A stretch of 64,000 nucleotides of DNA from Hyphomonas sp. (GTDB lineage: Bacteria > Pseudomonadota > Alphaproteobacteria > Caulobacterales > Hyphomonadaceae), in contig NZ_PNMA01000012.1 of assembly GCF_013823385.1 (NCBI RefSeq), forward strand, positions 33,987 to 97,986. Reading direction: 5' to 3'. The notes beneath the pieces were generated by a model that was not told where the DNA came from, ran no database searches, and saw only the letters and a list, made by a program, of their open reading frames with translations. This document shows, piece by piece, positions 1 through 64,000 of this stretch. A program made the translations under genes and the position numbers. Within the stretch, counting starts at the first letter, position 1; every line of letters begins with the position of its first letter.

Positions 1-257
1 CGGCCAAAGCCAAAGCTCAGACGAAACTCTCCTTCAAGGACGAGCACCGCCAGAAGGAGATCAACGGGCTCATACCGAAGCTTCAGGCGGAAATTGCAAA
101 GCTGGAGGCAGACCTTGCCGATCCGCAGCTCTATGCCCGTGATCCAGGCGGCTTCAACAAGAAGTCTGCCCGTATTGGCGCGGCGCGTAACGAGCTTGAG
201 GGGATTGAGATGGAGTGGCTGGAAATCGAGGAGAAGCGGGAAAGCCTCGGCAACTAG
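1..257 (+). CDS. ABC-F family ATPase, C-terminal end (partial)
   Basis: The frame is open from base 3 to a TAG stop at 255-257 and gives 84 C-terminal residues; the start lies left of the window. The sequence is highly charged and helical. It opens with a lysine-rich KLSFKDEHRQKEI stretch, followed by a heptad-like segment with ELEGIEMEWLEIEEK near the end. This is the pattern of the C-terminal coiled coil of ABC-F proteins such as Uup/EttA, where a KLSYKEQRE-type motif follows the second ATPase domain. ABC-F proteins act on ribosomes or on DNA, but the ATPase domains are not visible here, so the subfamily cannot be assigned. The call rests on motif recognition of the tail only. Confidence 0.7.
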   Translation, partial: AKAKAQTKLSFKDEHRQKEINGLIPKLQAEIAKLEADLADPQLYARDPGGFNKKSARIGAARNELEGIEMEWLEIEEKRESLGN

Positions 258-337
258 GCCCTCGAATTGTAAGGCAAACGCTTCGTTAATACGGGGCGGG
301 TAGCCTTCGCCGCAGATTATTGCCGGAGCCCGAACCC

Positions 338-820
338 ATGCGCCTTGCCATGCTGATCGCCGCCGCCTGTCTTGGCCTTGCCGCCAGCGCCCATGCCGAT
401 GGCAAGGAGGGCAGGACGCTTTCCGTCAGACCCATTGCGCCGCTGGAGGCCACCGGAACGGTGACCGAGGCGGCCTACACGCCCGCCCCGGCCAGTCATG
501 AACCGAATATCTATCGTTTTGGCGCGACATATTCCGTGGTCGACACCGCCTCGGCGCTCGCCTGCGAAACGGCCTGTGACGAGGACGCCAGCTGCAAGGC
601 CTGGTCTTATGTGGATACTTACGGCGCCTCCCGGGCACGCTGCGAACTGAAGCGCGGCCAGGGCCGGAAGGAAGAAAATCCGCTCGCCACCTCCGGCGTC
701 GCCAACCGCCTCAAGACGGCAATTCTTGGGGATGTGCCCGAACCGGCACCCGCCCCGCAGATTGAACCGGGCCAGCTCAGCGGCGGGCTTACGCCAGCGC
801 CCGCTCCTTCGTTGCCGTAA
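338..820 (+). CDS. Secreted PAN/Apple-domain protein
   Basis: A 160-residue protein starting at ATG 338. A TTG lies in frame 18 bases upstream, but ATG 338 is followed directly by a clean signal peptide (MRLAMLIAAACLGLAASAHA). The mature part has a PAN/Apple-like core from about residue 55 to 120: NIYRFGATYSVV, then spaced cysteines in LACETACDEDASCKAWSYV and RARCELK. This is the arrangement of small alphaproteobacterial PAN_4 proteins. Such domains bind protein or carbohydrate outside the cytoplasm; the ligand is unknown. The C-terminus is rich in proline and alanine. Its 3' end overlaps the 3' end of convergent prfC by about 32 bases, so the two transcripts share antisense sequence. Confidence 0.75.
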   Translation: MRLAMLIAAACLGLAASAHADGKEGRTLSVRPIAPLEATGTVTEAAYTPAPASHEPNIYRFGATYSVVDTASALACETACDEDASCKAWSYVDTYGASRARCELKRGQGRKEENPLATSGVANRLKTAILGDVPEPAPAPQIEPGQLSGGLTPAPAPSLP

Positions 821-2390
821 AGCGGATGCCCGGATTTTTCTCCTGGGCATAGCCAACATCCCAGGCATTCTTCGCGAGGTATACCGGCGCGCCGTCAAGG
901 TCTGTTCCGGTGGCTGACTTGTTCCGCTCAAGGAACTCTTCGAGCTTCTTCGGATCGTCTGATGCCATCCAGCGGGCAACGTTATAGGGCGCCTGCTCGA
1001 ACATGACTTCGAGATTATACTCCGCCGTCATCCGCTCGATCATCACCTCAAACTGCAGCTGTCCGACGGCGCCGACGATCATGTCGGAGCCGATGGCGGG
1101 CAGGAACAGCTGCGTGACACCCTCTTCGGCGAGGCTTTCCAGCGCCTTGCGCAGGTGTTTGGCCTTCATCGGGTCTTTCACGCGGGCGCGGCGGAGGAGT
1201 TCCGGGGCGAAGTTTGGGATGCCGCCGAACTGGATGTCGCCATTCTCAGAGAGCGAGTCCCCCACACGCAGCTGGCCATGGTTGGGCACGCCGATCACAT
1301 CGCCGGCATAGGCGGTCTCGGCGATCTCGCGGTCCTGCGCCATGAACATCAGGGGATTGTGGATGTTGAGCTGCTTGCCGCTGGTGGTCTTCAGGCGCAT
1401 GCCGCGCCGGAACTCACCCGAGCAGAGACGCAGGAACGCCACACGGTCCCGGTGGTTGGGGTCCATGTTCGCCTGGATCTTGAAGACAAATCCGCTGACG
1501 GAAGGCTCGTCCGGCGAGATCATGACTTCAGCGCCCTTCTTCACGGCCTTCTGAGACCGGGGGCCGGGGGCATAGGCATGCAGCGTGCGGAGCAGTTCCG
1601 CCACGCCGAAATAGCGCAGCGCCGAGCCGAACACCACCGGCGTCATATTCCCGGCGCGGAAGGCTTCCGGGTCAAACTCCGGCAGCAGGCTGCGGGCCAT
1701 TTCAATCCCCTCCACCATTTCGGCGAAGACGTAGGGGTCGAGACCCGCCTTGAGGCTGACCTCATCGCCGGGGATTTCCGTGGCCGGACCGATGCGCGCT
1801 GGCTCGCCGGGGCGGCGCTCAAACTGGAGGAACTGGTTGCGGGCAAGGTCCAGCATGCCGGCAAAGCGCTGGCCGCTGGCGGCGGGCCAGTAGAGCGGCG
1901 CGGTGTCGAGTTGCAGCTTGTCCTGCACTTCATCCAGCAGCGCGATGGGCTCAAGCGCTTCGCGGTCCATCTTGTTGATGAAGGTGACAATCGGAATGTC
2001 CCGCATCCGGCAGACTTCAAACAGTTTCAGCGTCTGCGGCTCGATACCCTTGGCGGCGTCGAGCACCATGACGGCGCAGTCAGCGGCGGTCAGCGTGCGG
2101 TAGGTGTCTTCGGAGAAGTCTTCGTGGCCCGGCGTGTCGAGCAGGTTGAACATGAAGCCGTCAAATTCGAACGTCATCACCGAGGCGGAAACCGAGATGC
2201 CCCGGTCGCGCTCGATCTTCATCCAGTCAGACTTTGTGCGCCGGGCCTCGCCGCGCGCAGCCACTTCCCCTGCCGCCCGGATGGCACCGCCCGCCAGGAG
2301 GATATTCTCCGTCAGCGTGGTCTTGCCCGCGTCAGGGTGGGAGATAATGGCAAAGGTGCGCCGCCGGGCGGCTTCGGTAACGTGCGACAT
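789..2390 (-). CDS. prfC: Peptide chain release factor 3 (RF3)
   Basis: A 533-residue translational GTPase, close to the usual RF3 length of about 530. It recycles RF1/RF2 from the ribosome after peptide release, using GTP. The G motifs are visible: a P-loop SHPDAGKTT at about 17-25, DTPGH at 85-89, and NKMD at 139-142. The switch region RDRGISVSASV matches RF3 rather than EF-G. Domains II and III follow and the protein is complete. Upstream is an intergenic gap of about 90 bases. The 3' end overlaps the convergent PAN-domain gene. Nothing in the sequence looks unusual. Confidence 0.97.
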   Translation of the reverse strand: MSHVTEAARRRTFAIISHPDAGKTTLTENILLAGGAIRAAGEVAARGEARRTKSDWMKIERDRGISVSASVMTFEFDGFMFNLLDTPGHEDFSEDTYRTLTAADCAVMVLDAAKGIEPQTLKLFEVCRMRDIPIVTFINKMDREALEPIALLDEVQDKLQLDTAPLYWPAASGQRFAGMLDLARNQFLQFERRPGEPARIGPATEIPGDEVSLKAGLDPYVFAEMVEGIEMARSLLPEFDPEAFRAGNMTPVVFGSALRYFGVAELLRTLHAYAPGPRSQKAVKKGAEVMISPDEPSVSGFVFKIQANMDPNHRDRVAFLRLCSGEFRRGMRLKTTSGKQLNIHNPLMFMAQDREIAETAYAGDVIGVPNHGQLRVGDSLSENGDIQFGGIPNFAPELLRRARVKDPMKAKHLRKALESLAEEGVTQLFLPAIGSDMIVGAVGQLQFEVMIERMTAEYNLEVMFEQAPYNVARWMASDDPKKLEEFLERNKSATGTDLDGAPVYLAKNAWDVGYAQEKNPGIRFTATKERALA

Positions 2391-2483
2391 GGGGATGGGC
2401 CGGTCTTAGATGATCTGGCCGAGGGCCTAACCGATTTAGGCCATGGATAGAAGGGGTTGCCTGCCTTGGCGGGCCGCTCCCGC

Positions 2484-2852
2484 CTAAGCCGCCCGCGTCC
2501 AGAACGCGCCCGTATCGGTGCCCCGGCCTTCGGCGAGGCGCGTACGCACAGCGTCGAGGATGGCTTCCGGCAGGATCGTCAGGCGCGCTTCGGCCACGCG
2601 GCCGTCATGCACGGGGAACAGCGCCGCATTGGCGCCGGTCTTGGCGATGATCAGGGCGGCGAGGTCATCGACCATCGCCCGGTCGGGCACCTGGCCCCGG
2701 TCATGCAGCGCCTGCAGGCGGCCGCGCACCAGGTCCATCGCCTCGCGGGGCCGCATCCCGTGCACATCGCCGCCAAACACGGCTTTCCGCACGAGCAGCC
2801 GCATTTCGGGCGCCTCGATCTCGGTCACGATGTCATTCAGAAGGAACAGCAT
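2484..2852 (-). CDS. Conserved hypothetical protein
   Basis: A 122-residue soluble protein with no signal peptide or membrane segment. It starts LFLLNDIVTEIEAPEMR and has a central helical part with FGGDVHGMRPREAMDLVRGRLQALHDRG. I do not recognise a named domain. Composition and codon use match its neighbours, so it looks like a genuine cytoplasmic alphaproteobacterial protein. It lies on the same strand as prfC, about 90 bases upstream of it, and could share a transcript, but nothing in the sequence links the functions. Confidence 0.65.
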   Translation of the reverse strand: MLFLLNDIVTEIEAPEMRLLVRKAVFGGDVHGMRPREAMDLVRGRLQALHDRGQVPDRAMVDDLAALIIAKTGANAALFPVHDGRVAEARLTILPEAILDAVRTRLAEGRGTDTGAFWTRAA

Positions 2853-2930
2853 TGCCGCCCAAGCCCCCGATTATCCCAGCAGGCCACAACCTGCGGGGAT
2901 AGGGTAAACAGGCGGTTTATGTGGCTGCCG

Positions 2931-3335
2931 TCAGCGGTTCAGTTTCAGTCCGAGGGCTTCCATCAGGACACCGGTGCGCGCATTTGCGCCACACGCGCCT
3001 TCATGGGCGGCAATCGCGGTGACCAACTCAGCCTCTGCCGCGTCCCATTCGGGCTGGCGGTCGGTCCAGGCAAGCTCGGCGGCGCGGATCTCGCCCCGGA
3101 AGAAATCGATCTCGGCCTGACGCTCCGGCGTATTGCCCTTGGTGTCGATTTCCTTGCGGACGAGGCTGCGCTCCTTTTCGGCGTCCTCAAACCGGGTCTG
3201 CACCGCCATCCGCTCATTGTTGGCCGCCTTCACGGCAAGACCGGCCTTGTTCACATCGGCGACATAGGATTCGCAGGCAAAGGCGGCGGGGGTAAGCGTC
3301 AGCGCGGCCAGCGCGCAGGCAATGATCAGTTTCAT
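2931..3335 (-). CDS. Small secreted helical protein, hypothetical
   Basis: A 134-residue protein with a clear signal peptide (MKLIIACALAALTLTPAAFA, then CESYVADV). The mature part is charged and helical, possibly a coiled coil, with two cysteines: one at the new N-terminus and one in AAHEGACGAN. The ending DRQPEWDAAEAELVTAIAAHEGAC resembles the ending of the next protein upstream on the same strand (3441-3773), which suggests a divergent paralogous pair. The role is unknown; the signal peptide predicts a periplasmic location. Confidence 0.7.
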   Translation of the reverse strand: MKLIIACALAALTLTPAAFACESYVADVNKAGLAVKAANNERMAVQTRFEDAEKERSLVRKEIDTKGNTPERQAEIDFFRGEIRAAELAWTDRQPEWDAAEAELVTAIAAHEGACGANARTGVLMEALGLKLNR

Positions 3336-3440
3336 GGAATCTCCTCCTATCAGTGAAGGGAGGATGCCTCGCGCATTGCAAGATGGCCAGATTACAGTCG
3401 CATCAGTCTTGCGGCGGAAAAGGGGCGCGGCCCCAGCGTC

Positions 3441-3773
3441 TCACTCGGCCGGGCAAGCGGCCTGGGCTGCTTTCAGACGGTCATGGGCAGCTTTGGCGGC
3501 ATCGTAGCGGGCCTGATAAATCGGGAATTCGGGTTCCCCGTTTTCCATCTCTTCCAGGAATTCAGCCTCCTCGATCCGGCCAGCATCATAGTCGTACTCG
3601 ATCCATGTGAGGATCTCAGCCAGTTCGTTTAGGAGAATGTGTTGCCGGGCTTCCTCTCTGGCGGCGAGGCGCATGGCTTCATCAAGTTCAGGTCCGCAGG
3701 CGGGCATGTTTTCAGCCAAAGCGATGCCACTCAGGCAGACCGCGACGAGACATGTTCCCGGAAATCTCAGCAT
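3441..3773 (-). CDS. Small secreted helical protein, hypothetical
   Basis: The frame is open further upstream (to 3866), but ATG at 3773 is the likely start. It has an AGGAG ribosome site six bases upstream and a signal peptide (MLRFPGTCLVAVCLSGIALA). A longer version would also overlap the DUF1491 gene. The 110-residue product has an acidic helical mature part with two cysteines (MPACGP and AAQAACPAE). The pattern YQARYDAAKAAHDRLKAAQAAC parallels the C-terminus of the downstream small secreted protein. I do not recognise a family. A two-cysteine helical hairpin in the periplasm is a reasonable structural guess only. Confidence 0.7.
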   Translation of the reverse strand: MLRFPGTCLVAVCLSGIALAENMPACGPELDEAMRLAAREEARQHILLNELAEILTWIEYDYDAGRIEEAEFLEEMENGEPEFPIYQARYDAAKAAHDRLKAAQAACPAE

Positions 3774-3834
3774 AAGGCACTCCTGCAAGCCGGTGGTTCC
3801 CCCGATGGGAACGCTACCCACTCGCGTGCCGCAG

Positions 3835-4197
3835 TCATTCCCCTGATCCGGGGGGCTCGCCTTCAACGTCTTCGGTCAGGAAATGGCGGCCCTGCCGATC
3901 CTCGATCTCGATGACCCACAGGTCGCTGTCGCGTGCCTTCGCGCGGCGGACATAGTCGTCCACGGCAGCTTCGTCCGGGCCGATCCCCTGGACCAGAAGA
4001 TTGAGGAAGACCCGTTCGCCCTCCATGTTCATGGACGGAATATAGGCTGCGGCCGTGCCATCGAGACGGGCAACCTTCACCAGCACATCGCCGCGATCTT
4101 CATCGCCGTGCTGGGTGACGAACGCGCTGGCGCCGGCAAGATTTGCCCGGCGGATCAGCGCGTCCGTCCATAGTCTGGCTGGCAGGCGTTCCATCAT
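3835..4197 (-). CDS. DUF1491 family protein
   Basis: A 120-residue soluble protein. The pattern RLPARLWTDALIRRANLAGASAFV, then GDVLVKVARLDGTAAAYIP and a C-terminal DSDLWVIEIEDRQGRHFL, matches the alphaproteobacterial DUF1491 family, whose function is not known. Length and architecture are typical of the family. It lies upstream of the small secreted protein gene on the same strand and downstream of a small lipoprotein gene. There is no evidence of a functional link between these three genes. Confidence 0.85.
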   Translation of the reverse strand: MMERLPARLWTDALIRRANLAGASAFVTQHGDEDRGDVLVKVARLDGTAAAYIPSMNMEGERVFLNLLVQGIGPDEAAVDDYVRRAKARDSDLWVIEIEDRQGRHFLTEDVEGEPPGSGE

Positions 4198-4235
4198 CGG
4201 TCCGAATGTCCCGCCTCACGCCTGCCCGTCACGCT

Positions 4236-4544
4236 TCAGGCGCCGCCAAAGGCGCACTGCATGCCGACGGACATCATCGCGCCTTCTATCTTTGCCTTCT
4301 CCGAAGCCGGGAGCTTATCAAGAACCTCACCCCCCTTTTCTTCACCCTTGGCCATTGCCTTGCCAACAGTGTTGAAGGTTTTGGCGTCGAGAGTTTTCTC
4401 CAAGCCATCAGCAATACACGTACACATTGCGTTGTCTGCGGCCGACTCCGTACAGGCTTTCACTATCGAGGCCTTGGCTGCCCCAGTACCGCCGCATGCG
4501 GTCAGCGCAAGCGCCAGTGCGCCCGCCACAATTGCCATTCTCAT
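4236..4544 (-). CDS. Small putative lipoprotein
   Basis: The frame is open to 4664, but the ATG at 4544 begins a lipoprotein signal (MRMAIVAGALALALTAC-GG), and AAGGGG lies about ten bases upstream. The mature 84 residues contain three further cysteines (VKACTES, AMCTCIADG and MQCAFGG). The pattern CTESAADNAMCTCIADGLEK is seen in small alphaproteobacterial periplasmic proteins of unknown function. Lipobox Cys17 should be the lipidated residue. The frame upstream of 4544 overlaps the end of the glycosyltransferase gene and has no signal-like features. Confidence 0.72.
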   Translation of the reverse strand: MRMAIVAGALALALTACGGTGAAKASIVKACTESAADNAMCTCIADGLEKTLDAKTFNTVGKAMAKGEEKGGEVLDKLPASEKAKIEGAMMSVGMQCAFGGA

Positions 4545-4647
4545 TTTGAGATATCCCCTTGGCTGATAGTAATAGGCAAGCGTGCCACGCTTCGGGAGGC
4601 TAAGCCACCGCTTTTTGAGGCCGGAATGATGGCGGCCGGGCTGCGCC

Positions 4648-5886
4648 TCAAAGACCGAACGCAAAAGCCAACCGGTCCCTGAGGATCGTGCGGTTCTGGG
4701 TCGTCAGGCCCTTGTCGCGCGCCGCTGCCGCCATTCTCGCAAGGCGTCCACGGGCTTCGGGAGAGCGGACGATGTCAAGACAGGCCTGCGCCAGATCGTC
4801 TTCCCCCTGCACGCAGATGAAGTGCTCATCCTCGGTCAAACCGAGGCCTTCGGCGCCGACCGGCGTGGTGATGACCGGAACACTGTGCTCCAGCGCATCG
4901 ATGATCTTTGTCTTGATGCCCGTGCCTTGAAGGATGGGCGCCACCAGCACGGCGTCGCCTGCCAGAAACTCTGAAAGGTCGGGCACGAAACCGGCCACCT
5001 CGACCTTCTGATAGGCCGCATCGGCCAGCGGCTTGCCGGCTGCCTGGAAGCAGTAATCCGCATCCGAACTGCTTGTATTCCGGCTCACTTGCACAGCGGC
5101 GCGATCGAGCAGGTCAAGCGCTTCGGCGTTGGGCGCGTAACCGGCATTGCCGATGAAGACAAAACGCACGCTCCGGCTGAAATCCTGCAGCGGCACCGGC
5201 AGTTCGGCGATCAGCGGCGGGAAGGCAACAACACTGGCCCTTCCAGGGCAGTCTGCCCGCATCTCGTCCGCTTCCAGCGCCGACACCATCAGGATCGCGT
5301 CAAATACATCCGCCGCGCGGCGTTCGGAGCGTTCCATCAACTGCTTTTCCACGCGCAGCAGCAGCTTCTTGAGCCTCGGCACGAGGAAGCGGATGGCGCC
5401 CGGAAGCCGCGATTCAAATGTGCCGCCCAGATCGCCCACAGTCTCATTGGCCAGCATCCGCTGATACCGTTTCGACAACCGGTCATCCATGTCGAGGACA
5501 AGGCGAACGTCGGGGTAGCGGCGATGAATGGCGAGGGCGAGATGGGAGAGGCGCGCCATGTCGAACACGATGACATCGGGACGAATGCGTTCGACTGTGT
5601 CCATCACGGCCGTGGTCGCCTTCCTGTTCAGGAACAGATGGCTCTGCAGCGGCAGCAGCGGGCGCGTGATCAGGCTGAGGGCCAGCCCCATTATCCCCGA
5701 CATTTCCAGCATTGCGGAGGACCGGATGTAATCCGGGGCGGGCGTCTTGGGCGCTTCTCCGAAGGAGAGGAGGTGAACCTCGCCAAGCGCAGACGCAAAT
5801 TCAAGCGTCTGCGCAATCATGCGCTGACGGCCCATCTCGACCGGCCACGGCCAGCGCGTGGCTATATACAATACCTTCACAGACAT
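4648..5886 (-). CDS. Glycosyltransferase, group 1 (GT4-like)
   Basis: A 412-residue GT-B fold protein. It opens VKVLYIATRWPWPVEMGRQRM, the typical N-terminus of GT4-like sugar transferases with a glycine/arginine loop. The C-terminal nucleotide-sugar part has VRFVFIGNAGYAPNAEALD, then VLVAPILQGTGIKTKIIDALEHSVPVITTPVGAEGLGL. The acceptor and sugar cannot be read from the sequence; an exopolysaccharide or LPS role is typical. The start is ATG 5886 with GGAG seven bases upstream; a TTG two codons earlier is less likely. It is flanked by a lipoprotein gene and a histidine kinase gene, with no other polysaccharide genes nearby. Confidence 0.85.
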   Translation of the reverse strand: MSVKVLYIATRWPWPVEMGRQRMIAQTLEFASALGEVHLLSFGEAPKTPAPDYIRSSAMLEMSGIMGLALSLITRPLLPLQSHLFLNRKATTAVMDTVERIRPDVIVFDMARLSHLALAIHRRYPDVRLVLDMDDRLSKRYQRMLANETVGDLGGTFESRLPGAIRFLVPRLKKLLLRVEKQLMERSERRAADVFDAILMVSALEADEMRADCPGRASVVAFPPLIAELPVPLQDFSRSVRFVFIGNAGYAPNAEALDLLDRAAVQVSRNTSSSDADYCFQAAGKPLADAAYQKVEVAGFVPDLSEFLAGDAVLVAPILQGTGIKTKIIDALEHSVPVITTPVGAEGLGLTEDEHFICVQGEDDLAQACLDIVRSPEARGRLARMAAAARDKGLTTQNRTILRDRLAFAFGL

Positions 5887-6018
5887 CCCCAATCTCCCGG
5901 GCGCGTCCCTACACCCGGTAAAATCCCAGCCATCCGGGCGCCTGCAAGCTTCATGCTAGAAGCCCCGCTGACACCGGATTTACCCTACATTCCGCACATA
6001 ATCGCGGCGAAATGGTGG

Positions 6019-7617
6019 TCACTCCGCCGCTTCGTCCAGTGGTCGGAGATCGGCCTCGCTGGCACGGGGCAGGATGACCTCTGCCCTGGTTCCCCGTCCC
6101 GGTTTCGAACTCAGGCGCAGCTCGCCGCCGTGCAACTCTGCAAACCGGCGTACGACCGACAGGCCAAGCCCGGTTCCAGCCTTGGCACCGGTCGCCTGGA
6201 CGAAGGGCTGGGTGAGACGGGCAAGATCGTCAGCGGGAATACCCGCGCCCCTGTCCTGAACGCTGAGGATTGCGGCGCCCCCCTCGATCCGCGTTTCCAG
6301 TGTCACCGTCTTGCCGTTACCCGAATATTTGATCGCGTTGGAAACGAGGTTCTGCCAGATCTGCCGCACGGCGCGCGCGTCCGCCTCTGCCCAGGCCTCG
6401 CCTTGCGACTTCAGCTTCAGCGTCACCCCGGCCCGGTCTGCGTGGCCCTTCAGCTGGCGCATGACAGATTCGGCAGACGCCGCCAGATCCACCGGTTCGG
6501 GATCAAGACGCGGCTGGCCAGCCTCGGCGCGGGCAAGGTCGAGTATATCATCGACCAGCAGCAGAAGGTCCGTACCACTCTCATGGATGATCGCCGGATA
6601 GTCCGCATACACTTCGGGCATCGGCCCCATGAGTTCGGCCTGCATGATCTCGGCATAGCCCAGGATGGCGTGCAGCGGCGTGCGCAAATCATGGCCGAGA
6701 GAGGCGAAGAAGGCCGTGCGCCGTTTCAGTTCTTCCTCAAACGCCACGCGGGCGTCCTCAGCGGGATCAGCCAATCCGGCCGGCGGCGCGAAAAGGAGCA
6801 GGGTGGCACCGCCAGAACTCGTCTCGGCAGCAATCAGCACGCGCTGGCCAGATACCAGAGTGGCCTCCCCGGTCACCCGCGCGCCAGGCTGGGTAACGTC
6901 GCCGGGTAATCCGCCGGGTTCGAAAAGCGATGTCAGCGCCGCGCCCGGTCTCAGGGCATGCAGCCCGAATGTATCCCCGGCCACCCCGCGCAGGCGCCCT
7001 TCCGGCGTCACATCCAGCAGCGCTGCGCCGCGTCCCGGCACCCGTGGAACCTGCGGCCGCGCGGCGGCCGCGCCGTTGGAGTTTTCCGGGACTGAAACGG
7101 CCGCTGGTTGGAGTTTCTGTTGGAGTTTTTCGGCCATGCCGGAATGCACCAGCATCCACACCATCAGGGCCGAAACGACGAGCCCTGAGAAGGCAAATGG
7201 CACCGCCACAGCCCCGGCCCAGGCGGCAGGCTGAGGCACCCAGCCCAGCTGCCCCCCCACCAGCGCCAGGAAAAGGGCAAGGGTCGCAAACACCCCTGCT
7301 TCGGCCGCCATGCGCCGTGCGCCAGCCAAAAGCCCCGCCAGCGGCGCCGCCAGCAGCAGTATGGTTAAGGGTGAGGCCCCGCCACCGGTCAGAATCAAGC
7401 CGGCAAGCGCCACCAACGTCCAGGAAATCACGACCAGTCCGCGCCAGGACGAATCACCTGCCGGAACGAGGCTTCCGGCGATTCCCGGCACACTCGCGGT
7501 AACCATAATCGCAAGCACCGCCCACAGGGGCGCGCCCGCGATCAGGCCCGCAAGCCCGCTGCCGCCGCACAATGCGAGCCAGGCAACGTGGACAAACTGT
7601 AATCGCTTCTGCGACAT
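6019..7617 (-). CDS. Membrane sensor histidine kinase, DivJ/PleC-like
   Basis: A 532-residue kinase counted from ATG 7617 (a TTG start at 7629 is possible). The first 170 residues form about six hydrophobic segments with almost no periplasmic loops. A linker follows, then the dimerisation/phosphoacceptor helix with SLGHDLRTPLHAILGYAEIM (His about 309). The ATPase domain has NLVSNAIKYS (about 423), DRGAGIP (about 455) and GTGLGL (about 481). The phosphoacceptor region with GYAEIM...GPM...YADY resembles the DivJ/PleC class that controls DivK/PleD in Caulobacterales. The polytopic N-terminus fits DivJ better than PleC. No receiver domain or response regulator is adjacent. The DivJ assignment is an inference. 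Confidence 0.8.
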   Translation of the reverse strand: MSQKRLQFVHVAWLALCGGSGLAGLIAGAPLWAVLAIMVTASVPGIAGSLVPAGDSSWRGLVVISWTLVALAGLILTGGGASPLTILLLAAPLAGLLAGARRMAAEAGVFATLALFLALVGGQLGWVPQPAAWAGAVAVPFAFSGLVVSALMVWMLVHSGMAEKLQQKLQPAAVSVPENSNGAAAARPQVPRVPGRGAALLDVTPEGRLRGVAGDTFGLHALRPGAALTSLFEPGGLPGDVTQPGARVTGEATLVSGQRVLIAAETSSGGATLLLFAPPAGLADPAEDARVAFEEELKRRTAFFASLGHDLRTPLHAILGYAEIMQAELMGPMPEVYADYPAIIHESGTDLLLLVDDILDLARAEAGQPRLDPEPVDLAASAESVMRQLKGHADRAGVTLKLKSQGEAWAEADARAVRQIWQNLVSNAIKYSGNGKTVTLETRIEGGAAILSVQDRGAGIPADDLARLTQPFVQATGAKAGTGLGLSVVRRFAELHGGELRLSSKPGRGTRAEVILPRASEADLRPLDEAAE

Positions 7618-7777
7618 AAGGGGGTCCAAGCGTTAACACCCCAGAGAGATTTATTAGGCATTTTCTGCCAGAACGATCACCTGCTGTATTTGTAATGTTG
7701 CAAACAGACAAGGCGAGGTTCCCCCGTCAGGGAAGTTAAGGCATCACTATCGCGTGTCGCGTGAGGGAGAGAGAAAC

Positions 7778-8749
7778 ATGGCTGCAGTGCGGATTTTCGC
7801 AGCGGTTCTGGCAGTAGCTGGGCTTGCCGGCGTATCGATAGCTCAAAACAAGGACCCGGTCTCTGAAAAGGCCGCCGTCTATATGACTTACCAGTCCGAC
7901 GCAGACAAAGTCGGCGGGAAACCTTTCAAATCTTCGGGCGACATTGATGCCGCCCTCGAAACACTCGGCTCCTACAATGCCGACCAGCTGACGCGGGGCT
8001 GGATTTCCTATTCCGCCCTTGTCGCCTCGCAGGATCCCGATTTCCGCGCCAATGTGCGCGACATCGAGGCATTTTACGGCCGTGACCGCGTGGTCAACAG
8101 CTTCGCCAGCGGCGGTGGCTATGCGCGCTCGCTCAAAGGCGGCGATGATGCGGTCGGCTCTGCCATCGCTGTGACGGATGAAGACCTGGCACGGCTCTAT
8201 TCGACGGCCGCCATCGTCAAGGAGCAGGGATATTCCCTTCAGGGTTATGGCTGGGCGAAATCGCGCATCCGGGATGGCGGCCGGCGCGCCGAAAACGTCA
8301 AACTACTTCAGGGCAGCGGCAAATCCGCTGACAATCTGATCCTGGCGGCTCTTGTGGCGCCCAGCGCCACGCCGCTTTCCGACACCAACGCTGCCGGCGT
8401 GACCACAGCGGTTGCAACCGCCTCTGATGTGGCAACCGCCGTGCGCCTGCCCACCTTCCTCACCGGCAATTTCACGGGCGGGAAGAAGAAGGTGAAGTAT
8501 GGCAAGGAGCCGGTGGCAAACCAGATTGCTTCGGTCGCCGCGCTGCGCATCCTGGGCGCCGACTCGGTTGAGGAAGCCAGGCTCAGCCGCGTGATGCTGG
8601 AGCCCAGCGTCCAGAGCTGCATGAAAATGCAGAACCTTCAGCTGCAGGGCTGTGTCGCCGGCGTGGGCCAGGAGTTTGAAGTTCCCCACTGCATCAGCCA
8701 GCACGCCCTCGCTGAAATCGCTGACTGCCTCGGCGCCGTTTACAAATAG
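7778..8749 (+). CDS. Secreted conserved hypothetical protein
   Basis: A 323-residue protein starting at ATG 7778, just after a purine-rich GAGGGAGAGAGAAA ribosome site; an earlier start in the same frame at 7754 is unlikely. A signal peptide (AAVRIFAAVLAVAGLAGVSIA) precedes the mature part. The sequence has SYNADQLTRGWISYSALVASQDPDF and a cysteine cluster near the end (SCMKMQNLQLQGCVAG, CISQHALAEIADCLG). It looks like a periplasmic protein of Hyphomonadaceae type, with no named domain that I recognise. It is divergent from the histidine kinase gene across a 160-base intergenic region and is followed by a strong terminator. Confidence 0.75.
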   Translation: MAAVRIFAAVLAVAGLAGVSIAQNKDPVSEKAAVYMTYQSDADKVGGKPFKSSGDIDAALETLGSYNADQLTRGWISYSALVASQDPDFRANVRDIEAFYGRDRVVNSFASGGGYARSLKGGDDAVGSAIAVTDEDLARLYSTAAIVKEQGYSLQGYGWAKSRIRDGGRRAENVKLLQGSGKSADNLILAALVAPSATPLSDTNAAGVTTAVATASDVATAVRLPTFLTGNFTGGKKKVKYGKEPVANQIASVAALRILGADSVEEARLSRVMLEPSVQSCMKMQNLQLQGCVAGVGQEFEVPHCISQHALAEIADCLGAVYK

Positions 8750-8773
8750 GCGCTGCCAAAGATTTCCGATGAA

Positions 8774-8809
8774 CCCCGGCGCAGTGGCCTGCGCCGGGGT
8801 TTATTTTTT
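8774..8809 (+). terminator. Rho-independent terminator after the secreted hypothetical gene
   Basis: A perfect 11-base-pair stem (8774-8784 with 8789-8799, sequence CCCCGGCGCAG and its complement) with a TGGC loop is followed by TTTATTTTTT. It ends the 7778-8749 transcript. The sufE start lies only about 17 bases downstream, so sufE must use a promoter inside or upstream of this hairpin, or rely on read-through. Confidence 0.9.
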
Positions 8810-8825
8810 GCCCCGCTTGCCCCAG

Positions 8826-9254
8826 ATGACGGCGATGAGCATTCAAGACGCCGCCGCCGACATTCGCGAAGAATTCTCCTGGCTGGAGGATTGGGAGGCC
8901 CGCTACGCCCACATCATCGATCTGGGAAAGCAGAATCCGCCGCTGGAAGCGGGTGAGCGTACCGAGGAAAACAAGGTACGCGGCTGCGCCTCGCAAGTCT
9001 GGATGGTCACCCGTATCGACAATGACCAGATCAATGTGCGGGCGGAGTCCGATGCGATGATTGTTTCCGGTCTCATCGCCCTGCTGATCCGTCTCTACTC
9101 CGGATCGGACCTGAAAGAAGCCGCGGCGTTCGACGCCGAAAGCTTTCTCGACGAGATCGGCGTCAAAGGCGCGTTGACGGCCCAGCGGTCCAACGGGCTC
9201 GCCTCAATGCTGGCGCGCATCCGGCGGGATGCCGGGGCCGCTCTGGCAGGCTGA
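8826..9254 (+). CDS. sufE: SufE-like Fe-S cluster assembly protein
   Basis: A 142-residue protein (141 or so depending on the ATG chosen; a second ATG lies at 8835). SufE accepts sulfur from the SufS cysteine desulfurase and stimulates it. The conserved core is visible: I..EF..LEDWEARYAHIIDLGK, then ENKVRGCASQVWM with the active cysteine in GCASQVW, and a C-terminal helical part ending NGLASMLARI. Length is typical. No suf operon partner is nearby. No clear Shine-Dalgarno sequence precedes either ATG. The gene begins directly behind a terminator, so its expression signals are not obvious. Confidence 0.92.
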   Translation: MTAMSIQDAAADIREEFSWLEDWEARYAHIIDLGKQNPPLEAGERTEENKVRGCASQVWMVTRIDNDQINVRAESDAMIVSGLIALLIRLYSGSDLKEAAAFDAESFLDEIGVKGALTAQRSNGLASMLARIRRDAGAALAG

Positions 9255-9260
9255 GCACCT

Positions 9261-9923
9261 TCAACGCGGCGCCTTGATCGCCAGATCATACGCCTCGATC
9301 AACGCCATCAGCGCAGCGAGGGCGGCCTTGTAAGCCCCGGGTTCCTCCAGCCCGGCCTCACGCGCAAAGGCTTTCGCCGTATCCGAACGGACCAGAAGGC
9401 TTTCAAGCTGACGGAACCTATCCAATCCAATCACGGCCTCCAGCGCAGCCAGACGTGACAGCGCCGCCTCCGGCCCCATACTTGGCGGCCTGCGTTCACC
9501 GAGCTTGGACGGGCGCGTGGACGCCTGATGCATATCGACAAGGAAACGCTGGCTGGCCGCCCTGAGCCTTGCCAGCTCGCCGGGCTTGCTGATGAGGTCA
9601 GCGGTGATCGTATCGAACAGGGAAACCGGCTTCTGCCCACGCCTTCCTTCCAGCAGCCTGACTGGCGGAGGAATGGCCGCGCCCGAAGGGGCAAGCGGCT
9701 GGATGGCAAGCCAACGCCGGGGCTTTTGCGGGTCCGCGTGCACCGCGCCTTCGGCCTTTAGCCGCCCCGCAATCAGCGGGGAAATGCACCCCGCAGCCGA
9801 CATCCTTGCATCCTGGCAACGATAGGCCCGCCACTGGCCGCCGCTTTCCACCAGCATGCCACCTGCCGCCAGCACGCGGCGCACCTGCGTTTCGCTCAAG
9901 GCGCGCAACCTCGCCCGGCTCAT
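9261..9923 (-). CDS. DUF6456-domain protein
   Basis: A 220-residue soluble protein. The N-terminal third (residues 1-75) is a compact basic segment with LSETQVRRVLAAGG and ISPLIAGRLKAEGAV, consistent with winged-helix-like DNA binding. The C-terminal part from about 130 (HRPSK-like GERRPPSMGPEAALSRLAALEAVIGLDRF) is the DUF6456 region found in alphaproteobacteria. Its ATG overlaps the stop codon of the upstream DnaA-like gene by four bases (ATGA), so the two are translationally coupled. In related genomes this family commonly sits beside such a DnaA-like HTH gene. The function is unknown; a role with DNA is inferred from the partner. Confidence 0.8.
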   Translation of the reverse strand: MSRARLRALSETQVRRVLAAGGMLVESGGQWRAYRCQDARMSAAGCISPLIAGRLKAEGAVHADPQKPRRWLAIQPLAPSGAAIPPPVRLLEGRRGQKPVSLFDTITADLISKPGELARLRAASQRFLVDMHQASTRPSKLGERRPPSMGPEAALSRLAALEAVIGLDRFRQLESLLVRSDTAKAFAREAGLEEPGAYKAALAALMALIEAYDLAIKAPR

Positions 9924-10264
9924 ACCGCCACCTCCGCAGCCCCCAGCAGGACAACCGACTGAATGCCGCTGGAAAGCTGTTCGATCCAGATGTCGAAATC
10001 CGCGTCCTCCCGATAATCCTCGATGATCCGGCAGGCATGGGAAATGGTCGAGCGGTCCCGGCCGAAGGCACGGGCGACGCGGGCAAGGCTCATTCCGCAG
10101 GCCGTATGGGTCAGATACATCGCAATATGCCGGGCGCGCGCATGGACCGGATTTCCACGCTCCTCCGACAGCACAGCCTCGGCCTTCAGGCCAAGGGCGT
10201 AAGCCACCAGCGCGCCCGCCAGATAGGCCCTGTCTTCATCTCTTTGGGGATTGAACTCCGCCAT
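9920..10264 (-). CDS. Stand-alone DnaA domain IV-like HTH protein
   Basis: A 114-residue protein that is essentially one helix-turn-helix domain. Residues about 43-80 read ARHIAMYLTHTACGMSLARVARAFGRDRSTISHAC in two runs, which parallels the DnaA-box recognition helices of DnaA (ARxIAMYLxRE...LSxxxIGxxFGxRDHTTVxHA). The ATPase domain is absent. In DnaA the signature reads DHTTV; here it is RDRSTIS, so binding specificity may differ. A GAGGAG site lies just upstream of the start. The gene is coupled to the DUF6456 gene. Binding to DnaA boxes or competition with DnaA is possible but unproven. Confidence 0.8.
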   Translation of the reverse strand: MAEFNPQRDEDRAYLAGALVAYALGLKAEAVLSEERGNPVHARARHIAMYLTHTACGMSLARVARAFGRDRSTISHACRIIEDYREDADFDIWIEQLSSGIQSVVLLGAAEVAV

Positions 10265-10364
10265 TCACCACTCCTCTTCGGTTATGAGGAGATCATAGCC
10301 GAGATCGAGAGGTGTAGGATAACTTTCCTATTCCAGCAAGCAAGTGCCCGGAAAATGCTGGGGA

Positions 10365-10865
10365 TCAGGCGGCAAAGCGTGACCTGGAATGTTGGATAAG
10401 CCCGTCATCCTTGGGGAGCGTCCGCAGCAGCCTGCGGCTCGGCAGCAGCTCATCATGGCACAGAACCTGGCTCAGCTGGCCATCATCGCCCACCAGTGGC
10501 AGACGCAGCCAGGCATGGATCCGGCCCTCGATCTCGATAATGCCGCCGACCGGCTCGCCCCGCTCCAGCGCAGCGGAAAGCCCAAGCGCATAACACTCGC
10601 CATGGGCGCCGGCGATTTCCGTCAGGCGCATACCCCGCACCTCAACCCCGAAAATCTCCCGCAGCCTCGACCCGGCGATCCGGAACCGGCATTCACCGGC
10701 CTCATCCACTTCGACGATCGAAATGCAGGCCAGCGCGCTGCGCAGGGCGCCGGGATCGATGTTGTCTCTTGCGACCCGCCCCTTGCCATCACGGCGCGAC
10801 TGCCAGTGCTGGATCAGCACTTCCTGAGCATCTGTGATACCGGCAAAAACATTCTGTTGACGCAT
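10365..10865 (-). CDS. PAS_5-type regulatory protein
   Basis: A 166-residue protein starting at ATG 10865; the frame is open to 10928 only through a weak TTG. The pattern EVLIQHWQSRRDGKGRVARDNIDPGALRSALACISIVEVDEAGECRFRIAGSRLREIFG (broken at several points) is that of the alphaproteobacterial PAS_5 family: an N-terminal helix followed by a PAS-like fold with RIAGSxLxxIFG. Such proteins are cytoplasmic and presumed sensory; the ligand is unknown. Its upstream region carries two inverted repeats, each with two GANTC sites, and a separate palindrome. This suggests cell-cycle or methylation-sensitive control. Confidence 0.75.
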   Translation of the reverse strand: MRQQNVFAGITDAQEVLIQHWQSRRDGKGRVARDNIDPGALRSALACISIVEVDEAGECRFRIAGSRLREIFGVEVRGMRLTEIAGAHGECYALGLSAALERGEPVGGIIEIEGRIHAWLRLPLVGDDGQLSQVLCHDELLPSRRLLRTLPKDDGLIQHSRSRFAA

Positions 10866-10880
10866 GACTGCCGCCCCCGC

Positions 10881-10933
10881 GGTGATTCGATAAGAATCAC
10901 CTATCGCGCGAGTAGACTCTGGGATCAAGAGTC
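10881..10933. promoter_or_regulatory. Double inverted repeat carrying four GANTC sites
   Basis: Two consecutive inverted repeats lie upstream of the PAS_5 gene. The first is GGTGATTC-N5-GAATCACC (10881-10901). The second is GACTCT-N7-AGAGTC (10915-10933). Each arm contains one GANTC sequence (10884, 10894, 10915, 10929), the target of the CcrM methylase in Caulobacterales. Chance expectation is about one such site per 256 bases. The first repeat would lie in the 5' leader or core promoter of the minus-strand gene starting at 10865. Confidence 0.55.
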
Positions 10934-10961
10934 GATGAAGGAATTTGTTAACACAGATTAG

Positions 10962-10973
10962 CGAAATATTTCG
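10962..10973. promoter_or_regulatory. Palindrome CGAAATATTTCG
   Basis: A perfect 12-base palindrome lies in the AT-rich stretch between mucR and the PAS_5 gene, followed by a partial copy (TTTCGATTTCGC). MucR-type regulators prefer AT-rich DNA, and mucR is the neighbouring gene, so a regulator site is plausible. The binding protein is not known. Confidence 0.4.
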
Positions 10974-11012
10974 TTTCGATTTCGCAATGACCTGTATTTT
11001 CTTGCGCTATGC

Positions 11013-11444
11013 TTAGCGTTCTTGGCGGCCGAGGCCCATTTTCTTGGCCAGTTTTGACCGCTGCGCAGAATAACCTGGGGCGACCATGGGATAGTCTGCC
11101 GGCAGGCCCCACTTCTCGCGATACTCATCCGGCGACATGTCATATTTTGACCGCAGGTGCCGTTTCAGCGATTTGAACTTCAGCCCGTCTTCGAGGCAGA
11201 TCAGATAGTCGTGCTGTATGGATTTCTTCACGGAAACAGCCGGTTTCAGCCGCTCCGGTTCGCGTATGGGATCGCCAAGTTCCACGAGGGAGCGGTGAAC
11301 ATTGCGAATCAAGTCCGGAAGTTCTGTCGTCTGCACCGCATTATTCCGGACATAAGCAGCCACAATTTCTGTAGCATATACAACGAAATCGTTCGATCTG
11401 ACCGACACGTTCTCTTCTTCCGGCATACCCTGCACCCCGTCCAT
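11013..11444 (-). CDS. mucR: MucR/Ros family transcriptional regulator
   Basis: A zinc-finger-type regulator of about 143 residues. The N-terminal half (VVYATEIVAAYVRNNAVQTTELPDLIRNVHRSL) is the oligomerisation region. The C-terminal DNA-binding part has YLICLEDGLKFKSLKRHL, then RSKYDMSPDEYREKWGLPADYPMVAPGY. The finger has C-x2-D (CLED) in place of the C-x2-C of Ros, a form common in Caulobacter-like MucR. MucR proteins control cell-cycle and envelope genes in alphaproteobacteria. The start is uncertain: ATG 11444 is used here, while TTG 11474, GTG 11465 and ATG 11426 are in frame. Confidence 0.93.
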   Translation of the reverse strand: MDGVQGMPEEENVSVRSNDFVVYATEIVAAYVRNNAVQTTELPDLIRNVHRSLVELGDPIREPERLKPAVSVKKSIQHDYLICLEDGLKFKSLKRHLRSKYDMSPDEYREKWGLPADYPMVAPGYSAQRSKLAKKMGLGRQER

Positions 11445-11570
11445 TACTTGGGAAGCGTATGTCACCTCTGACAAAGGTCAAATACAGAAATTCCGAGACT
11501 GTCTGACAGGCCGCCAGGCGGGCGGCCTCCATTGAGGTTTTATTGCATCCGTGAGCGCGTGTCCCGGGCA

Positions 11571-11605
11571 GGAAAAACGGGCCAGCCGGGGTTTCCGGCT
11601 GGCCG
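11571..11605 (-). terminator. Rho-independent terminator of the Mrp operon
   Basis: A 10-base-pair stem (GGCCAGCCGG at 11580-11589 with its complement at 11595-11604) and a five-base loop. On the minus strand the stem is followed by CCGTTTTTCC. It lies immediately after the last gene of the operon (stop at 11611). Confidence 0.85.
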
Positions 11606-11610
11606 TTTCG

Positions 11611-13389
11611 TCAGCTCGACAGGAAGGACATCAACAGCACAGCCGCCAGGATAACGGCGGTCCAGATCGATGCGCCGCCGGACAAACCACCCCGCGCGAT
11701 CTCTCCTCGCGGACTGAAGGCAGATTCCAGCCGCTTGTAGGCCCTCTCCGACAGCCGCGAGAACATGGCGGACATCGCCGGCCCCATCTTGCCCCAGACC
11801 GTGCCCGACCATTGCACGAAGCCGTAGCCGGCCTTGCGGTAGAACCAGTCGGTATCGAGGATCGTGCCGGGCTTCTCTGCCGGATAGAGCGCGAAGCGCT
11901 TGAGCAGAATGAAGGCAAAGGTAGCCAGTACCAGAAGCTGCATCTGGGTGAGGATGTGCTCCAGCGTGAAGGGCTGATAGCTGGAAGCCTCAACCGGATA
12001 TGGCAGCAGGCTGTAGAGCCACTGATAGCCAAAGCCCGGAATGATCGCGGGGAGGCCGACGGCGATACACAGGAAAGCGGCCATACCCATTGCCAGAAGC
12101 ATGTTGAATGGCGCTTCCTTCACCCGCTTGCCACTGTCGTGGCCGAAGAAGGCAAAGTACGGGATCTTGATGCCCGAATGCTCAAGCACACCTGCCGAGG
12201 CAAAGAGCAGCATCAGCCAGACGACAACCATGCCGGCATCCGACACGCCTTCATACGCCACCGCGCTCATTGTCAGCGACTTGGCGACGAAGCCGGAGAA
12301 GAGCGGGAAGGCCGAGATCGACAGGCCGCCGATGATGCAGAACAGCGTCGTCCAGGGCATGGAGCGGTAAAGCCCGCCCAGTTCCGACGCCTTGGTCGTA
12401 CCGGTACGGTAAAGCACCGCGCCCATGCTCATGAACAGCAGGGCCTTGTAGATGATGTGCGCAAAAGCATGCGCGCTGGCGCCATTCAGGGCGAGCGCGT
12501 TGCCCACCCCGGCTGTGCCGACCCCGATGGCGCAGATCATGAAGCCGACCTGGTTGTTCAGCGAATAGGCCAGAACCCGGCGCAGATCGTTCTCGATCAC
12601 GGCGAAGAAGACCGGGAAGACGGTCATGATGGCGCCGATCCAGATCAGCGCATCGAAGCCTGGGAACAGGCGCGCAAAACCATAAACCGCAAGCTTCGTG
12701 GTGAAGGCAGACAGCACCACCGCCCCGACCACGGAGGCCTTGGGATAGGAATCCTGCAGCCAGTTATGCATGAAGGGGAAGGCCGCCTTGATGCCGAGCG
12801 CGATGAATATGTAGATCGCGCCGGGATCGCTGAAGCTCTGGAAGGCCTCGAGCGAGAGCGTGCCATTGTAGCGCCAGACATAGGACAGGCCATCGAGCAG
12901 GATCACGCCCGACAGGATCTGGATCACCAGATAACGCATCGAGGCAAAGTAGGCCGCCCGCGTGCCCGCCTGCAGCACCAGGAACACCGAGGTAATGGCG
13001 GTGATTTCCCAGAAGATGAACAGCGTCATCAGGTCGCCCGCAAAGCTCGCCGAAACCGCCGCGCCGGCATAGGCCAGCGCCATGCCATCCTGGCGGGGAT
13101 TGTTCGTGTGCAGCGCATAGATGGCATTGAGCAAAGACGCGATCAGGAAGGCGAGGCCGAAGATGAAGTTCAGGCTGTCGACGCGGTAAAAGCTGAAGGT
13201 GATGTCGAGCGCTTCGGCGGTCAGCAGGTCCACCTCATGTGGCGCCATCACGAGCAGCGCGATCGCGACGATGGGCGTGCCGACGGTAAGCACCTGGCGA
13301 ACCTGGCGGTATGGGATGAAAAGGGCAGCGATGCCCACAAGGATCATCAGCCAGCCGGGATTGAGGGCAGCAAGCCAAGCCGGCATCAT
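11611..13389 (-). CDS. Mrp antiporter MrpD/NuoL-like subunit (third copy)
   Basis: A 592-residue polytopic membrane protein of the NuoL/M/N (proton-conducting) family, longer than the other two D-like subunits of the operon. The conserved core includes GIKAAFPFMHNWLQDSYPKASVVGAVVLSAFTTKLAVYG in separate runs, with the lysine and glutamate residues used in ion translocation, and NDLRRVLAYSLNNQVG. The extra C-terminal length could supply an additional helix as in NuoL/MrpA. It is the last gene of the operon and overlaps the preceding small membrane gene by four bases. It may stand in for the N-terminal half of MrpA, which is missing as a full-length gene. Confidence 0.9.
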   Translation of the reverse strand: MMPAWLAALNPGWLMILVGIAALFIPYRQVRQVLTVGTPIVAIALLVMAPHEVDLLTAEALDITFSFYRVDSLNFIFGLAFLIASLLNAIYALHTNNPRQDGMALAYAGAAVSASFAGDLMTLFIFWEITAITSVFLVLQAGTRAAYFASMRYLVIQILSGVILLDGLSYVWRYNGTLSLEAFQSFSDPGAIYIFIALGIKAAFPFMHNWLQDSYPKASVVGAVVLSAFTTKLAVYGFARLFPGFDALIWIGAIMTVFPVFFAVIENDLRRVLAYSLNNQVGFMICAIGVGTAGVGNALALNGASAHAFAHIIYKALLFMSMGAVLYRTGTTKASELGGLYRSMPWTTLFCIIGGLSISAFPLFSGFVAKSLTMSAVAYEGVSDAGMVVVWLMLLFASAGVLEHSGIKIPYFAFFGHDSGKRVKEAPFNMLLAMGMAAFLCIAVGLPAIIPGFGYQWLYSLLPYPVEASSYQPFTLEHILTQMQLLVLATFAFILLKRFALYPAEKPGTILDTDWFYRKAGYGFVQWSGTVWGKMGPAMSAMFSRLSERAYKRLESAFSPRGEIARGGLSGGASIWTAVILAAVLLMSFLSS

Positions 13390-13829
13390 TCTTCTCCCTC
13401 AAAGGCTTTGGGTTCGCCCGCATTCAGGCGGTCAGCAATCGCCGGATCGATATCGGCAGGCGGACCGCTGAGATCGCCATAATAGTTTTCGTCACGGCGC
13501 AGCAGCTTGCCGAGCGGCCAGCCCATGAGCACGACGAACGAGAACGCCGCAAAGCCCCACAGCGCGTAAAAACCGACAGCATTTGCGATGCCGATCTTTT
13601 CATGCCGGGGCACCACAAGATCGAGCAGAACCAGCAGGATCGACAGGCCAGCCATGCCCCAGAAGATGATCCCGCCAATGCCCTTCTTCTCGGTCCAGCC
13701 GAAGAGCACCCGCGACATCGGATGAATGCCGTCTTCCGAAGTCCGGCTCATGGCATTCACCTTTTCAGCCGCCGTTTTCACGAAGCGGCCGGACGTATCC
13801 CGGACGGGAGGGGTCGTGTCGTTGCTCAT
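13386..13829 (-). CDS. Small membrane protein of the Mrp operon, unknown
   Basis: A 147-residue protein with a polar N-terminus and two hydrophobic helices (about 53-71 and 83-103: GIIFWGMAGLSILLVLLDLVV and FYALWGFAAFSFVVLMG). The C-terminal tail is acidic, with RRDENYYGD. I recognise no standard Mrp subunit. It sits between two D-like subunits and overlaps both neighbours by four bases, so it is very likely made in stoichiometry with the complex. An accessory or assembly subunit is the simplest reading. Confidence 0.8.
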   Translation of the reverse strand: MSNDTTPPVRDTSGRFVKTAAEKVNAMSRTSEDGIHPMSRVLFGWTEKKGIGGIIFWGMAGLSILLVLLDLVVPRHEKIGIANAVGFYALWGFAAFSFVVLMGWPLGKLLRRDENYYGDLSGPPADIDPAIADRLNAGEPKAFEGEE

Positions 13830-15334
13830 GGCAGCGCGGCCTCCTGAACTGTGGTTGTGGCCGCATCCAGCGCGGGCGCAAGGAAATCTCCCATCGGATC
13901 AACCAGCAGGAAGAGGATGAGGCAAAGGAAGGCGGTGAACAGCGGCGCCGCCACCGTCAGCGCGGGCGCCCCGCCCGGCCGCTTGAATTCCTTCACCGGA
14001 GCTTCCGGTGGCGGCGGCATCAGCGCCAGGATCGGGATCGGCAGCAGATAGGCAATGTTCAGCACCGAAGACGCAATCAGGATGAACGGCACCCAGTCTG
14101 CCCCACGGTCGACCGCGCCCTGCATCAGCTCATACTTCGGCCAGTCCCCAGCAAAGGGCGGCACCCCGATGATCGAGAGGGAGGCCATGAAGAAGGCGAT
14201 GAAGATCAGCGGCATCTTCCGGCCAAGGCCGCGCATGTCGGAGATATTGGTGAGACCCGTGGCCACATAGATAGCCCCGGCGCACATGAAGAGCGTGATC
14301 TTGGCAACGGCGTGGGCCGCGATCTGCAGCGAGCCGCCCATGAAGCCGGCCTTGTCCGCCAGCATGGCACCGAGCGTGACATAGGCCAGCTGCGCCACCG
14401 TTGAATAGGCAAGACGCGCCTTGAGATTGTCCTTGGTCAACGCAATCAGCGACGCGACCACAATGGTGATACAGGCCACATCCATCAGGAATTCGCGGGA
14501 TGGGGTCGCGTTCAGCAGGTCAGCGCCGAAGATATACATCGACACCTTCAGCACCGTGAACACCCCTGCCTTCACGACCGCCACGGCGTGCAGCAGCGCA
14601 GAGACCGGCGTTGGCGCCACCATCGCGTTCGGGAGCCAGAAATGGAACGGCATGAGCGCCGCCTTGCCGATACCGAACACGAACAGCAGCAGCAGCGCGC
14701 TGGCAACGACCGGCGAAATCTGGACATTCGCCAGAAGGCCGCCCTCGACAAAGTCGAGCCGCTGACCGGCCACGAACCAGGTCCACATGATGGCTGTCAG
14801 GAAGAAGCCGATGGAGGTGCCAAGCAGGGTCAGCAGGTAGATGCGCGCGCCGCGCTGGGCGGCTGCGTCTCCCTTGTGCGCGACCAGCGGATAGGTCGAC
14901 AGCGTCAGCACTTCATAGAAGATGAAAAGCGTGAACAGGTTGGCCGCCGACGCAACGCCCATGGCGCCGCAGATGGCGATGGCGAAGCAGATGTAGAAGC
15001 GCGTCTGGTTCCGCTCGCGGTTCCCGCGCATGTAGCCGATGGAATAGAACGAGTTCACGATCCACAGGCCGCTGGCCACGATCGCAAACAATGCGCCGAG
15101 CGGCTCCAGCTTGAACGCAATCTCCAGCCCCGGCGCGGCCTGGCCGACGAACAGTTCCGGGCGCGCGCCAGACGACACCAGCGCCGCCAGCTGGATCACC
15201 ACCGCAAACAGGGCAATCGATCCGACAATCGTGACACCTTCCCGGATGTTCGGGAACTTGCCCATGGCGGCAATGCCCGCCGCGATCATCAGCGGCAGGA
15301 GAATGACGGCGGCAATGAGGGTTTCCGGGGTCAT
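13826..15334 (-). CDS. mrpD: Mrp antiporter subunit D (second copy)
   Basis: A 502-residue polytopic protein with about 14 hydrophobic segments, in the NuoL/M/N-MrpA/D family. The key translocation segment is visible: GKAALMPFHFWLPNAMVAPTPVSALLHAVAVVKAGVF in separate runs, then KDNLKARLAYSTVAQLAYVTLG. It takes part in secondary cation/proton exchange in the inner membrane. It overlaps the upstream mrpD copy and the downstream small membrane gene by four bases each. The HAVAVVKAG motif is of the NuoL/MrpA type, so it may occupy a MrpA-like position in the complex. Confidence 0.92.
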   Translation of the reverse strand: MTPETLIAAVILLPLMIAAGIAAMGKFPNIREGVTIVGSIALFAVVIQLAALVSSGARPELFVGQAAPGLEIAFKLEPLGALFAIVASGLWIVNSFYSIGYMRGNRERNQTRFYICFAIAICGAMGVASAANLFTLFIFYEVLTLSTYPLVAHKGDAAAQRGARIYLLTLLGTSIGFFLTAIMWTWFVAGQRLDFVEGGLLANVQISPVVASALLLLFVFGIGKAALMPFHFWLPNAMVAPTPVSALLHAVAVVKAGVFTVLKVSMYIFGADLLNATPSREFLMDVACITIVVASLIALTKDNLKARLAYSTVAQLAYVTLGAMLADKAGFMGGSLQIAAHAVAKITLFMCAGAIYVATGLTNISDMRGLGRKMPLIFIAFFMASLSIIGVPPFAGDWPKYELMQGAVDRGADWVPFILIASSVLNIAYLLPIPILALMPPPPEAPVKEFKRPGGAPALTVAAPLFTAFLCLILFLLVDPMGDFLAPALDAATTTVQEAALP

Positions 15335-16869
15335 CGGAACGCCTCCAGACCAAGGGCAGCCACGGCCCCGTCACGGGCAAGGCCCAGCGGGAAATCGGCG
15401 GCAATGCCGAAATAAAGATTGGCGAGCGCCAGTATCCAGAGCGGCACAAGGATAAGCAGCGGCGCCTCCTTATGGGTTTTGCGCGGGTTGATGGGCGGCT
15501 GGAAGAATGCCGCCTGCAGAATGCGGCCGACATAGAAGACAGCCAGGAAGCTGGAGAACACGACGAGCAGCACCGCCCACCACCAGCCTTCGGCAAACAG
15601 CGCGTAGCCGAGCTGCAGCTTGGAGATGAAGCCTGCCGTGAGCGGCACGCCGATCAGCGAAAGACCGGCAATTGCGAAGGCCGTCATCGTCCATGGCGCC
15701 GTGCGGCCAAGGCCGGCAAAGTCACGTATCGTCGTGCCCTGATGGGTCATCACGATCCCGGCAATGGCCATGAACAGCGCGCCCTTCATCAGGGCGTGGT
15801 TGAAGAGGTGAAGCAGGCCCGCCGCCACGCCCGGCGCGGTGGCCAGTGACACGCCCAGCAGCATGTAGCCAACCTGCGCTACAGAGGAATAGGCCAGGAC
15901 GCGGCGCACATCGGTCTGGAACACCGCCTGGAAGCTGCAGATGACCATCGCTGCAATTCCCAGCGGCGCCAGGATCCAGGAGAAGCTTGCCAACTCAAAG
16001 CTGTATTCCGGGCGGAACACCGTGAACAGGAAGCGCACCAGCGCGTAGAGCGCCACCTTGGTTGCCGTTGCCGAGAGGAAAACGGTGACGAAGCTCGGGC
16101 TGTAGGAATAGGCGTTGGGCAGCCATTGGTGGAGCGGCCACATCGCGGCCTTCAGGCCGAGGCCGACGATGATGAACGCGAAGCCGACCTGAACCGACCG
16201 GCTGGTGGTGAGCGCCGGAAGGCGGTCTGCAATATCGGCCATGTTCAGCGTACCGGTGGCCGCATAGAGGAAGCCGATACCGATGATGTAGAAGCTGGCG
16301 CCCAGCGTACCCATGATCAGATAGTTGAAGGCCGCCGGCAGCGCCCGCCGATCGCGCTGCGCACCCATGGCAACCATCACATAGGTGGCCAGCGAACTGA
16401 TCTCCAGGAAGACGAAAAGGTTGAACGCATCCCCTGTCGAGGCGACGCCCAGGAGGCCCGCCATGCAGAGCAGGAAGGCCGCGTAGAACATGCCGAGCTT
16501 GTTGCGGTTCTTGAGCTCGGAGGCAATCGTGGGCCAGGAAAATACCGATGCCAGAAAGCCGATACCGGTCACCAGCAGCAGGATCATCGCATTCAGCGCA
16601 TCGGTCCGGAACTCGATGCCGATGGGCGGCGGCCAGCGGCCGATTTCATAGGACAGGACCCCTGTCGGCGAGGATTGCACCAGCCCCAGCGTGACGATGG
16701 CCAGATAGAAGGATACCGCCGCCGTCAGGACGGAAATGAGCCAGGCCGCACGCCCGTTGGGCAGGATCGCCACGAGCGGCGCAATCAGCATCGGCACTGC
16801 AACGATCAGTATCGGCGCGTGCGCAAGCGCCCAGGCGGGCGCGGAGGTCAGCACGGATTCCAGCGTCAT
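15331..16869 (-). CDS. mrpD: Mrp antiporter subunit D (first copy)
   Basis: A 512-residue polytopic protein. Motifs GLKAAMWPLHQWLPNAYSYSPSFV and FLSATATKVALYALVR match canonical MrpD more closely than the other two copies do. DVRRVLAYSSVAQVGYMLLG and the broken-helix region MTHQGTTIRDFAGLG follow. MrpD is a core ion-translocating subunit of the multi-gene Mrp Na+(K+)/H+ antiporter. It overlaps mrpC upstream and the second D copy downstream by four bases each. Confidence 0.94.
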   Translation of the reverse strand: MTLESVLTSAPAWALAHAPILIVAVPMLIAPLVAILPNGRAAWLISVLTAAVSFYLAIVTLGLVQSSPTGVLSYEIGRWPPPIGIEFRTDALNAMILLLVTGIGFLASVFSWPTIASELKNRNKLGMFYAAFLLCMAGLLGVASTGDAFNLFVFLEISSLATYVMVAMGAQRDRRALPAAFNYLIMGTLGASFYIIGIGFLYAATGTLNMADIADRLPALTTSRSVQVGFAFIIVGLGLKAAMWPLHQWLPNAYSYSPSFVTVFLSATATKVALYALVRFLFTVFRPEYSFELASFSWILAPLGIAAMVICSFQAVFQTDVRRVLAYSSVAQVGYMLLGVSLATAPGVAAGLLHLFNHALMKGALFMAIAGIVMTHQGTTIRDFAGLGRTAPWTMTAFAIAGLSLIGVPLTAGFISKLQLGYALFAEGWWWAVLLVVFSSFLAVFYVGRILQAAFFQPPINPRKTHKEAPLLILVPLWILALANLYFGIAADFPLGLARDGAVAALGLEAFR

Positions 16870-17366
16870 GCCGAAGCCTCTTTGATGTCTTTGTCTGCTT
16901 CGAGTTCCTGGGCGAACGCAGTTTGCATGTCGATCTCGCGAACCTCATCGGCTTCGATGGTGCCATAGGCTTCGCGAATGCGGACGATCAGGGCGAGGCC
17001 AAGCGAGAGCGTGGCCACGCCAACGACGATCGCCGTCAGCATCAGGACGTGCGGCAGCGGATTGGAATAAAGGTGATGCAGGTCGGCGAAGCGTTCACCG
17101 GTTGCCGCCAGCAGCGAGTCTGGACCGTTCACCCCGTCATGCACCGGGTCGGAATGATACGGCGTATCTTCCGGCAGAAGGATCGGCGCTGTGCCGCCAC
17201 TGACTTTGGCAAGCGACACATAGAAAAGACAGATTGTCGTCTGGAAGATCGACAGCCCGACGAGGCGCTTGATGAGGTTTTCAGCAGAGAAGGCAATGTA
17301 GAGGCCGATCATCATAAGACAGATGATTGCCCAGTACCCTGCGCGTTCGAGAACAAATTCGACCAT
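16866..17366 (-). CDS. mrpC: Mrp antiporter subunit C (NuoK-like)
   Basis: A 166-residue protein with three hydrophobic helices, the NuoK fold. GLYIAFSAENLIKRLVGLSIFQTTICLFYVS matches the MrpC pattern G.y..ls.nl.k.iiGl.il..av.L in broken form. LPHVLMLTAIVVGVATLSLGLALIVRI is the third helix with the conserved LTAIVVG. A 40-residue insert between helices 2 and 3 (TAPILLPEDTPYHSDPVHDG...) and a C-terminal extension make it longer than the usual 110-120 residues. The gap to mrpB is three bases. Confidence 0.92.
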   Translation of the reverse strand: MVEFVLERAGYWAIICLMMIGLYIAFSAENLIKRLVGLSIFQTTICLFYVSLAKVSGGTAPILLPEDTPYHSDPVHDGVNGPDSLLAATGERFADLHHLYSNPLPHVLMLTAIVVGVATLSLGLALIVRIREAYGTIEADEVREIDMQTAFAQELEADKDIKEASA

Positions 17367-17369
17367 GGC

Positions 17370-17822
17370 TTACCAGTCCTCGTCACGGATTTCAGCCACG
17401 CGGCCAGCCAGCGCGTAGAAGATGGTGATCATCGCACCTGTGACCGCAAACAGCACGCCCAGCTCAACGATGATGATACCGGCATGCTGGCCGTCATGAC
17501 CACCCGGCGGCTCGCCGAACAGCGCCTGGTATTCCAGGAACAGGCCGCCCTGCATCATCGACCAGAAACCGACGCCGACATAGATCAGCACACCGACTGC
17601 AGCGAGCGTACGCGCAAATACTGGCGGCACGGCGCGCATTGTAGTGGCGAGGCCGAATGTGAGCGAATGAAGGATGATGGCAACGGCCAGCACCACACCA
17701 GCCTGGAAGGCACCGCCCGGCCCTACTTCACCATGGAACTGGACGTAAAACCCGTAAATCACGATCAGCGGGATGAAGCATTTTCCGATAACGCGCAAAA
17801 TCACGTGATGATCACTCTTCAT
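17370..17822 (-). CDS. mrpB: Mrp antiporter subunit B (MnhB domain)
   Basis: A 150-residue protein with four hydrophobic helices. The MnhB signature GFYVQFHGEVGPGGAFQAG is present in two runs, followed by GVLIYVGVGFWSMMQGG and HAGIIIVELGVLFAVTGAM. MrpB is a structural subunit of the Mrp complex. It overlaps the upstream MbhD/MbhE-like gene by four bases. Confidence 0.94.
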   Translation of the reverse strand: MKSDHHVILRVIGKCFIPLIVIYGFYVQFHGEVGPGGAFQAGVVLAVAIILHSLTFGLATTMRAVPPVFARTLAAVGVLIYVGVGFWSMMQGGLFLEYQALFGEPPGGHDGQHAGIIIVELGVLFAVTGAMITIFYALAGRVAEIRDEDW

Positions 17823-18430
17823 GATGCATCGCCCTCTTTGCCCTTGCGCTTTTTGTTCCGCAGCGTTTCGGCGAGCGACCGTTCGCCAAAGCCCAGCAGC
17901 ATGGCAACGGCCAGACCGGCAACAAAGACCACGACTGTCTCGCCCATCGTGTCGAAACCACGATAGCTTGCCAGAACCGAGGTCACGACGTTCGGAACGC
18001 CGGTATCGAACCAGTTCACATGCACATAGGTCATGCCCGGTCCGGTATTGGCGGGAGAGTTGGGATCGCCGAGGCCCGGCAGGTCAACTGTTGCATAAAT
18101 CAGCATGGCAGCGGTGGCGCCGCAAACCAGGAACGGGCCGAGTTTCGACAGGGGCTTTTCGGGCTTGGCGGTGCGCGCGGTCAACAGCATCGCCCCCAGA
18201 AGCACCGCCGTGGACATGCCGGCCCCGACCGCCGCTTCGGTATAGCCCACATCCACCGCGTCAACGGAAATATACCAGGCAGCAGAAACGAGCGAATAGA
18301 CGCCCGACAGCATGACGATGGCAAACAGGCTGCGCAGCCTTGCAATGGCGAGCGCCACGATAAACAGGATAGCCAGAAGCGTGATGTTGATCAGCAGCGG
18401 GCCGGCATCTGCCGTAAACAGGTCCCTCAT
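17819..18430 (-). CDS. DUF4040/MbhD-MbhE-like Mrp subunit (MrpA C-terminal equivalent)
   Basis: A 203-residue membrane protein. The N-terminal part (VMLSGVYSLVSAAWYISVDA then DVGYTEAAVGAGMSTAVLLG) is the DUF4040/MbhD domain. The C-terminal part (VNWFDTGVPNVVTSVLASYRGFDTMGETVVVF in broken form) is MbhE-like. In classical Mrp operons these domains form the C-terminus of the giant MrpA or the N-terminus of MrpB. Here they form a separate gene, as in the hydrogenase-linked Mbh complexes. It overlaps both neighbours by four bases. Confidence 0.9.
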   Translation of the reverse strand: MRDLFTADAGPLLINITLLAILFIVALAIARLRSLFAIVMLSGVYSLVSAAWYISVDAVDVGYTEAAVGAGMSTAVLLGAMLLTARTAKPEKPLSKLGPFLVCGATAAMLIYATVDLPGLGDPNSPANTGPGMTYVHVNWFDTGVPNVVTSVLASYRGFDTMGETVVVFVAGLAVAMLLGFGERSLAETLRNKKRKGKEGDAS

Positions 18431-18795
18431 GCTTCGTCCTCCGGATTAGCGGCGCCGACAGGACCAATCCGCGGCTGCAGGCCGGCAACATGCGCGGCGT
18501 TCACAAGCGCATGCGAGGCCGTGGGGCTGGTGAGGAACAGGAATATGAAGATGCACAGCAGCTTCACCAGCACCAGCCAGTTGGGCGCCATCAGGGCCAT
18601 GCCGATCAGGATCAGCGCGGCGCCGGATGTGTCGGTCACGCTGGCCGCGTGCAGGCGGGTATAGAAGTCAGGAAAGCGCAGCACGCCGATAGCGCTGACA
18701 ATGCAAAGAAGCCCGCCGGCAAGGCAAGCCACCCCGCCGAGCGGGTGGCGCAGGAACTCCCAGAAATTTCCAATATTTGCGAAGAAGTCGCCCAT
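18427..18795 (-). CDS. mrpG: Mrp antiporter subunit G
   Basis: About 122 residues from ATG 18795, which lies just past the mrpF stop; the frame is open to 18834 but that part would overlap mrpF. Three hydrophobic helices carry the MnhG signature IGVLRFPDFYTRLHAASVTD, then SGAALILIGMAL and a final helix with LTSPTASHAL. MrpG is a small essential subunit of the Mrp complex. Its stop overlaps the start of the DUF4040 gene by four bases. Confidence 0.94.
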   Translation of the reverse strand: MGDFFANIGNFWEFLRHPLGGVACLAGGLLCIVSAIGVLRFPDFYTRLHAASVTDTSGAALILIGMALMAPNWLVLVKLLCIFIFLFLTSPTASHALVNAAHVAGLQPRIGPVGAANPEDEA

Positions 18796-18796
18796 G

Positions 18797-19093
18797 TCAT
18801 TCACCGCCTTTGGCAGGATCAACCCGCCGCGCAAGAGGCACCTGGAAGGAGCGGTAGCGGAAGAACTTCAGGATCGCGATCGTGGTGACGAAGTTGATCA
18901 GCGTGTAGATCATGGCGATGTCCAGGAAGTCGGGACGGCCCATCACATAGCCAAGCAGCCCTATGACGAGCACGGTCTTGGTGCCGAACGCATTGACCGC
19001 CAGAATGCGGTCATAGAGCGTCGGCCCCATCAGCGCCCGCACGAGCAGCAACACCATTCCGATCAGAATGGCGATCAGAGCAGCAGCTGTCAT
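18797..19093 (-). CDS. mrpF: Mrp antiporter subunit F
   Basis: A 98-residue protein with three hydrophobic helices. The signature RALMGPTLYDRILAVNAFGTKTV and LDIAMIYTLINFVTTIAILKF matches MrpF/MnhF, including the conserved aspartate in YDRIL. The length is typical. It overlaps mrpE by four bases and is followed almost directly by mrpG. Confidence 0.94.
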   Translation of the reverse strand: MTAAALIAILIGMVLLLVRALMGPTLYDRILAVNAFGTKTVLVIGLLGYVMGRPDFLDIAMIYTLINFVTTIAILKFFRYRSFQVPLARRVDPAKGGE

Positions 19094-19623
19094 GCGCGGG
19101 TCTCCTTGGGGTCACAGGCAGCAGCGCAACGCTTGTCCATTTCAATGAACCCCTCCGGCTCCGTGCCAGACTCGTAGAGCCCGTGAACCAGCAGCTTGTC
19201 TCCCTCGATTTCCACAGTCACCGTGCCCGGTGTCATCGTGATCGAATTGGCGAACGTCACTCTGGCGAGGTCGGTCTTGCAGGTGGTTTTGATCTTCGCG
19301 AGGGTCGGCGTGATGTCCAGATCAGCGCGCAGGCACGCCCGGATCACGACCCAATTCGACTTGACGACTTCGACCGCCAGCCAGGGATAATACTTCATCA
19401 GCTGAGGCAGCCGCACATAGGGCGCGCCTTCGCGATCGATGATATCCAGCCGGTAGGCAAGTATCATCGTCAGCAGCACCGAGGCGCCGCCAAATCCGAG
19501 CATCAGCGGCTTGTAATGGCCCGAATTACCGAGCCAGAAAGCCACCAAGGCCGCCAGTAGTCCCAAGAAATACGCCACAGCGCCCCTCAGCTCCGACCGA
19601 TCCCAATTTGGTGAACGACCCAC
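19090..19623 (-). CDS. mrpE: Mrp antiporter subunit E
   Basis: A 177-residue protein: two N-terminal hydrophobic helices followed by a soluble domain. YPWLAVEVVKSNWVVIRACL and ANSITMTPGTVTVEIEGDKLLVHGL (broken) are the MrpE signature. It is the first gene of the ten-gene operon. The GTG at 19623 opens the frame, but a second GTG at 19578 has a better ribosome site (GAGGGG) and would remove 15 polar residues, so the true start may be 19578. About 50 bases separate it from the DUF2336 gene upstream, so the operon promoter could lie there or further up. Confidence 0.92.
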   Translation of the reverse strand: MGRSPNWDRSELRGAVAYFLGLLAALVAFWLGNSGHYKPLMLGFGGASVLLTMILAYRLDIIDREGAPYVRLPQLMKYYPWLAVEVVKSNWVVIRACLRADLDITPTLAKIKTTCKTDLARVTFANSITMTPGTVTVEIEGDKLLVHGLYESGTEPEGFIEMDKRCAAACDPKETRA

Positions 19624-19672
19624 CTAAAGGGCGCGGGCCCGCTTGAAAAGCCCGTTCGCCCCGAAAAAGACA

Positions 19673-20875
19673 CTAACGCCCGAAGACGAGGCGAGCAGTG
19701 CGTTGGGCGGTCGAGAACTCAGCCTCTTCATTGGCGGGCTCTCCCAGGGATTGGGCGTGGCGTAGCGCCGCAGGCGAGTAAGCGGAGGACAAAGCCCAGT
19801 TCCAGTAGCGCAGCGTTGTCTGCGCCTTGAGGACCGAAAGCACCTCATATGTTTCCGCAACCAGCTGGAATTGCGGATGGGGCACACCGGGATCGATTTC
19901 CAGCGGCCGGCGGAGCGCCGTCCAGAGCATGCCGAGATATTCCCGCTTGAGACCCGTCGCCTTGCAGAGCACTGCCAGAGCTTCCCCGCCCGGATCAGAG
20001 AGTATCTTGGCGGCCGTTACCGGTTTGATGCCCGAGAGATAGCCGATCTCCTGAGCAATCTTTGCTTCCATGCCAGAACTGGCCGCAGCGTGAACAGCGT
20101 CTTCAAGGCTGTCATAGGGGCTGCGCTCGATCGCCGCCCGGTTACGTTGCCGCCGCTCGATCAGCTGCAGCGCCTTGCGCGCGACAGGATCCTGCCACCC
20201 CTCCACAGCCGCCATTTCGAACACATCCGAGCAGAGAGAGATCATCTCCTGACGGTCAGCCGCATGGCGTGTCAGTATTTTCCGGCGCGTGGCCGCATCA
20301 GCCCACCAGAACATCGCCATCGCGTGGGAAGGGCGCAACTCGATCCGGTCGACCAGGAGCGGACAATAGCTGGGCTCATCCCGCGAGGCCGCGATGAGCC
20401 TGTCCATGGTTGTCTCGGCGAAGGCCGCTGTCCGGTTGGCCAGCAGCTCCCGCATGACGTGCGGCTCGCCAACGTCTGAAATGGCAGCGGTGACGGCAAC
20501 CGAGAGGTTCCGCCGCCGGGCCACCGTCAGCCGGTGCTCAGGGGTCGTCTGCCGGACGATCTCTGCAAGGTCGCAGTCATCGAACGCTTCACTTTCCTCC
20601 AGCAATGGCCGGGCTACGGTAAAATTCGACTGGGCAAGATACCGGAGGAGGCGCCGGGGCGCTTCGCGGCTCGCCGCCAGGCGGGTGGAACACATAACGC
20701 GCTCACGCTCTCCGGCATGAAACAGCATATCGAGCAGAATATCGCCCGCCATCTGCCGGTCCTGAGGCGGGATACGGGATGCCGGCATCGAGACAACATC
20801 CAGTATCCGGCGGAGAAGCGCTTCCTGAGCAGCCCCTACCGGCAGATGTGTTCTGGACTCTGTCGCGTCAGCCAT
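19673..20875 (-). CDS. DUF2336 family protein
   Basis: A 400-residue soluble, helix-rich protein from ATG 20875. It carries the DUF2336 pattern: repeated alpha-helical units such as APRRLLRYLAQSNFTVARPLLEES, then LAEIVRQTTPEHRLTVARRRNLS and VMRELLANRTAAFAETTMDRL (each seen as separate runs), resembling HEAT-like repeats. The family is widespread in alphaproteobacteria and has no settled function. It lies directly upstream of mrpE on the same strand, which may put it in the same transcript, but no functional connection is known. Confidence 0.88.
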   Translation of the reverse strand: MADATESRTHLPVGAAQEALLRRILDVVSMPASRIPPQDRQMAGDILLDMLFHAGERERVMCSTRLAASREAPRRLLRYLAQSNFTVARPLLEESEAFDDCDLAEIVRQTTPEHRLTVARRRNLSVAVTAAISDVGEPHVMRELLANRTAAFAETTMDRLIAASRDEPSYCPLLVDRIELRPSHAMAMFWWADAATRRKILTRHAADRQEMISLCSDVFEMAAVEGWQDPVARKALQLIERRQRNRAAIERSPYDSLEDAVHAAASSGMEAKIAQEIGYLSGIKPVTAAKILSDPGGEALAVLCKATGLKREYLGMLWTALRRPLEIDPGVPHPQFQLVAETYEVLSVLKAQTTLRYWNWALSSAYSPAALRHAQSLGEPANEEAEFSTAQRTARLVFGR

Positions 20876-20939
20876 GCGCAAACCTAAGGCGTTGCCGGGC
20901 AGGTTTGCATCAATTTATTAATGAGAAATGGAATCTGGT

Positions 20940-21425
20940 TTACGCATGCCGCCAGTATTGGGCAGGCGTCAGCACCCGGCTTGTGCGCGAGCGTCCCGGA
21001 TGGACCACCAGCAGCAACAGGCTGAGGGCAAGCAGGATCACAGCCACCAGAAAATGGGTTCCCCCATCCATTGCCCCATCCGGAAGCACGATTTCCCGCC
21101 CCAGCCAGGGAGAGAGATGCAGGGCTACGCCTGATCCGAAAATAAGGACGGCGATTATTGCCCCGAACCGGCGGCTGAAGGGCAAGACGATGAGGATGGC
21201 GGCCACAAGCTCAAGCAATCCAGCCACAAACCTGCCTGCCGGCTCGAACAGGGTAATTCCTGATTTCTCCGCCAGCGCAGCGAAAACCACGTGCTGACCA
21301 GGGGGGTCGAAGAATTTCACATCCCCCACACCCGGCGCCGGCCAGGGATGCAGCGTCATATGCAGGAACATCACCGCCAGAGCGAGGGCGATCCCCCAGC
21401 TGACCGCGTACCGGAACGTCCGCAT
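20940..21425 (-). CDS. Small polytopic membrane protein (DoxX-like in outline)
   Basis: A 161-residue protein from ATG 21425, preceded by GAGG nine bases upstream; ATG 21446 is also in frame but lacks a ribosome site. Four hydrophobic segments are visible, including GRFVAGLLELVAAILIVLPF and the pair GAIIAVLIFGSGVALHLSPWLG. The helix pattern with a GLLELVAAILLVLP-type segment is reminiscent of DoxX-like proteins, but the match is loose. It is divergent from the MFS transporter gene across about 145 bases. Confidence 0.6.
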   Translation of the reverse strand: MRTFRYAVSWGIALALAVMFLHMTLHPWPAPGVGDVKFFDPPGQHVVFAALAEKSGITLFEPAGRFVAGLLELVAAILIVLPFSRRFGAIIAVLIFGSGVALHLSPWLGREIVLPDGAMDGGTHFLVAVILLALSLLLLVVHPGRSRTSRVLTPAQYWRHA

Positions 21426-21571
21426 CGGAAGAGACCTCACCCACATGGTTTACAAGCCATAAAAAACCTATCGGCACAGTCCTGCCTTTGCAACCATGCC
21501 CGGCTGCTGCTAGCGATCGCGTTCCATTATCGGCAGGTTTGTATGAGTATGCGCCGCGTGGGGACCAATCA

Positions 21572-23050
21572 GTGACAGAAGAAGCCGGAAAAGACGCCGA
21601 AGAAACGCGCGCTCAGGAAGACAGCCCGGCCGCAGTCGATGCGACCGTGAATGTGACGTCACCCGTCAGCGGCGTCAGCGAAGCGATCACGGCAGGCGCG
21701 TCCTTTCTGGTGACCGCCACCAACTGGCGGGCCAGGAAACTCCGCCGCGGCGTGAAGATCGAGCTGCCTGCCTATCTCGGGGTCCAGTGCAGCTGGTTCA
21801 TGGCGTTCGGGCTCCAGCTGGTTCTCTTTCCATACCTGATCACCGGACGAAACCACCTGCATCTGGACGGCCTCGCGCTCGGGCTTGCCAATATGGCCTT
21901 GTCGGCGCCTTCCGTTGTGTTCCTTCTGATCGGCGGCGTTGTGGCCGAGCGCGCAGATGGCCGCCGGCTGCTGATCCTGCTTCATCTCCTGGCTTCCGTG
22001 CCATCTCTCTTCCTGGCCGTTGCTGTTTCACGCGGAGAGCTGACCTATCCGGCGATGATCTTCTACGCACTGGCGATTGGCACCATTGGCGCCTTCATGA
22101 TGCCTGCGCGCGACGCCATCGTGAATGAAGTGGTCGAGCGGCGGATGCGGGTCGGCTCAAGCGTCACCCTGCAGCTGGGGGTGACGCTCGCCACCATGGC
22201 GCAATTCCTCGCCCAGATCGGAGGGCTCATCCTCGCGGGCTATGCCGACAAGGCGACCCGTATGCCCCTCTGGCTTGGGGGTTTCTCGGTCGGGCCGATT
22301 TCGGCCAGCACCCTGTTGATTGTTCAGGGCGTTGCGCTGGCCTGCGGGGCCGGCTTTGCCCTCTTCATGGCGCGCGGGCGCCAGGTGCGCACCGGCCGGA
22401 AGGGCATCGGCGCTGCCGTTGGCGACATCCTCGACGGGGTGAAAGCCGTGCGCAGTGATGGCAAGCTCTCGGCCATGACGATGCTGATGTTTGGGGTCGG
22501 CGTGTTCGTGATCGGGTCTTTCCTGGTCGTCCTGCCGATCATCAACCGGGACGTCTATCACTTCGGCTCCTCCGGCATTCGGGACATGTTCGTCACCTTC
22601 TGGATGGGCGCCTTTGCCTCGTCGGTAGTGCTGGCGATCTTCCGGCGCATCAAGCGCCAGGGCCGCCTGCTGCTGATTGCCCAATTCATAGCGTCTGCGG
22701 CCATGATCCCCATGCTCTGGGTGGTGCCGCACTGGGCCTTCCTGATGATCGTGTTCATCTGGGGCAATGCGGCGGGCATCTCCATCGCCATGAGCCGGTC
22801 GATCGTTCAGGACGCCGCGCCGAAGGAAAAGCTCGCTCGGGTGCTGTCTATCTACCAGCTTGGCTTCATGGCCGGCGCCCCCTTCGGCGCCGCCCTCATG
22901 GGGCTGCTGGTGGATATCTTCGGGCCGCAGAAGATCGCCATTGTTCCGGCCGGCGGCATGATCCTGCTGATCCTGTGGATGGTGTTCTTCACGCCCGTCT
23001 GGAACATGAAGGGCTCTGCCTGGGTCGCGCATAATGAAGGTGGCAAGTAG
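21572..23050 (+). CDS. Major facilitator superfamily transporter
   Basis: A 492-residue polytopic protein from GTG 21572, with GGGGA eight bases upstream; the open frame extends further left without a good start. About 12 hydrophobic segments follow a 60-residue hydrophilic, acidic N-terminus. Typical elements are GLANMALSAPSVVFLLIGGVVAERADGRRLL (broken), the MFS loop 2-3 type motif, and a final GAPFGAALMGLLVDIFGP. The substrate cannot be inferred. The long polar N-terminal tail is unusual for the superfamily. The gene is divergent from a small membrane protein gene. Confidence 0.88.
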   Translation: MTEEAGKDAEETRAQEDSPAAVDATVNVTSPVSGVSEAITAGASFLVTATNWRARKLRRGVKIELPAYLGVQCSWFMAFGLQLVLFPYLITGRNHLHLDGLALGLANMALSAPSVVFLLIGGVVAERADGRRLLILLHLLASVPSLFLAVAVSRGELTYPAMIFYALAIGTIGAFMMPARDAIVNEVVERRMRVGSSVTLQLGVTLATMAQFLAQIGGLILAGYADKATRMPLWLGGFSVGPISASTLLIVQGVALACGAGFALFMARGRQVRTGRKGIGAAVGDILDGVKAVRSDGKLSAMTMLMFGVGVFVIGSFLVVLPIINRDVYHFGSSGIRDMFVTFWMGAFASSVVLAIFRRIKRQGRLLLIAQFIASAAMIPMLWVVPHWAFLMIVFIWGNAAGISIAMSRSIVQDAAPKEKLARVLSIYQLGFMAGAPFGAALMGLLVDIFGPQKIAIVPAGGMILLILWMVFFTPVWNMKGSAWVAHNEGGK

Positions 23051-23098
23051 CAGGCAGGCAGGATGACAAGGCGCTGAAACTCGCCTAGCGATGGGCCC

Positions 23099-24157
23099 AT
23101 GAGCCACACGCCCCGCGCCACCGTCCTGACCGGCAATATCGCCGACAATTGGAGGACGCTCGATGCTCTGCATCCGGGCGCCACGACGGCGGCTGTGGTC
23201 AAGGCAGATGCCTATGGCCTTGGCATCGCGCGGGTTGCCCGCGCCCTGCGGATCGCCGGTTGCCAGACGTTTTTCGTCGCCTATCCCGAAGAAGGCGCCG
23301 CTGTCCGAAAGGCTGCCGGCAAGGCCGCCCGCATCTTCGTACTGAACGGCCCCATGCCGGGCCGGGAACTGGCCCTTTACCGGGACGCCAATCTCACAGC
23401 CGTCCTCTCCAGCGAGGCCCATGTCCTCCTCTGGACGAACATGATGCAGGGCTCCTGCGCCTTGCAGTTCAACACCGGGATGAACCGCCTCGGCCTCCCC
23501 ACCGATCTTGGCGAGAAGGAACTCGCCAGCCTGCGCCGGTTGCAGCCTGTGCTGGTGATGAGCCATCTTGCCTGCGCCGACGAGCCAGACCACCCGATGA
23601 ACGCGCAGCAGCGCAAGGCCTTCAATGAGGTGGCCGACGCCTTTCCGGATACGCCTGCCAGCCTTGCCAACTCCAATGGCTGCTATCTCGGCAAGAAGTT
23701 CGCCTACGATCTGACCCGCCCCGGCCTCGCCCTCTATGGCGGCACGCAGCCTCCGGCAGGCACCCATCTGAAGACCGCCGTGATCCTGGAGGCCAGCATT
23801 CTCTCAGTCTTCACCGGGCGCGCCGGCGAGCATGTCGGATATGGCGCCACGCATACGCTGGCTGAAGACCGGCTTCTGGCAACCTGCAGCCTCGGCTATG
23901 CCGATGGCATTCCCCGCTCCGGGGGCGGCCGGATGACTGCCTGGTTGGGCGACCTTCCCTGCCCAGTGCTCGGACGTATTTCGATGGATCTGATCACGAT
24001 CGACATCACCGGCTGCACCAAGCAACCCAAAATCGGCGAACGGGTTGAATTTCTGGGTGAGAACGCCAAACTCGAGGCGCAGGCATCTGCCTGTGGCACG
24101 CTTGGTTACGAACTGCTGACAGGGCTTGGCCCCAGAGTGCAACGTGTTTACCGCTGA
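23099..24157 (+). CDS. alr: Alanine racemase
   Basis: A 352-residue PLP enzyme that makes D-alanine for peptidoglycan. The PLP lysine lies in AAVVKADAYGLG (Lys35). MSHLACADEPDHP and the second-domain motifs GYADGIPRS and GRISMDLITID (catalytic tyrosine region variant) are present, and the C-terminal TGLGPRV is typical. The length is near normal. About 10 bases separate it from the MlaE-type gene downstream, an arrangement seen in other alphaproteobacteria (alr then an Mla-type ABC pair, later radA). Confidence 0.96.
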   Translation: MSHTPRATVLTGNIADNWRTLDALHPGATTAAVVKADAYGLGIARVARALRIAGCQTFFVAYPEEGAAVRKAAGKAARIFVLNGPMPGRELALYRDANLTAVLSSEAHVLLWTNMMQGSCALQFNTGMNRLGLPTDLGEKELASLRRLQPVLVMSHLACADEPDHPMNAQQRKAFNEVADAFPDTPASLANSNGCYLGKKFAYDLTRPGLALYGGTQPPAGTHLKTAVILEASILSVFTGRAGEHVGYGATHTLAEDRLLATCSLGYADGIPRSGGGRMTAWLGDLPCPVLGRISMDLITIDITGCTKQPKIGERVEFLGENAKLEAQASACGTLGYELLTGLGPRVQRVYR

Positions 24158-24166
24158 GGCCTGACC

Positions 24167-24949
24167 ATGCAGAATCCCTTTCAACTGATTGGCCGGGCTG
24201 TGCTTGGGCTGTTTGCCGAGGTTGGCCGCCTCGCGGTGTTTGCTGCGCAGGTCAAAGGCGCCGCCTTCACCCCCCGCTGGTATGGCGGGCAGATCCTCAG
24301 CCAGATGGTCAAGATCGGCTTCTATTCGCTACCCGTGGTGGGTATGTCGGCCGTGTTCATTGGCGCGGCCCTTGCCCTCAATATCTATGAAGGCGGCAGC
24401 CGCTATGGCGCCGAACAGTTTGTGCCCAGCATCGTGGTGCTGGGTATCACCCGCGAACTTGGCGTCGTGATCACAGGCCTGATGCTGGCCGGCCGCGTGA
24501 CTGCCGGTATCGCCGCCGAAATCGGCGCCATGCGCGTTACCGAACAGATCGACGCGCTGGAAACCCTGTCCGCCTCACGCTTCCGCTATCTGTATGCGCC
24601 GCGCTTCATCGCAGCGCTGGTCACCCTGCCGATGCTGGTGGCGCTGGCCGATGTCGTCGGCGTGATGGGCGGCTGGCTCGTCAGCGTCTATGGCCTCGGC
24701 TTTGATTCCACCGTCTATCTGCGCAACACGATCGACTTCGTCACGATGAACGACATTATCGCGGGCCTCATCAAGGCGGTCGTGTTTGGCGGCGTAATCG
24801 CGATAATGGGCTGCTATCAGGGCGACCGCAGCCAGGCGGGCGCCACCGGCGTGGGCCGCGCGGCAACCCTTTCGATGGTTGGCGCGGCAGTACTGATCCT
24901 TGCGTTCAACTATGTCATGTCCACCCTCTTTGTGGAGATCGGCCTGTGA
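24167..24949 (+). CDS. mlaE: MlaE family ABC transporter permease
   Basis: A 260-residue inner membrane protein with the MlaE fold. An N-terminal amphipathic segment is followed by SVGM-like GMSAVFIGAALALNIYEGG, the conserved EIGAMRVTEQIDALETLS loop, and helices ending FNYVMSTLFVEIGL. MlaE-type permeases move phospholipid between membranes with an MlaF ATPase and an MlaD binding protein. The stop overlaps the ATPase start by four bases (GTGA). No MlaD/MCE gene lies in the window. Confidence 0.93.
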   Translation: MQNPFQLIGRAVLGLFAEVGRLAVFAAQVKGAAFTPRWYGGQILSQMVKIGFYSLPVVGMSAVFIGAALALNIYEGGSRYGAEQFVPSIVVLGITRELGVVITGLMLAGRVTAGIAAEIGAMRVTEQIDALETLSASRFRYLYAPRFIAALVTLPMLVALADVVGVMGGWLVSVYGLGFDSTVYLRNTIDFVTMNDIIAGLIKAVVFGGVIAIMGCYQGDRSQAGATGVGRAATLSMVGAAVLILAFNYVMSTLFVEIGL

Positions 24950-25710
24950 CAGTTTCCCTGCTCAAGCTTGAAGGCGTCGAGAAATCCTTCGGTCCGAAGA
25001 AGGTGCTGCGCGGCGTCGACATTGATGTGGCGCCCGGTCAGAGCCTTGTCATCATCGGCGGCTCGGGCTCGGGCAAATCCGTGATGCTGAAAAACGCGCT
25101 GGGTCTGATGACGCCGGACGCCGGACGCATCCTGTTCGACGGGCAGGACGTGACAAACGCCAAAGGCAAGACACGCGAAGCCATGCGGGCGCGCATCGGC
25201 ATGCTGTTCCAGGCAGGCGCTCTCTTTGACTCGCTCACCGTCTGGGAAAATGTTGCCTTCCGCCTGATCAACTCCGAAGGCATGCGCCGCAAGGACGCAA
25301 AAGAACGCGCCATCGAAACGCTGAAGAAAGTGCGCCTCGGCGCCGATGTCGGCGGGCTCTATCCGGCGGAGATTTCCGGCGGCATGCAGAAGCGCGTCTC
25401 GCTCGCCCGCTCGATCATCTCCGAGCCGGACCTCATCTTCTTCGACGAGCCGACCACCGGCCTTGATCCGATCACGGCAGACGCCATCAACGACCTGATC
25501 CTCGAAATGGTCCGCGGCCTCGGCGCCGCCGCCGTCACGATCACCCATGACATGGCCAGCGCGAAGAAAATCGCCGACGAAATCGCCATGCTGCTCGACG
25601 GCAAGATCATCTGGCGCGGTCCGGCGAAGGATGTCTACGCAAGCGGCAACGAATACGTGGATCAGTTCGTCAACGGACGAGCCGAAGGGCCGATACAGCC
25701 GGCGATTTAG
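24946..25710 (+). CDS. mlaF: MlaF family ABC transporter ATP-binding protein
   Basis: A 254-residue ATPase starting at GTG 24946. Walker A GGSGSGKSV is at 38-46. The Q-loop FQAGALFDSLTVWENVAF, the signature EISGGMQKRVSLARS (ISGGM, typical of the Mla subfamily rather than LSGGQ), Walker B DLIFFDEPTTGLDP and the H-loop THDM follow. It powers the MlaE-type permease encoded just upstream. In this gene order the downstream partners normally come next; here an AT-richer gene on the opposite strand follows. Confidence 0.95.
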   Translation: MTVSLLKLEGVEKSFGPKKVLRGVDIDVAPGQSLVIIGGSGSGKSVMLKNALGLMTPDAGRILFDGQDVTNAKGKTREAMRARIGMLFQAGALFDSLTVWENVAFRLINSEGMRRKDAKERAIETLKKVRLGADVGGLYPAEISGGMQKRVSLARSIISEPDLIFFDEPTTGLDPITADAINDLILEMVRGLGAAAVTITHDMASAKKIADEIAMLLDGKIIWRGPAKDVYASGNEYVDQFVNGRAEGPIQPAI

Positions 25711-25719
25711 GGGGCACAA

Positions 25720-26280
25720 TCAAGCATTTGCCGATTCTTTTATAATCGTTGCTGCCCTCTCTATCTGCTCGACCACCTCCAAGGGCATTTGATCCGGCCG
25801 CGTCCTATAAGAATAGAATTGAGAGATTGCGTCATCAACCAATTCAGCCACTGGCAACCCTAAGCTATCGTCTTGCCAAAGATGGTAGACATGGACTCTG
25901 AGGTCGGTTTTAGGCAGACCTTTGTACTTTCGACGCCTACGTCCGTCCGACACGTTTGAAACAAGTTTATCTACAGCAGCGCGGATTTCTCCAAAACCAG
26001 CTGATGCGCGCGAAAACGGCCTAAGATTGGCATTCGGTTGTTCAACTGCGGTATCGATTTCTTGTTGTGTTGGAAGATCAACCTGCAGCTCGTGTCTTTT
26101 GGACAGCTGCTCGTCAACTGCTTTCTTTCTCTGTTGATCTGTAACTTCATCTACGCGCTTCACGATTTGCCGTGCGATCAGCGCCGCAACAATTGTCGCA
26201 ATCGCAGTAATCAATGTTCCGGCAGCCTGAGAATTAGCTAACTCCCAAACCGTCAAATCTGAAGGTACACCATGGTACAT
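25720..26280 (-). CDS. Single-pass membrane protein, unknown, AT-richer than neighbours
   Basis: A 186-residue protein with one hydrophobic helix near the N-terminus (about 17-37, AAGTLITAIATIVAALIA) and a soluble cytoplasmic-type remainder. That part includes a charged helix DEVTDQQRKKAVDEQLSKRHE, the stretch RRRRKYKGLPKTDLRVHVYHLWQDD, and a helical tail. The ribosome site GGGGGA precedes ATG 26280. Codon use (for example AGA, ATA, TTA in the reverse strand) and base composition are clearly less GC-rich than the flanking genes. It sits between mlaF and the flavoprotein in an otherwise conserved gene order. I do not recognise the family; acquisition by transfer is likely but unproven. Confidence 0.65.
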   Translation of the reverse strand: MYHGVPSDLTVWELANSQAAGTLITAIATIVAALIARQIVKRVDEVTDQQRKKAVDEQLSKRHELQVDLPTQQEIDTAVEQPNANLRPFSRASAGFGEIRAAVDKLVSNVSDGRRRRKYKGLPKTDLRVHVYHLWQDDSLGLPVAELVDDAISQFYSYRTRPDQMPLEVVEQIERAATIIKESANA

Positions 26281-26363
26281 ACTCTAGTCCCCCAAAAGTA
26301 GCTCGCCATGCATACACTACCACCTTAGGGTGTCCATACCGCTCGATTAGATGGGGGCACTTT

Positions 26364-27554
26364 TTATCTATTGTCAGCCCCCACAGCCCGCCCCATCGCC
26401 AGGCAGGCCGTCAGCAGATAGCCGCCCGTGGGCGCGTCCCAAGCGACCATTTCGCCGATACAGTATGTACCCGGAATAGCCTTGAGCATCAGGCGGTCGT
26501 CCAGCGCATCCCATGCAACGCCGCCGGCGGTGGAGATGGCGGTGTCCATCGGGGCGGTGCCGGTCAGCGTAAGGGGCAGGGCCTTGATCAGGCGGGCGAG
26601 CGTGGCGGGGTCTTTGGGCGGCGCGCCTTTTGTGACTTCATTCAGAAGGGCGATCTTTACCGCATCGAGCCGCGCCGCCTTTCGCAAGCGGTTTGAGGCG
26701 GAGTCTTTTGCTTGGGCGCCACCAAGGCGCGCTGCAAGCGCCCCTTCCTCCGTATCCGGCAGAAGATCGACCAGAAGCGTGGCCGCGCCGCTGCCCGCCA
26801 ATTCCTGCCGGAGCGCCGCCGAGAGCGGATAGACGGCGCCGCTCTCGATGCCGGCCCGCGTGATGACGAAATCCCCGCGCTGCGTCCTGCCGCCTGCGGT
26901 GAGCGCCACCCCCTTCACAGGCGCGCCTTCCTGCGCCGCCAGCATTCGCGTAGACCAGTCTACCGTGAACCCACAATTCGATGGCGCAAACGGCTCAATC
27001 TCCACGCCGCGCGCGGCCAGAATGTCCGCCCACGCCCCATCTGATCCAAGCCGCCGCCAGCTTGCCCCGCCCAGCGCCAGGATGGTGGCGTCTGCGGTCA
27101 AGCGCACCTCGCCTTCCGGCGTATCGAAGAGAAGCGCGCCGTTCCCGTCCCATCCTTTCCAGCGATGGCGCGTGTGCAGCGTGGCGCCCCCTTTCCCCAG
27201 CCGCGCCAGCCAGGCGCGCAGCAGGGGAGAGGCCTTCATGCCCACGGGAAACACCCGGCCGGAGGAGCCCACATAGGTCTCGATCCCCAGCCCCGCCATC
27301 CAGCGCACAATCTCCTCAGGCCCAAACGCCTCAACCATCGCCGCCAGCCGCCCATCGGGCGCAGTATACCGGGAACGGAAGATCGCCTCGTCTTCGGAAT
27401 GGGTGATGTTGAGGCCGCTCTTGCCGGCCATCAGGAATTTGCGCGCAGGGCTCGGCATCGCGTCATAGATGGCGACGCGGGCGCCGCGCTCCAGCGCCGC
27501 TTCCGCCGCCATCAGGCCCGCAGGCCCCGCCCCGATGATCGCAACCCGTTTCAT
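26364..27554 (-). CDS. HI0933/TIGR03862-type FAD-dependent oxidoreductase
   Basis: A 396-residue flavoprotein. The N-terminal dinucleotide fold VAIIGAGPAGLMAAEAALERGARVAIYD is seen in two runs. The family motif KFLMAGKSGLNITHSE follows at about residue 43. The C-terminal part has STAGGVAWDAL, then PGTYCIGEMVAWDAPTGGYLLTACLAMGRAVG (broken), the second FAD-binding element. This is the TIGR03862/BaiN-like group, whose substrate is unknown. It is followed closely by a small secreted protein gene on the same strand. Confidence 0.92.
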   Translation of the reverse strand: MKRVAIIGAGPAGLMAAEAALERGARVAIYDAMPSPARKFLMAGKSGLNITHSEDEAIFRSRYTAPDGRLAAMVEAFGPEEIVRWMAGLGIETYVGSSGRVFPVGMKASPLLRAWLARLGKGGATLHTRHRWKGWDGNGALLFDTPEGEVRLTADATILALGGASWRRLGSDGAWADILAARGVEIEPFAPSNCGFTVDWSTRMLAAQEGAPVKGVALTAGGRTQRGDFVITRAGIESGAVYPLSAALRQELAGSGAATLLVDLLPDTEEGALAARLGGAQAKDSASNRLRKAARLDAVKIALLNEVTKGAPPKDPATLARLIKALPLTLTGTAPMDTAISTAGGVAWDALDDRLMLKAIPGTYCIGEMVAWDAPTGGYLLTACLAMGRAVGADNR

Positions 27555-27590
27555 CCCGCCCCTTTAGCGGGCGGGCGCGGGCGTGGCCAG

Positions 27591-28037
27591 CTACTGCCCC
27601 GCCGGCACGGCACACTGGCCGAGAATGGACACGAAGGAGTAATCCTCCCCCCAGACCACCCCTTCAGCGATTCCCCAGGCGGTATCGGTGCGCTGCTCCA
27701 GGAACAGCTCTGTTTCCGCGTCCAGCTCTCCCATACCGAGGCCCATCTTGAGCGCCGCTTCTTTCTCCCAGTAGGCGTAGGCAGCCTGCGCGGCGGCTTC
27801 GCCCAGGGCCGGGTCCAGCCGGGCCATCATCGTCTCGCCAAACTCATCTGCGGCAAACTCCGACCAGACATGCCAGAAGACGGCGCAGGTCCAATACTCA
27901 TTAGTGGTCTGCGGCTTTTCAAGCGCCTTGCCCTGCGCGAACGCCGTATTGACGTTGGCAGAGTCGTCATACTGCGCCATCGCCGGCAGGCAGGCCGCAG
28001 AGAGAAGGGCGATTGAAGCGAGCGTGCGGATGATCAT
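27591..28037 (-). CDS. Small secreted hypothetical protein
   Basis: A 148-residue protein with a signal peptide (MIIRTLASIALLSAACLPAMA, then QYDD). The mature part has two cysteines (YWTCAVFWHVWSEF and ILGQCAVPAG) and a helical middle with alanine-rich runs. I do not recognise a family. It is upstream of the flavoprotein on the same strand, with about 35 bases between them, and divergent from radA. Confidence 0.7.
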   Translation of the reverse strand: MIIRTLASIALLSAACLPAMAQYDDSANVNTAFAQGKALEKPQTTNEYWTCAVFWHVWSEFAADEFGETMMARLDPALGEAAAQAAYAYWEKEAALKMGLGMGELDAETELFLEQRTDTAWGIAEGVVWGEDYSFVSILGQCAVPAGQ

Positions 28038-28175
28038 GAGCAGTCCCCTTTTCTGGAACCTTGCCTTCTTCCTCCCCGCCCGAAAACCACCGGTTCAGGT
28101 GGGCTTCCTGTTTGCGCAGACTCAGGCGCGCGCCTAGACTCCGGCGCTCAGAATCCCTGCTGGAACCGATTCCCC

Positions 28176-29558
28176 ATGGCGAAACCGCCCACCTCTGCCT
28201 TCGTCTGCCAGAATTGCGGCGCCGTTTACGCCAAATGGGCCGGGCGCTGCGAAGCCTGCGGGGAGTGGAACACGCTGGTCGAAGAGACTGTCTCTGCCCC
28301 GCCCGGCGCGCTGAAGGCTGAGAAGGCTGGCACAAAGCGCGGCCCGAAGGCGGAGTTCATCGCCCTCGACGCCGAAACCGAAACGCCAAACCGCATTGTC
28401 ATCGGCGTGGACGAGCTTGACCGCGTCTTTGGCGGCGGCATCGTGCCGGCGTCTGCCACCCTGATCGGCGGCGATCCCGGCATCGGCAAGTCCACGCTTC
28501 TCCTGCAGGCTGCTGCCCGCCTCGCCCGCAATGGCGTGAAGACGGTCTATGTCTCCGGCGAGGAAGCCGCCGCCCAGATCCAGGAACGGGCGAGGCGCCT
28601 GAAAGTGGCCAATTCCCCCGTCCAGCTCGCGACCGAGACAGACCTGCGCAAGATCCTCGCCGCGCTAAAGGAAGCCTCGCCCGATTTCGTGGTGATCGAC
28701 TCGATCCAGACCCTCTGGTCAGACAGTCTGGAAGCCGCCCCCGGCTCGGTGGCGCAGGTGCGCGCCTGCGCGCAGGAACTCGTGCGCTGGGCGAAGAAGT
28801 CCGGCGCAGCCCTCGTGCTCGTCGGCCATGTCACCAAGGAAGGCACCATCGCCGGCCCCCGCGTGGTGGAACACCTTGTCGATGCCGTCTTCTATTTCGA
28901 AGGCGAACGCGGCCACCAGTTCCGCATCCTGCGCGCGGTGAAGAACCGCTTCGGCCCCACCGACGAGATCGGCATCTTCGAGATGCACCAATATGGTCTC
29001 GCCCCGGCAAAGGAGCCGTCGGCACTCTTCCTCTCGGCCGAAGATGAAGGCGGCGGCGGCACAGCGGTATTTGCCGCCATGGAGGGCTCGCGCCCCGTGC
29101 TGGCCGAAGTGCAGGCCCTCGTCGCCAAAAGCCCGTTCGGCACGCCGCGGCGCAGCGTGATCGGTTTCGACTCCGGGCGCCTCGCCATGCTGATGGCCGT
29201 TCTGGAGACACGCTGCGGGGTCAACTTCGCCGGAATGGATGTCTATCTCTCGGTCGCAGGCGGCTACCGGATCAACGAGCCGGCAGGGGATCTGGCTGCC
29301 GCAGCCGCCCTCCTTTCCTCGCTCGCCGGAAACCCTGTTCCAAAGCGTTCCGTGTTCTTCGGCGAAATTGCGCTTTCTGGCGCCGTCAGGCCAGCGCCGC
29401 GCATGGACCAGCGCCTCAAGGAAGCCGCCCGGCTGGGCTTCCGCACCGCTTTTGCCCCGGAGGGCATTCCTTCAGCAGAGAGCGGCTTGACGGTGACGCC
29501 GATTGCAAGGCTTATCGCGCTCGTCGACTTACTCGCGCCGGACGCGCCTGATGCTTGA
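28176..29558 (+). CDS. radA: DNA repair protein RadA
   Basis: A 460-residue branch-migration ATPase of recombination, near the usual 455. The N-terminal zinc finger has Cys11, Cys14, Cys25 and Cys28 (FVCQNCGAVYAKWAGRCEACGEW in broken form). Walker A GGDPGIGKST is at 98-107. The RadA-specific KNRFG motif appears in RAVKNRFGPTDEIG. The C-terminal Lon-protease-like domain has AGGYRINEPAGDLAAAAALLSS. Its last eight bases overlap the cvpA start. Confidence 0.97.
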   Translation: MAKPPTSAFVCQNCGAVYAKWAGRCEACGEWNTLVEETVSAPPGALKAEKAGTKRGPKAEFIALDAETETPNRIVIGVDELDRVFGGGIVPASATLIGGDPGIGKSTLLLQAAARLARNGVKTVYVSGEEAAAQIQERARRLKVANSPVQLATETDLRKILAALKEASPDFVVIDSIQTLWSDSLEAAPGSVAQVRACAQELVRWAKKSGAALVLVGHVTKEGTIAGPRVVEHLVDAVFYFEGERGHQFRILRAVKNRFGPTDEIGIFEMHQYGLAPAKEPSALFLSAEDEGGGGTAVFAAMEGSRPVLAEVQALVAKSPFGTPRRSVIGFDSGRLAMLMAVLETRCGVNFAGMDVYLSVAGGYRINEPAGDLAAAAALLSSLAGNPVPKRSVFFGEIALSGAVRPAPRMDQRLKEAARLGFRTAFAPEGIPSAESGLTVTPIARLIALVDLLAPDAPDA

Positions 29559-30078
29559 AAACATTTCAGCTTTTGACGGAATCGTCGTCGGTGTGATCAT
29601 CGTTTCGGCGATCATGGCCTTTGCGCGCGGCTTCCTCCGGGAACTTGCCACGCTTGGCGCCTTCATCGGCGCGCTGGCAGCAGCCTATTATGCGCGCAAA
29701 TTCTTCAGCACGACGGTCGCCGGCCTGCTGCCGGAAGGCACCCATCCGCTGGCGCCGGACATCATCCTCGTCGTGACTGCTTTCCTGATCGTCTATGTGA
29801 TCGTGGCCTGGTTTGGTCAAAGCCTGTCAAAATCGATCATGACAAATGGCGAGATCGGCCTGTTCGATCATATCGCAGGCCTCGTCTTCGGCATTTTCCG
29901 CGGCTTCATTGCGTTGGTCTTCTTTGCCGTGCTGCTGAACGTGGCCGTCGAGCATGACCGCGTGCCCCCCTTCATCTCGGAGAGTTTCAGCTATCCCTAC
30001 CTTGAGCAGATTGCTGACAGGGTGACCGGAGAGGCCGAAGAAGCCAGCCGCGAAATCAGTGCCCAGCGCCAGCCATAA
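29551..30078 (+). CDS. cvpA: CvpA family membrane protein
   Basis: A 175-residue protein with four hydrophobic helices, beginning at ATG 29551 inside the 3' end of radA. The pattern FDGIVVGVIIVSAIMAFARGFLRELATLGAFIGALAAAYYA (seen in runs) and HIAGLVFGIFRGF is the CvpA family, associated with colicin V production and general membrane or adhesion phenotypes. The order radA-cvpA-purF is common in alphaproteobacteria. Here a lipoprotein gene lies between cvpA and purF. Confidence 0.93.
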   Translation: MLENISAFDGIVVGVIIVSAIMAFARGFLRELATLGAFIGALAAAYYARKFFSTTVAGLLPEGTHPLAPDIILVVTAFLIVYVIVAWFGQSLSKSIMTNGEIGLFDHIAGLVFGIFRGFIALVFFAVLLNVAVEHDRVPPFISESFSYPYLEQIADRVTGEAEEASREISAQRQP

Positions 30079-30144
30079 CCGCGCCAGCTTGCCAGCCCGG
30101 ACGGGTCAGCTAGTCTCCGCGCCAGCACTTTCCGGGGACACGAT

Positions 30145-31023
30145 ATGAAGCTGCTCTGCGCGCCGACCCTCGCCCGCCGCCTGCTCCTTGCCGGCATAGG
30201 GTCTGCCATGCTCGCCGCCTGCGCTACCGAGCCAGCCCCTCCGCCGCCCGCAGATGCCCCGGCGCAGCAGCAAAACGCGAACGACACGCTGAAAGCCCAT
30301 GCCGTCCAGGTCGCGGCGCTTCGCCCCGAAGATCCGGGGATCGCTGCGCTGGCGCGTGCGATCTCGGGCGCCCAACTCGTGAGCTTCGCAGGCGACTGGG
30401 CCCACTCGCAGGAAGACGAGAGCCTCAAGAGCGCGCTCACTGAAGCCCTTGTCCAGTCTGGCCGTCTGGGGCTCCTGGTGCTCAATGTGCCCTGCGAGGG
30501 CGCCGAGATGCTGGACACCTATGCCAGCGGCGCCGCCACCAGCGCGCTCGCCGCAGATGTGGTCAGGTCCGCGCCGATCCCGGAGGGCCAGAAGACTGCC
30601 GCTCTGACGGATATCCTCACCGTGCTGCGCGGATGGAATGCCGTGAACCCGGACAAGTCCGTGAAGGTCTCCGGCATGCATTGCAAGGCAGCGGCCAGCG
30701 CCGATCCGGAACGGGTGTCGATCTTCTGGGGCCTCGATCAGCTGCCGGCACATACCGGAGAGAAAGACCTCGCCGCATCAGCGCTGCAATATGGGGACCC
30801 ATCCGGAAACCATGTCTGGCTGGTGCAGACGGATGATGAAGGGCTCTCCGGCATCCTCCCGGCTTCCGGCTGGATCGATCTGCGCGCCCTGCCGGCCACT
30901 GCAGACGTGGTGAGCTGGCGTCAGGAAAAAGCGGCCACTGAGCCCTTGCTGCGGCCGCAACATCCCTCTGCTGCAGACATCCTTTTCCGTCACGCGCAAC
31001 GCACACCGGCAGACCCGTTCTGA
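30145..31023 (+). CDS. Putative lipoprotein, possibly erythromycin-esterase-like fold
   Basis: A 292-residue protein with a lipobox (GIGSAMLAAC-AT) after a short basic N-terminus. A proline/alanine-rich linker follows, then a domain with GAQLVSFAGDWAHSQEDESLK, GRLGLLVLNVPCEGAEMLDTYASG and LRGWNAVNPDKSVKVSGMHC. The order resembles erythromycin esterase/succinoglycan-type proteins (motif, buried strand ending in an acidic residue, then GW.A.N.....V.G), but the diagnostic GE.H motif is altered to AGDWAHS, so it may be non-catalytic. The insertion between cvpA and purF is not typical. Confidence 0.55.
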   Translation: MKLLCAPTLARRLLLAGIGSAMLAACATEPAPPPPADAPAQQQNANDTLKAHAVQVAALRPEDPGIAALARAISGAQLVSFAGDWAHSQEDESLKSALTEALVQSGRLGLLVLNVPCEGAEMLDTYASGAATSALAADVVRSAPIPEGQKTAALTDILTVLRGWNAVNPDKSVKVSGMHCKAAASADPERVSIFWGLDQLPAHTGEKDLAASALQYGDPSGNHVWLVQTDDEGLSGILPASGWIDLRALPATADVVSWRQEKAATEPLLRPQHPSAADILFRHAQRTPADPF

Positions 31024-31137
31024 AACACTCCCTGTGATTTGATGACAAGAATGTCACTGCCGGGCTTTCGCCCGCAGAAGAACCGGCCTATATCCCCGCC
31101 TAGGCATAGGCCCCCACCAGCAAAGCCGGAACGTCCG

Positions 31138-32589
31138 ATGGTCTTTTTCGATCATGATGACGATAAACCCCGCGAAGAATGCGGCGTTTTCGGAGTCTTT
31201 GGCAGCCTTGAAGCAAGTCTGCTGACAGCCCTGGGGCTTCACGCCCTGCAACACCGAGGACAGGAAGCGGCCGGCATCGTCAGCTTTGACGGCAAGCGAT
31301 TCTCCTCCGAACGCCATATGGGCCTCGTCGGGGAGAGCTTCGGCGGAGACCTTCGCCAGCGCCTTCCGGGCCATGCCGCGATCGGCCACAACCGGTACTC
31401 CACGCAGGGCCGCCCGATGGCCCGCAACATCCAGCCGATCTTTGCAGACCTTGATACCGGCGGTTTCGCCGTGGCGCATAACGGCAACCTGACGAATGCC
31501 CGCATCCTGCGCCAGGAACTCGTCCGCAATGGCGCGATCTTCCAGTCCACGATGGACACCGAAGTCATCCTGCACCTTGTCGCGCGCAGCCCGAAGAAGA
31601 AGTTCGTCGAGCGGCTCGTCGATGCGATGCACCAGATTGAGGGCGGCTACGCCCTCGTCGGCATCACCGGCAAGAAGCTGATCGGCGCACGTGACCCCAT
31701 CGGCCTGCGCCCGCTGATCCTCGGCCGTCATGGCAAATCCTATGTGCTCGCGTCGGAAACCTGCGCGCTCGACATCATCGGCGCCGAGTTTGTGCGCGAG
31801 ATCGAGAATGGCGAAGTCGTCGTCATCAGCGAGGAGGGCATCGAGTCCATCCGCGCTTTCCCGCCGCGCCCGCCGAGCCCGTGTATCTTCGAATATGTCT
31901 ATTTCGCGCGCCCCGACAGCTTCATCCAGGGCCGTTCGGTCTATGAAGTGCGCCGCCGGATGGGCAACCAGCTGGCGCTTGAAACGCATGCCGATGCCGA
32001 CGTGATCGTGCCGGTGCCCGATTCCGGCGTTCCCGCCGCGCTCGGCTTTTCCGAAGCTTCCGGCATCCCGTTCCAGATGGGCATCATCCGGAACCATTAT
32101 GTCGGCCGCACTTTCATCCAGCCGACCCAGACAGGCCGCCAGACGGCTATCTCCAAGAAGCACAGCCCCAACCGCGCCGTGCTTGAAGGCAAGCGCGTGA
32201 TCCTGGTCGACGATTCCATCGTGCGCGGAAATACCTCTAAGAAGATCGTGCAGATGGTGCGCGAAGCCGGCGCCCGCGAGATCCACTTCCGCTCGGCCAG
32301 CCCGCCGATCGTGAACCCGGATTTCTATGGCATCGACATGGCCGCAAAGTCCGAACTCTTCGCCGCAATTCACACCCATGAAGAAATGGTTCGTGAGCTG
32401 AAGGTGGAAAGCCTCGGTTTCCTGTCGGTGCCCGGCCTCTACAAGGCCATCGGCGAGCCGGTGCGCGACGGCATGCAGCCGCAATTTGCTGACCACTGCT
32501 TCACCGGCCAATACCCGACCCCGCTGGCCGACCATCAGCGCGACCAGGCGGACAAAGAGCGTCAGCTCTCCCTGCTGGACGATGTGTGA
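31138..32589 (+). CDS. purF: Amidophosphoribosyltransferase
   Basis: A 483-residue enzyme that catalyses the first committed step of purine synthesis. The open frame extends to 31039, but ATG 31138 gives a 14-residue propeptide before the N-terminal nucleophile Cys15 in EECGVFG. The Ntn glutaminase domain (GHNRYSTQG, NGNLTNA, MDTEV) is followed by the PRPP site VILVDDSIVRGNTSKK. In the Bacillus-type enzyme an Fe-S cluster is bound by four cysteines. Here one candidate (SPCIFEYVY) and one in HCFTGQYPT remain, while NPDFYGID and the residue three before HC lack cysteine. The cluster is therefore probably absent. Confidence 0.96.
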   Translation: MVFFDHDDDKPREECGVFGVFGSLEASLLTALGLHALQHRGQEAAGIVSFDGKRFSSERHMGLVGESFGGDLRQRLPGHAAIGHNRYSTQGRPMARNIQPIFADLDTGGFAVAHNGNLTNARILRQELVRNGAIFQSTMDTEVILHLVARSPKKKFVERLVDAMHQIEGGYALVGITGKKLIGARDPIGLRPLILGRHGKSYVLASETCALDIIGAEFVREIENGEVVVISEEGIESIRAFPPRPPSPCIFEYVYFARPDSFIQGRSVYEVRRRMGNQLALETHADADVIVPVPDSGVPAALGFSEASGIPFQMGIIRNHYVGRTFIQPTQTGRQTAISKKHSPNRAVLEGKRVILVDDSIVRGNTSKKIVQMVREAGAREIHFRSASPPIVNPDFYGIDMAAKSELFAAIHTHEEMVRELKVESLGFLSVPGLYKAIGEPVRDGMQPQFADHCFTGQYPTPLADHQRDQADKERQLSLLDDV

Positions 32590-32610
32590 GCCTCGCGCTA
32601 AAGCCGCGCG

Positions 32611-33327
32611 ATGACCGCTACACCCCGTCTCATTCTTGTCACCGGCGCCTCGCGCGGCATCGGCCGTGCCATCAGCCTTGAGCTTGCCCGCCAGGGCAAC
32701 ATCGTGATCGCCATAGCCCGCTCCAAGGCGGCGCTCGAAAAGCTCGATGATGAAATCCGCGCGCTCGGCTCCGAAGCGGTCCTGGTCCCGATGGACCTGA
32801 AGGACACCAAGGGGATCGAGACCCTCGGCAAGATCATCGCTGAGAAGTTCGGCAAGCTGGACGGCTTCGTCGCCAATGCCGGCCTCCTGGGCACGCTCGG
32901 CCCGCTGGAAACCTGCGGCCCGCGCAGCTTCGAGGAGACCATTCAGGTCAATCTCACGGCCAATGCGCATCTGATCCGCGCGCTTGGTCCATCCCTTCAC
33001 CGTTCGGAAAATCCGCGCGCGGTGTTCGTCACCTCCGGCGTTGTCCCGCGACCCCGTGCTTTCTGGGGACCGTATCAGGCGTCCAAGGCCGGCCTTGAGG
33101 CCCTCGTCAAAGCCTGGGCCGACGAGAACGAGAAGATGGCGCTTCGCGTCAATCTGTTTGATCCCGGCGCCGTGCGCACCGGCATGCGCGCCGAGGCGAT
33201 GCCGGGCGAAGACCCGATGACGCTGCCCACACCGGAAGAGGTGGCAAGGGAACTGGTGAAACTGGTGTCGCCGGAAGAAACCCGCACCGGCGCCCGCGTC
33301 GTCTACCGCGAGATCGCGGTGAGCTGA
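32611..33327 (+). CDS. Short-chain dehydrogenase/reductase, YciK-like
   Basis: A 238-residue NAD(P)-dependent SDR. The glycine motif TGASRGIGRAISLEL is at about 11-25 and NAG at about 90. VFVTSGVV precedes the active-site pattern YQASKAGLEAL (Tyr-x3-Lys). The stretch VLVPMDLKDTKGIETLGKIIAEKFGKLDGFVANAGLLG (seen in runs) matches the YciK-like group, whose substrate is unknown. Only two bases separate its stop from the stop of the convergent Gfo/Idh/MocA gene. It follows purF by about 20 bases and may be co-transcribed. Confidence 0.9.
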   Translation: MTATPRLILVTGASRGIGRAISLELARQGNIVIAIARSKAALEKLDDEIRALGSEAVLVPMDLKDTKGIETLGKIIAEKFGKLDGFVANAGLLGTLGPLETCGPRSFEETIQVNLTANAHLIRALGPSLHRSENPRAVFVTSGVVPRPRAFWGPYQASKAGLEALVKAWADENEKMALRVNLFDPGAVRTGMRAEAMPGEDPMTLPTPEEVARELVKLVSPEETRTGARVVYREIAVS

Positions 33328-33329
33328 GC

Positions 33330-34256
33330 CTATTTCGCCGGGGCGCCCGCCAGCGCCTTGGCTTCGGCCGCTTCTGCCATGGCCACCGCCGCCACCGCGC
33401 CATGCGCGGGCACAGGGCTGCGCGCAAGGCCGAGGCAGGCCGCATAGAAGCCCTCATCGGCTGCGCCGAGCGGGTCGGGCAGGTCGGCGGCAATGTCGAC
33501 CTTCACCTCATAGGGCGTCGTGTTCTTCAGGCGCCGCGTGAGGAAGTCGATGTCGATTTCGCCGGAGGGATAGACCACGCGCATCGTGCGCTCGCGGAAG
33601 TCGGCAGCGCGGCTGGCGCGCAGTTTCGCCTTGCCGCCGCTGGCATAGTCGAACACCGCTTCGGCCTCATCGATATGGGCCGAATGGACCTTGCGGCCCG
33701 TCGCCTCGACATGGGTGAACTCACGGCCCAGCATCATCGCGGCCAGGTCAAGGTCATGGATCATGAGGTCCCAGATCACCGACACGTCTCCCGCCCGCCC
33801 ACCGGGGGCTGGCGGGCCTGAACGTACCGACTCGATCAGCAGCGGCGTTTCCTTGATCGCCAGCACGCCCATAGCCATGGCAACGAAGCGTTCCTGGTGG
33901 CCCACCTGCAGGATGCGGCCACGGGCAGCGGCTTCATCAGCCAGATCGCGCGCGGCCAGACCGGTCAGCGCGAGCGGCTTTTCCACCAGCACATGGCAAT
34001 GCGCCTCGATCGCCTGGCGGGTCAGCGGTTCATGCCAGACGGCAGGGACGGCGATGACGACAGCGTCACACTGGGCGAGGAAGTCGGCATAGTCGGAATA
34101 GCCCTTCGTGCCGAAGGTATCGGCAAGTTTCTGGGCGCGGGCGAGGTCCACATCGAAGATGCCGACAAGGTCTGCGCGCGCTGAAGCGGCGGCTTTCTGT
34201 GCGTGATAATTCCCGAAGACGCCGGCGCCTGCGACGCCCACCTTGAGCCTGGTCAT
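33330..34256 (-). CDS. Gfo/Idh/MocA family oxidoreductase
   Basis: A 308-residue NAD(P)-dependent dehydrogenase from ATG 34256. The N-terminal Rossmann motif is KVGVAGAGVFGNYHAQ, and the family motif HVLVEKPLALT (EKP with catalytic lysine) is at about residue 95. GHQERF and WDLMIHDLDLAAMML match the sugar-nucleotide dehydrogenase branch (GnnA-like). That suggests a UDP-sugar substrate, but this is an inference. Upstream is a 218-base intergenic region shared with the divergent CurA-like reductase, which carries repeats. Confidence 0.88.
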   Translation of the reverse strand: MTRLKVGVAGAGVFGNYHAQKAAASARADLVGIFDVDLARAQKLADTFGTKGYSDYADFLAQCDAVVIAVPAVWHEPLTRQAIEAHCHVLVEKPLALTGLAARDLADEAAARGRILQVGHQERFVAMAMGVLAIKETPLLIESVRSGPPAPGGRAGDVSVIWDLMIHDLDLAAMMLGREFTHVEATGRKVHSAHIDEAEAVFDYASGGKAKLRASRAADFRERTMRVVYPSGEIDIDFLTRRLKNTTPYEVKVDIAADLPDPLGAADEGFYAACLGLARSPVPAHGAVAAVAMAEAAEAKALAGAPAK

Positions 34257-34410
34257 TCCTGCCCTGATCCTTTTTTCTGGGCCGACATGACATGTGCGGG
34301 GGCGGCTCGGCAACCCTTGGCGTGAGGCTGGCGCTGCAGCGCGGGCGCGGGAATCTTCGGGTCACCCCCTTCACATACCGGGTCAGCCGGGTCATTTGGA
34401 AGGGACTGCG

Positions 34411-34449
34411 CCGGACAAATCCGGGACAAATCCGGACAAATCCGGACAC
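34411..34449. promoter_or_regulatory. Tandem operator-like repeats (GACAAATCCG x3)
   Basis: Three consecutive copies of GGACAAATCCG, partly overlapping, lie 26 bases upstream of the CurA-like reductase ATG. Each copy contains CGGA-N4-TCCG dyad symmetry or a one-base variant of it (CGGACAAATCCG, then GGGACAAATCCG, then GGACAAATCCG). Placement between a divergent gene pair and right before a ribosome site suggests a regulator binding site. The repressor is not identifiable. Confidence 0.5.
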
Positions 34450-34474
34450 AAAAATCACAAGGGAAGGAACCGCC

Positions 34475-35494
34475 ATGTCCAAGCTCACCTCCACCGACTG
34501 GAGCCTCGCCGCCCGCCCCGTGGGCATGCCGAAGCTCTCCGACTTTGCCAGCCGCCAGGTGGAGGTTGCCGATCCGCAGCCGGGCGAGATCCAGGTGGTG
34601 AACACATGGATGTCGGTCGACCCGTACATGCGCGGGCGGATGTATGACCGGGAGAGCTATGTGCCGCCCTTCCAGATCGGCGAGACGCTGCAGGGCGGCG
34701 CGGTCGGCCGGGTGACGGCGTCGGCCCATCCCGATTTCAAGGCGGGCGATCTTGTCTCCTCCATGCTCGGCTGGCGCACGGCCTGGGTGGCCGCGCCGCA
34801 GGCGGCGATGGTGCAGAAGCTGCCCAATACCGGCCTGCCGGAAAGCGCCTATCTGGGCGTGGCGGGTATGCCGGGCCTGACGGCCTATGCGGGCCTGTTG
34901 CGCGTGGGCGAACTCAAGGAGGGCGACACCGTGTTCGTCTCCAGCGCGGCGGGCGCGGTGGGCTCCACCGTTGTCCAGATCGCCAAGATCAAGGGGTGCA
35001 CCGTCATCGGCTCTGCCGGCGGGGCGGAGAAGTGCGCCTTCGTCAAATCCCTCGGCGCCGATCATGTGATCGACTACAAGCAGGCGCAGGGCTTTGAGGG
35101 CCTCACCGCCGCGCTGAAGGCGGCGGCTCCCAAGGGCATCGACGTCTATTTCGACAATGTCGGCGGCGACCATCTGACCGCCGCGATCGAGGCAGCCCGC
35201 CCCTTCGCACGCCTCGCCCTTTGCGGGATGATCGCGCAGTATAACGAGACCGGCAAACCCGAAGGCCCGCACAACATCATCCAGGCTGTTGGCAAGCAGC
35301 TGAAGCTTCAGGGCTTTATCGTCTCGTCACATGCGGATATGACGCCCGCCTTCCACGCCGACATGGCCAAATGGATTGCCGGCGGGAAAATGAAATATGA
35401 GGAAACCGTGATGAACGGGATCGAGAAAGCGCCCGACGCCTTCCTCGGCCTCTTCACCGGCGCAAACACCGGCAAGATGCTTGTAAAGATTTGA
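34475..35494 (+). CDS. NADP-dependent MDR oxidoreductase, CurA-like
   Basis: A 339-residue medium-chain reductase from ATG 34475, preceded by GGGAAGGAA. The family motif MSVDPYMRGRMYDRESYVPPFQIGE is seen in two runs, and GMPGLTAYAGLL and AAGAVGSTVVQIAKIKGCTVIGSAGG (nucleotide-binding) follow. It belongs to the zinc-free leukotriene B4 12-hydroxydehydrogenase/CurA group, which reduces carbon-carbon double bonds in enones. The tandem repeats just upstream suggest inducible control, as found for other stress-type enone reductases. Confidence 0.92.
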   Translation: MSKLTSTDWSLAARPVGMPKLSDFASRQVEVADPQPGEIQVVNTWMSVDPYMRGRMYDRESYVPPFQIGETLQGGAVGRVTASAHPDFKAGDLVSSMLGWRTAWVAAPQAAMVQKLPNTGLPESAYLGVAGMPGLTAYAGLLRVGELKEGDTVFVSSAAGAVGSTVVQIAKIKGCTVIGSAGGAEKCAFVKSLGADHVIDYKQAQGFEGLTAALKAAAPKGIDVYFDNVGGDHLTAAIEAARPFARLALCGMIAQYNETGKPEGPHNIIQAVGKQLKLQGFIVSSHADMTPAFHADMAKWIAGGKMKYEETVMNGIEKAPDAFLGLFTGANTGKMLVKI

Positions 35495-35550
35495 TTTTAT
35501 GGTAGCGATCAGAGGTCGATGACATATCGACCTACTGGGGAAACCATTAC

Positions 35551-36270
35551 ATGCTTACCAGACTAACTGCTCTCTTTGCAGCATTATCTCTTTCTGCCTG
35601 CGTATCTGCTTTTGAACCGGTCAAATTTGACAGGGCGGCAACGCCGATCACGTCCATCGCGATCAGCAAGGACATGGCTTATGACCGCCCGAGCGCTTAT
35701 GGCGGAGCGGGCGCCAGCGCAGCATTCGGTGCAATCGGTGGGATCGCTGCTGCAGCTGTCGCTGAGGATCGCGCGACCAAACTGGATGCTGCACTCTCGA
35801 GTGCCAATTTCGATGCTGAAAAGCTGCTGGAGGAAGTTTTCGCTTCCGAACTCAGCGGGGCCGGCTTTGAAGTCAGTGTGGAAGATTTCGGCCCTCGCCC
35901 GAAGAACTCCCTGGCCGGGGCATCCATCAAAATTCCTTACAAATCCTTTGAAGGCGCTCCCAAGGGCGCAGACGCATATCTCGATGTTGTAATGGGATGG
36001 GGATATTCGGCAGCCCAATCCAAACTCTGGGTTCCAGTTGTCGGCATCGATCTCAATCTTGTGTCAGCAACAGATTCCAAAGTTCTGGCGAATGACGGCG
36101 TCGGCTACGGCCCCAAGCAATTCCGCAAAGGAACCACATTCATTCTTCACGACGAGTCGCTTGGCTTTACTTCATTTGAAGAGCTGGCATCCAATCCAGA
36201 AGCCGCTGCTGAAATGCTGACCGAAGCGATCCGCAAAACCGCGCAGGCCGCAGCTTCCAAAATCAAATAG
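35551..36270 (+). CDS. Putative lipoprotein, hypothetical
   Basis: A 239-residue protein with a lipobox at the N-terminus (LFAALSLSAC-VS). The mature part has a glycine/alanine-rich segment (GGAGASAAFGAIGGIAAAAVA, possibly a short membrane-associated stretch). A mixed region follows with DAEKLLEEVFASELSGAGFEV and a VVGIDLNLVSATDSKVL strand pair. No named domain was recognised. It is somewhat less GC-rich than the surrounding genes. The outer membrane or periplasm is the likely location. Confidence 0.68.
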   Translation: MLTRLTALFAALSLSACVSAFEPVKFDRAATPITSIAISKDMAYDRPSAYGGAGASAAFGAIGGIAAAAVAEDRATKLDAALSSANFDAEKLLEEVFASELSGAGFEVSVEDFGPRPKNSLAGASIKIPYKSFEGAPKGADAYLDVVMGWGYSAAQSKLWVPVVGIDLNLVSATDSKVLANDGVGYGPKQFRKGTTFILHDESLGFTSFEELASNPEAAAEMLTEAIRKTAQAAASKIK

Positions 36271-36409
36271 CCTCAAATCAGAGAACGTGAAGCGGAGAGC
36301 CTATCCGCTTCACACCTCTGACACAGCGCACACCAACAAGGGTTTGGCCTTGTGGGTGATTGACTTGCGAGTCATATGCCAACCAGGTTTTTTACTTGGA
36401 CTGGACACT

Positions 36410-37321
36410 ATGGCTGCTCTTTTTGACGCCTACATCATGGTTGACTGGAGCGCGGCGGCCAAGCCGTCGCTCGGCGCCAATTCGATCTGGATCGGCATCC
36501 TGGCGAAGGATGCGCGTCTCAAACTGCAATATCGCGGTGTGAACATCGACACGCGCCTGAAGGCCCGCGCCTTTCTCGAGGATATGGTGGCCAAGCTGAC
36601 CAAGCGCGGCGACAAGATCCTGATCGGCTTCGACTTCGCGCTGGGCTTCCCGGCGGGCACGGCGGCGGCCCTCGGCCTGGATACGTCTAAGCAGGCACCC
36701 TGGCAGGCAACCCATGCCCACCTCGCCAGCAAGCTGAAGGACAAGCCGGACAATTCCAACGCCCGCTACGCCATCGCGGCGGGCCTCAACTATGCGATCT
36801 CCAAGGGCGCCTTCCCGTTCTGGGGCGCGCCGGCCCGCGATGTCGTCTCCACTCTCTCGGCCACCCGGCCCGATTATGACGGCGGCGCTCTGCCGGAATA
36901 CCGGATCTGCGAGAACCACCTTAAGGAGAAAAAGATCGGCCAGCCGAAGTCTGTCTGGCAGCTGGCCTATACCGGCTCGGTGGGCAGCCAGACGCTGACC
37001 GGCATCCCGCATGTGCACGCCCTGCGGCAGGCCTGGCCCACATCCCGGGTGTGGCCCTTCGAGCTGGGCACAGAGCCCCTTACCGCAGAGGCGCTCGAGG
37101 GAATCGATGTGGTGATGGCGGAGGTTTACCCCTCCCTGATCAAGGCCAAACCAGAAAAAGGCGAGGTTGCCGACGAGGCCCAGGTGCGCGGAATCGCCCG
37201 CCACTACGCTGATCTGGACGAAAAAGGCCTCCTCAGCGCGGCTTTTTCCACAGGCAAATCATTTTCCCCTGAACAAAACCGGCACATCACCGAAGAAGAG
37301 GGCTGGATTCTCGGCGTTTAG
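36410..37321 (+). CDS. Conserved hypothetical protein, DUF429/RNase H-fold-like
   Basis: About 303 residues from ATG 36410; the frame is open 120 bases further left, without a good start. The opening FDAYIMVDWSAAAKPSLGANSIWIGIL resembles the alphaproteobacterial family with VDWSA.S.P.G.dSIW and a DUF429-like RNase H fold. ILIGFDFALGFPAG is a second conserved piece. The C-terminal half includes PLFEL-type acidic residues near EVYPSLIK. Family members have been annotated variously, including as cobalamin or molybdopterin related, with no firm basis. No catalytic function is asserted here. Confidence 0.7.
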   Translation: MAALFDAYIMVDWSAAAKPSLGANSIWIGILAKDARLKLQYRGVNIDTRLKARAFLEDMVAKLTKRGDKILIGFDFALGFPAGTAAALGLDTSKQAPWQATHAHLASKLKDKPDNSNARYAIAAGLNYAISKGAFPFWGAPARDVVSTLSATRPDYDGGALPEYRICENHLKEKKIGQPKSVWQLAYTGSVGSQTLTGIPHVHALRQAWPTSRVWPFELGTEPLTAEALEGIDVVMAEVYPSLIKAKPEKGEVADEAQVRGIARHYADLDEKGLLSAAFSTGKSFSPEQNRHITEEEGWILGV

Positions 37322-37420
37322 CCCGTGTTTATAGGGCGCTCGGCATATTCACGGGCTACGAATCGTGGGTAAGTCGGCCCAATGGCGTGCAAACGTCATT
37401 TAACCTAGAGGAGAACCCCT

Positions 37421-37687
37421 ATGAACAAGGGTGAACTGACCAAAGCGGTGGCAGCAGCTTCCGGCCTGTCGCAAAGCGACGCTGGCAAAGCCGTCGACGC
37501 TCTTTTTGACACCGTCGCTTCGGCAGTGAAGTCACGCCAGCAGGTTGCAATTGCCGGCTTTGGCACTTTCTCGGCCAAGACCCGGAATGCGCGCGAAGGC
37601 CGCAACCCGGCAACCAAGGAAACCATCAAGATCCCCGAGAAAACCTCTCTTGCTTTCAAACCGGCATCGGCTCTGAAAGACATCTAA
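37421..37687 (+). CDS. hup: DNA-binding protein HU
   Basis: An 88-residue histone-like protein of standard length. MNKGELTKAVAAASGLS, GFGTFSAKTRNAREGRNPATKE and IPEKTSLAFKPASALKD match the HU signature, including the beta-arm RNPATKE. AGAGGAG lies seven bases upstream. It compacts DNA and bends it non-specifically. The single gene stands alone with its own upstream region of about 100 bases and a weak terminator-like hairpin after it. Confidence 0.96.
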   Translation: MNKGELTKAVAAASGLSQSDAGKAVDALFDTVASAVKSRQQVAIAGFGTFSAKTRNAREGRNPATKETIKIPEKTSLAFKPASALKDI

Positions 37688-37693
37688 GGTTCT

Positions 37694-37712
37694 GGCTCCC
37701 AAGGGGGCCTTT
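37694..37712 (+). terminator. Weak terminator-like hairpin after HU
   Basis: A seven-base stem (GGCTCCC at 37694-37700 with GGGGGCC at 37703-37709, one G-T pair) has a two-base loop and is followed by TTTCC. The loop is very short and the U-tract is poor, so termination would be inefficient. The MATE gene is convergent. Confidence 0.35.
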
Positions 37713-37717
37713 CCGGA

Positions 37718-39136
37718 TCAGGCGGCGCGTTCCACACCGGGGCGCGCCGCTTTCCATTCCAGCAGGATGAGCTGCGCCGTGCCGGCCGCGAAGACGCCGA
37801 TGAACGCCCCCTCCAGCACACCTGCCGCGCCGCGCCCGAGCGGGATGGCCAGCCAGTAGCAGACCGGGATCATCACCACGAAGAATGAGCCAAGATGGAT
37901 GGCGCTGGGCAGCCAGACCATGCCCTGCGCGCGCAGCGCAAAGGAGGCCGTTGCCTGCAGCCCGTCAAACACCGTGGCCGCTGCCGCCAGCCACAGCAGC
38001 GCGGCAATCGCCGGGGCAATCGCGATGCCGCCGAGAACGGCATCTTCCCTTACCAGCAGCCGGGAGATCGGCCCGGCGAGGCTGACCAGCAGAACGCCGA
38101 GGACAACGCCCATCACCATCGTGGCGACGACGCCCAGCCGGCCGGCATTGCGCACCTCTTCCGGATTGCCCCGGCCGATGGCCTCCGCCACGCGCACCGA
38201 GGTGGCCGTGGCGATGCCGAGATAGAACATGAAGCACACGCCCATCACCTGCACCGAATAGCCATAGACGGCGTTCGCCGCGATGGAGACCCAGGTGGCG
38301 ATGATGAAGGTGACGTTGAAGCCGCCCCATTCGGCGATGTTGGAAATGGCGGTGCCCGAGCCGACCGAGAGCTGGCGGCGCGCTTCGCCCGGCTCTGCCT
38401 CCGGCGAGCGGCGGAAGCCGGGGGTAAGCGCGGCGACAAAGATCAGCATGACAATCGCGATCAGCCAGCGCGTGATGCTGGTGGCCCAGGCAACGCCCTC
38501 GGCCCCCATCTGCGGGAAGCCCCACCAGCCGGCGACCAGCGCCAGGTTGGCCACAAGGTTGATCGCCACACCGGCATACATCACGATGGTGACGAGCAGC
38601 GGCCGGCGCAGCGCCTCCAGATAATAGGAGCAGGCCTGCGCGATCATGTGACCGGCCAGGCCGAGGGCGAGGATGCGCGTGACCGACGCGGTAGCGGCGG
38701 CGACTACTTCGGGCGAAGCGGTTGCGGCGGCCTCCTCGCTGGCGGGCGCGATGGTGACGAAGACCCAGTGGAAGAAGGGATCGGCGAACGGCACCAGCGC
38801 CGCCGTCAGCACCACGCCCATGAGGACCGCCCACCAGAGGCCGCGCCGGAAGATCCGGCCAGACCCGGCCGCCCGGCCCGTTCCCAGCATTTCGGAGGTG
38901 AGCACCTGAACACCCAGCAGGATGCCAATGCCGAAGCCCAGCGACACGCCGATCGGCAGCCAGGCCGAGAGCACATAGGCAAGCTCGCCCGGCGCATACT
39001 GGCCGAGCACGATGGCGTCTGTCAGGCCCATGAGCATCATGGCCATGCGGCTGACGGCGATGGGCACCGACAGCCGGATCAGATCCGCAATATCCTTTGC
39101 CCGCGCCCAGGCGGGCAGGCGCGACGTCGCCGCCAT
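37718..39136 (-). CDS. MATE family efflux transporter
   Basis: A 472-residue polytopic protein with about 12 hydrophobic segments in two similar halves. Characteristic stretches are SVPIAVSRMAMMLMGLTDAIVLGQYAP and GVQVLTSEMLGTGRAAG (MATE motif), and in the second half VSIAANAVYGYSVQVMGVCFM and ATSVRVAEAIGRGNPEEV. MATE proteins export cationic drugs or metabolites in exchange for sodium or protons; the substrate is unknown. It is convergent with HU and divergent from the envelope operon. Confidence 0.94.
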   Translation of the reverse strand: MAATSRLPAWARAKDIADLIRLSVPIAVSRMAMMLMGLTDAIVLGQYAPGELAYVLSAWLPIGVSLGFGIGILLGVQVLTSEMLGTGRAAGSGRIFRRGLWWAVLMGVVLTAALVPFADPFFHWVFVTIAPASEEAAATASPEVVAAATASVTRILALGLAGHMIAQACSYYLEALRRPLLVTIVMYAGVAINLVANLALVAGWWGFPQMGAEGVAWATSITRWLIAIVMLIFVAALTPGFRRSPEAEPGEARRQLSVGSGTAISNIAEWGGFNVTFIIATWVSIAANAVYGYSVQVMGVCFMFYLGIATATSVRVAEAIGRGNPEEVRNAGRLGVVATMVMGVVLGVLLVSLAGPISRLLVREDAVLGGIAIAPAIAALLWLAAAATVFDGLQATASFALRAQGMVWLPSAIHLGSFFVVMIPVCYWLAIPLGRGAAGVLEGAFIGVFAAGTAQLILLEWKAARPGVERAA

Positions 39137-39440
39137 GACTGCCCTCCCTTTGATCTTGTCCAGGCCTCTGCCTGATTTCTGAGCAGCCGGGCGTGATGCC
39201 CGAAAGAGGAGGAGAGGGCAAGCCGTCCGGACAATGAAATTTATGCTTCAGGAATCCTCGGCCGGGCCGGGAATTTCAATTCGCCCGCGCCGGCCGGATG
39301 CGGAGCAAACACTACACAATGCGGGCAAGGGTTAGCAGCCGTTAGCCAACGCCTCCGGATTTGGGGCTTGATCCGCGGGGCGCCCTGCGACAGGTTCTGC
39401 GCAATTCAGACAGTTCCGGCTCGATAAGGGGATTTAACCG
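39137..39440. other. Intergenic region between MATE and the envelope operon
   Basis: 304 bases without a credible gene. It must hold both divergent promoters, but I could not identify clear -35/-10 boxes. There is a small hairpin CGGGC-GTGAT-GCCCG about 55 bases upstream of the MATE start, a GC-rich run, and two GTTAGC repeats near 39330-39350. Confidence 0.5.
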
Positions 39441-41045
39441 ATGCCGTTTGGACGTTTGCTGATGGGCCTGCTTGCAGGCCTCATGCTCGCCGCTGTTGCC
39501 TGGGCCGAACCGGCCACGCCGCCCGGCGACGAGATAAAAGCCATAAAGCTGGATTATGCGGAACGTCCGGGCAAGGAAGGGCGGTTTGCTGCCGTTGAAA
39601 TGACGGTGGGGGATAGTCCGGCGCGGTATTATGTGCGCGGCACCAATGTATCGGCGCCCTTCTCCGTGCAGGTGATTGCTGCGGCGCGTGCCCGGCCGCT
39701 GGATATTACGCTGCACCGTCACAATTGGGGCAAGGCCGTCCAGTCCGGATCCACTGGCAGCGACGGCAGCTTTGTGTTCGAAGGCCGCGCTTATGGCGAT
39801 GTCGGCATCCAGCTGACCTCGCCGGATGGCGCGCCGGCGCGTGCGACGGTGGTATTCTGGCAAGGCGCGCCCGCCGCGCCCAGCATGGCGCGCGTCTACT
39901 CCAATCCCGAGATCGCCAGAGCCGCTGGAACAGGGAGGCCGGCAGGCGCAGCAGGGGGTGGCACATCCCCCATTATTTATGTGATTGCGGGGCTGCTGGC
40001 GTTGATCGCGGTGTTTCTGGCCATCATGCTGATGCGGCGCAACAAGACTGGCGCCGCGGCCATCCTGTTGATTGGTGGGCTGACGATGGCGGAGGTGAAT
40101 GCCCCTGCCCCGGCCTATGCGCAAGGTGAGGAAGCCCCCCCGGATACCGGCGTGCCAAACCCGTTTGATACCGGCAAGCCGGACGAGGTGCCCAACCCCT
40201 TCGATGTCGACAAGCCTTTGCCGGACGTGCCGCGCGACAAGGACAAGGACGCAACCGCCGGCAAGCCGGAGGACAAGCCGAAGGCGGGGCCCCCGAACCC
40301 CTTCACCGGCGAAGCGACCACAAGTTCAGGCCGCCCCATTGAGCTGAAACCGGAAGATTTCGATCCCGGCAACGCACCCAAGGATGACGCCGCGCCCGGC
40401 GAAGAAGTGCCCGGCAGCGATCCGGAGCCTGCGCCCGTCGATGAGGGCTACACCGATCGCCTGGCCGAAGCCGAAGCGCGCATCAATGAACTCAACCGCC
40501 AGGCATCGGCCAACCGCGCCGAGATCGAGCGCCTGCGGATGCTGGTCGAGTCCGACCGCGAGATGGAGCCTGACCCGTCAAACCTGCCGCCCATGCCGCT
40601 GACCTGCCGCCCCCCGGCGGTCGAAAACGAGTTTGACGAGGAGATGAGCGCGGCCTGGGACAATTATGATGCGTGCGAAGCCTGCTATCGCGAGCCGTTC
40701 CGGGAGCTGGACGAACTCCTCCTCAATTATGAACGCCTGCGGATCATCTATATGAGCACCGCAGATTTCGTCAGCACGGCCATTACCATGGGCGACACCG
40801 TGCCCAAGCCGCACCAGTTTGTCGAAATGTCCTGGGCCCAGCAGAAGGCCGAAATCCAGAAAAGCTTCCAGGGCACCAAGGATGCCTATGACGCCAAATG
40901 GGCCGAGTTCAATGACAAGATGACCGGCATCCTCGATGAGCTTGGCCGGTGCGAGGCCGAGCATAACAACAATCCGATGTGGCGCACCACGGAAGGCGAG
41001 ATGTTCTACCGGACCATCAGGGCCAGCTATCAGAGGACGAACTGA
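39441..41045 (+). CDS. Membrane-anchored coiled-coil envelope protein, unknown
   Basis: A 534-residue protein with several regions. A signal peptide (MLAAVAWA) is followed by a beta-rich extracytoplasmic part to about 170, then one or two hydrophobic helices (SPIIYVIAGLLALIAVFLAIML and ILLIGGLTMAEVNAPAPAYA). A proline/aspartate-rich linker with the repeat PNPFD/PPNPFTG follows, then a predicted coiled coil (YTDRLAEAEARINELNRQA), and a helical cysteine-containing C-terminus with a YDACEACY pair. I do not recognise a family. Its stop overlaps the OmpA-like lipoprotein ATG by one base (TGATG), indicating translational coupling. Confidence 0.72.
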   Translation: MPFGRLLMGLLAGLMLAAVAWAEPATPPGDEIKAIKLDYAERPGKEGRFAAVEMTVGDSPARYYVRGTNVSAPFSVQVIAAARARPLDITLHRHNWGKAVQSGSTGSDGSFVFEGRAYGDVGIQLTSPDGAPARATVVFWQGAPAAPSMARVYSNPEIARAAGTGRPAGAAGGGTSPIIYVIAGLLALIAVFLAIMLMRRNKTGAAAILLIGGLTMAEVNAPAPAYAQGEEAPPDTGVPNPFDTGKPDEVPNPFDVDKPLPDVPRDKDKDATAGKPEDKPKAGPPNPFTGEATTSSGRPIELKPEDFDPGNAPKDDAAPGEEVPGSDPEPAPVDEGYTDRLAEAEARINELNRQASANRAEIERLRMLVESDREMEPDPSNLPPMPLTCRPPAVENEFDEEMSAAWDNYDACEACYREPFRELDELLLNYERLRIIYMSTADFVSTAITMGDTVPKPHQFVEMSWAQQKAEIQKSFQGTKDAYDAKWAEFNDKMTGILDELGRCEAEHNNNPMWRTTEGEMFYRTIRASYQRTN

Positions 41046-42670
41046 TGCCGAAACTCAAGACATGGCTGGCCGCCGCCGGTCTCCTCACCCTGATGGCCTG
41101 CGGCGGCAGCGAGACCACGCCACCGGAGGCTTCTGAAACGCCTCAGGATGCCGCCGCGCCCGCACCATCCTCAGACAGCGCCGCCAGCACGGCATTCGTG
41201 CGGCCCGAAGGCCTGCCGGAAACGGCGATCCCGGTGACCGATCTGGAGGGCCGCGTCTACTGGGTCGAAGCACGCGAGAATGGCCGTGTCGCGCTCTATT
41301 CGTTCACTGAGGATGGGCAGGCAGGCGCCACGGCAGGAACGTTCGAGCAGCTTCAGGAAGCCTATCCAACCCTCGATCTCAGCCCGCTGGCAGAGCAGAT
41401 GGACATGGCAGGAGAAGTGGCCGCAGACGAGGAGGCCGCATCCGGCGTTGATGCCCTCCGGGCCACGCGGGATGGGCTGGTAGCCGCCACGCCCGGCGCG
41501 CAGAAAGCGCTGGACCTGGCCCGCAACGGCCCCGTTCTGGAGCTGACCGGCCCGACCCTGCACCATCTTGTTGAGAGCATGGGCGGCAGCTTCACCATGA
41601 CGAAAGAAGAACTGGACGCCCTTTTGAAGGCCCAGTCAGATGGGCGCTTCACCGCAACGCACGCAGAACTCAACGCCCTGATCAAGGGCAGCGGCGAGGG
41701 CCGCATCACCGAGGCGGACATCCGCCTCCTCCTGCCCAAGACCCTCGGCGCGCCGCCCCCAAAACTGGATCGGGACGCGCCCGGCAAGGGCCGTCAGACG
41801 GCCGATTGTCCAGGCCTCGTCTATGGCAGCGGCAAGCGGGAAATCTGCCTCCCGCTCGGCGAGTTCTCCTTTGCCGACCGGGTGGTCAGTTTCACGCCGG
41901 GCGAGAAGCCCTCCAAGGCGCCATTCGATTTCCCCGGCAGCGCGCTGGGCGCTCCCAACTACCGCAACACCTATAGCGCCGATTTCATTTCCCTCGGCTG
42001 CAACGGCGAACTGGTTACACAGTTTACGGACAATATCCTTATCGATGTCGATGGCATTGATCTCTATATTTTCGAGATCGGCCCGGTGGTCGAGAAAACG
42101 ACGCTAGCCATCTCTTCTGATGGGGAAAACTGGATCGAAGTAGGCGAGATCGAAGGGGCGCGCTCGGATGTCGATATCGGCCCCTTCGTCAGCAAGGGCG
42201 ACAAGTTTCCCTTCGTCCGGCTGACCAATGCCAGCAATGCCTGTGGCGGCAATCATGCCGGCGCAGACATTGACGCCATCGCCGCCGTTGGCGCGGAAAT
42301 CCGCCTCTCGCTTGACAGCGCCCTGCTGTTTGATGTCGGCAAATTCGAGATCAAGCCGGAGGCAGAAGCCGCCCTCAGCGGTCTTGCCGCGCAGCTGGAG
42401 AGTTATGGCGCCGATATCCGCGTGACCGTCGAAGGCCACACCGATTCCACCGGCTCGGCCGCATCGAACCAGACGCTTTCGGAAAATCGCGCCAAGTCTG
42501 TCTGGGCCAATCTTTCCGGAAAGATCTCTCCTGTGCCTCAAGACGTGACCATCAAGGGCTATGGCGCCAGCCGTCCGGTGGCGGACAATGCGACCGAAGA
42601 AGGCCGCGCGGAAAACCGGCGTGTCGATATTCTCATCCTGCCCGGCAAGAAGGGCTATCTGAAGGAGTGA
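41045..42670 (+). CDS. Outer-membrane lipoprotein with OmpA peptidoglycan-binding domain
   Basis: A 541-residue protein from ATG 41045. The lipobox is LLTLMAC-GG. The middle part has a small beta region around TDLEGRVYWVEARENGRVALYSF, a helical region with MTKEELDALLKAQSDGRFTATHAEL, and a C-terminal OmpA domain from about residue 430. The OmpA motif is clear: ALLFDVGKFEIKPEAEAAL, TVEGHTDSTGSAASNQTLSENRAKSV (two runs), then GYGASRPVADN and ENRRVDILI, with the conserved aspartate and arginine that bind diaminopimelate. This links the outer membrane to peptidoglycan. The long middle region is not a known family. Confidence 0.82.
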   Translation: MPKLKTWLAAAGLLTLMACGGSETTPPEASETPQDAAAPAPSSDSAASTAFVRPEGLPETAIPVTDLEGRVYWVEARENGRVALYSFTEDGQAGATAGTFEQLQEAYPTLDLSPLAEQMDMAGEVAADEEAASGVDALRATRDGLVAATPGAQKALDLARNGPVLELTGPTLHHLVESMGGSFTMTKEELDALLKAQSDGRFTATHAELNALIKGSGEGRITEADIRLLLPKTLGAPPPKLDRDAPGKGRQTADCPGLVYGSGKREICLPLGEFSFADRVVSFTPGEKPSKAPFDFPGSALGAPNYRNTYSADFISLGCNGELVTQFTDNILIDVDGIDLYIFEIGPVVEKTTLAISSDGENWIEVGEIEGARSDVDIGPFVSKGDKFPFVRLTNASNACGGNHAGADIDAIAAVGAEIRLSLDSALLFDVGKFEIKPEAEAALSGLAAQLESYGADIRVTVEGHTDSTGSAASNQTLSENRAKSVWANLSGKISPVPQDVTIKGYGASRPVADNATEEGRAENRRVDILILPGKKGYLKE

Positions 42671-42674
42671 CCCC

Positions 42675-43298
42675 ATGAAGGCACTGAAAATCCTGCCTGC
42701 GCTCGTCCTGCTCGCGGCTGCATCTGCCTGTGGCGGCGAACCGGCTGCGCCCGTCGACGCCCCTGCCACGCCTGAGGCCGCCCCGGTGGCGGCCGAGCCT
42801 GGAGAGCCTGCCGCGCCGGTTGCCACATCCAGCGGTTTCAACTGGGACAAATGGGCCGCCGCCGCGAATGCCGATCCCTGCGCCTGGCTGCCGGCCGAAG
42901 AACTCGCAGCCCTTGGCATTCCGGGAGAGGGCGTGCTGGAAACCACAGCGTCCGAAACCCGCTGTATCTGGACAGACGCAGGCGGCACCCAGATTTTCAG
43001 CGCGGGCATCCAGACCTGGGACAGCGCCGCCAATCTTGCCGCTGAACGCGCCGAGCAGACAAAGCTCGCCAGCGAAATGGGCGGCTTCAGCGTCATCGGC
43101 GAAACAAGCGGCACGGTCACCGCCGTCTATCGCCGAGACCGGGGCCGCCTCTCCATCTTTCCGAATGCGGATGATGAAACTGCGATGATCCTCCTCAATG
43201 CCCAGAAGACAATGCGGGACGATGAGGCGGCCAAGGCCTCAAAGGACGAACGCGCGCAAGCCTTCGCCGAAAAGCTGATCGAGACCTACGGGCTCTAG
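42675..43298 (+). CDS. Lipoprotein, DUF3558-like in outline
   Basis: A 207-residue protein. The signal and lipobox MKALKILPALVLLAAASAC-GG are followed by a proline/alanine linker and a globular part that begins WAAAANADPCAWLPAEELAALGI with a second cysteine in SETRCIWTD. The DPC.WLPAEEL...TRC.W pattern is like periplasmic DUF3558-type lipoproteins, but this is a resemblance only. It starts four bases after the OmpA-like gene, so it is the third gene of the operon. The role is unknown. Confidence 0.72.
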   Translation: MKALKILPALVLLAAASACGGEPAAPVDAPATPEAAPVAAEPGEPAAPVATSSGFNWDKWAAAANADPCAWLPAEELAALGIPGEGVLETTASETRCIWTDAGGTQIFSAGIQTWDSAANLAAERAEQTKLASEMGGFSVIGETSGTVTAVYRRDRGRLSIFPNADDETAMILLNAQKTMRDDEAAKASKDERAQAFAEKLIETYGL

Positions 43299-43303
43299 GG
43301 CGC

Positions 43304-44020
43304 TCAAAAGAGGGTCGAAGCGCCGTTGGCGATATTGTGGGCGATGACCGGCAGAACGAGGCTGCCGGTGCGCTCGCGCAGCCAGAGCAGCAGGAAGGCC
43401 GGCAGGCCGGTCATCGCGAAGGTCATCAGGTCGAAATCGACCGCGCCGGCCTTGTAGCTCAACGCATGGGTGATACCGAAGAGAAGGCTGGTCAGCACGC
43501 CGCCATAGCCGATCGGCGCGCCCGCAATACTGATCCTCCCACGGAAGGCTTCATTGAGGGCGAGCAGCAGCGTGCCGCGATAGAAGAGTTCCTCGTCAAG
43601 CCCCGGCATGGTCCACTGGAAGGCGATGGTTTCCAGGCCGTCCGGCTTCCCGTCGGCGCTGCCGAGGGCGAGCCAGAAGAACAGCCCGGCGAGCGCAACG
43701 AACATCACCAGCGCCCCGCCCCAGCGCGGGCCCTGGTCCAGCGTCATGCCGCAACGCTTCCAGCCGAAGGCGGGCAGAGACATGACGATCAGCGTGCCGG
43801 CAATCGCCGCCAGCTTGCCGGCCCAGTTCCAGTCCGCGCCGGTGAACGGGTCTGGAATGGTCCAGAAGCCGCGCGTCAGCAGCGCCTGATAGGCAAGGTT
43901 GAGCGCTAGCGCAGCCGCGAGCCATTTCCAGCGGAAATCCCTGCGGAACACCACCGCCCCGAGGAGGCCAAACCCCGCCAGCAGCCCCGTCTCGATCAAT
44001 GTCCGGATCAGCTCATCCAT
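43304..44020 (-). CDS. CPBP family intramembrane metalloprotease
   Basis: A 238-residue polytopic protein. The CAAX-protease/Abi motifs are present: LDEELFYRGTLL (EExxxR variant), LLFGITHAL (FxxxH) and VIAHNIANGAS (HxxxN). These residues form the intramembrane active site in this family, which includes CAAX prenyl proteases and bacteriocin self-immunity proteins. The bacterial substrate is unknown. It is convergent with the envelope operon (six bases between stops) and separate from the downstream lipoprotein gene. Confidence 0.92.
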   Translation of the reverse strand: MDELIRTLIETGLLAGFGLLGAVVFRRDFRWKWLAAALALNLAYQALLTRGFWTIPDPFTGADWNWAGKLAAIAGTLIVMSLPAFGWKRCGMTLDQGPRWGGALVMFVALAGLFFWLALGSADGKPDGLETIAFQWTMPGLDEELFYRGTLLLALNEAFRGRISIAGAPIGYGGVLTSLLFGITHALSYKAGAVDFDLMTFAMTGLPAFLLLWLRERTGSLVLPVIAHNIANGASTLF

Positions 44021-44091
44021 CCCGCGCGCTCCTCTTGCTGAGGCTTGGATGCAGCGGCGGGGCGATTTGGATGCGAGGGGGTATTAAAAAA

Positions 44092-45291
44092 TCAGGGCGA
44101 GACGGAAATCCTGACCGGGCCTGCTACCAGCCCTTCACCATTGAATGCGGCCACGGAATAGTCACCTGGCGGGAGTATCAGCGGGATTTCCTCATCGGGA
44201 CGCAGCAGAAGGCGGTCCATAGGGATCACTTCGTCGCCCTGCCCCATTAGGCGGGCCTCGATGATCGCCAGACCTTCTGCGGGACGGAGTTCTGCTGGCA
44301 CGGCAATATCCTGAGTGTCTGCTGTGCGGCGATAATCAGGGCGGTTGGCTGTGTAGATCGCTTCCTTGAGCCTGACGGCCATATCCGTCCCTCCAAATTC
44401 TCTGGCGGGGCGACCATTGATTAGGGAAGTGATCTGAGGTTCCCCACTGACGGAACCACAATATGTCAGGTCAATCGTGAACGGATCAATGCCTGTCTTC
44501 TCTTTCAGTCGCGTAACCATCATCGCAGTGTCGCTGTTTTTGAACTCCTCGATATGTCCGTAGCCGACATGGATAACCATCCGCGTCTCCGGAGCATGCC
44601 CCAGCACAGCATCAATCAGGTTCTGGGCTTGCGCCTCTTCCCGAACCGCAACGATTTCCTCAATCGTTGCGCCCTCGTCCTTCAGGCGCTGCTCCTCTGT
44701 TTCCTCATAGGCGACGAGAACCATGCCGGACGCCCGGATGTGTTCCAGCATGCGCGCGAATATCGGATCCTGAATATACCAGCCCTGCCCCACCTTCGCG
44801 GGGCCTTCGAGCTGCTGAGCGCCCTCAACGCTCAATGTTTCAGCGGCATAGTGGGTGAACCCGTCAGCCCGCAACATCTCCACCACCTCGCCGATGAAGG
44901 CGCGATGCTGCGGTCGGGAATGGCTCTCATTCAGGATGACCAGCGTATGGCTTTCCGCGACTTCGCGGATCTCGGGCAATGCGGGCCGCAGATCGTCGAA
45001 GCAATCCTGTTTCCGGTGATAAAGGTCGTCAGGCGGGATCAGCGCCATCAGATCTTCCCGGCCCATGAGGGTAACAGCCTGTGCGTAGCCCGATCCAAAG
45101 CTGGGAGCCGTAGGATTAGCCAGGAAGCTTTCTGCGTGGGCATATAGAAAGGACCGCGCCTCCTGCATCTTTTGCGACACAGAATATGGCTGCTGGGCAC
45201 TAGCAATGGCTAAGTCCGCTCCGGACGCAGGGGCAGTCGATTCGCACCCCGCTAGGGAGAAGACGCTCGCCAGCAGCAAGGTGCGGACCAT
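44092..45291 (-). CDS. Lipoprotein with TIKI/ChaN-like fold
   Basis: A 399-residue protein with a lipobox (LLLASVFSLAGC-ES) and an open frame whose ATG is only seven bases from a terminator-like hairpin. The family-type motif LVILNESHSRPQHRAFIGEVVEML (broken) resembles the NEx3H...H of ChaN/TIKI/erythromycin esterase proteins, and MVIHVGYGHIEEF is the second conserved histidine segment. The C-terminus (from about 340) is a beta-rich add-on. The metal or substrate is unknown. The ribosome site GGGAG lies inside the 3' arm of the hairpin 45299-45322. Confidence 0.72.
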   Translation of the reverse strand: MVRTLLLASVFSLAGCESTAPASGADLAIASAQQPYSVSQKMQEARSFLYAHAESFLANPTAPSFGSGYAQAVTLMGREDLMALIPPDDLYHRKQDCFDDLRPALPEIREVAESHTLVILNESHSRPQHRAFIGEVVEMLRADGFTHYAAETLSVEGAQQLEGPAKVGQGWYIQDPIFARMLEHIRASGMVLVAYEETEEQRLKDEGATIEEIVAVREEAQAQNLIDAVLGHAPETRMVIHVGYGHIEEFKNSDTAMMVTRLKEKTGIDPFTIDLTYCGSVSGEPQITSLINGRPAREFGGTDMAVRLKEAIYTANRPDYRRTADTQDIAVPAELRPAEGLAIIEARLMGQGDEVIPMDRLLLRPDEEIPLILPPGDYSVAAFNGEGLVAGPVRISVSP

Positions 45292-45322
45292 GTAAAAACT
45301 CCCGGAAGTTGCCTTCCGGGAG
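45292..45322 (-). terminator. Terminator hairpin that overlaps the next gene's ribosome site
   Basis: Minus strand: stem CTCCCGGAAG, loop GCAA, stem CTTCCGGGAG, then TTTTTAC and ATG. It is a strong intrinsic terminator after the DAHP synthase gene. The GGGAG ending the 3' arm is also the only plausible Shine-Dalgarno sequence, seven bases before the ATG of the downstream lipoprotein gene. Confidence 0.8.
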
Positions 45323-45352
45323 CCTAAGAGGGTTCAACCTATAAGTAAAACC

Positions 45353-46729
45353 CTATCCCGCCTTGCGCGCGCCGGCGGCGTCGGCTTCGGCGGCCTGGAG
45401 TTTCTCGGCGATGAGGAAGGCCAGTTCCAGCGCCTGTTCGCCATTCAGGCGGGGGTCGCAATGGGTGTGGTAGCGGCTGGAGAGGTCTTCTTCCGAGATC
45501 GCCTGCGCGCCGCCGATGCACTCGGTGACGTTCTGGCCGGTCATCTCGAAATGCACCCCGCCCGGATAGCAGCCCTCGGCCGACAGCACATCGATGAACT
45601 GGCGCACTTCGGAGAGAACGCGGTCCACAGGCCGTGTCTTGAAGCCGGTGCCGGTCTTCAGCGTGTTGCCGTGCATCGGATCGCACGACCAGACGACGGT
45701 GCGGCCGGATTTCTTCACCGCGCGGGCAAGCGGCGGCAGGCCGGCCTTCACGCCTTCCGAGCCGAAGCGCGAGATCAGCGTGATACGGCCAGGCTCGTCC
45801 TTCGGGTTCAGCGTGTCGATCAGGCGGAGCAGCTCGTCGGTTTCCATGCCGGGGCCGCATTTGATGCCGATCGGGTTTTTCACGCCCTTGCAGAAATTGA
45901 CATGCGCATGGTCCACCTGCCGTGTGCGGTGGCCGATCCACAGCATGTGGGCGGAGGTGTCATACCAATCGCCGCTGGTGGAATCGATGCGGGTCATCGC
46001 TTCCTCATAGCCCAGCAGCAGCGCCTCATGGCTGGTGTAGAACTCCACCTGCGACATCTGCGGGACGCTTTCGGCGTTAAGGCCAACCGCTTCCATGAAG
46101 CGCAGCGAGGCAGAGATCTGGTCAGCCAGCTTCTGGTAGCGTTCGCCCTGCGAGGAACGGTCCACGAAGCCGAGCATCCAGCGCTGGACATTGGCGAGGC
46201 TGGCATAGCCGCCCTGGCTGAAGGCGCGCAGCAGGTTCAGCGTGGCGGCCGATTGCGAATAGGCCTGGATCAGGCGCTCTGGGTCCGGAATACGGGACTC
46301 AGGGGTGAATTCCATGCCGTTGATATTGTCGCCCCGGTAGGAGGGCAGCGTCACGCCGTCGATCGTCTCGGTCGGCTCGGAGCGCGGCTTGCCGAACTGG
46401 CCGGCAATCCGGCCCACCTTCACCACCGGCTTGGCGGCGGCAAAGGTCAGCACCACAGCCATCTGCAGGATCACGCGGAACGTGTCGCGGATGTTGTCCG
46501 GGTGGAATTCCTTGAAGCTTTCGGCGCAGTCCCCGCCCTGCAGCAGGAACGCCTTGCCGGCGGCCACATCGGCCAGCCGCGTCTTCAGGCGCCGGGCCTC
46601 GCCGGCAAAAACCAGCGGCGGAAAGCTCCGGAGGCGGTTTTCAACAGCTGCCAGGGCGGCCGCGTCAGGATAGTCCTGCGGGATGTGCTTGGCAGGCAGG
46701 TTACGCCAGTCGGAAGGGTGCCAGGTCAT
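45353..46729 (-). CDS. 3-deoxy-D-arabino-heptulosonate-7-phosphate synthase, class II
   Basis: A 458-residue plant-type (AroA_II) DAHP synthase, the entry enzyme of the shikimate pathway. Start: ATG 46729, giving the usual [10 protein letters not shown] opening. Conserved pieces include [27 protein letters not shown], and the metal-site region GIKCGPGM and DPMHGNTL, then [15 protein letters not shown]. It is divergent from the TIR-ParA gene and is followed by a terminator. There is no leader-peptide attenuator that I could see. Confidence 0.96.
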
Positions 46730-46881
46730 TGCTCGGGTCTCACTCAGTTTCGCCGCGATAAAACATATGAGCGCCCATTGCTCAAGTTTCACCATAATTT
46801 CACTGCAAGAAGATGGCGGAATCGCGGGCCAGGCCGTTAAAAGGCCGGTTCATACAGAAGATTCACGAGCCGCGGGGCCAC

Positions 46882-48189
46882 ATGTCGCACGTGTATATCA
46901 GCCATTCGGGCAAAGACCCGGACGCCCTGCTCGCTTTGCATGAGGCGCTGCGGGCCGCTTCCGTAACGGTATTTTACCCCGGCGAGGACACCTCCCGCGC
47001 GGAAGCCGACGCCGCCATCGACCGCGCCTTCGCCATCATCGTGCTGGTGTCGGCCGAGGGCGTGCGCTCGCGCCGCGTGCGCCAGGATGTCGAGGCGGCC
47101 AAGGCGATGGGCCTGAAACTCATCCCCTACCAGGTCGACAAGGCGCGCCTCAACGGCTTCTTCAAGCAGGAAGTCCAGCCGCACCTGCGCCTCTCCTCCG
47201 CCATGCCGGATGGGCTCGACCAGCTCGTCGCGGAAACCCAGGAAGCCTACCGGAAGAAATGCCCGGTCATCGCGGTGATGAACCTCAAGGGCGGCGTGGG
47301 CAAAACTACCGTCACCGCGCAGGTGTTCGGCGCCTGGCAGGAGGCCTTTGGCGGCCGCGTGCTGCTGATCGACCTCGACCCGCAATATAACCTCACCCAG
47401 ACTTTCTATCCGATGGATCTGGCCGACGCCTCCTCCGCGCAGGACCGCTCTGTCATCTCCCTCTTCGAGCGCTCGCGCCTGCATGCGCGCGACGCTGCGT
47501 CTCCGGCGGAAAACTGGCTGGGCCTGACGATCCAGCCCTTCACGCCTGCTCCACGCGATCAGTTCGTACATCCCATTCTGGGGGTCGATGGGCCGCCGGG
47601 ACGGTTCGACATCATCTCCGGCCAGTTCGAGATTTCCAAATACGCCTTCTCCGGCGACCCGGACTCGCTCGCCGCCGTGAAACAGCATTTCCTGCGCTGC
47701 GTGGAGCATTACCGCAGCGAGTATGACCTCATCGTGTTCGACACCAACCCCAACGCCACCTTCCTGACGCGCTGCGCGCTGGAAGCGGCCGACCGGGTGA
47801 TCGCGCCGATGCATGCGGATATCTACTCGCTGCGCGGGGTGCGCCTCCTGGCGCAGGTGATCCGCAACCAGGTGGAAGAGAGCAAGCGCCCGCAGCTCGG
47901 CATCCTCTTCAACGCCGTGAACCGCAATGAGCAGTCAACCTTCGAGGCCGATGCGCGCAATGGCGTGTTCGACGAGATTGCCGGCTTCCCGCTGTCAAAG
48001 GCGCTGCTCACCGCCGCCCTGCCCCGCTCAGCGCATTTCGCCGTCAAGGCCCCGCAGGAAGGCCAGCCCGCCTGGCGCCAGCTGGTGATCCATGCCGGGC
48101 GCGGCGGCGGCCTCAAGCCCATCCGCGAAAGCCTGAAACAGGTCGCGCTGGAAATCCGTGGACTGAATGAAGGGAAGACGGGGCACTGA
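46882..48189 (+). CDS. TIR domain fused to ParA/MinD-type ATPase
   Basis: A 435-residue protein from ATG 46882 (a 23-residue longer start at 46813 is possible). Residues 1-125 are a TIR domain: MSHVYISHSGKDPDALLAL, FYPGEDTS, IIVLVSAEGVRSRR and KLIPYQVD. The usual catalytic glutamate of NAD-cleaving TIRs appears to be Asp69. Residues 128-435 are a ParA-like ATPase with deviant Walker A KGGVGKTT (136-143), LLIDLDPQYN (A' motif), and DLIVFDTNPNATFLTRCALEAAD. No parB or parS-like partner is adjacent. Signalling or defence are possibilities; chromosomal or cell-polarity functions are others. The role is unproven. Confidence 0.85.
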   Translation: MSHVYISHSGKDPDALLALHEALRAASVTVFYPGEDTSRAEADAAIDRAFAIIVLVSAEGVRSRRVRQDVEAAKAMGLKLIPYQVDKARLNGFFKQEVQPHLRLSSAMPDGLDQLVAETQEAYRKKCPVIAVMNLKGGVGKTTVTAQVFGAWQEAFGGRVLLIDLDPQYNLTQTFYPMDLADASSAQDRSVISLFERSRLHARDAASPAENWLGLTIQPFTPAPRDQFVHPILGVDGPPGRFDIISGQFEISKYAFSGDPDSLAAVKQHFLRCVEHYRSEYDLIVFDTNPNATFLTRCALEAADRVIAPMHADIYSLRGVRLLAQVIRNQVEESKRPQLGILFNAVNRNEQSTFEADARNGVFDEIAGFPLSKALLTAALPRSAHFAVKAPQEGQPAWRQLVIHAGRGGGLKPIRESLKQVALEIRGLNEGKTGH

Positions 48190-48194
48190 TAAAG

Positions 48195-48345
48195 CCCCCT
48201 CTCCCGCGGGCTTGCGAGGATCAGAAATCGCACTGCGATTTCCCGAGCAAGGGGTTGGGGGTGAGGGAGGACGCCCCCTCAACTTCTCACTCCATCTGAA
48301 GTGAAGCCCCCTCATCCCAACCCTTCTCCCAAGGGAGAAGGGCTT
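48195..48345. repeat. Intergenic repeat (REP-like), family member 1
   Basis: An intergenic stretch with GAAATCGCA-C-TGCGATTTC (48224-48242), a GGGGTTGGGGGTGAGGG run, and a perfect hairpin CCCTTCTCCC-AA-GGGAGAAGGG (48321-48342). The same core in inverted orientation recurs at 63546-63620. It is a dispersed element of the kind found in intergenic DNA of Caulobacterales. It lies between convergent genes. Confidence 0.65.
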
Positions 48346-48352
48346 TGAGGGC

Positions 48353-49738
48353 CTAAACGCCCTCAGGCACCCATTTTGTCCGCATCGTGACGAGTTCCTC
48401 GGCCGCAGACGGATGGAGCGCGCAGGTGCGGTCAAAGTCCTGTTTCGTCGCGCCCATCTTCACGGCAATCGCGGCGGTCTGGATCATCTCGGCGGCGTCA
48501 TCGCCCACCACATGCACGCCGAGCACGCGCTGGTCGGACGCGCGCACGACGAGCTTCATGAAGGTGCGCGTCTGGTCGCCGTTCAGCATGTTCTTCATCG
48601 GGCGGAACTTCGTCTTGTAGATGTCGATCTCGCCATAGGTCTTGCGCGCTTCTGCTTCAGAGATGCCCACGGTGCCGACTTCGGGCTGGGTAAACACCGC
48701 CGTCGGAATATTCTCGTGATCCATTTTCCAGGGCTTGCCGCCAAATTCGGTATCGGCAAAGGCATGGCCTTCGCGGATCGCCACAGGCGTCAGCGCCACG
48801 CGGCCGGTCACATCCCCAACCGCCCAGATGTTTTCAGCGCTGGTGCGCGACCATTCATCAACGATCACATCGCCATTCTCGGCCAGCTTCACGCCCGCCT
48901 TGTCACAGCCGAGACCTTCCGTATTCGCCCGGCGGCCCACGGCCATCAGCACAACATCGGTCTCGATCTCGGTGCCGCTGCTCAGCGTCACCTTGAGGCC
49001 GGCGTCAGTCTTCTCGATGGATTTGAACACGCATTTCGTCACCACGCGCACGCCATCTTCTTTCAGGCCCTCATGCACGGCCAGGCGGATCTCGTCGTCA
49101 AAGCCGCGCAGCACGGTGTCGCCGCGATAGACTAGGCAAACTTCCGTACCGAGCCCGGCAAACACATGCGCAAACTCGACCGCGATATATCCCCCGCCAG
49201 CAATCACCATGCGTTTTGGAAGCTCGGTCAATTCGAACACGCCATTGGAATCGATCACATGCTCGACCCCGGGAAGTTCCTCCGCAGACGGAAGCCAGGG
49301 CCGCCCGCCCACAGCAATCAAGATTTTCTTCGCGGTAATCGTCTTGCCGGAACTCTTCAGGCGCAGCGTATGCTGGTCCACGAACTCAGCGCGGTCATCA
49401 AACACATCGACCCCGGCATTCTTCAGGTTGCGGTCATAGATCGCCGACAGCCGGTCCACCTCGGCATGCAGGCCCACCATGAATTTCCCGTGATCATAGG
49501 ACACCTCGCCCACAGACCATCCGTATCCGGCAGAAAGTTCGATGTCCTTTCCGTACTTGCTGGAATACACCATGAACTTCTTCGGCACGCAGCCGCGCAC
49601 CACGCAGGTGCCCCCCATCCGGTATTCCTCGGCAAGGCCCACCTTCGCGCCCGCCTGCGCCGCAATCCTTCCGGCGCGCACGCCCCCCGATCCGCCGCCG
49701 ATCACGAACAGGTCATAGTCATAGGCGGCATCGGTCAT
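48353..49738 (-). CDS. gor: Glutathione-disulfide reductase
   Basis: A 461-residue FAD/NADPH disulfide reductase. The N-terminal GGGSGGVRAGRIAAQ dinucleotide fold is followed by the redox-active pair in GGTCVVRGCVPKK. The NADPH fold IAGGGYIAVEFA, the FAD-binding WAVGDVTGRVALTP and the C-terminal interface motif CALHPSAAEELVTMR (HP, the catalytic base) are complete. It keeps glutathione reduced. It is flanked by a repeat on one side and rpiA on the other, about 55 bases away. Confidence 0.95.
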   Translation of the reverse strand: MTDAAYDYDLFVIGGGSGGVRAGRIAAQAGAKVGLAEEYRMGGTCVVRGCVPKKFMVYSSKYGKDIELSAGYGWSVGEVSYDHGKFMVGLHAEVDRLSAIYDRNLKNAGVDVFDDRAEFVDQHTLRLKSSGKTITAKKILIAVGGRPWLPSAEELPGVEHVIDSNGVFELTELPKRMVIAGGGYIAVEFAHVFAGLGTEVCLVYRGDTVLRGFDDEIRLAVHEGLKEDGVRVVTKCVFKSIEKTDAGLKVTLSSGTEIETDVVLMAVGRRANTEGLGCDKAGVKLAENGDVIVDEWSRTSAENIWAVGDVTGRVALTPVAIREGHAFADTEFGGKPWKMDHENIPTAVFTQPEVGTVGISEAEARKTYGEIDIYKTKFRPMKNMLNGDQTRTFMKLVVRASDQRVLGVHVVGDDAAEMIQTAAIAVKMGATKQDFDRTCALHPSAAEELVTMRTKWVPEGV

Positions 49739-49793
49739 GGGATATTCCTTGGATTTCTAATGTTTTTCCGGCAGCAGATGTGAGGCGCCCGCC

Positions 49794-50495
49794 TCAGTAT
49801 TCAATGATATGGGCGCCATTTTCCTCGCCGATGATCACCGTGCGGGCGATGCCGATGAAGAGGCCATGCTCCACAACGCCCGGCACGCCGGAGAGATAGG
49901 CGCCGGTCTTGGCGGGGTCTGGAATGCGCCCGCAATGGCAGTCGAAGATGTAGTTGCCGCCATCGGTGACCAGCAGGTCATGGCTGCCGGGCAGCTTGCG
50001 CAGCTCGATGCGCGGGCGTTCGACCCCGGACGCCACCAGCGCGTCATGCACCTTCTTGGCCGTGATCGTATAGCCGAAGGGCGTCACTTCCACAGCCAGC
50101 GGAAACGCCCCGATATGGGGCACCTCCTTGGAACTGTCGGCGATCACAACCATGTGATCCGACGCGTTGGCGATGATCTTCTCGCGCAGCAGCGCCGCCC
50201 CGCCGCCCTTGATCAGCACGCCGCCGGGGCCGACTTCATCGGCGCCGTCCACGGTGAGGTGAATGCGGTCCACCTGCTCGAACGGGATCAGCGGAATGCC
50301 GAGGCTGCGGGCGAGGTCGCGTGTCTGAAGGCTGGTCTCGATACAGCGCACGATCAGCCCGTCGGCGATCTCGTCGGCCAGCATCTCGATGAAAAACTTC
50401 GCCGTGGATCCGGTGCCGAGGCCAATGGTCATGCCCTCCTCAACAAAGTCCATCGCGGCGGCGGCGGCGTTCTGTTTTTCGGTCTCGCTAGCCAT
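49794..50495 (-). CDS. rpiA: Ribose-5-phosphate isomerase A
   Basis: A 233-residue enzyme from ATG 50495; a longer open frame to 50636 would overlap glmU and is unlikely. Motifs GLGTGSTAKFFIEML, LTVDGADEV and KGGGAALLREKI are those of RpiA, with the catalytic aspartates and lysine. It interconverts ribose-5-phosphate and ribulose-5-phosphate in the pentose phosphate pathway. The length is typical. It lies 10 bases after glmU on the same strand, suggesting co-transcription. Confidence 0.96.
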   Translation of the reverse strand: MASETEKQNAAAAAMDFVEEGMTIGLGTGSTAKFFIEMLADEIADGLIVRCIETSLQTRDLARSLGIPLIPFEQVDRIHLTVDGADEVGPGGVLIKGGGAALLREKIIANASDHMVVIADSSKEVPHIGAFPLAVEVTPFGYTITAKKVHDALVASGVERPRIELRKLPGSHDLLVTDGGNYIFDCHCGRIPDPAKTGAYLSGVPGVVEHGLFIGIARTVIIGEENGAHIIEY

Positions 50496-50505
50496 GTCGG
50501 GCCTA

Positions 50506-51891
50506 TCAGCCTTTCTTGTCCTTGCCTGCGCTGCGGGCGGCCTTTTCGGCGGCTTTCTTCGCCCGGTAATCCTTCGCCCAGCCCTCGCGGGTGACCTGCT
50601 GCCCCCGGCCCACGGCAAGCGCATCATCCGGCACATCCTTGGTGATCACGCTGCCGGAGCCGACATAGGCGCCATTGCCAACGCGCACCGGCGCCACGAG
50701 GGAAGAGTTGGAGCCGACAAACGCCCCCTCGCCCACATCGGTCTGGTGTTTGAGATAGCCGTCATAATTGCAGAAGATCGTGCCCGCGCCGATATTGGCG
50801 CCCGCGCCGATGGCCCCGTCGCCCAGATAAGCCAGGTGATTGGCCTTGGCGCCCTCGCCCATGGCGGTGTTCTTGGTCTCGACGAAATTGCCGATATGGA
50901 CGCCTCTGCCCAGCACGGTGCCCGGCCGCAGGCGCGCATAGGGGCCAACGCTGCAACCTTCGCCCACAACGGCGCCTTCCAGATGGCTGAACGCGCGGAT
51001 CTGCGCCCCGCCCGCCACCTTCACGCCGGGGCCGAACACCACATTCGGCTCGATCACGGCATCCGGGCCGATCTCGGTGTCATGAGAGACAAACACGGTT
51101 TCCGGCGCGACCATCGTGACACCCGCCTCCATCAGCGCGCGGCGGCGCCTGCGCTGGAAGATCGCTTCAGCCTCGGCGAGGTCTGCCTTGGAATCGCAAC
51201 CGATCAGATCATCCTCGCCCGAGACCGCCACAGCGCAGCGGATGCCTTCAGCGCGCGCAAGGCCGACAAGATCGGTCAGGTAATACTCGCCCTTGGCATT
51301 GGCGTTGGTGACGTTCGCCAGCAGGCGGAACATGTCCTTGGCGCGGCCTGCCATGACGCCTGAGTTGCAGAGGCGCACCCTGAGCTGGTGCGGCGTGGCT
51401 TCCCGCGCTTCCACGATGGCCTCCAGGCTGCCATCCTCCGACGTGATCAGGCGGCCATAGAGGCCGGGCTCCTCGGCCTCAAAGCCGAGCACTCCGAGAC
51501 CTGTAGTGTCCGAAAGTGTCCCGAAAAGGTCCTCGATTGTCCCTGCCGGCACCAGCGGACTGTCGCCATAGAGCACGGCAAGATCGCCCTCGAAGCCTGC
51601 CAGCGCCCCTTCCGCGCAACGCACGGCATGGCCGGTTCCCTGCGGCGGGTCCTGATAGGCAATGGCAATATCCGGATGGTGCTGGGTGAGATGCGCGATC
51701 AGCACGTCCTGCGACGGATGCACCACCGCCACGATCTTCTCTGCGCCGACTTTCCGCGCCAGTTCGATCGACCAGTCCACCATCGGGCGCCCGGCCACGG
51801 CATGCATCACCTTGGGCAGGGGCGACTTCATCCGGGTTCCCTTGCCGGCAGCAAGGATGACGGCGGCGCGCTGTTTCCGGCTGTCAGTCAA
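50506..51891 (-). CDS. glmU: Bifunctional GlmU: UDP-GlcNAc pyrophosphorylase / GlcN-1-P acetyltransferase
   Basis: A 461-residue enzyme, near the usual 456. The N-terminal uridyltransferase domain opens VILAAGKGTRMKSPLPKVMH with the pyrophosphorylase motif, and LYGDSPL. The left-handed beta-helix domain shows hexapeptide repeats such as IGPDAVIEPNVVFGPGVKVAGG, then GEGAKANHLAYLGDGAIGAGANIGAG and a C-terminal lysine-rich tail. It makes UDP-GlcNAc for peptidoglycan and LPS. The gene is divergent from gph. Confidence 0.97.
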   Translation of the reverse strand: MTDSRKQRAAVILAAGKGTRMKSPLPKVMHAVAGRPMVDWSIELARKVGAEKIVAVVHPSQDVLIAHLTQHHPDIAIAYQDPPQGTGHAVRCAEGALAGFEGDLAVLYGDSPLVPAGTIEDLFGTLSDTTGLGVLGFEAEEPGLYGRLITSEDGSLEAIVEAREATPHQLRVRLCNSGVMAGRAKDMFRLLANVTNANAKGEYYLTDLVGLARAEGIRCAVAVSGEDDLIGCDSKADLAEAEAIFQRRRRRALMEAGVTMVAPETVFVSHDTEIGPDAVIEPNVVFGPGVKVAGGAQIRAFSHLEGAVVGEGCSVGPYARLRPGTVLGRGVHIGNFVETKNTAMGEGAKANHLAYLGDGAIGAGANIGAGTIFCNYDGYLKHQTDVGEGAFVGSNSSLVAPVRVGNGAYVGSGSVITKDVPDDALAVGRGQQVTREGWAKDYRAKKAAEKAARSAGKDKKG

Positions 51892-51972
51892 GTGCGGGCT
51901 CCCTCTCGCTTTCCTCTGCCCCTTCGCCTAGACGAAACCCCGCATCTTGGCGAGGGCGAAGGAGGGTCTGGC

Positions 51973-52686
51973 ATGGCGGAAAAGGGCAGCTTCGAGGGCT
52001 GGACGGTCGCTTTCGATCTTGACGGCACGCTCGTTGACACCGCGCCCGACCTGCTAGGCGCGCTGAACCATGTGCTGTCAGATGCAGGCCTTGCCCCGGT
52101 CGACCTGCCGACGGTTGCGACCCTCATTGGCAATGGCGCCCGCGCGATGATGGAACGCGGCTTCGGCGTCCATGGCGTCACCCTGCCCGCGCCCGAAATG
52201 GACGCCGCCTTTGACCGGTTCATCGCCTATTATATCGAGAATATCGCCGTGGGCTCGCGCCCGTTTGACGGCTGCGTCGAGGCGCTGGACGCCCTGCTGG
52301 ATGCGGGCGCCACACTCTGCGTCTGCACCAACAAGCGGCAGGATCTGAGCGAGCGGCTGATCGGTGAGCTTGGCCTCACCGGCCGCTTTGCCGCGATCCT
52401 CGGCGCTGACCGGGCAACCAACCGCAAGCCGCACCAGGATCATGTGTTCGAAGCCGTCCGCGCGGCGGGCGGCACCCCGGCGCGCGCCCTGTTCGTGGGC
52501 GACAGCCGGACAGATGAAAGGGCAGCCCGGAATGCCGGGCTGCCCTTCCTGTTCGTGACCTTTGGCTACGAGGCTGAAACACTCGAAACTATCGCGCCCG
52601 ATGCAGTCATCGGCCACTATTCTCAATTGTTGCCAGCCTTGTCAGTCCTGAGGGATCAAGCCGTCGCTTCGTTGCGCGGACGGTAA
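51973..52686 (+). CDS. gph: Phosphoglycolate phosphatase
   Basis: A 237-residue HAD hydrolase from ATG 51973. Motif I FDLDGTLVDTAPDLLGAL, motif II CTNKRQ, the lysine of motif III in NRKPHQDH, and motif IV GDSRTDERAARNAG are all present. The substrate call rests on the Gph-like cap and TAPDL signature; other small phosphates are possible. GGAGGG lies a few bases upstream. Its 3' end overlaps the minus-strand small gene 52656-52898 by 31 bases. Confidence 0.9.
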   Translation: MAEKGSFEGWTVAFDLDGTLVDTAPDLLGALNHVLSDAGLAPVDLPTVATLIGNGARAMMERGFGVHGVTLPAPEMDAAFDRFIAYYIENIAVGSRPFDGCVEALDALLDAGATLCVCTNKRQDLSERLIGELGLTGRFAAILGADRATNRKPHQDHVFEAVRAAGGTPARALFVGDSRTDERAARNAGLPFLFVTFGYEAETLETIAPDAVIGHYSQLLPALSVLRDQAVASLRGR

Positions 52687-52898
52687 GTCGGGCGAGAAGA
52701 CCCAACCTCACCGGCTGCACGGCGGCGCGGCATGCCATTGACCATGTTGGAACGTACGTCGCAGCGTGCGCTCCGCATCGCGGGAACAAAACCTGCGTCC
52801 ACGAGGTCGACATCGACTTCGTAACCACGTTCTGCCCAATACGAATTTATTTTTTCACGGAGGCGCTTCGCGCCTTCTTCGTCACACCAGTCTTTCAC
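52656..52898 (-). CDS. Small conserved alphaproteobacterial protein
   Basis: An 80-residue protein beginning with GTG, preceded by GGAGA eight bases upstream. DEEGAKRLREKINSYWAERGYEVDV and RSARCDVRSNMVNGMPRRR form a recognisable conserved small protein found in many alphaproteobacteria; the VRS-MVNG-P pattern is its hallmark. The function is unknown. Its 3' end overlaps the convergent gph gene by 31 bases. Confidence 0.8.
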   Translation of the reverse strand: MKDWCDEEGAKRLREKINSYWAERGYEVDVDLVDAGFVPAMRSARCDVRSNMVNGMPRRRAAGEVGSSRPTYRPRNEATA

Positions 52899-53399
52899 TC
52901 TGCTCTCTCCAGGCGATCTTATCGTTCTTGAAGTTGAGACAGCCCGATAGGGGCCATCTGTGCCTGTCCTTCTTAAGGTTCATCACGCGGACCTTGCCGG
53001 CCCGTCTGTGTATGTCCGGTAGATGACAATGTTTGCAGGGTTTCTCAAGGGTAATTCTATATAACTTTTTCTTAAACTACGAAGATGAACAAATATTCAT
53101 CGTGAACGACCATTCATCTGGCGTTCATCTTATAATCCTGATTGGGGTATTGCCTGTTTAATTGCAACCGTTTGCAGGCTTGCCGCACAATCGCTGCGCT
53201 CACCGCAATCTACCCTCATAGGAAGTATAACTCACGCCCCGGCCCTCGCATCATGCAATTCCGCATGGCTTCACCGACAATCTATGCGTCCACTTTTCCG
53301 TACTTAACCACGAAAACCGGCCTGCGCCTATCTCGCAGCTGCCTTGCGATATGTGCTTGACCTCCTCCTGAAGCAAGATTACCCACCCGGCTCGCGGTC
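52899..53399. other. 501-base AT-richer intergenic region upstream of tRNA-Val
   Basis: No credible gene. The stretch 53040-53230 is notably AT-rich. It holds a cluster of four GATGAA/TTCATC hexamers and the promoter of tRNA-Val must be here. A -10-like TATAAT lies at about 53130-53135, but it may serve something else; no clear -35 pair was assigned. Confidence 0.5.
53084..53129. promoter_or_regulatory. GATGAA/TTCATC half-site cluster
   Basis: GATGAA (53084-53089) and TTCATC (53096-53101) form an inverted repeat with a six-base spacer. Two more direct TTCATC copies begin at 53113 and 53124, each spaced 11-17 bases. The final copy is next to TATAAT. This could be a transcription factor site in an AT-rich promoter; no regulator is known. 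Confidence 0.4.
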
Positions 53400-53474
53400 G
53401 GGCGATTAGCTCAGCGGTAGAGCACTGCCTTCACACGGCAGGGGTCACAAGTTCGAACCTTGTATCGCCCACCA
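53400..53474 (+). tRNA. tRNA-Val (anticodon CAC)
   Basis: Acceptor arm GGGCGAT (53400-53406) pairs with ATCGCCC (53464-53470), then discriminator A and encoded CCA. The D-arm AGCTCAGCGGTAGAGC is standard. The anticodon stem CTGCC/GGCAG (53425-53429 and 53437-53441) encloses loop TTCACAC with anticodon CAC at 53432-53434. The T-arm contains GTTCGAACC. It reads GTG valine codons. Confidence 0.97.
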
Positions 53475-53527
53475 TTCCCCTTTCCGTCCGCGTTCTTCCC
53501 GGTTCTTTCGCCTTTCTGAACTGTACA

Positions 53528-54307
53528 ATGGCGCGGCGCGCGAAGCGCAGTATAAGCCGCCCGATGAAAGCGTTTTTCCGCTCTGCCCCTGTTGTTGCCG
53601 TGCTTGGATTCCTCATCTGGGCCTGGATGGCGCTGGTCGGCCGCACGGTGCGCTGGACCATTGAGGGCGAAGCCGAGGTGCGCGCCGCGCTGGCCGCCCA
53701 GCAGCCCGGCCTGATCGTTGCCTGCTGGCATGAAACCATCCTGCTGATGCCCTCGGGATGGAACCGGGCTGTGCGCCACTGGCCGGAGAAACGCGGCCGC
53801 GCCGCGATGATGATCTCCCTCTCGCCCGATGGCGAGGCCGTCGCCCGTGCCCTCAGACACCTCGATCTGGATGTCATACGCGGCTCGACCGGCAACAAGA
53901 AGAAGACAAACAAGGACAAGGGCGGCATGCGCGCCATCGCCGAAGCCGGCCGCCGCCTGCGCGGGGGCGGCTATGTCTGCATGACGCCGGACGGCCCGCG
54001 CGGCCCGCGCCGCATCGCCAGCCAGGGCGCTGTCACCCTGGCCCAGCGCACCGGCGCCGCCGTTCTGCCCTATGCCCTCTCCACCCGGCCTGCCCCGCGC
54101 CTCAAAAGCTGGGACCGGTTCATCATCCCCCTGCCCTTCACGCGCGGCGCCATTGTCTTCGGCCCGCTGATTGATTGCCCCCGCGAGGCATCGCCCGAGG
54201 CGTTGCAAGACGCGCTGCAACGCGGCATGGATGAGGCAACCCTGCGGGCTGAAAGGCTCGCTGGCTATCCCGTACAACCCGCCAGGCCGGAGCTTATGAC
54301 GGAATGA
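53528..54307 (+). CDS. DUF374 lysophospholipid acyltransferase-like protein
   Basis: A 259-residue protein (a second ATG at 53564 would remove 12 basic residues and is equally possible). One N-terminal hydrophobic helix, then CWHETILLMPSG (histidine motif), MMISLSPDGEAVARALRHL, and the TPDGPRGPRR motif typical of the DUF374/LpxL-like acyltransferases. It likely acylates a lipid, consistent with the lipid A genes that follow. Its stop overlaps the waaA start by four bases. Confidence 0.85.
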   Translation: MARRAKRSISRPMKAFFRSAPVVAVLGFLIWAWMALVGRTVRWTIEGEAEVRAALAAQQPGLIVACWHETILLMPSGWNRAVRHWPEKRGRAAMMISLSPDGEAVARALRHLDLDVIRGSTGNKKKTNKDKGGMRAIAEAGRRLRGGGYVCMTPDGPRGPRRIASQGAVTLAQRTGAAVLPYALSTRPAPRLKSWDRFIIPLPFTRGAIVFGPLIDCPREASPEALQDALQRGMDEATLRAERLAGYPVQPARPELMTE

Positions 54308-55593
54308 CGCCTGCGTTATTCGCCTACCGGCTCACCACCTATGCGGCCTCGCCCTTCCTCGGCCTCGTGCTGAGCGGCCGGGCGCGCAAGGGCAAGGAAG
54401 ACTATCTGCGCCTGCATGAGCGCTACGCCAAGCGCCTGCCGCCCCGCCGGCCCGGCCCGCTGGTCTGGCTGCATGGCGCCAGTGTCGGGGAAAGCGGCCT
54501 GCTTCTGGAACTCGGCCGCCGCATGATTGCCGCGCGCCCCGGCCTTATGCTGGTCTTCACCAGCCAGACCGTCACGTCCGCCCGCATTCTGGGGCCCCTC
54601 CTTCCGGATAATGCCATCCATGCCATGGCCCCGCTCGACACGCCCCAGGCTGCCCGCCGCTTCATCCAGCACTGGAAGCCGGACCTCTGCGTCTTCGCCG
54701 AGGGCGAGATCTGGCCAAACCTGATCCATGAAGCCCGCAAATCCGGCGCGCGCACCGCGCTCGTCAATGCCCGCATGACGCAGACATCCGCCGAAGGCTG
54801 GCAGAAGGTGCGCGGGCTTTTCCGCCAGCTCGTTGGAAATTTCGACATTGTCCTGGCCGCTGACCTCGACACAGGCCAGCGCCTGGAAAGCCTGCTGGGG
54901 CGCCCGGTGCGCGCGGCCGGCAATCTCAAATCCGCCCTGCCCCCGCCGAGCGCCAATGAGGTGGAGATGACGCGCATCGCCGCCAATTTCATCGCCGGGC
55001 GGCGCTGTCTCTTGGCGGCCTCCACTCATCCGGGTGAGGAGGAACTTTTCCTCGATGCCGCCGCTGCGCTGAATGAAGATGCCGCCCTCATCATCGCCCC
55101 GCGCCATCCCGAGCGCGGCGACGAGATCGAAGCCCTGCTGAAACAGCGCGGCCTGCGCCATGCGCGCCGCGCCAAGGGCGTCCAGCCTGACAAGCGTGAC
55201 CGCGTTCTGCTGGCCGATACGATGGGCGAGATGGGCACCTGGCTGCGCCTGGCGGACGCAGTCTATCTTGGCGGCGGCCATGCCGAAGGCGTCGGCGGGC
55301 ATAATCCGCTGGAGCCGATCCGCCTCAGCCGCCCGGTTGCCACCGGCCCGCGTGTGCATAACTTCGCAGACCTGATGGCAAGCCTTGAGGCAAGCGGCCT
55401 CGTCCACACGGTCGATGGCCCCGCCGCCCTGCACGCCTTTCTGCAGGCACCTCCGCCCGTTCCGGAAGACGCGCTGGCCAAGCTCGCCGCCGAAGCTGAC
55501 GAGCCGATGCTGCTGACGCTCGGCGTGCTGCTGCCGCTGGTGCCGAGGCCCCTGCTGGAAGGCAATGATGGCGCCTGGGAGAGCCAGCGGTGA
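54304..55593 (+). CDS. waaA: 3-deoxy-D-manno-octulosonic acid (Kdo) transferase
   Basis: A 429-residue GT30 enzyme that adds Kdo to lipid A. An N-terminal membrane segment precedes VWLHGASVGE, the family signature. EGEIWPNL, LVNARMT and the C-terminal LLADTMGEMGTWLRLADAVYLGGG (in runs) complete the GT-B fold; EPIRLSRPVATGP contains the conserved nucleotide-site. The ATG overlaps the upstream stop; its stop overlaps the lpxK GTG by four bases. It forms a four-gene operon with its neighbours. Confidence 0.96.
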   Translation: MTPALFAYRLTTYAASPFLGLVLSGRARKGKEDYLRLHERYAKRLPPRRPGPLVWLHGASVGESGLLLELGRRMIAARPGLMLVFTSQTVTSARILGPLLPDNAIHAMAPLDTPQAARRFIQHWKPDLCVFAEGEIWPNLIHEARKSGARTALVNARMTQTSAEGWQKVRGLFRQLVGNFDIVLAADLDTGQRLESLLGRPVRAAGNLKSALPPPSANEVEMTRIAANFIAGRRCLLAASTHPGEEELFLDAAAALNEDAALIIAPRHPERGDEIEALLKQRGLRHARRAKGVQPDKRDRVLLADTMGEMGTWLRLADAVYLGGGHAEGVGGHNPLEPIRLSRPVATGPRVHNFADLMASLEASGLVHTVDGPAALHAFLQAPPPVPEDALAKLAAEADEPMLLTLGVLLPLVPRPLLEGNDGAWESQR

Positions 55594-56576
55594 GAGCGCC
55601 GTATTTCTGGTCGGCGGGCCTTGATCCGAGATCCCGCGAAGCAGCCCCGCTCACCCGCCTTCTGCTGACGCCCTTCTCGATGCTCTATCTCTGGGGCCTG
55701 CGCCGGAAGCTCGCGCGCGCCGTTCCCGAAGCTGCGCCCGTGCCGGTCGTCTGTATCGGCAACCTCACCACCGGCGGGGCGGGAAAAACCCCTGTCACCG
55801 AAGCCATCCGTAACCGGATCACTGCGCGCGGCCTGCGCGCCGCCAGCCTCTCACGCGGCCATGGCGGCAGAGAGCGCGGCCCTCTGAAGGTTGATGAGGC
55901 CCGCCACACCTATCGCGAAGTGGGCGACGAACCCCTCCTCCTTGCGGCCACCGGCGAGGCCTGGATCGGGCGGGACCGCCCGGAAGCGGCCCGCGCCATG
56001 GCGGAGGCGGGCGCAGACGTGATCGTCATGGATGATGGCCACCAGAACCCTTCGTTGAAGAAAGATCTCACCTTCATCGTCATCGATGCGGGCGCGCCCT
56101 TCGGCAACGGCCATGTGCTGCCCAAGGGCCCCTTGCGGGAAAAGGTGCCCGAAGGCCTCTCGCGCGCCGATGCCGTCGTGCTGATGGGCGAAGGTCCGGT
56201 GCCGCGCGAGGTGGCCGCCAGCGGCCTGCCCGTGCTGCGCGCCCGTCTTGCCCCGGCCGAGGCCCCGCCACGCGGGCCCCTCGTCGCCTTCGCCGGGATC
56301 GGCCGGCCGCAGAAATTCTTTGACAGCTTGTCAGAGGCGGGCGGCCAAGTCTCCGATGCGGTGCCCTTCGCCGATCATCACCCCTATGGCAAAGGCGACC
56401 TCAAATTCCTGCGCAGCCTCGCCCGCGATCATGGCGCGCGCCTCGTCACCACGACCAAGGATCATGTCCGCCTGCCGCCCGAAGTGCGGCAGGAAATCCA
56501 CGCCTGGCCGGTTACCGCAATGTTCGAGGATACCGCAGCGCTTGACGCGGTGCTCGCGCCGCTCTTCAAAAGCTGA
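55590..56576 (+). CDS. lpxK: Tetraacyldisaccharide 4'-kinase
   Basis: A 328-residue membrane-associated kinase of lipid A synthesis. An N-terminal segment with a hydrophobic helix precedes the Walker A GNLTTGGAGKTPV. Then come SLSRGHGG, the acid motif VIVMDDGHQNPSL with the catalytic aspartate, and ADHHPYGKGDLKFL. The start is GTG 55590. About 20 bases separate it from the LpxL-type gene. The operon DUF374-waaA-lpxK-acyltransferase completes late lipid A steps. Confidence 0.96.
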   Translation: MRAPYFWSAGLDPRSREAAPLTRLLLTPFSMLYLWGLRRKLARAVPEAAPVPVVCIGNLTTGGAGKTPVTEAIRNRITARGLRAASLSRGHGGRERGPLKVDEARHTYREVGDEPLLLAATGEAWIGRDRPEAARAMAEAGADVIVMDDGHQNPSLKKDLTFIVIDAGAPFGNGHVLPKGPLREKVPEGLSRADAVVLMGEGPVPREVAASGLPVLRARLAPAEAPPRGPLVAFAGIGRPQKFFDSLSEAGGQVSDAVPFADHHPYGKGDLKFLRSLARDHGARLVTTTKDHVRLPPEVRQEIHAWPVTAMFEDTAALDAVLAPLFKS

Positions 56577-56595
56577 CGGAAAGCTGACGCCGCCC

Positions 56596-57558
56596 ATGAA
56601 TGACCAGACCCCCAAAGCCTATGTCCGCCCGAAGGACATTGATAACCGCGCCAGCTTCGGCCAGCGGCTGCAGTGGCGGCTGGAGACCATCGCCTGGGAT
56701 CTCATCTATTGGGGCCCGATGAAGATGCTGGGACCGGACAAGGCGTCCGATTTCGGCGGCTGGCTGGTGAAAAAGATCGGCCCGCTCCTCTCCCAGCACA
56801 AGACGATGCGCCGTAACCTCCGCCTCGCCTTTCCGGAGTGGAGCGAGACCCAACTAGAACAGACAGCGATGGCCGCCTGGGAAAGCGCCGGGCGCACGGC
56901 GGGCGAGCTGCCCCACCTGCCAAGGATTGATCCCTACACCTCCGGCCGAGTCGAGATCATCGGCCTTGATGTGCTCGATGGCATCCGTGACAGCGGCAAG
57001 GGCGCGGTCTTCATCTCGGGCCATTTCGCCAATTGGGAAATCATGCCGGCGGCCATCACCAAGCGCATCCCCCATGCCGTGATGACCTACCGTGCCCTGA
57101 ACAATCCGCATATCGACAAGCGCATCGCCGACCTGCGCCATGATTACGGCACCGCCGTCAACGCGCCCAAGGGCATCGGCACGCGGGAGCTGATGCGCGC
57201 CCTCGCCAAAGGCTCGCCCATCGCGCTGATGAATGATCAGAAGTTCAATGAAGGCATCGCCGTCCCCTTCTTCGGCCATGAAGCCATGACGGCGCCTGGC
57301 CCCTCCCGCCTCGCCCTGAAATACCAGGTGCCGATCGTGCCGGTTTCCACCACGCGCACCGGCCCGGCCCGCTTCCGCATTGAGTTCCATGACCCCTTCA
57401 TTCCGGAAGACACCGGCGACCAGGAAGCCGATGTCCGCCGCTCGGTAGAGCGTATCACGGGTTTCATCGAAGCCCAGGTCCGCGCCCATCCCGGCCAATG
57501 GTTCTGGCAACACCGCCGCTGGCCCAAGGAAGCCTGGAAGGCAGCGGGCATCACCTAA
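56596..57558 (+). CDS. Lipid A biosynthesis acyltransferase, LpxL/LpxM-like
   Basis: A 320-residue protein from ATG 56596. The HxxxxE motif appears in GHFANWEIMP, followed by NNPHIDKRIADLR and LMNDQKFNEGIAVPFFG, features of late acyltransferases. An N-terminal membrane helix is present, and the C-terminus AHPGQWFWQHRRWP (containing the WxHxRW-type motif) is the family signature. It adds a secondary acyl chain to the lipid A precursor. The chain specificity is unknown. It is the last gene of the lipid A operon. Confidence 0.93.
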   Translation: MNDQTPKAYVRPKDIDNRASFGQRLQWRLETIAWDLIYWGPMKMLGPDKASDFGGWLVKKIGPLLSQHKTMRRNLRLAFPEWSETQLEQTAMAAWESAGRTAGELPHLPRIDPYTSGRVEIIGLDVLDGIRDSGKGAVFISGHFANWEIMPAAITKRIPHAVMTYRALNNPHIDKRIADLRHDYGTAVNAPKGIGTRELMRALAKGSPIALMNDQKFNEGIAVPFFGHEAMTAPGPSRLALKYQVPIVPVSTTRTGPARFRIEFHDPFIPEDTGDQEADVRRSVERITGFIEAQVRAHPGQWFWQHRRWPKEAWKAAGIT

Positions 57559-57619
57559 AAATGGGTGCGCCCGGCCACGCCGCCCCCTTGTGAAATCCGC
57601 AAAAAATTTCCGGTGTTCC

Positions 57620-58150
57620 CTATTGTGTGACCGCTGCGGCCGGGAAGGCTTCAGGCCCCACCGGCTCGAACCAGATGAACGGCGTTTCGGGCACAGTGCC
57701 CGGCGGCAGAGGCGCCGGGGCCGGCTCGCCTGCAGGCCCCAGGGATGCAATGTAAGCATACAGAGCACCCAGATCTTCCGGGCTCATCCGGTGCAACGTC
57801 CACCAGGGCATCGGCGGGCGCCCATCCCGATTGTTCATCGCAACCACCCAGCCCTCCCTGGTCGCGGCCTCCACAGAGAGGCGCAGGTTCGACGCATAGC
57901 TTGTGCCCCAGGGACCGGAGAAACCAACCGGCACGCCCGTCAGCAGCACGTCTTCGGGCGCCGCGCCGCCATTCTGTGCCCAGCCGGGCGTGTGGCAGTC
58001 ATGGCAGCCACCAATATCGGCGATATAGGCGCCTGCCTCGATCTCCGAGACGGCCTTCACCTGCGGCGCGCCGTCTGCAAACAGAGTTTCCTTTTGGCCG
58101 CAAGCGGCCGTCAGCAGGCAGAGGCCCGCTGCAAACATCCTGTATTTCAT
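57620..58150 (-). CDS. Lipoprotein cytochrome c
   Basis: A 176-residue protein with a lipobox (FAAGLCLLTAAC-GQ) and a single heme site CHDCH at residues 49-53 (pattern GGCHDCHTPGW). The probable methionine ligand lies in RDGRPPMPWWTLHRMSPED. The C-terminal part is proline-rich. The size and single heme fit a membrane-tethered class I cytochrome; its partners are unknown. It is followed closely on the same strand by nothing essential. The overlap with the next transcript is four bases apart from the glycosyltransferase stop. Confidence 0.85.
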   Translation of the reverse strand: MKYRMFAAGLCLLTAACGQKETLFADGAPQVKAVSEIEAGAYIADIGGCHDCHTPGWAQNGGAAPEDVLLTGVPVGFSGPWGTSYASNLRLSVEAATREGWVVAMNNRDGRPPMPWWTLHRMSPEDLGALYAYIASLGPAGEPAPAPLPPGTVPETPFIWFEPVGPEAFPAAAVTQ

Positions 58151-58154
58151 GGGG

Positions 58155-59531
58155 TCAGTTTCCTTGTGATGTCCCAGGACGCGCTTCGTAGAGCCCGCCC
58201 GTCATAGTATGTTCCCGAAGAGAAGCCATCGCCGGGGGCGGCAGCGCCCGCCCCTCGCCCGCGATTTTCTCGACCATCCCGGCAAGATCACGCCTTGCCG
58301 CTTCGGCTGTCATGCGCCCGGCCAGGCTGGCTGCGGCCTCGGCAAAGCCCGGTTCGCTGAGCAGCCGGCTAAGCGCATCGCGGATGGCCCCGGTGCCCGC
58401 CTGTGGATCAAGCGACAGGCCGGCGCCGCGCCAGGTAACCCGGATGGCGCTGTCATTCTGGTCGCGCCCCTGCGGGATAATCAGCATCGGAAGGGCGTGC
58501 ATCAGCGCCTTAATTACGGTGCCGTGCCCGCCATGCGTCACGACCAGCGAAGCCTGCTTCATCAGCAGGTTATGCGGGGCCGAATGCACCACGGTAGTGT
58601 TTGGGGCCGGGCGCACTTCAGCCTCGCGGATGATCCCGCCCAGCGTCACGACCGCGCGCACCGGTAAAGGCGCCAGAGCGTCCATCACCTTTTGAAGAAG
58701 GCCTGCCTGATTCTGGAATGTAGTCGAGAAGCTGACCAGAACCAGAGGCCGCGTATCATCTTCAGGGAACGGATTGGTCCACGGATGGCTCCAGCCATTG
58801 TCATCCAGCAGCGGGCCGCCATAGGCGATAAAGTCCGGCAAGGTCTCGGGCGCAAAGTCAAAGGTCTCGCAGGTGGCAAGAATGAACTTTTCAGCGGCAT
58901 ATAGCTGATCGGTCAGACGCTCCAGCGGGGCTAGCCCGGCACGCGCCCGCTGGAGATTGTACGTATCCAGATAACTGTCGAATACACTCATCGCCCCGGC
59001 GGCAATCTCCGCGTGCTGGCGGCGCTCCTCGTCGCTTGTCGCAGGCGGAAGGCCGGGCCCCATCGGCGGAATGCCCGGAATGATGGGATAAGCACAGACA
59101 TTGCATGACATCACGACAAAACGCTGGCCTTCGGCCTCGCAGCCCATCATGGCGCCGAGGATCATATCGTTGATCACCGCAAGGCTGGCGGGACGCCGCT
59201 TCAGTTCCGCGCGGATGTCGGCGGCAAAATCCTCGGCCCGGCCGACGACCATTTTCTCGACCGCCAGGCAAAAGCCCTCAAATGCCGTTGCCACATTCCA
59301 ATCGTCGAGGAATTCATATTCCCTCCCGCGGGCCGGACGGCTGGGCGCCGCGTTCCAGGAAACGAACTCCGCCCCGGCGGCCTCCACTTCCCCGCGGTTA
59401 CAGGCATCGCTCATGATACGGACGTCATGCCCCCGCGCGATCAGTTGGCGCGCAAGGGTAACAAAAGGCGCAACGGCGCCGCCTCCTTCGAACGTCGCGA
59501 GGAGGAACGACTCTCTTTCCGAGCCGGTCAT
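58155..59531 (-). CDS. GT1-family glycosyltransferase (macrolide/UGT-like)
   Basis: A 458-residue GT-B glycosyltransferase. The N-terminal part has LLATFEGGGAVAPFVTLARQLIARGHDVRIMSD (in runs). The C-terminal nucleotide-sugar site has SLVVTHGGHGTVIKALMHALPMLIIPQGRDQNDSAIRV (broken), where THGGHGT is the classic donor motif. Acceptors in this family are lipids, macrolides or small molecules; nothing in the sequence fixes it. It sits 26 bases downstream of the TetR gene on the same strand, so the pair may be co-regulated as in resistance-type modules. Confidence 0.88.
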   Translation of the reverse strand: MTGSERESFLLATFEGGGAVAPFVTLARQLIARGHDVRIMSDACNRGEVEAAGAEFVSWNAAPSRPARGREYEFLDDWNVATAFEGFCLAVEKMVVGRAEDFAADIRAELKRRPASLAVINDMILGAMMGCEAEGQRFVVMSCNVCAYPIIPGIPPMGPGLPPATSDEERRQHAEIAAGAMSVFDSYLDTYNLQRARAGLAPLERLTDQLYAAEKFILATCETFDFAPETLPDFIAYGGPLLDDNGWSHPWTNPFPEDDTRPLVLVSFSTTFQNQAGLLQKVMDALAPLPVRAVVTLGGIIREAEVRPAPNTTVVHSAPHNLLMKQASLVVTHGGHGTVIKALMHALPMLIIPQGRDQNDSAIRVTWRGAGLSLDPQAGTGAIRDALSRLLSEPGFAEAAASLAGRMTAEAARRDLAGMVEKIAGEGRALPPPAMASLREHTMTGGLYEARPGTSQGN

Positions 59532-59557
59532 CGTCTGTCTCCAGTGTCAGGCGGGCG

Positions 59558-60166
59558 TCATTGCCCGGCCAGGATTGATTTCACGAACTGCCCCATGACC
59601 TGCGAGACCTCCTTGCGGGAACGGCCACGGTCGCACCGCAGCACCTTCCACACATAGATATCGAGCGCCGTCATGAGGCTGTCGATGGCAAGTTCCCGGG
59701 CGGCCGGCTTCATCACCGAAAGCTGCGGGCTGAATGTTTCCGAGATCCACCGGCGATGCTGCACACGGCCAAAATCTGCCAGCTCCTTCAGGGCGGGCAG
59801 CCGGTCTTCCTGAGCCAGGATGCGCAGCATGATGTCGCCGCTTTCTTCATAGTCGCTGATGATCACCTCGATGGCCGCCTCAACATCGCCGGGGGTCACC
59901 CTGCGGCGCGCATCCGTCTCGATCTGCATCTTGTCGCGGACGGCCACGAGCAAGCCCTCCTTGCTGCCAAACCGGCGCAGCACGGTCGGCACAGTCACAC
60001 CGGCCGCCTTGGCCACATGGTCGAGGCTCACACTGTCATACCACTCCGTCATCAGAAGATGATGGAACACCTCGACAATGCGGGTCGCAGTCGCTTCTGC
60101 GGCTTCGGCCCGCGCGGTCTGGTTATAGGCGCGCTTGCGAGTCTTGGAGGAAGTCGTCGTATTCAT
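59558..60166 (-). CDS. TetR/AcrR family transcriptional regulator
   Basis: A 202-residue protein from ATG 60166. The N-terminal HTH (about 25-75) has ATRIVEVFHHLLMTEWYDSVSLDHVAKAAGVTVPTVLRRFGSKEGLLVAV (in runs), matching TetR. The C-terminal ligand domain is divergent, so the inducer is unknown. The promoter region carries a 10-base inverted repeat at 60165-60223 that probably includes its own operator. It lies immediately upstream of the GT1 gene and likely regulates that transcript. Confidence 0.93.
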   Translation of the reverse strand: MNTTTSSKTRKRAYNQTARAEAAEATATRIVEVFHHLLMTEWYDSVSLDHVAKAAGVTVPTVLRRFGSKEGLLVAVRDKMQIETDARRRVTPGDVEAAIEVIISDYEESGDIMLRILAQEDRLPALKELADFGRVQHRRWISETFSPQLSVMKPAARELAIDSLMTALDIYVWKVLRCDRGRSRKEVSQVMGQFVKSILAGQ

Positions 60167-60223
60167 GTTAGTGCGTATAACACGAAATTTGCAAAACGCA
60201 ATTCGTTTTAGGGGCACTAACAT
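60165..60223. promoter_or_regulatory. Inverted repeat operator of the TetR gene
   Basis: ATGTTAGTGC (60165-60174) and GCACTAACAT (60214-60223) are perfect inverted copies, 39 bases apart. The left copy overlaps the TetR start codon. Between them is ACGAAATTT...AATTCGT, an imperfect dyad that could be the core operator. Long spaced inverted repeats of this kind could form a repression loop or bind two dimers. Confidence 0.5.
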
Positions 60224-60377
60224 CAATTTTTGTCGCGGCACGCAAACGCGCCTCCGCGCAGGCGCTGCGATGGAGCCTGGTTGGAGTTTTTGGGCCTGCC
60301 GTTGGAGTTTTTCTTGGAGTTTTTTGCAGACTTATCCCCGCATTTTCAGCGGGCTTGTCCACGCTTTTCGGGCCGGG

Positions 60378-61028
60378 TCAGACCTCGCCGGTATTGATCG
60401 CCTTCATGATCGAAAACCGCTTGGTGAAGGGGTTGGGTTTCTTCCCTTCGCAGTAGAGCTTGCGCAGCCGGTAATGGGCGATCGCCGGGCGCAACTGTTT
60501 GGGCGCGGGCGAGACAATCGGACCAAACGCCTTGGACGCGTGGCGGCGCGCGGCGGCATAGGCAGCGGCGACCGCCTGCAGGTCGCCTGCCCAGTTATGG
60601 GCCGGGATCAGGATATTGGCCGCCGTCAGGCCAAGCCAGCCTTCAGGCTCGCGCGCGCGGTCATTCTCCAGGAAGGCGGTCTGGTAGCCATCGACCAGCT
60701 TCTGCAGCGCGCCGGGTTTCAGCCGTCCTGCAGCAATCTCTTCAGCAAGCGCCAGGCACACATCATGCCCGCGCGGGGGCTTGCCGTCCGCGATTTCCTG
60801 GATCGCCTCGCGCCACCACTGGAAGCGGATCAGCCCCAGCGTCTCTTCCGAAACCGCCTCGCGCACCCTGACAAGTTCGTAAGCCAGCGCGTAGAGCGCG
60901 ATCAGCGCGCGGCGTTCGGTGGCCGGGGCGAACCGGCTGGAAATCCAGCGGTCCTCGTCTACCCGGCGGACTCTTTTATCAATTTCTTCCCAGGGGGTTT
61001 GGGTCAGGGGTCTGGTCTCGTTTGACAT
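60378..61028 (-). CDS. Squalene/phytoene synthase family protein (NDUFAF6-like)
   Basis: A 216-residue protein, shorter than true squalene synthases. From ATG 61028 it has RVDEDRWISSRFAPATERRALIALYALAYELVRVREAVSEETLGLIRFQWWREAIQEI in runs, with the QWWREAI motif. The aspartate-rich DxxxD sites that bind farnesyl diphosphate are not evident, and the C-terminal half is short. These features fit the NDUFAF6-like branch associated with complex I assembly rather than isoprenoid synthesis; this is an inference. It is divergent from sodB. Confidence 0.8.
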   Translation of the reverse strand: MSNETRPLTQTPWEEIDKRVRRVDEDRWISSRFAPATERRALIALYALAYELVRVREAVSEETLGLIRFQWWREAIQEIADGKPPRGHDVCLALAEEIAAGRLKPGALQKLVDGYQTAFLENDRAREPEGWLGLTAANILIPAHNWAGDLQAVAAAYAAARRHASKAFGPIVSPAPKQLRPAIAHYRLRKLYCEGKKPNPFTKRFSIMKAINTGEV

Positions 61029-61095
61029 GGCCCCCATATGTGCGAAACCGCTCCCGAGCGAAAGAGACCAAAACCTGCGCAAAGAGGACACCGCC

Positions 61096-61704
61096 ATGGC
61101 CTTCACCCTCCCCGACCTGCCCTACGCCCGCAACGCCCTTGCCCCCCACATTTCGGAAGAAACCCTGAACTTCCACTACGGCAAGCACCATCAGGCCTAT
61201 GTGACCAACCTCAACGGCCTTGTCGAAGGCACCGACCTTGCCGGCAAGTCGCTGGAAGAAGTCATCAAGATTTCCGCCGCCGACAAATCCAAGGCCGGCA
61301 TCTTCAACAACTCTGCCCAGGTGTGGAACCACACCTTCTACTGGCACTCGATGAAACCAGGTGGCGGCGGCAAGCCCCATGGCAAGGTGGCCGAGCTGAT
61401 CGAGCGCGACCTTGGCGGCTATGACAACTTCGTCAAAGAGTTCAAACAGGCCGGCGCCACGCAGTTCGGCTCGGGCTGGGCCTGGCTCTCCTACAAGGGC
61501 GGCAAGCTGGTGATCTCCAAGACGCCGAACGCCGAAACACCCCTTACCGAAGAGGGCACCACGCCCCTGATGACGATGGATGTGTGGGAGCACGCCTATT
61601 ATCTGGACTACCAGAACCGGCGCCCCGACTATATCGACACCTTCCTGAACAGCCTCGTGAACTGGGACTTCGTGAACCAGAACCTCGCCGACGCCGGAGC
61701 CTAA
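61096..61704 (+). CDS. sodB: Superoxide dismutase (Fe type)
   Basis: A 202-residue enzyme from ATG 61096 (the open frame goes further left but the AGAGGACA site supports this start). Metal ligands are His27 (LNFHYGKHH), His79 (WNHTFYW), and Asp/His in MDVWEHAYYLDYQNRR. The AGATQFGSGWAWL segment is typical of Fe/Mn SODs; the FNNSAQVWNHTFYWHSM context fits the iron type. It detoxifies superoxide in the cytoplasm. A terminator follows. Confidence 0.96.
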   Translation: MAFTLPDLPYARNALAPHISEETLNFHYGKHHQAYVTNLNGLVEGTDLAGKSLEEVIKISAADKSKAGIFNNSAQVWNHTFYWHSMKPGGGGKPHGKVAELIERDLGGYDNFVKEFKQAGATQFGSGWAWLSYKGGKLVISKTPNAETPLTEEGTTPLMTMDVWEHAYYLDYQNRRPDYIDTFLNSLVNWDFVNQNLADAGA

Positions 61705-61730
61705 GCCTTTCTTGAATTTACACAAATCAT

Positions 61731-61760
61731 AACGCCCGCCCTTCCCCGGCGGGCGTTTTT
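61731..61760 (+). terminator. Rho-independent terminator of sodB
   Basis: A 10-base-pair perfect stem (AACGCCCGCC at 61731-61740 with GGCGGGCGTT at 61748-61757), a seven-base loop, and a T-run directly after. It lies 27 bases past the sodB stop. Confidence 0.92.
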
Positions 61761-61903
61761 GCTGTAAAGGCTCCGCATCAAACGCTCCGGGCATGGGATT
61801 CGCCCGGCTGCGGCTTGCCGGTCATGGGGATCAGCAGCTGCAGGACAGAGCCGCCAATATGGGCGGCCGGGCAAATCAACCAGACATCCCGGAGACTACC
61901 CCT

Positions 61904-63484
61904 TTGACTGAGACCACATTCGCGGACTTCGGCCTGGCCGAAAACATCCTCAAAGCCGTTATCGAGTCCGGCTATACCATCCCCACCCCGATCCAGCGCG
62001 AAGCCATTCCGCATATCCTGATGGGCGGAGACGTGACCGGTGTTGCCCAGACGGGCACCGGCAAGACGGCCGCCTTCGTGCTGCCGATGATCCAGCGCCT
62101 TTCCACCGGCCGCGCCCGCGCGCGGATGCCGCGCTGCCTGATCCTCTGCCCGACGCGCGAGCTTGCCGCGCAGGTGGCCGAGAATTTCGAGAAGTACGGC
62201 AAATACCTCAAGCTCACGATGGCGCTGCTGATTGGCGGCGTTTCTTTCAAGGATCAGGAAACCCTGCTTCAGCGCGGCGTGGACGTGCTGATCGCAACGC
62301 CGGGCCGCCTGATGGACCAGTTCGATCGCGGCAAGCTCTTGATGATGGGCGTTGAAACGCTGATCATCGACGAGGCCGACCGGATGCTCGACATGGGCTT
62401 CATTCCGGACATCGAGAAGATTTGCACCAAGCTGCCGGCCAACCGCCAGACGCTCCTGTTCTCTGCCACCTTCCCGGCGGACATCCAGCGCCTTGCCAAG
62501 ACTTTCCAGAGAGACCCGAAGAAGATCGAAGTGACGCGCCCGGCGCAGACCGCCGAGACGATCTCGCAATTCGTGGTCAAGCTGCCGACCAATGACGGCA
62601 AGGCCCGCCGCACGGCGCTGCGCCGCGTGATCGAAGCGACCAATGTGAAGAACGGCATCGTCTTCTGTAACCGGAAGGTCGAGGTGGACATCGTTGCCGC
62701 CTCGCTGACCAAGCATGGCCATGACGCCGCCCCGATCCATGGCGACCTGCCGCAAAGCGTGCGATCCGAAACGCTGCAGCGCTTCCGCGATGGCAAGCTG
62801 AAACTGCTCGTTGCCTCGGATGTGGCCGCGCGCGGACTGGACATTCCGGATGTGGGCCATGTGTTCAACTTTGGCCCGCCGCCGAAGGATGAAGACTATG
62901 TTCACCGCATCGGCCGCACCGGCCGGGCCGGCCGCACCGGCGAGAGCTATACGGTTGTGACGCCTGCGGACGAAAAGTCCTGGGGCTTTGTTCTGAAGAT
63001 GATCAAGAAGGACGTTCCGGAATTCATGCCGGAAGGCCTGCTTGAGGAACTTGAAACGCTTCCGCCGGAAGAAAAGCGCGACCGCAAGGGCGGGCGTGAC
63101 CGCGACCGCGGCGAGCGGGGCGGACGCAGCAGCGCCCGTGGCCGCAACAGCGAGCGCAGCGACCGCGCCAAGCGCAGCCCGCGCCGCCGCGAGCCGGAAG
63201 ATGGCGATGTGGCCGTTGCCGAAGCACCGGTTGCGATCGAAGCGGTGGAAGCTCCAGAAGCGGCAGAAGTTCCGGTTCAGGAAAAGCCCCGCCGCGAGCG
63301 CCCTGCCCGCAATGAAAAACGCCGTGAACGGAGCGATGAGCAGCCCCGCGGCGAGAAGCGCGAGCGCGACCGCGACCGCCCGCAGCGCGATTACAAGCGC
63401 AAGGATGACGACCTGATCCTGGAACCGGCGCCCGACCGCGTGGTCGGCTTCGGCAAGGACATTCCGGCCTTCCTGAAACGCTAA
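61904..63484 (+). CDS. DEAD-box RNA helicase, RhlE-like
   Basis: A protein of about 526 residues, from TTG 61904 with GGAG nine bases upstream; ATG 61859 would add 15 residues. The Q motif FADFGLAENILKAVIESGYTIPTPIQREAIP (in runs), AQTGTGKT, PTRELAAQV, TPGRLMDQF, DEADRMLDMGF, SATFP and HRIGRTGRAGRTGE are complete. The C-terminal tail of about 150 residues is rich in arginine, glycine, glutamate and aspartate (RGERGGRSSARGRNSERSDRAKR), which likely binds RNA. It remodels RNA, probably in ribosome assembly or turnover. Confidence 0.95.
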   Translation: MTETTFADFGLAENILKAVIESGYTIPTPIQREAIPHILMGGDVTGVAQTGTGKTAAFVLPMIQRLSTGRARARMPRCLILCPTRELAAQVAENFEKYGKYLKLTMALLIGGVSFKDQETLLQRGVDVLIATPGRLMDQFDRGKLLMMGVETLIIDEADRMLDMGFIPDIEKICTKLPANRQTLLFSATFPADIQRLAKTFQRDPKKIEVTRPAQTAETISQFVVKLPTNDGKARRTALRRVIEATNVKNGIVFCNRKVEVDIVAASLTKHGHDAAPIHGDLPQSVRSETLQRFRDGKLKLLVASDVAARGLDIPDVGHVFNFGPPPKDEDYVHRIGRTGRAGRTGESYTVVTPADEKSWGFVLKMIKKDVPEFMPEGLLEELETLPPEEKRDRKGGRDRDRGERGGRSSARGRNSERSDRAKRSPRRREPEDGDVAVAEAPVAIEAVEAPEAAEVPVQEKPRRERPARNEKRRERSDEQPRGEKRERDRDRPQRDYKRKDDDLILEPAPDRVVGFGKDIPAFLKR

Positions 63485-63545
63485 GACGTTTCCTGCAGCA
63501 CTTCCAGCCGGCCGCGCTCTCTGGGCGCAGCCGGTTTTGTGTTCT

Positions 63546-63620
63546 TACTGAGAGGTGCCCCCACCCGCTGCTCGGGCAATCGCGGTGCGATTGCTTTTCT
63601 TCGCAGCCCCCCATGTCTGG
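63546..63620. repeat. Intergenic repeat, family member 2 (inverted)
   Basis: It contains GCAATCGC-GGT-GCGATTGC (63576-63594). The reverse complement reads like the core at 48215-48270, with a dyad of the same type followed by CCCGAGCA(A/G) and a GGGG-rich run. It is therefore a second copy of the same family, on the other strand. Confidence 0.6.
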
Positions 63621-63686
63621 GGGAGGGGACGTGTTGCGTGGTGGGGCGGGCGTTGAGTTTCAGCGGAGGGCGGCTTTTCCCCAGGG

Positions 63687-63815
63687 CGCGACTTGCCCCC
63701 TCCCCGCTTGCGGGGAGGGTTGGGGTGGGGTTGCTTGAGGCTAGGAGGTGTCGGGGTGTGGGGCTCCCCCCTCCGCCCCTTCGGGGCACCTCACCCGCGC
63801 GCGGGGGAGGAGGAC
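63687..63815. repeat. GC-rich REP-like hairpin cluster
   Basis: It includes CCTCCCCG-CTTG-CGGGGAGG (about 63699-63718), a GGTTGGGGTGGGGTT run, and a second G/C-rich hairpin near 63770-63800 (GCCCCTTCGGGGC). It closely resembles intergenic repeats common in Caulobacterales genomes. The stop codon of the gene leaving the right edge lies inside it. Confidence 0.6.
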
Positions 63816-64000
63816 AGCGCCCGATAGAGAGGTTTCGTCCGTTGGAGGAGTTTTGGAGTCCTCCTTGAAAACGCCAACGAGGTTTGGCGCAATGTTCGAT
63901 TCCCAGACGGGATCATCCCAACTCGGTTTCACCGCCTTGGGTTTCTTGTAAGCGCGCCACGAGTCGCCGACCTGGACGATGTGGATATGGCCCCATTTGC
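63741..64000 (-). CDS. Unidentified protein, C-terminal end (partial)
   Basis: The minus-strand frame is open from the right edge of the window to a stop at 63741, giving 86 residues. The part nearest the edge reads KWGHIHIVQVGDSWRAYKK and VKPSWDDPVWESNIAPNLVGVF, a normal-looking protein sequence. The last 20-odd residues (RARVRCPEGAEGGAPHP) are translated from the repeat. I do not recognise the family. The end may have been rewritten by repeat insertion. Confidence 0.5.
   Translation of the reverse strand, partial: KWGHIHIVQVGDSWRAYKKPKAVKPSWDDPVWESNIAPNLVGVFKEDSKTPPTDETSLSGAVLLPRARVRCPEGAEGGAPHPDTS

Follow-up and report, generated by a model that had tools for sequence, protein, structure and literature searches.

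Bacterial TIR domains have mostly been studied as immune NADases. The protein considered here, TIR-ParA (435 residues), is encoded at 46882..48189 on the forward strand of the window, i.e., the whole 64,000-nucleotide stretch of Hyphomonas DNA that was analysed. Residues 1–120 share the TIR fold with the NADases AbTir, BtTir, PdTIR, SARM1 and ThsB; unlike these, the protein shows Asp69 where they have the catalytic Glu, lacks the Trp of the WxxxE motif and carries an attached ParA ATPase. The deviant Walker A, Walker A′ and Walker B motifs of this ATPase are shared with ParA/Soj proteins and with single-domain ParAs of (pro)viral contigs, of which those at L200–L203 contain, close to where GQFEISKY would lie, a motif of PGDF type (for example PGDFRMIKY). 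No TIR precedes the ParA at the nine of 11 (pro)viral loci whose start can be read, L203 and L206 being cut at the contig end. In contrast to ParA/Soj partition systems, no adjacent ParB gene was found beside the Hyphomonas gene. Another comparison is offered by CpaE/TadZ, in which a receiver-like N-terminal domain, flavodoxin-like and non-catalytic, precedes a ParA-type ATPase that helps to place pilus machinery at the cell pole; the Hyphomonas protein has a TIR in that position, and no pilus genes were recognised among the window neighbours scanned.

The relatives most similar in build are the TIR-ParA proteins of Hirschia type and those found away from the conserved locus in a second family, f3. 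They have the same architecture and length as the Hyphomonas protein and differ in mostly retaining Glu (22 of 23 distant copies), in being accompanied by a small partner gene and in their mostly low GC content. In the excerpted text of PMC7159879, MinD/ParA-like and TIR domains are placed in other conflict systems; that of PMC13174449 concerns a TIR-like NADase, Swarozyc. A paper on Hyphomonas neptunium reports a mipZ homologue, and the term "TIR" occurs 0 times in its main text (PMC7200025). Among the literature matches listed, which included few subscription papers, none describes a TIR-ParA fusion family, and in the literature searched, again mostly without subscription papers, no paper brings Hyphomonas and TIR domains together. 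The Hyphomonas protein is a branch of a TIR-ParA family that seems to be undescribed. Its TIR domain, which selection maintains within a core gene, lacks the catalytic residue and sits on an ATPase of spatial-organiser type, and it would offer a direct test case for the passage from NADase enzyme to structural part.

Domain architecture and conservation

The AlphaFold model of the whole protein has a pLDDT of 91.4, and that of residues 1–120 alone (46882..47241, forward strand) a pLDDT of 94.8. This region matches the TIR_2 profile, and a PDB fold search with the TIR part alone returned mostly TIR structures. It should be noted that ParA structures filled the list of matches in the whole-protein search, so that the TIR relationship first appeared with the TIR-only query. 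The sequence-only reading had recognised a TIR domain followed by a ParA-type ATPase, and had named a model without a TIR fold at the N-terminus as one outcome that would overturn it; both the model and the fold search show a TIR fold.

The second half of that reading also holds. Residues 128–435 (47263..48186, forward strand) match AAA_31/CbiA, and the best folds among the matches listed are Soj and plasmid ParA. The motifs of a ParA/MinD-type deviant Walker A ATPase are intact, and all 176 core members examined share the signature residues: K136 and K141 in the deviant Walker A (KGGVGKTT, residues 136–143, 47287..47310), D164 and D166 in Walker A′ (DLDPQ, residues 164–168, 47371..47385), and D287 in Walker B (IVFDTNPN, residues 284–291, 47731..47754), all on the forward strand.

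TIR-ParA is not a MipZ at full profile strength, as it scores 33.6 bits against PF09140 compared with 369.7 bits for a separate mipZ on contig C16 of the same genome; such a separate mipZ was found in 102 of 105 family genomes. As to ParABS, no ParB-type gene adjoins TIR-ParA. The absence of a visible ParB partner, remarked on from the sequence, thus agrees with the search of the genome: the match above cut-off lies on contig C2 and two weaker matches are on C10 and C59, whereas C12 holds the window.

The TIR domain is under purifying selection, with a median pairwise dN/dS among 33 Hyphomonas sequences of 0.235, compared with 0.170 for the ParA part. The TIR part is the less conserved of the two (mean majority identity 0.62 vs 0.77). 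Identity of at least 95% is reached at 16 of its 120 positions, which include D14, L16, L17, H20, E21 and R24 of helix A and, in or near loops that, judged from secondary structure, surround the position of the TIR pocket, H8, D12, S57, R62, D86 and R89. Conservation of the pocket-loop set is 0.69 without the BB loop, compared with 0.62 for the rest of the domain (one-sided p 0.10), and 0.63 with it. Pocket-loop conservation was rejected as proof of ligand binding, this difference not being significant.

The catalytic position

Profile alignment to solved TIR NADases places Asp69 (codon 47086..47088, forward strand) at the Glu of WxxxE, the motif of helix C by which TIR NADases are recognised; the Trp is likewise missing. 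The suggestion, made from the sequence, that Asp69 holds the position of the usual catalytic glutamate is thereby corroborated, and family column counts agree with it. Asp is present in all 38 Hyphomonas copies that could be read, of which three have the Trp, and is not peculiar to one genome. When 209 family proteins are binned by identity to the query, those at least 70% identical have 71 Asp and one Tyr at this column (n = 72; Glu in none), those at 50–70% have 50 Asp, 57 Gln, five Glu and two Leu (n = 114), and those below 50% have 22 Glu and one Ala (n = 23). The Trp follows a similar course, being present in 4 of 72, 0 of 114 and 17 of 23, respectively. Gln, which half of the 114 intermediate relatives carry, has no carboxylate. 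The most divergent syntenic copy in the Hyphomonadaceae (G106, L048) retains Glu. From these alignments we infer that the NADase activity of the Hyphomonas protein has probably been lost.

A conserved chromosomal locus in the Hyphomonadaceae

The divergent neighbour of TIR-ParA, and its constant syntenic partner in the core form, is a class II DAHP synthase gene (45353..46795, reverse strand; TIGR01358). The convergent neighbour is the glutathione-disulfide reductase gene gor (48353..49738, reverse strand; TIGR01424), and the syntenic block includes the ribose-5-phosphate isomerase A gene rpiA (49794..50636, reverse strand; NF001924). The survey of Hyphomonadaceae gene neighbourhoods that had been proposed as a check revealed a fixed locus: in 39 of 40 loci, all fetched for holding TIR-ParA, a divergent DAHP synthase gene adjoins it, the exception being the distant Hirschia locus L049. 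Many of these loci continue with gor, rpiA and a gene that we take, from hexapeptide and NTP-transferase matches, to be glmU-like.

Of the 42 Hyphomonas genomes surveyed, 41 hold full-length TIR-ParA; the remaining genome is 83% complete, and its assembly also lacks the neighbouring DAHP synthase. Across the family, 67 of 105 genomes match at 1e-20, comprising 64 full-length copies, two fragments (G077, G083) and one distant Hirschia copy (G093). Where the gene is absent, DAHP synthase and gor are separated by 116–256 bp in 9 of 10 genomes of g15 (partly Henriciella) and in 6 of 6 of g19. Read on a five-gene tree, TIR-ParA is most simply ancestral to the Hyphomonas/Henriciella group and was then lost several times, in G061, G067, G073 and G087 and in one clade of seven. 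It is core in Hyphomonas and dispensable across the wider family; since several lineages lack it, it is not essential family-wide.

The GC content of the gene exceeds that of its surroundings by 0.005 on average in the family core (n = 38, −0.026 to 0.035). Neither a patchy or mobile distribution nor a defence-island context was found, despite the scattered losses in the wider family. That no defence island is visible was already evident from the sequence, and the fixed housekeeping locus and neighbourhood-like GC bear this out; the accompanying proposal of a new type of defence effector finds no support for the Hyphomonas gene, which is core, sits at that locus and lacks the catalytic Glu.

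Upstream sequences contain GANTC at 41 of 54 loci, as a raw count without shuffle control, and a CtrA-type TTAA-N7-TTAA at 0 of 54. Between the divergent genes lies a conserved element, CAAGTTTCACCATAATTTCAC (window 46783–46803; CAAGTTTTACCACA in relatives). The CAAGTTTTACCACA-type element persists ahead of the DAHP synthase gene even in several genomes lacking TIR-ParA, and it is assigned to DAHP synthase for that reason. A cell-cycle promoter reading was dropped.

Relatives in a second family and beyond

In an order-wide survey with the broader profile A4, 73 of 299 genomes match, 30 of them in family f3 and one (G103) with ParA only. The class-wide figure, 2 of 385 genomes and both Hyphomonas, is a lower bound, as it was obtained with the narrow, Hyphomonadaceae-only alignment A1. 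Phylum-wide, A4 gave full-length fusions in three Hyphomonas genomes and ParA-only matches in three of the other 395. A contig collection scanned with a Hirschia-type alignment yielded nine loci, one a full TIR-ParA (a Myxococcales MAG) and the rest matching the ParA region. No record with 80% cover of TIR-ParA was found among 72,556 plasmids or 50,697 phages, and in viral contigs the matches listed (80 of 378 loci) all begin at residue 101 or later.

The 32 f3 loci fetched represent 28 of the 30 genomes. Of these loci, 26, forming one clade and here called the f3 core, adjoin DAHP synthase; six do not. At L186 the block reads MATE, DAHP synthase, TIR-ParA, partner gene, single-domain ParA, gor, rpiA and the glmU-like gene. 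Because f3 shows the same block, the association with DAHP synthase probably predates the split between the two families. In the ParA tree, the root of which is uncertain, the two core groups are not sisters. The ParA parts of TIR-ParA proteins form one group (support 94) that also includes a single plain ParA; non-syntenic L159–L161 and L190 fall with the Hyphomonadaceae (support 95), L179 with f3 (support 100). The f3 core has Glu in 21 of 26 copies (otherwise three Asp, one Ala and one His), and many of its members have an altered first loop (YLAFE...), so that, judged by their residues, they may or may not be catalytic. Their GC difference averages +0.015 (n = 25, −0.021 to 0.053).

Copies outside the DAHP synthase locus are those of Hirschia baltica (L049), the Myxococcales MAG (L135) and f3 loci L159, L160, L161, L174, L179 and L190. 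Their TIR_2 matches are stronger in the four scanned (L049, L159, L160, L174; E 2e-18 to 4e-20). Their GC content lies below that of the surroundings by 0.068 on average (−0.068; n = 7, −0.096 to −0.019, with L190 left out), which differs from the core at a Mann-Whitney p of 7e-9 when relatedness is ignored; L135 falls inside the core range. L174 and L159 were chosen for the first neighbour scan after their ORFs had been viewed, and L160, L161, L179 and L049 were scanned later. The vicinity of L174 contains an integrase, AbiTii and a second TIR protein, that of L159 a pPIWI-associating nuclease, the PADLOC matches being AbiTii and Aga_Nuclease-type. L160 and L161 both adjoin a DXP synthase gene, L049 has metabolic and transporter neighbours, and the vicinity of L179 contains a PLP enzyme and a PIF1-like helicase, the latter partly matched by PADLOC models. 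Defence-type genes were thus found near two of the six loci scanned and housekeeping neighbours at the other four, L135 and L190 being outside the scan. Defence islands were accordingly rejected as the general context of these copies, and an immune origin is not established, given the four housekeeping contexts. The evidence from context is mixed, and the distant Glu-bearing relatives may or may not have a defence role. As a separate observation, the DXP synthase neighbour common to L160 and L161, which come from different genomes, may mark a second stable site.

The small partner gene

Directly after TIR-ParA, often overlapping its stop codon, the relatives outside the Hyphomonadaceae core have a gene of about 131–148 codons. 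With a cut-off of 1e-3, its profile detects the gene at 33 of 35 such loci (26 of the f3 core, six f3 non-syntenic, L049, L135 and the plain ParA of L189), of which 12 supplied the profile and 21 of the other 23 match. The misses are L169, with a 79-residue ORF (E 0.043), and L190, with a 147-residue ORF in that place and no profile match; the called ORF that matches is longer at L170, L172 and L178. No Pfam family was above cut-off in six partners scanned, none of the PADLOC models searched matches the partner over its length, and the Hirschia and Myxococcales partners share 31% identity over 95 residues.

The Hyphomonas core form has the architecture of this two-gene family and lacks its adjacent gene of about 140 codons. 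The partner profile matches below 1e-3 at 0 of 39 Hyphomonadaceae core loci, and 42 Hyphomonas genomes gave one weak match (E 7e-4). In the 105 family genomes, strong matches stand only beside the Hirschia gene and beside the plain ParA in G103, with weak ones in G020 and G094 and, as a second match, in G093. Small ORFs lie downstream of TIR-ParA at 10 of the 39 loci, none matching the profile below 1e-3; by eye, most look like antisense shadows of gor.

In G103 a partner-type gene follows a plain ParA without TIR (L189:6397-7865), which suggests that the partner could be a component of the ParA module and not of the TIR. The Hirschia locus has a second partner-like gene (L049:1892-2293; profile E 8.4e-7), with no second ParA seen in the part of the locus that was read. 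The Glu-bearing two-gene module, with a partner outside the Pfam families scanned, is a second and separate lead as a candidate for phage defence.

Functional interpretation

The reading we favour, to which we give about an even chance, is that the Hyphomonas protein is a core, vertically inherited ParA ATPase that, with a TIR domain lacking Glu, would serve as an ATP-switched scaffold or positioning protein, probably derived from a Glu-bearing two-gene TIR-ParA. The proposed mechanism builds on the ParA ATPase cycle and on TIR self-association. Binding of ATP would close the ParA sandwich dimer and bring two TIR domains together; the pair would act as a surface on which a cargo or receptor binds or assembles rather than as a NADase, and ATP hydrolysis would release it. 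Such pairing appears likeliest because the ParA motifs are intact, the TIR domain is under purifying selection and Glu is missing. A cell-organising role is, as a prediction from sequence, likely, and on this evidence the protein does not appear to be a defence NADase; of the alternatives first offered, polarity or signalling versus defence, the former is the better half and a possible role. That the Glu-bearing two-gene form came first is an argument from parsimony, made with an uncertain tree root and core groups that are not sisters. Against Glu loss as a rule of core copies stand G106/L048 and the f3 core, most of which keep it.

It is clearly less probable that the TIR pocket binds NAD+, ADP-ribose or a related ligand uncut and that the ligand sets the ParA ATPase cycle. 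The six nearly invariant residues in or near the pocket loops would suit a ligand, just as those of helix A would suit an interface. Taken together, the pocket loops show no significant excess of conservation over the remainder of the domain, and the interface is ranked above the ligand on that account, without strong separation.

Rather unlikely, in our opinion, is a defence effector with an altered mechanism, in which Asp69 serves as the catalytic acid or another effector is recruited after infection. The mostly foreign-like GC of the Glu-bearing non-syntenic relatives, the defence-type genes near two of six of them and the Glu kept by five of 114 intermediate relatives speak for it. Gln at the same position in 57 of those 114 argues against an acid, and the core status, fixed locus, neighbourhood-like GC and loss of the partner gene argue against defence more generally. 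No PADLOC family matches below 1e-3 save around Walker A (E 1.5e-4). Membership in PADLOC PDC-M28B, a name not found in the literature searched, was rejected, as its weak matches lie around Walker A (residues 121–166 of the Hyphomonas protein; from 101 in L049).

Slightly less credible still is a TIR domain that is an evolutionary remnant beside a working ParA part: the TIR is indeed the more variable half, but its dN/dS, its 16 nearly invariant positions and a fusion that is full length in 41 of 41 Hyphomonas matches do not fit disuse. Least probable is an ordinary chromosome-partition or division-site ParA/MipZ with an incidental N-terminal domain, for which Soj and plasmid ParA as nearest folds speak and against which stand the separate mipZ, the strong ParB match on another contig and the selection on the TIR domain.

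The favoured positioning protein may also have a longer history, which we offer as a speculation with a low chance of being right, a chance that the housekeeping contexts of four non-syntenic loci reduce somewhat. An immune switch, in which ParA dimerising on foreign or partitioning DNA would unite TIR NADases, might have been captured at the DAHP synthase locus of the Hyphomonadaceae, disarmed by replacement of Glu with Asp or Gln and by loss of the partner, and become a core cell organiser. If true, this would be a bacterial domestication of an immune effector.

Other observations at and around the locus

In outgroups, a ParA-like ORF between DAHP synthase and gor had raised the idea that TIR-ParA replaces MipZ. 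This was rejected, as mipZ lies elsewhere in 102 of 105 genomes and the ORF, which runs on the opposite strand, encodes not MipZ but another, single-domain ParA. Such single-domain ParAs (about 283 residues) lie near DAHP synthase in outgroup genera, at L086, L087, L088, L095, L096, L099, L102 and L104, on the strand opposite to that of TIR-ParA, and in L186 both genes coexist. In the f3 genus g296, an ORF of about 440 codons lies between DAHP synthase and TIR-ParA (L168:8207-9550, L173:4727-6037, L177:8664-9962). Within the window, 43304–44020 encodes a CPBP-family intramembrane protease, a BDIM_20840 equivalog (NF047635). Outside it, the genome encodes a second TIR-type protein of 311 residues (L002:1489-2424; G000:C1:244503-245435), present in 42 of 42 Hyphomonas and 72 of 105 family genomes; its copy in this genome has WVRAAA at the place of WxxxE, where Glu is seemingly lost as well.
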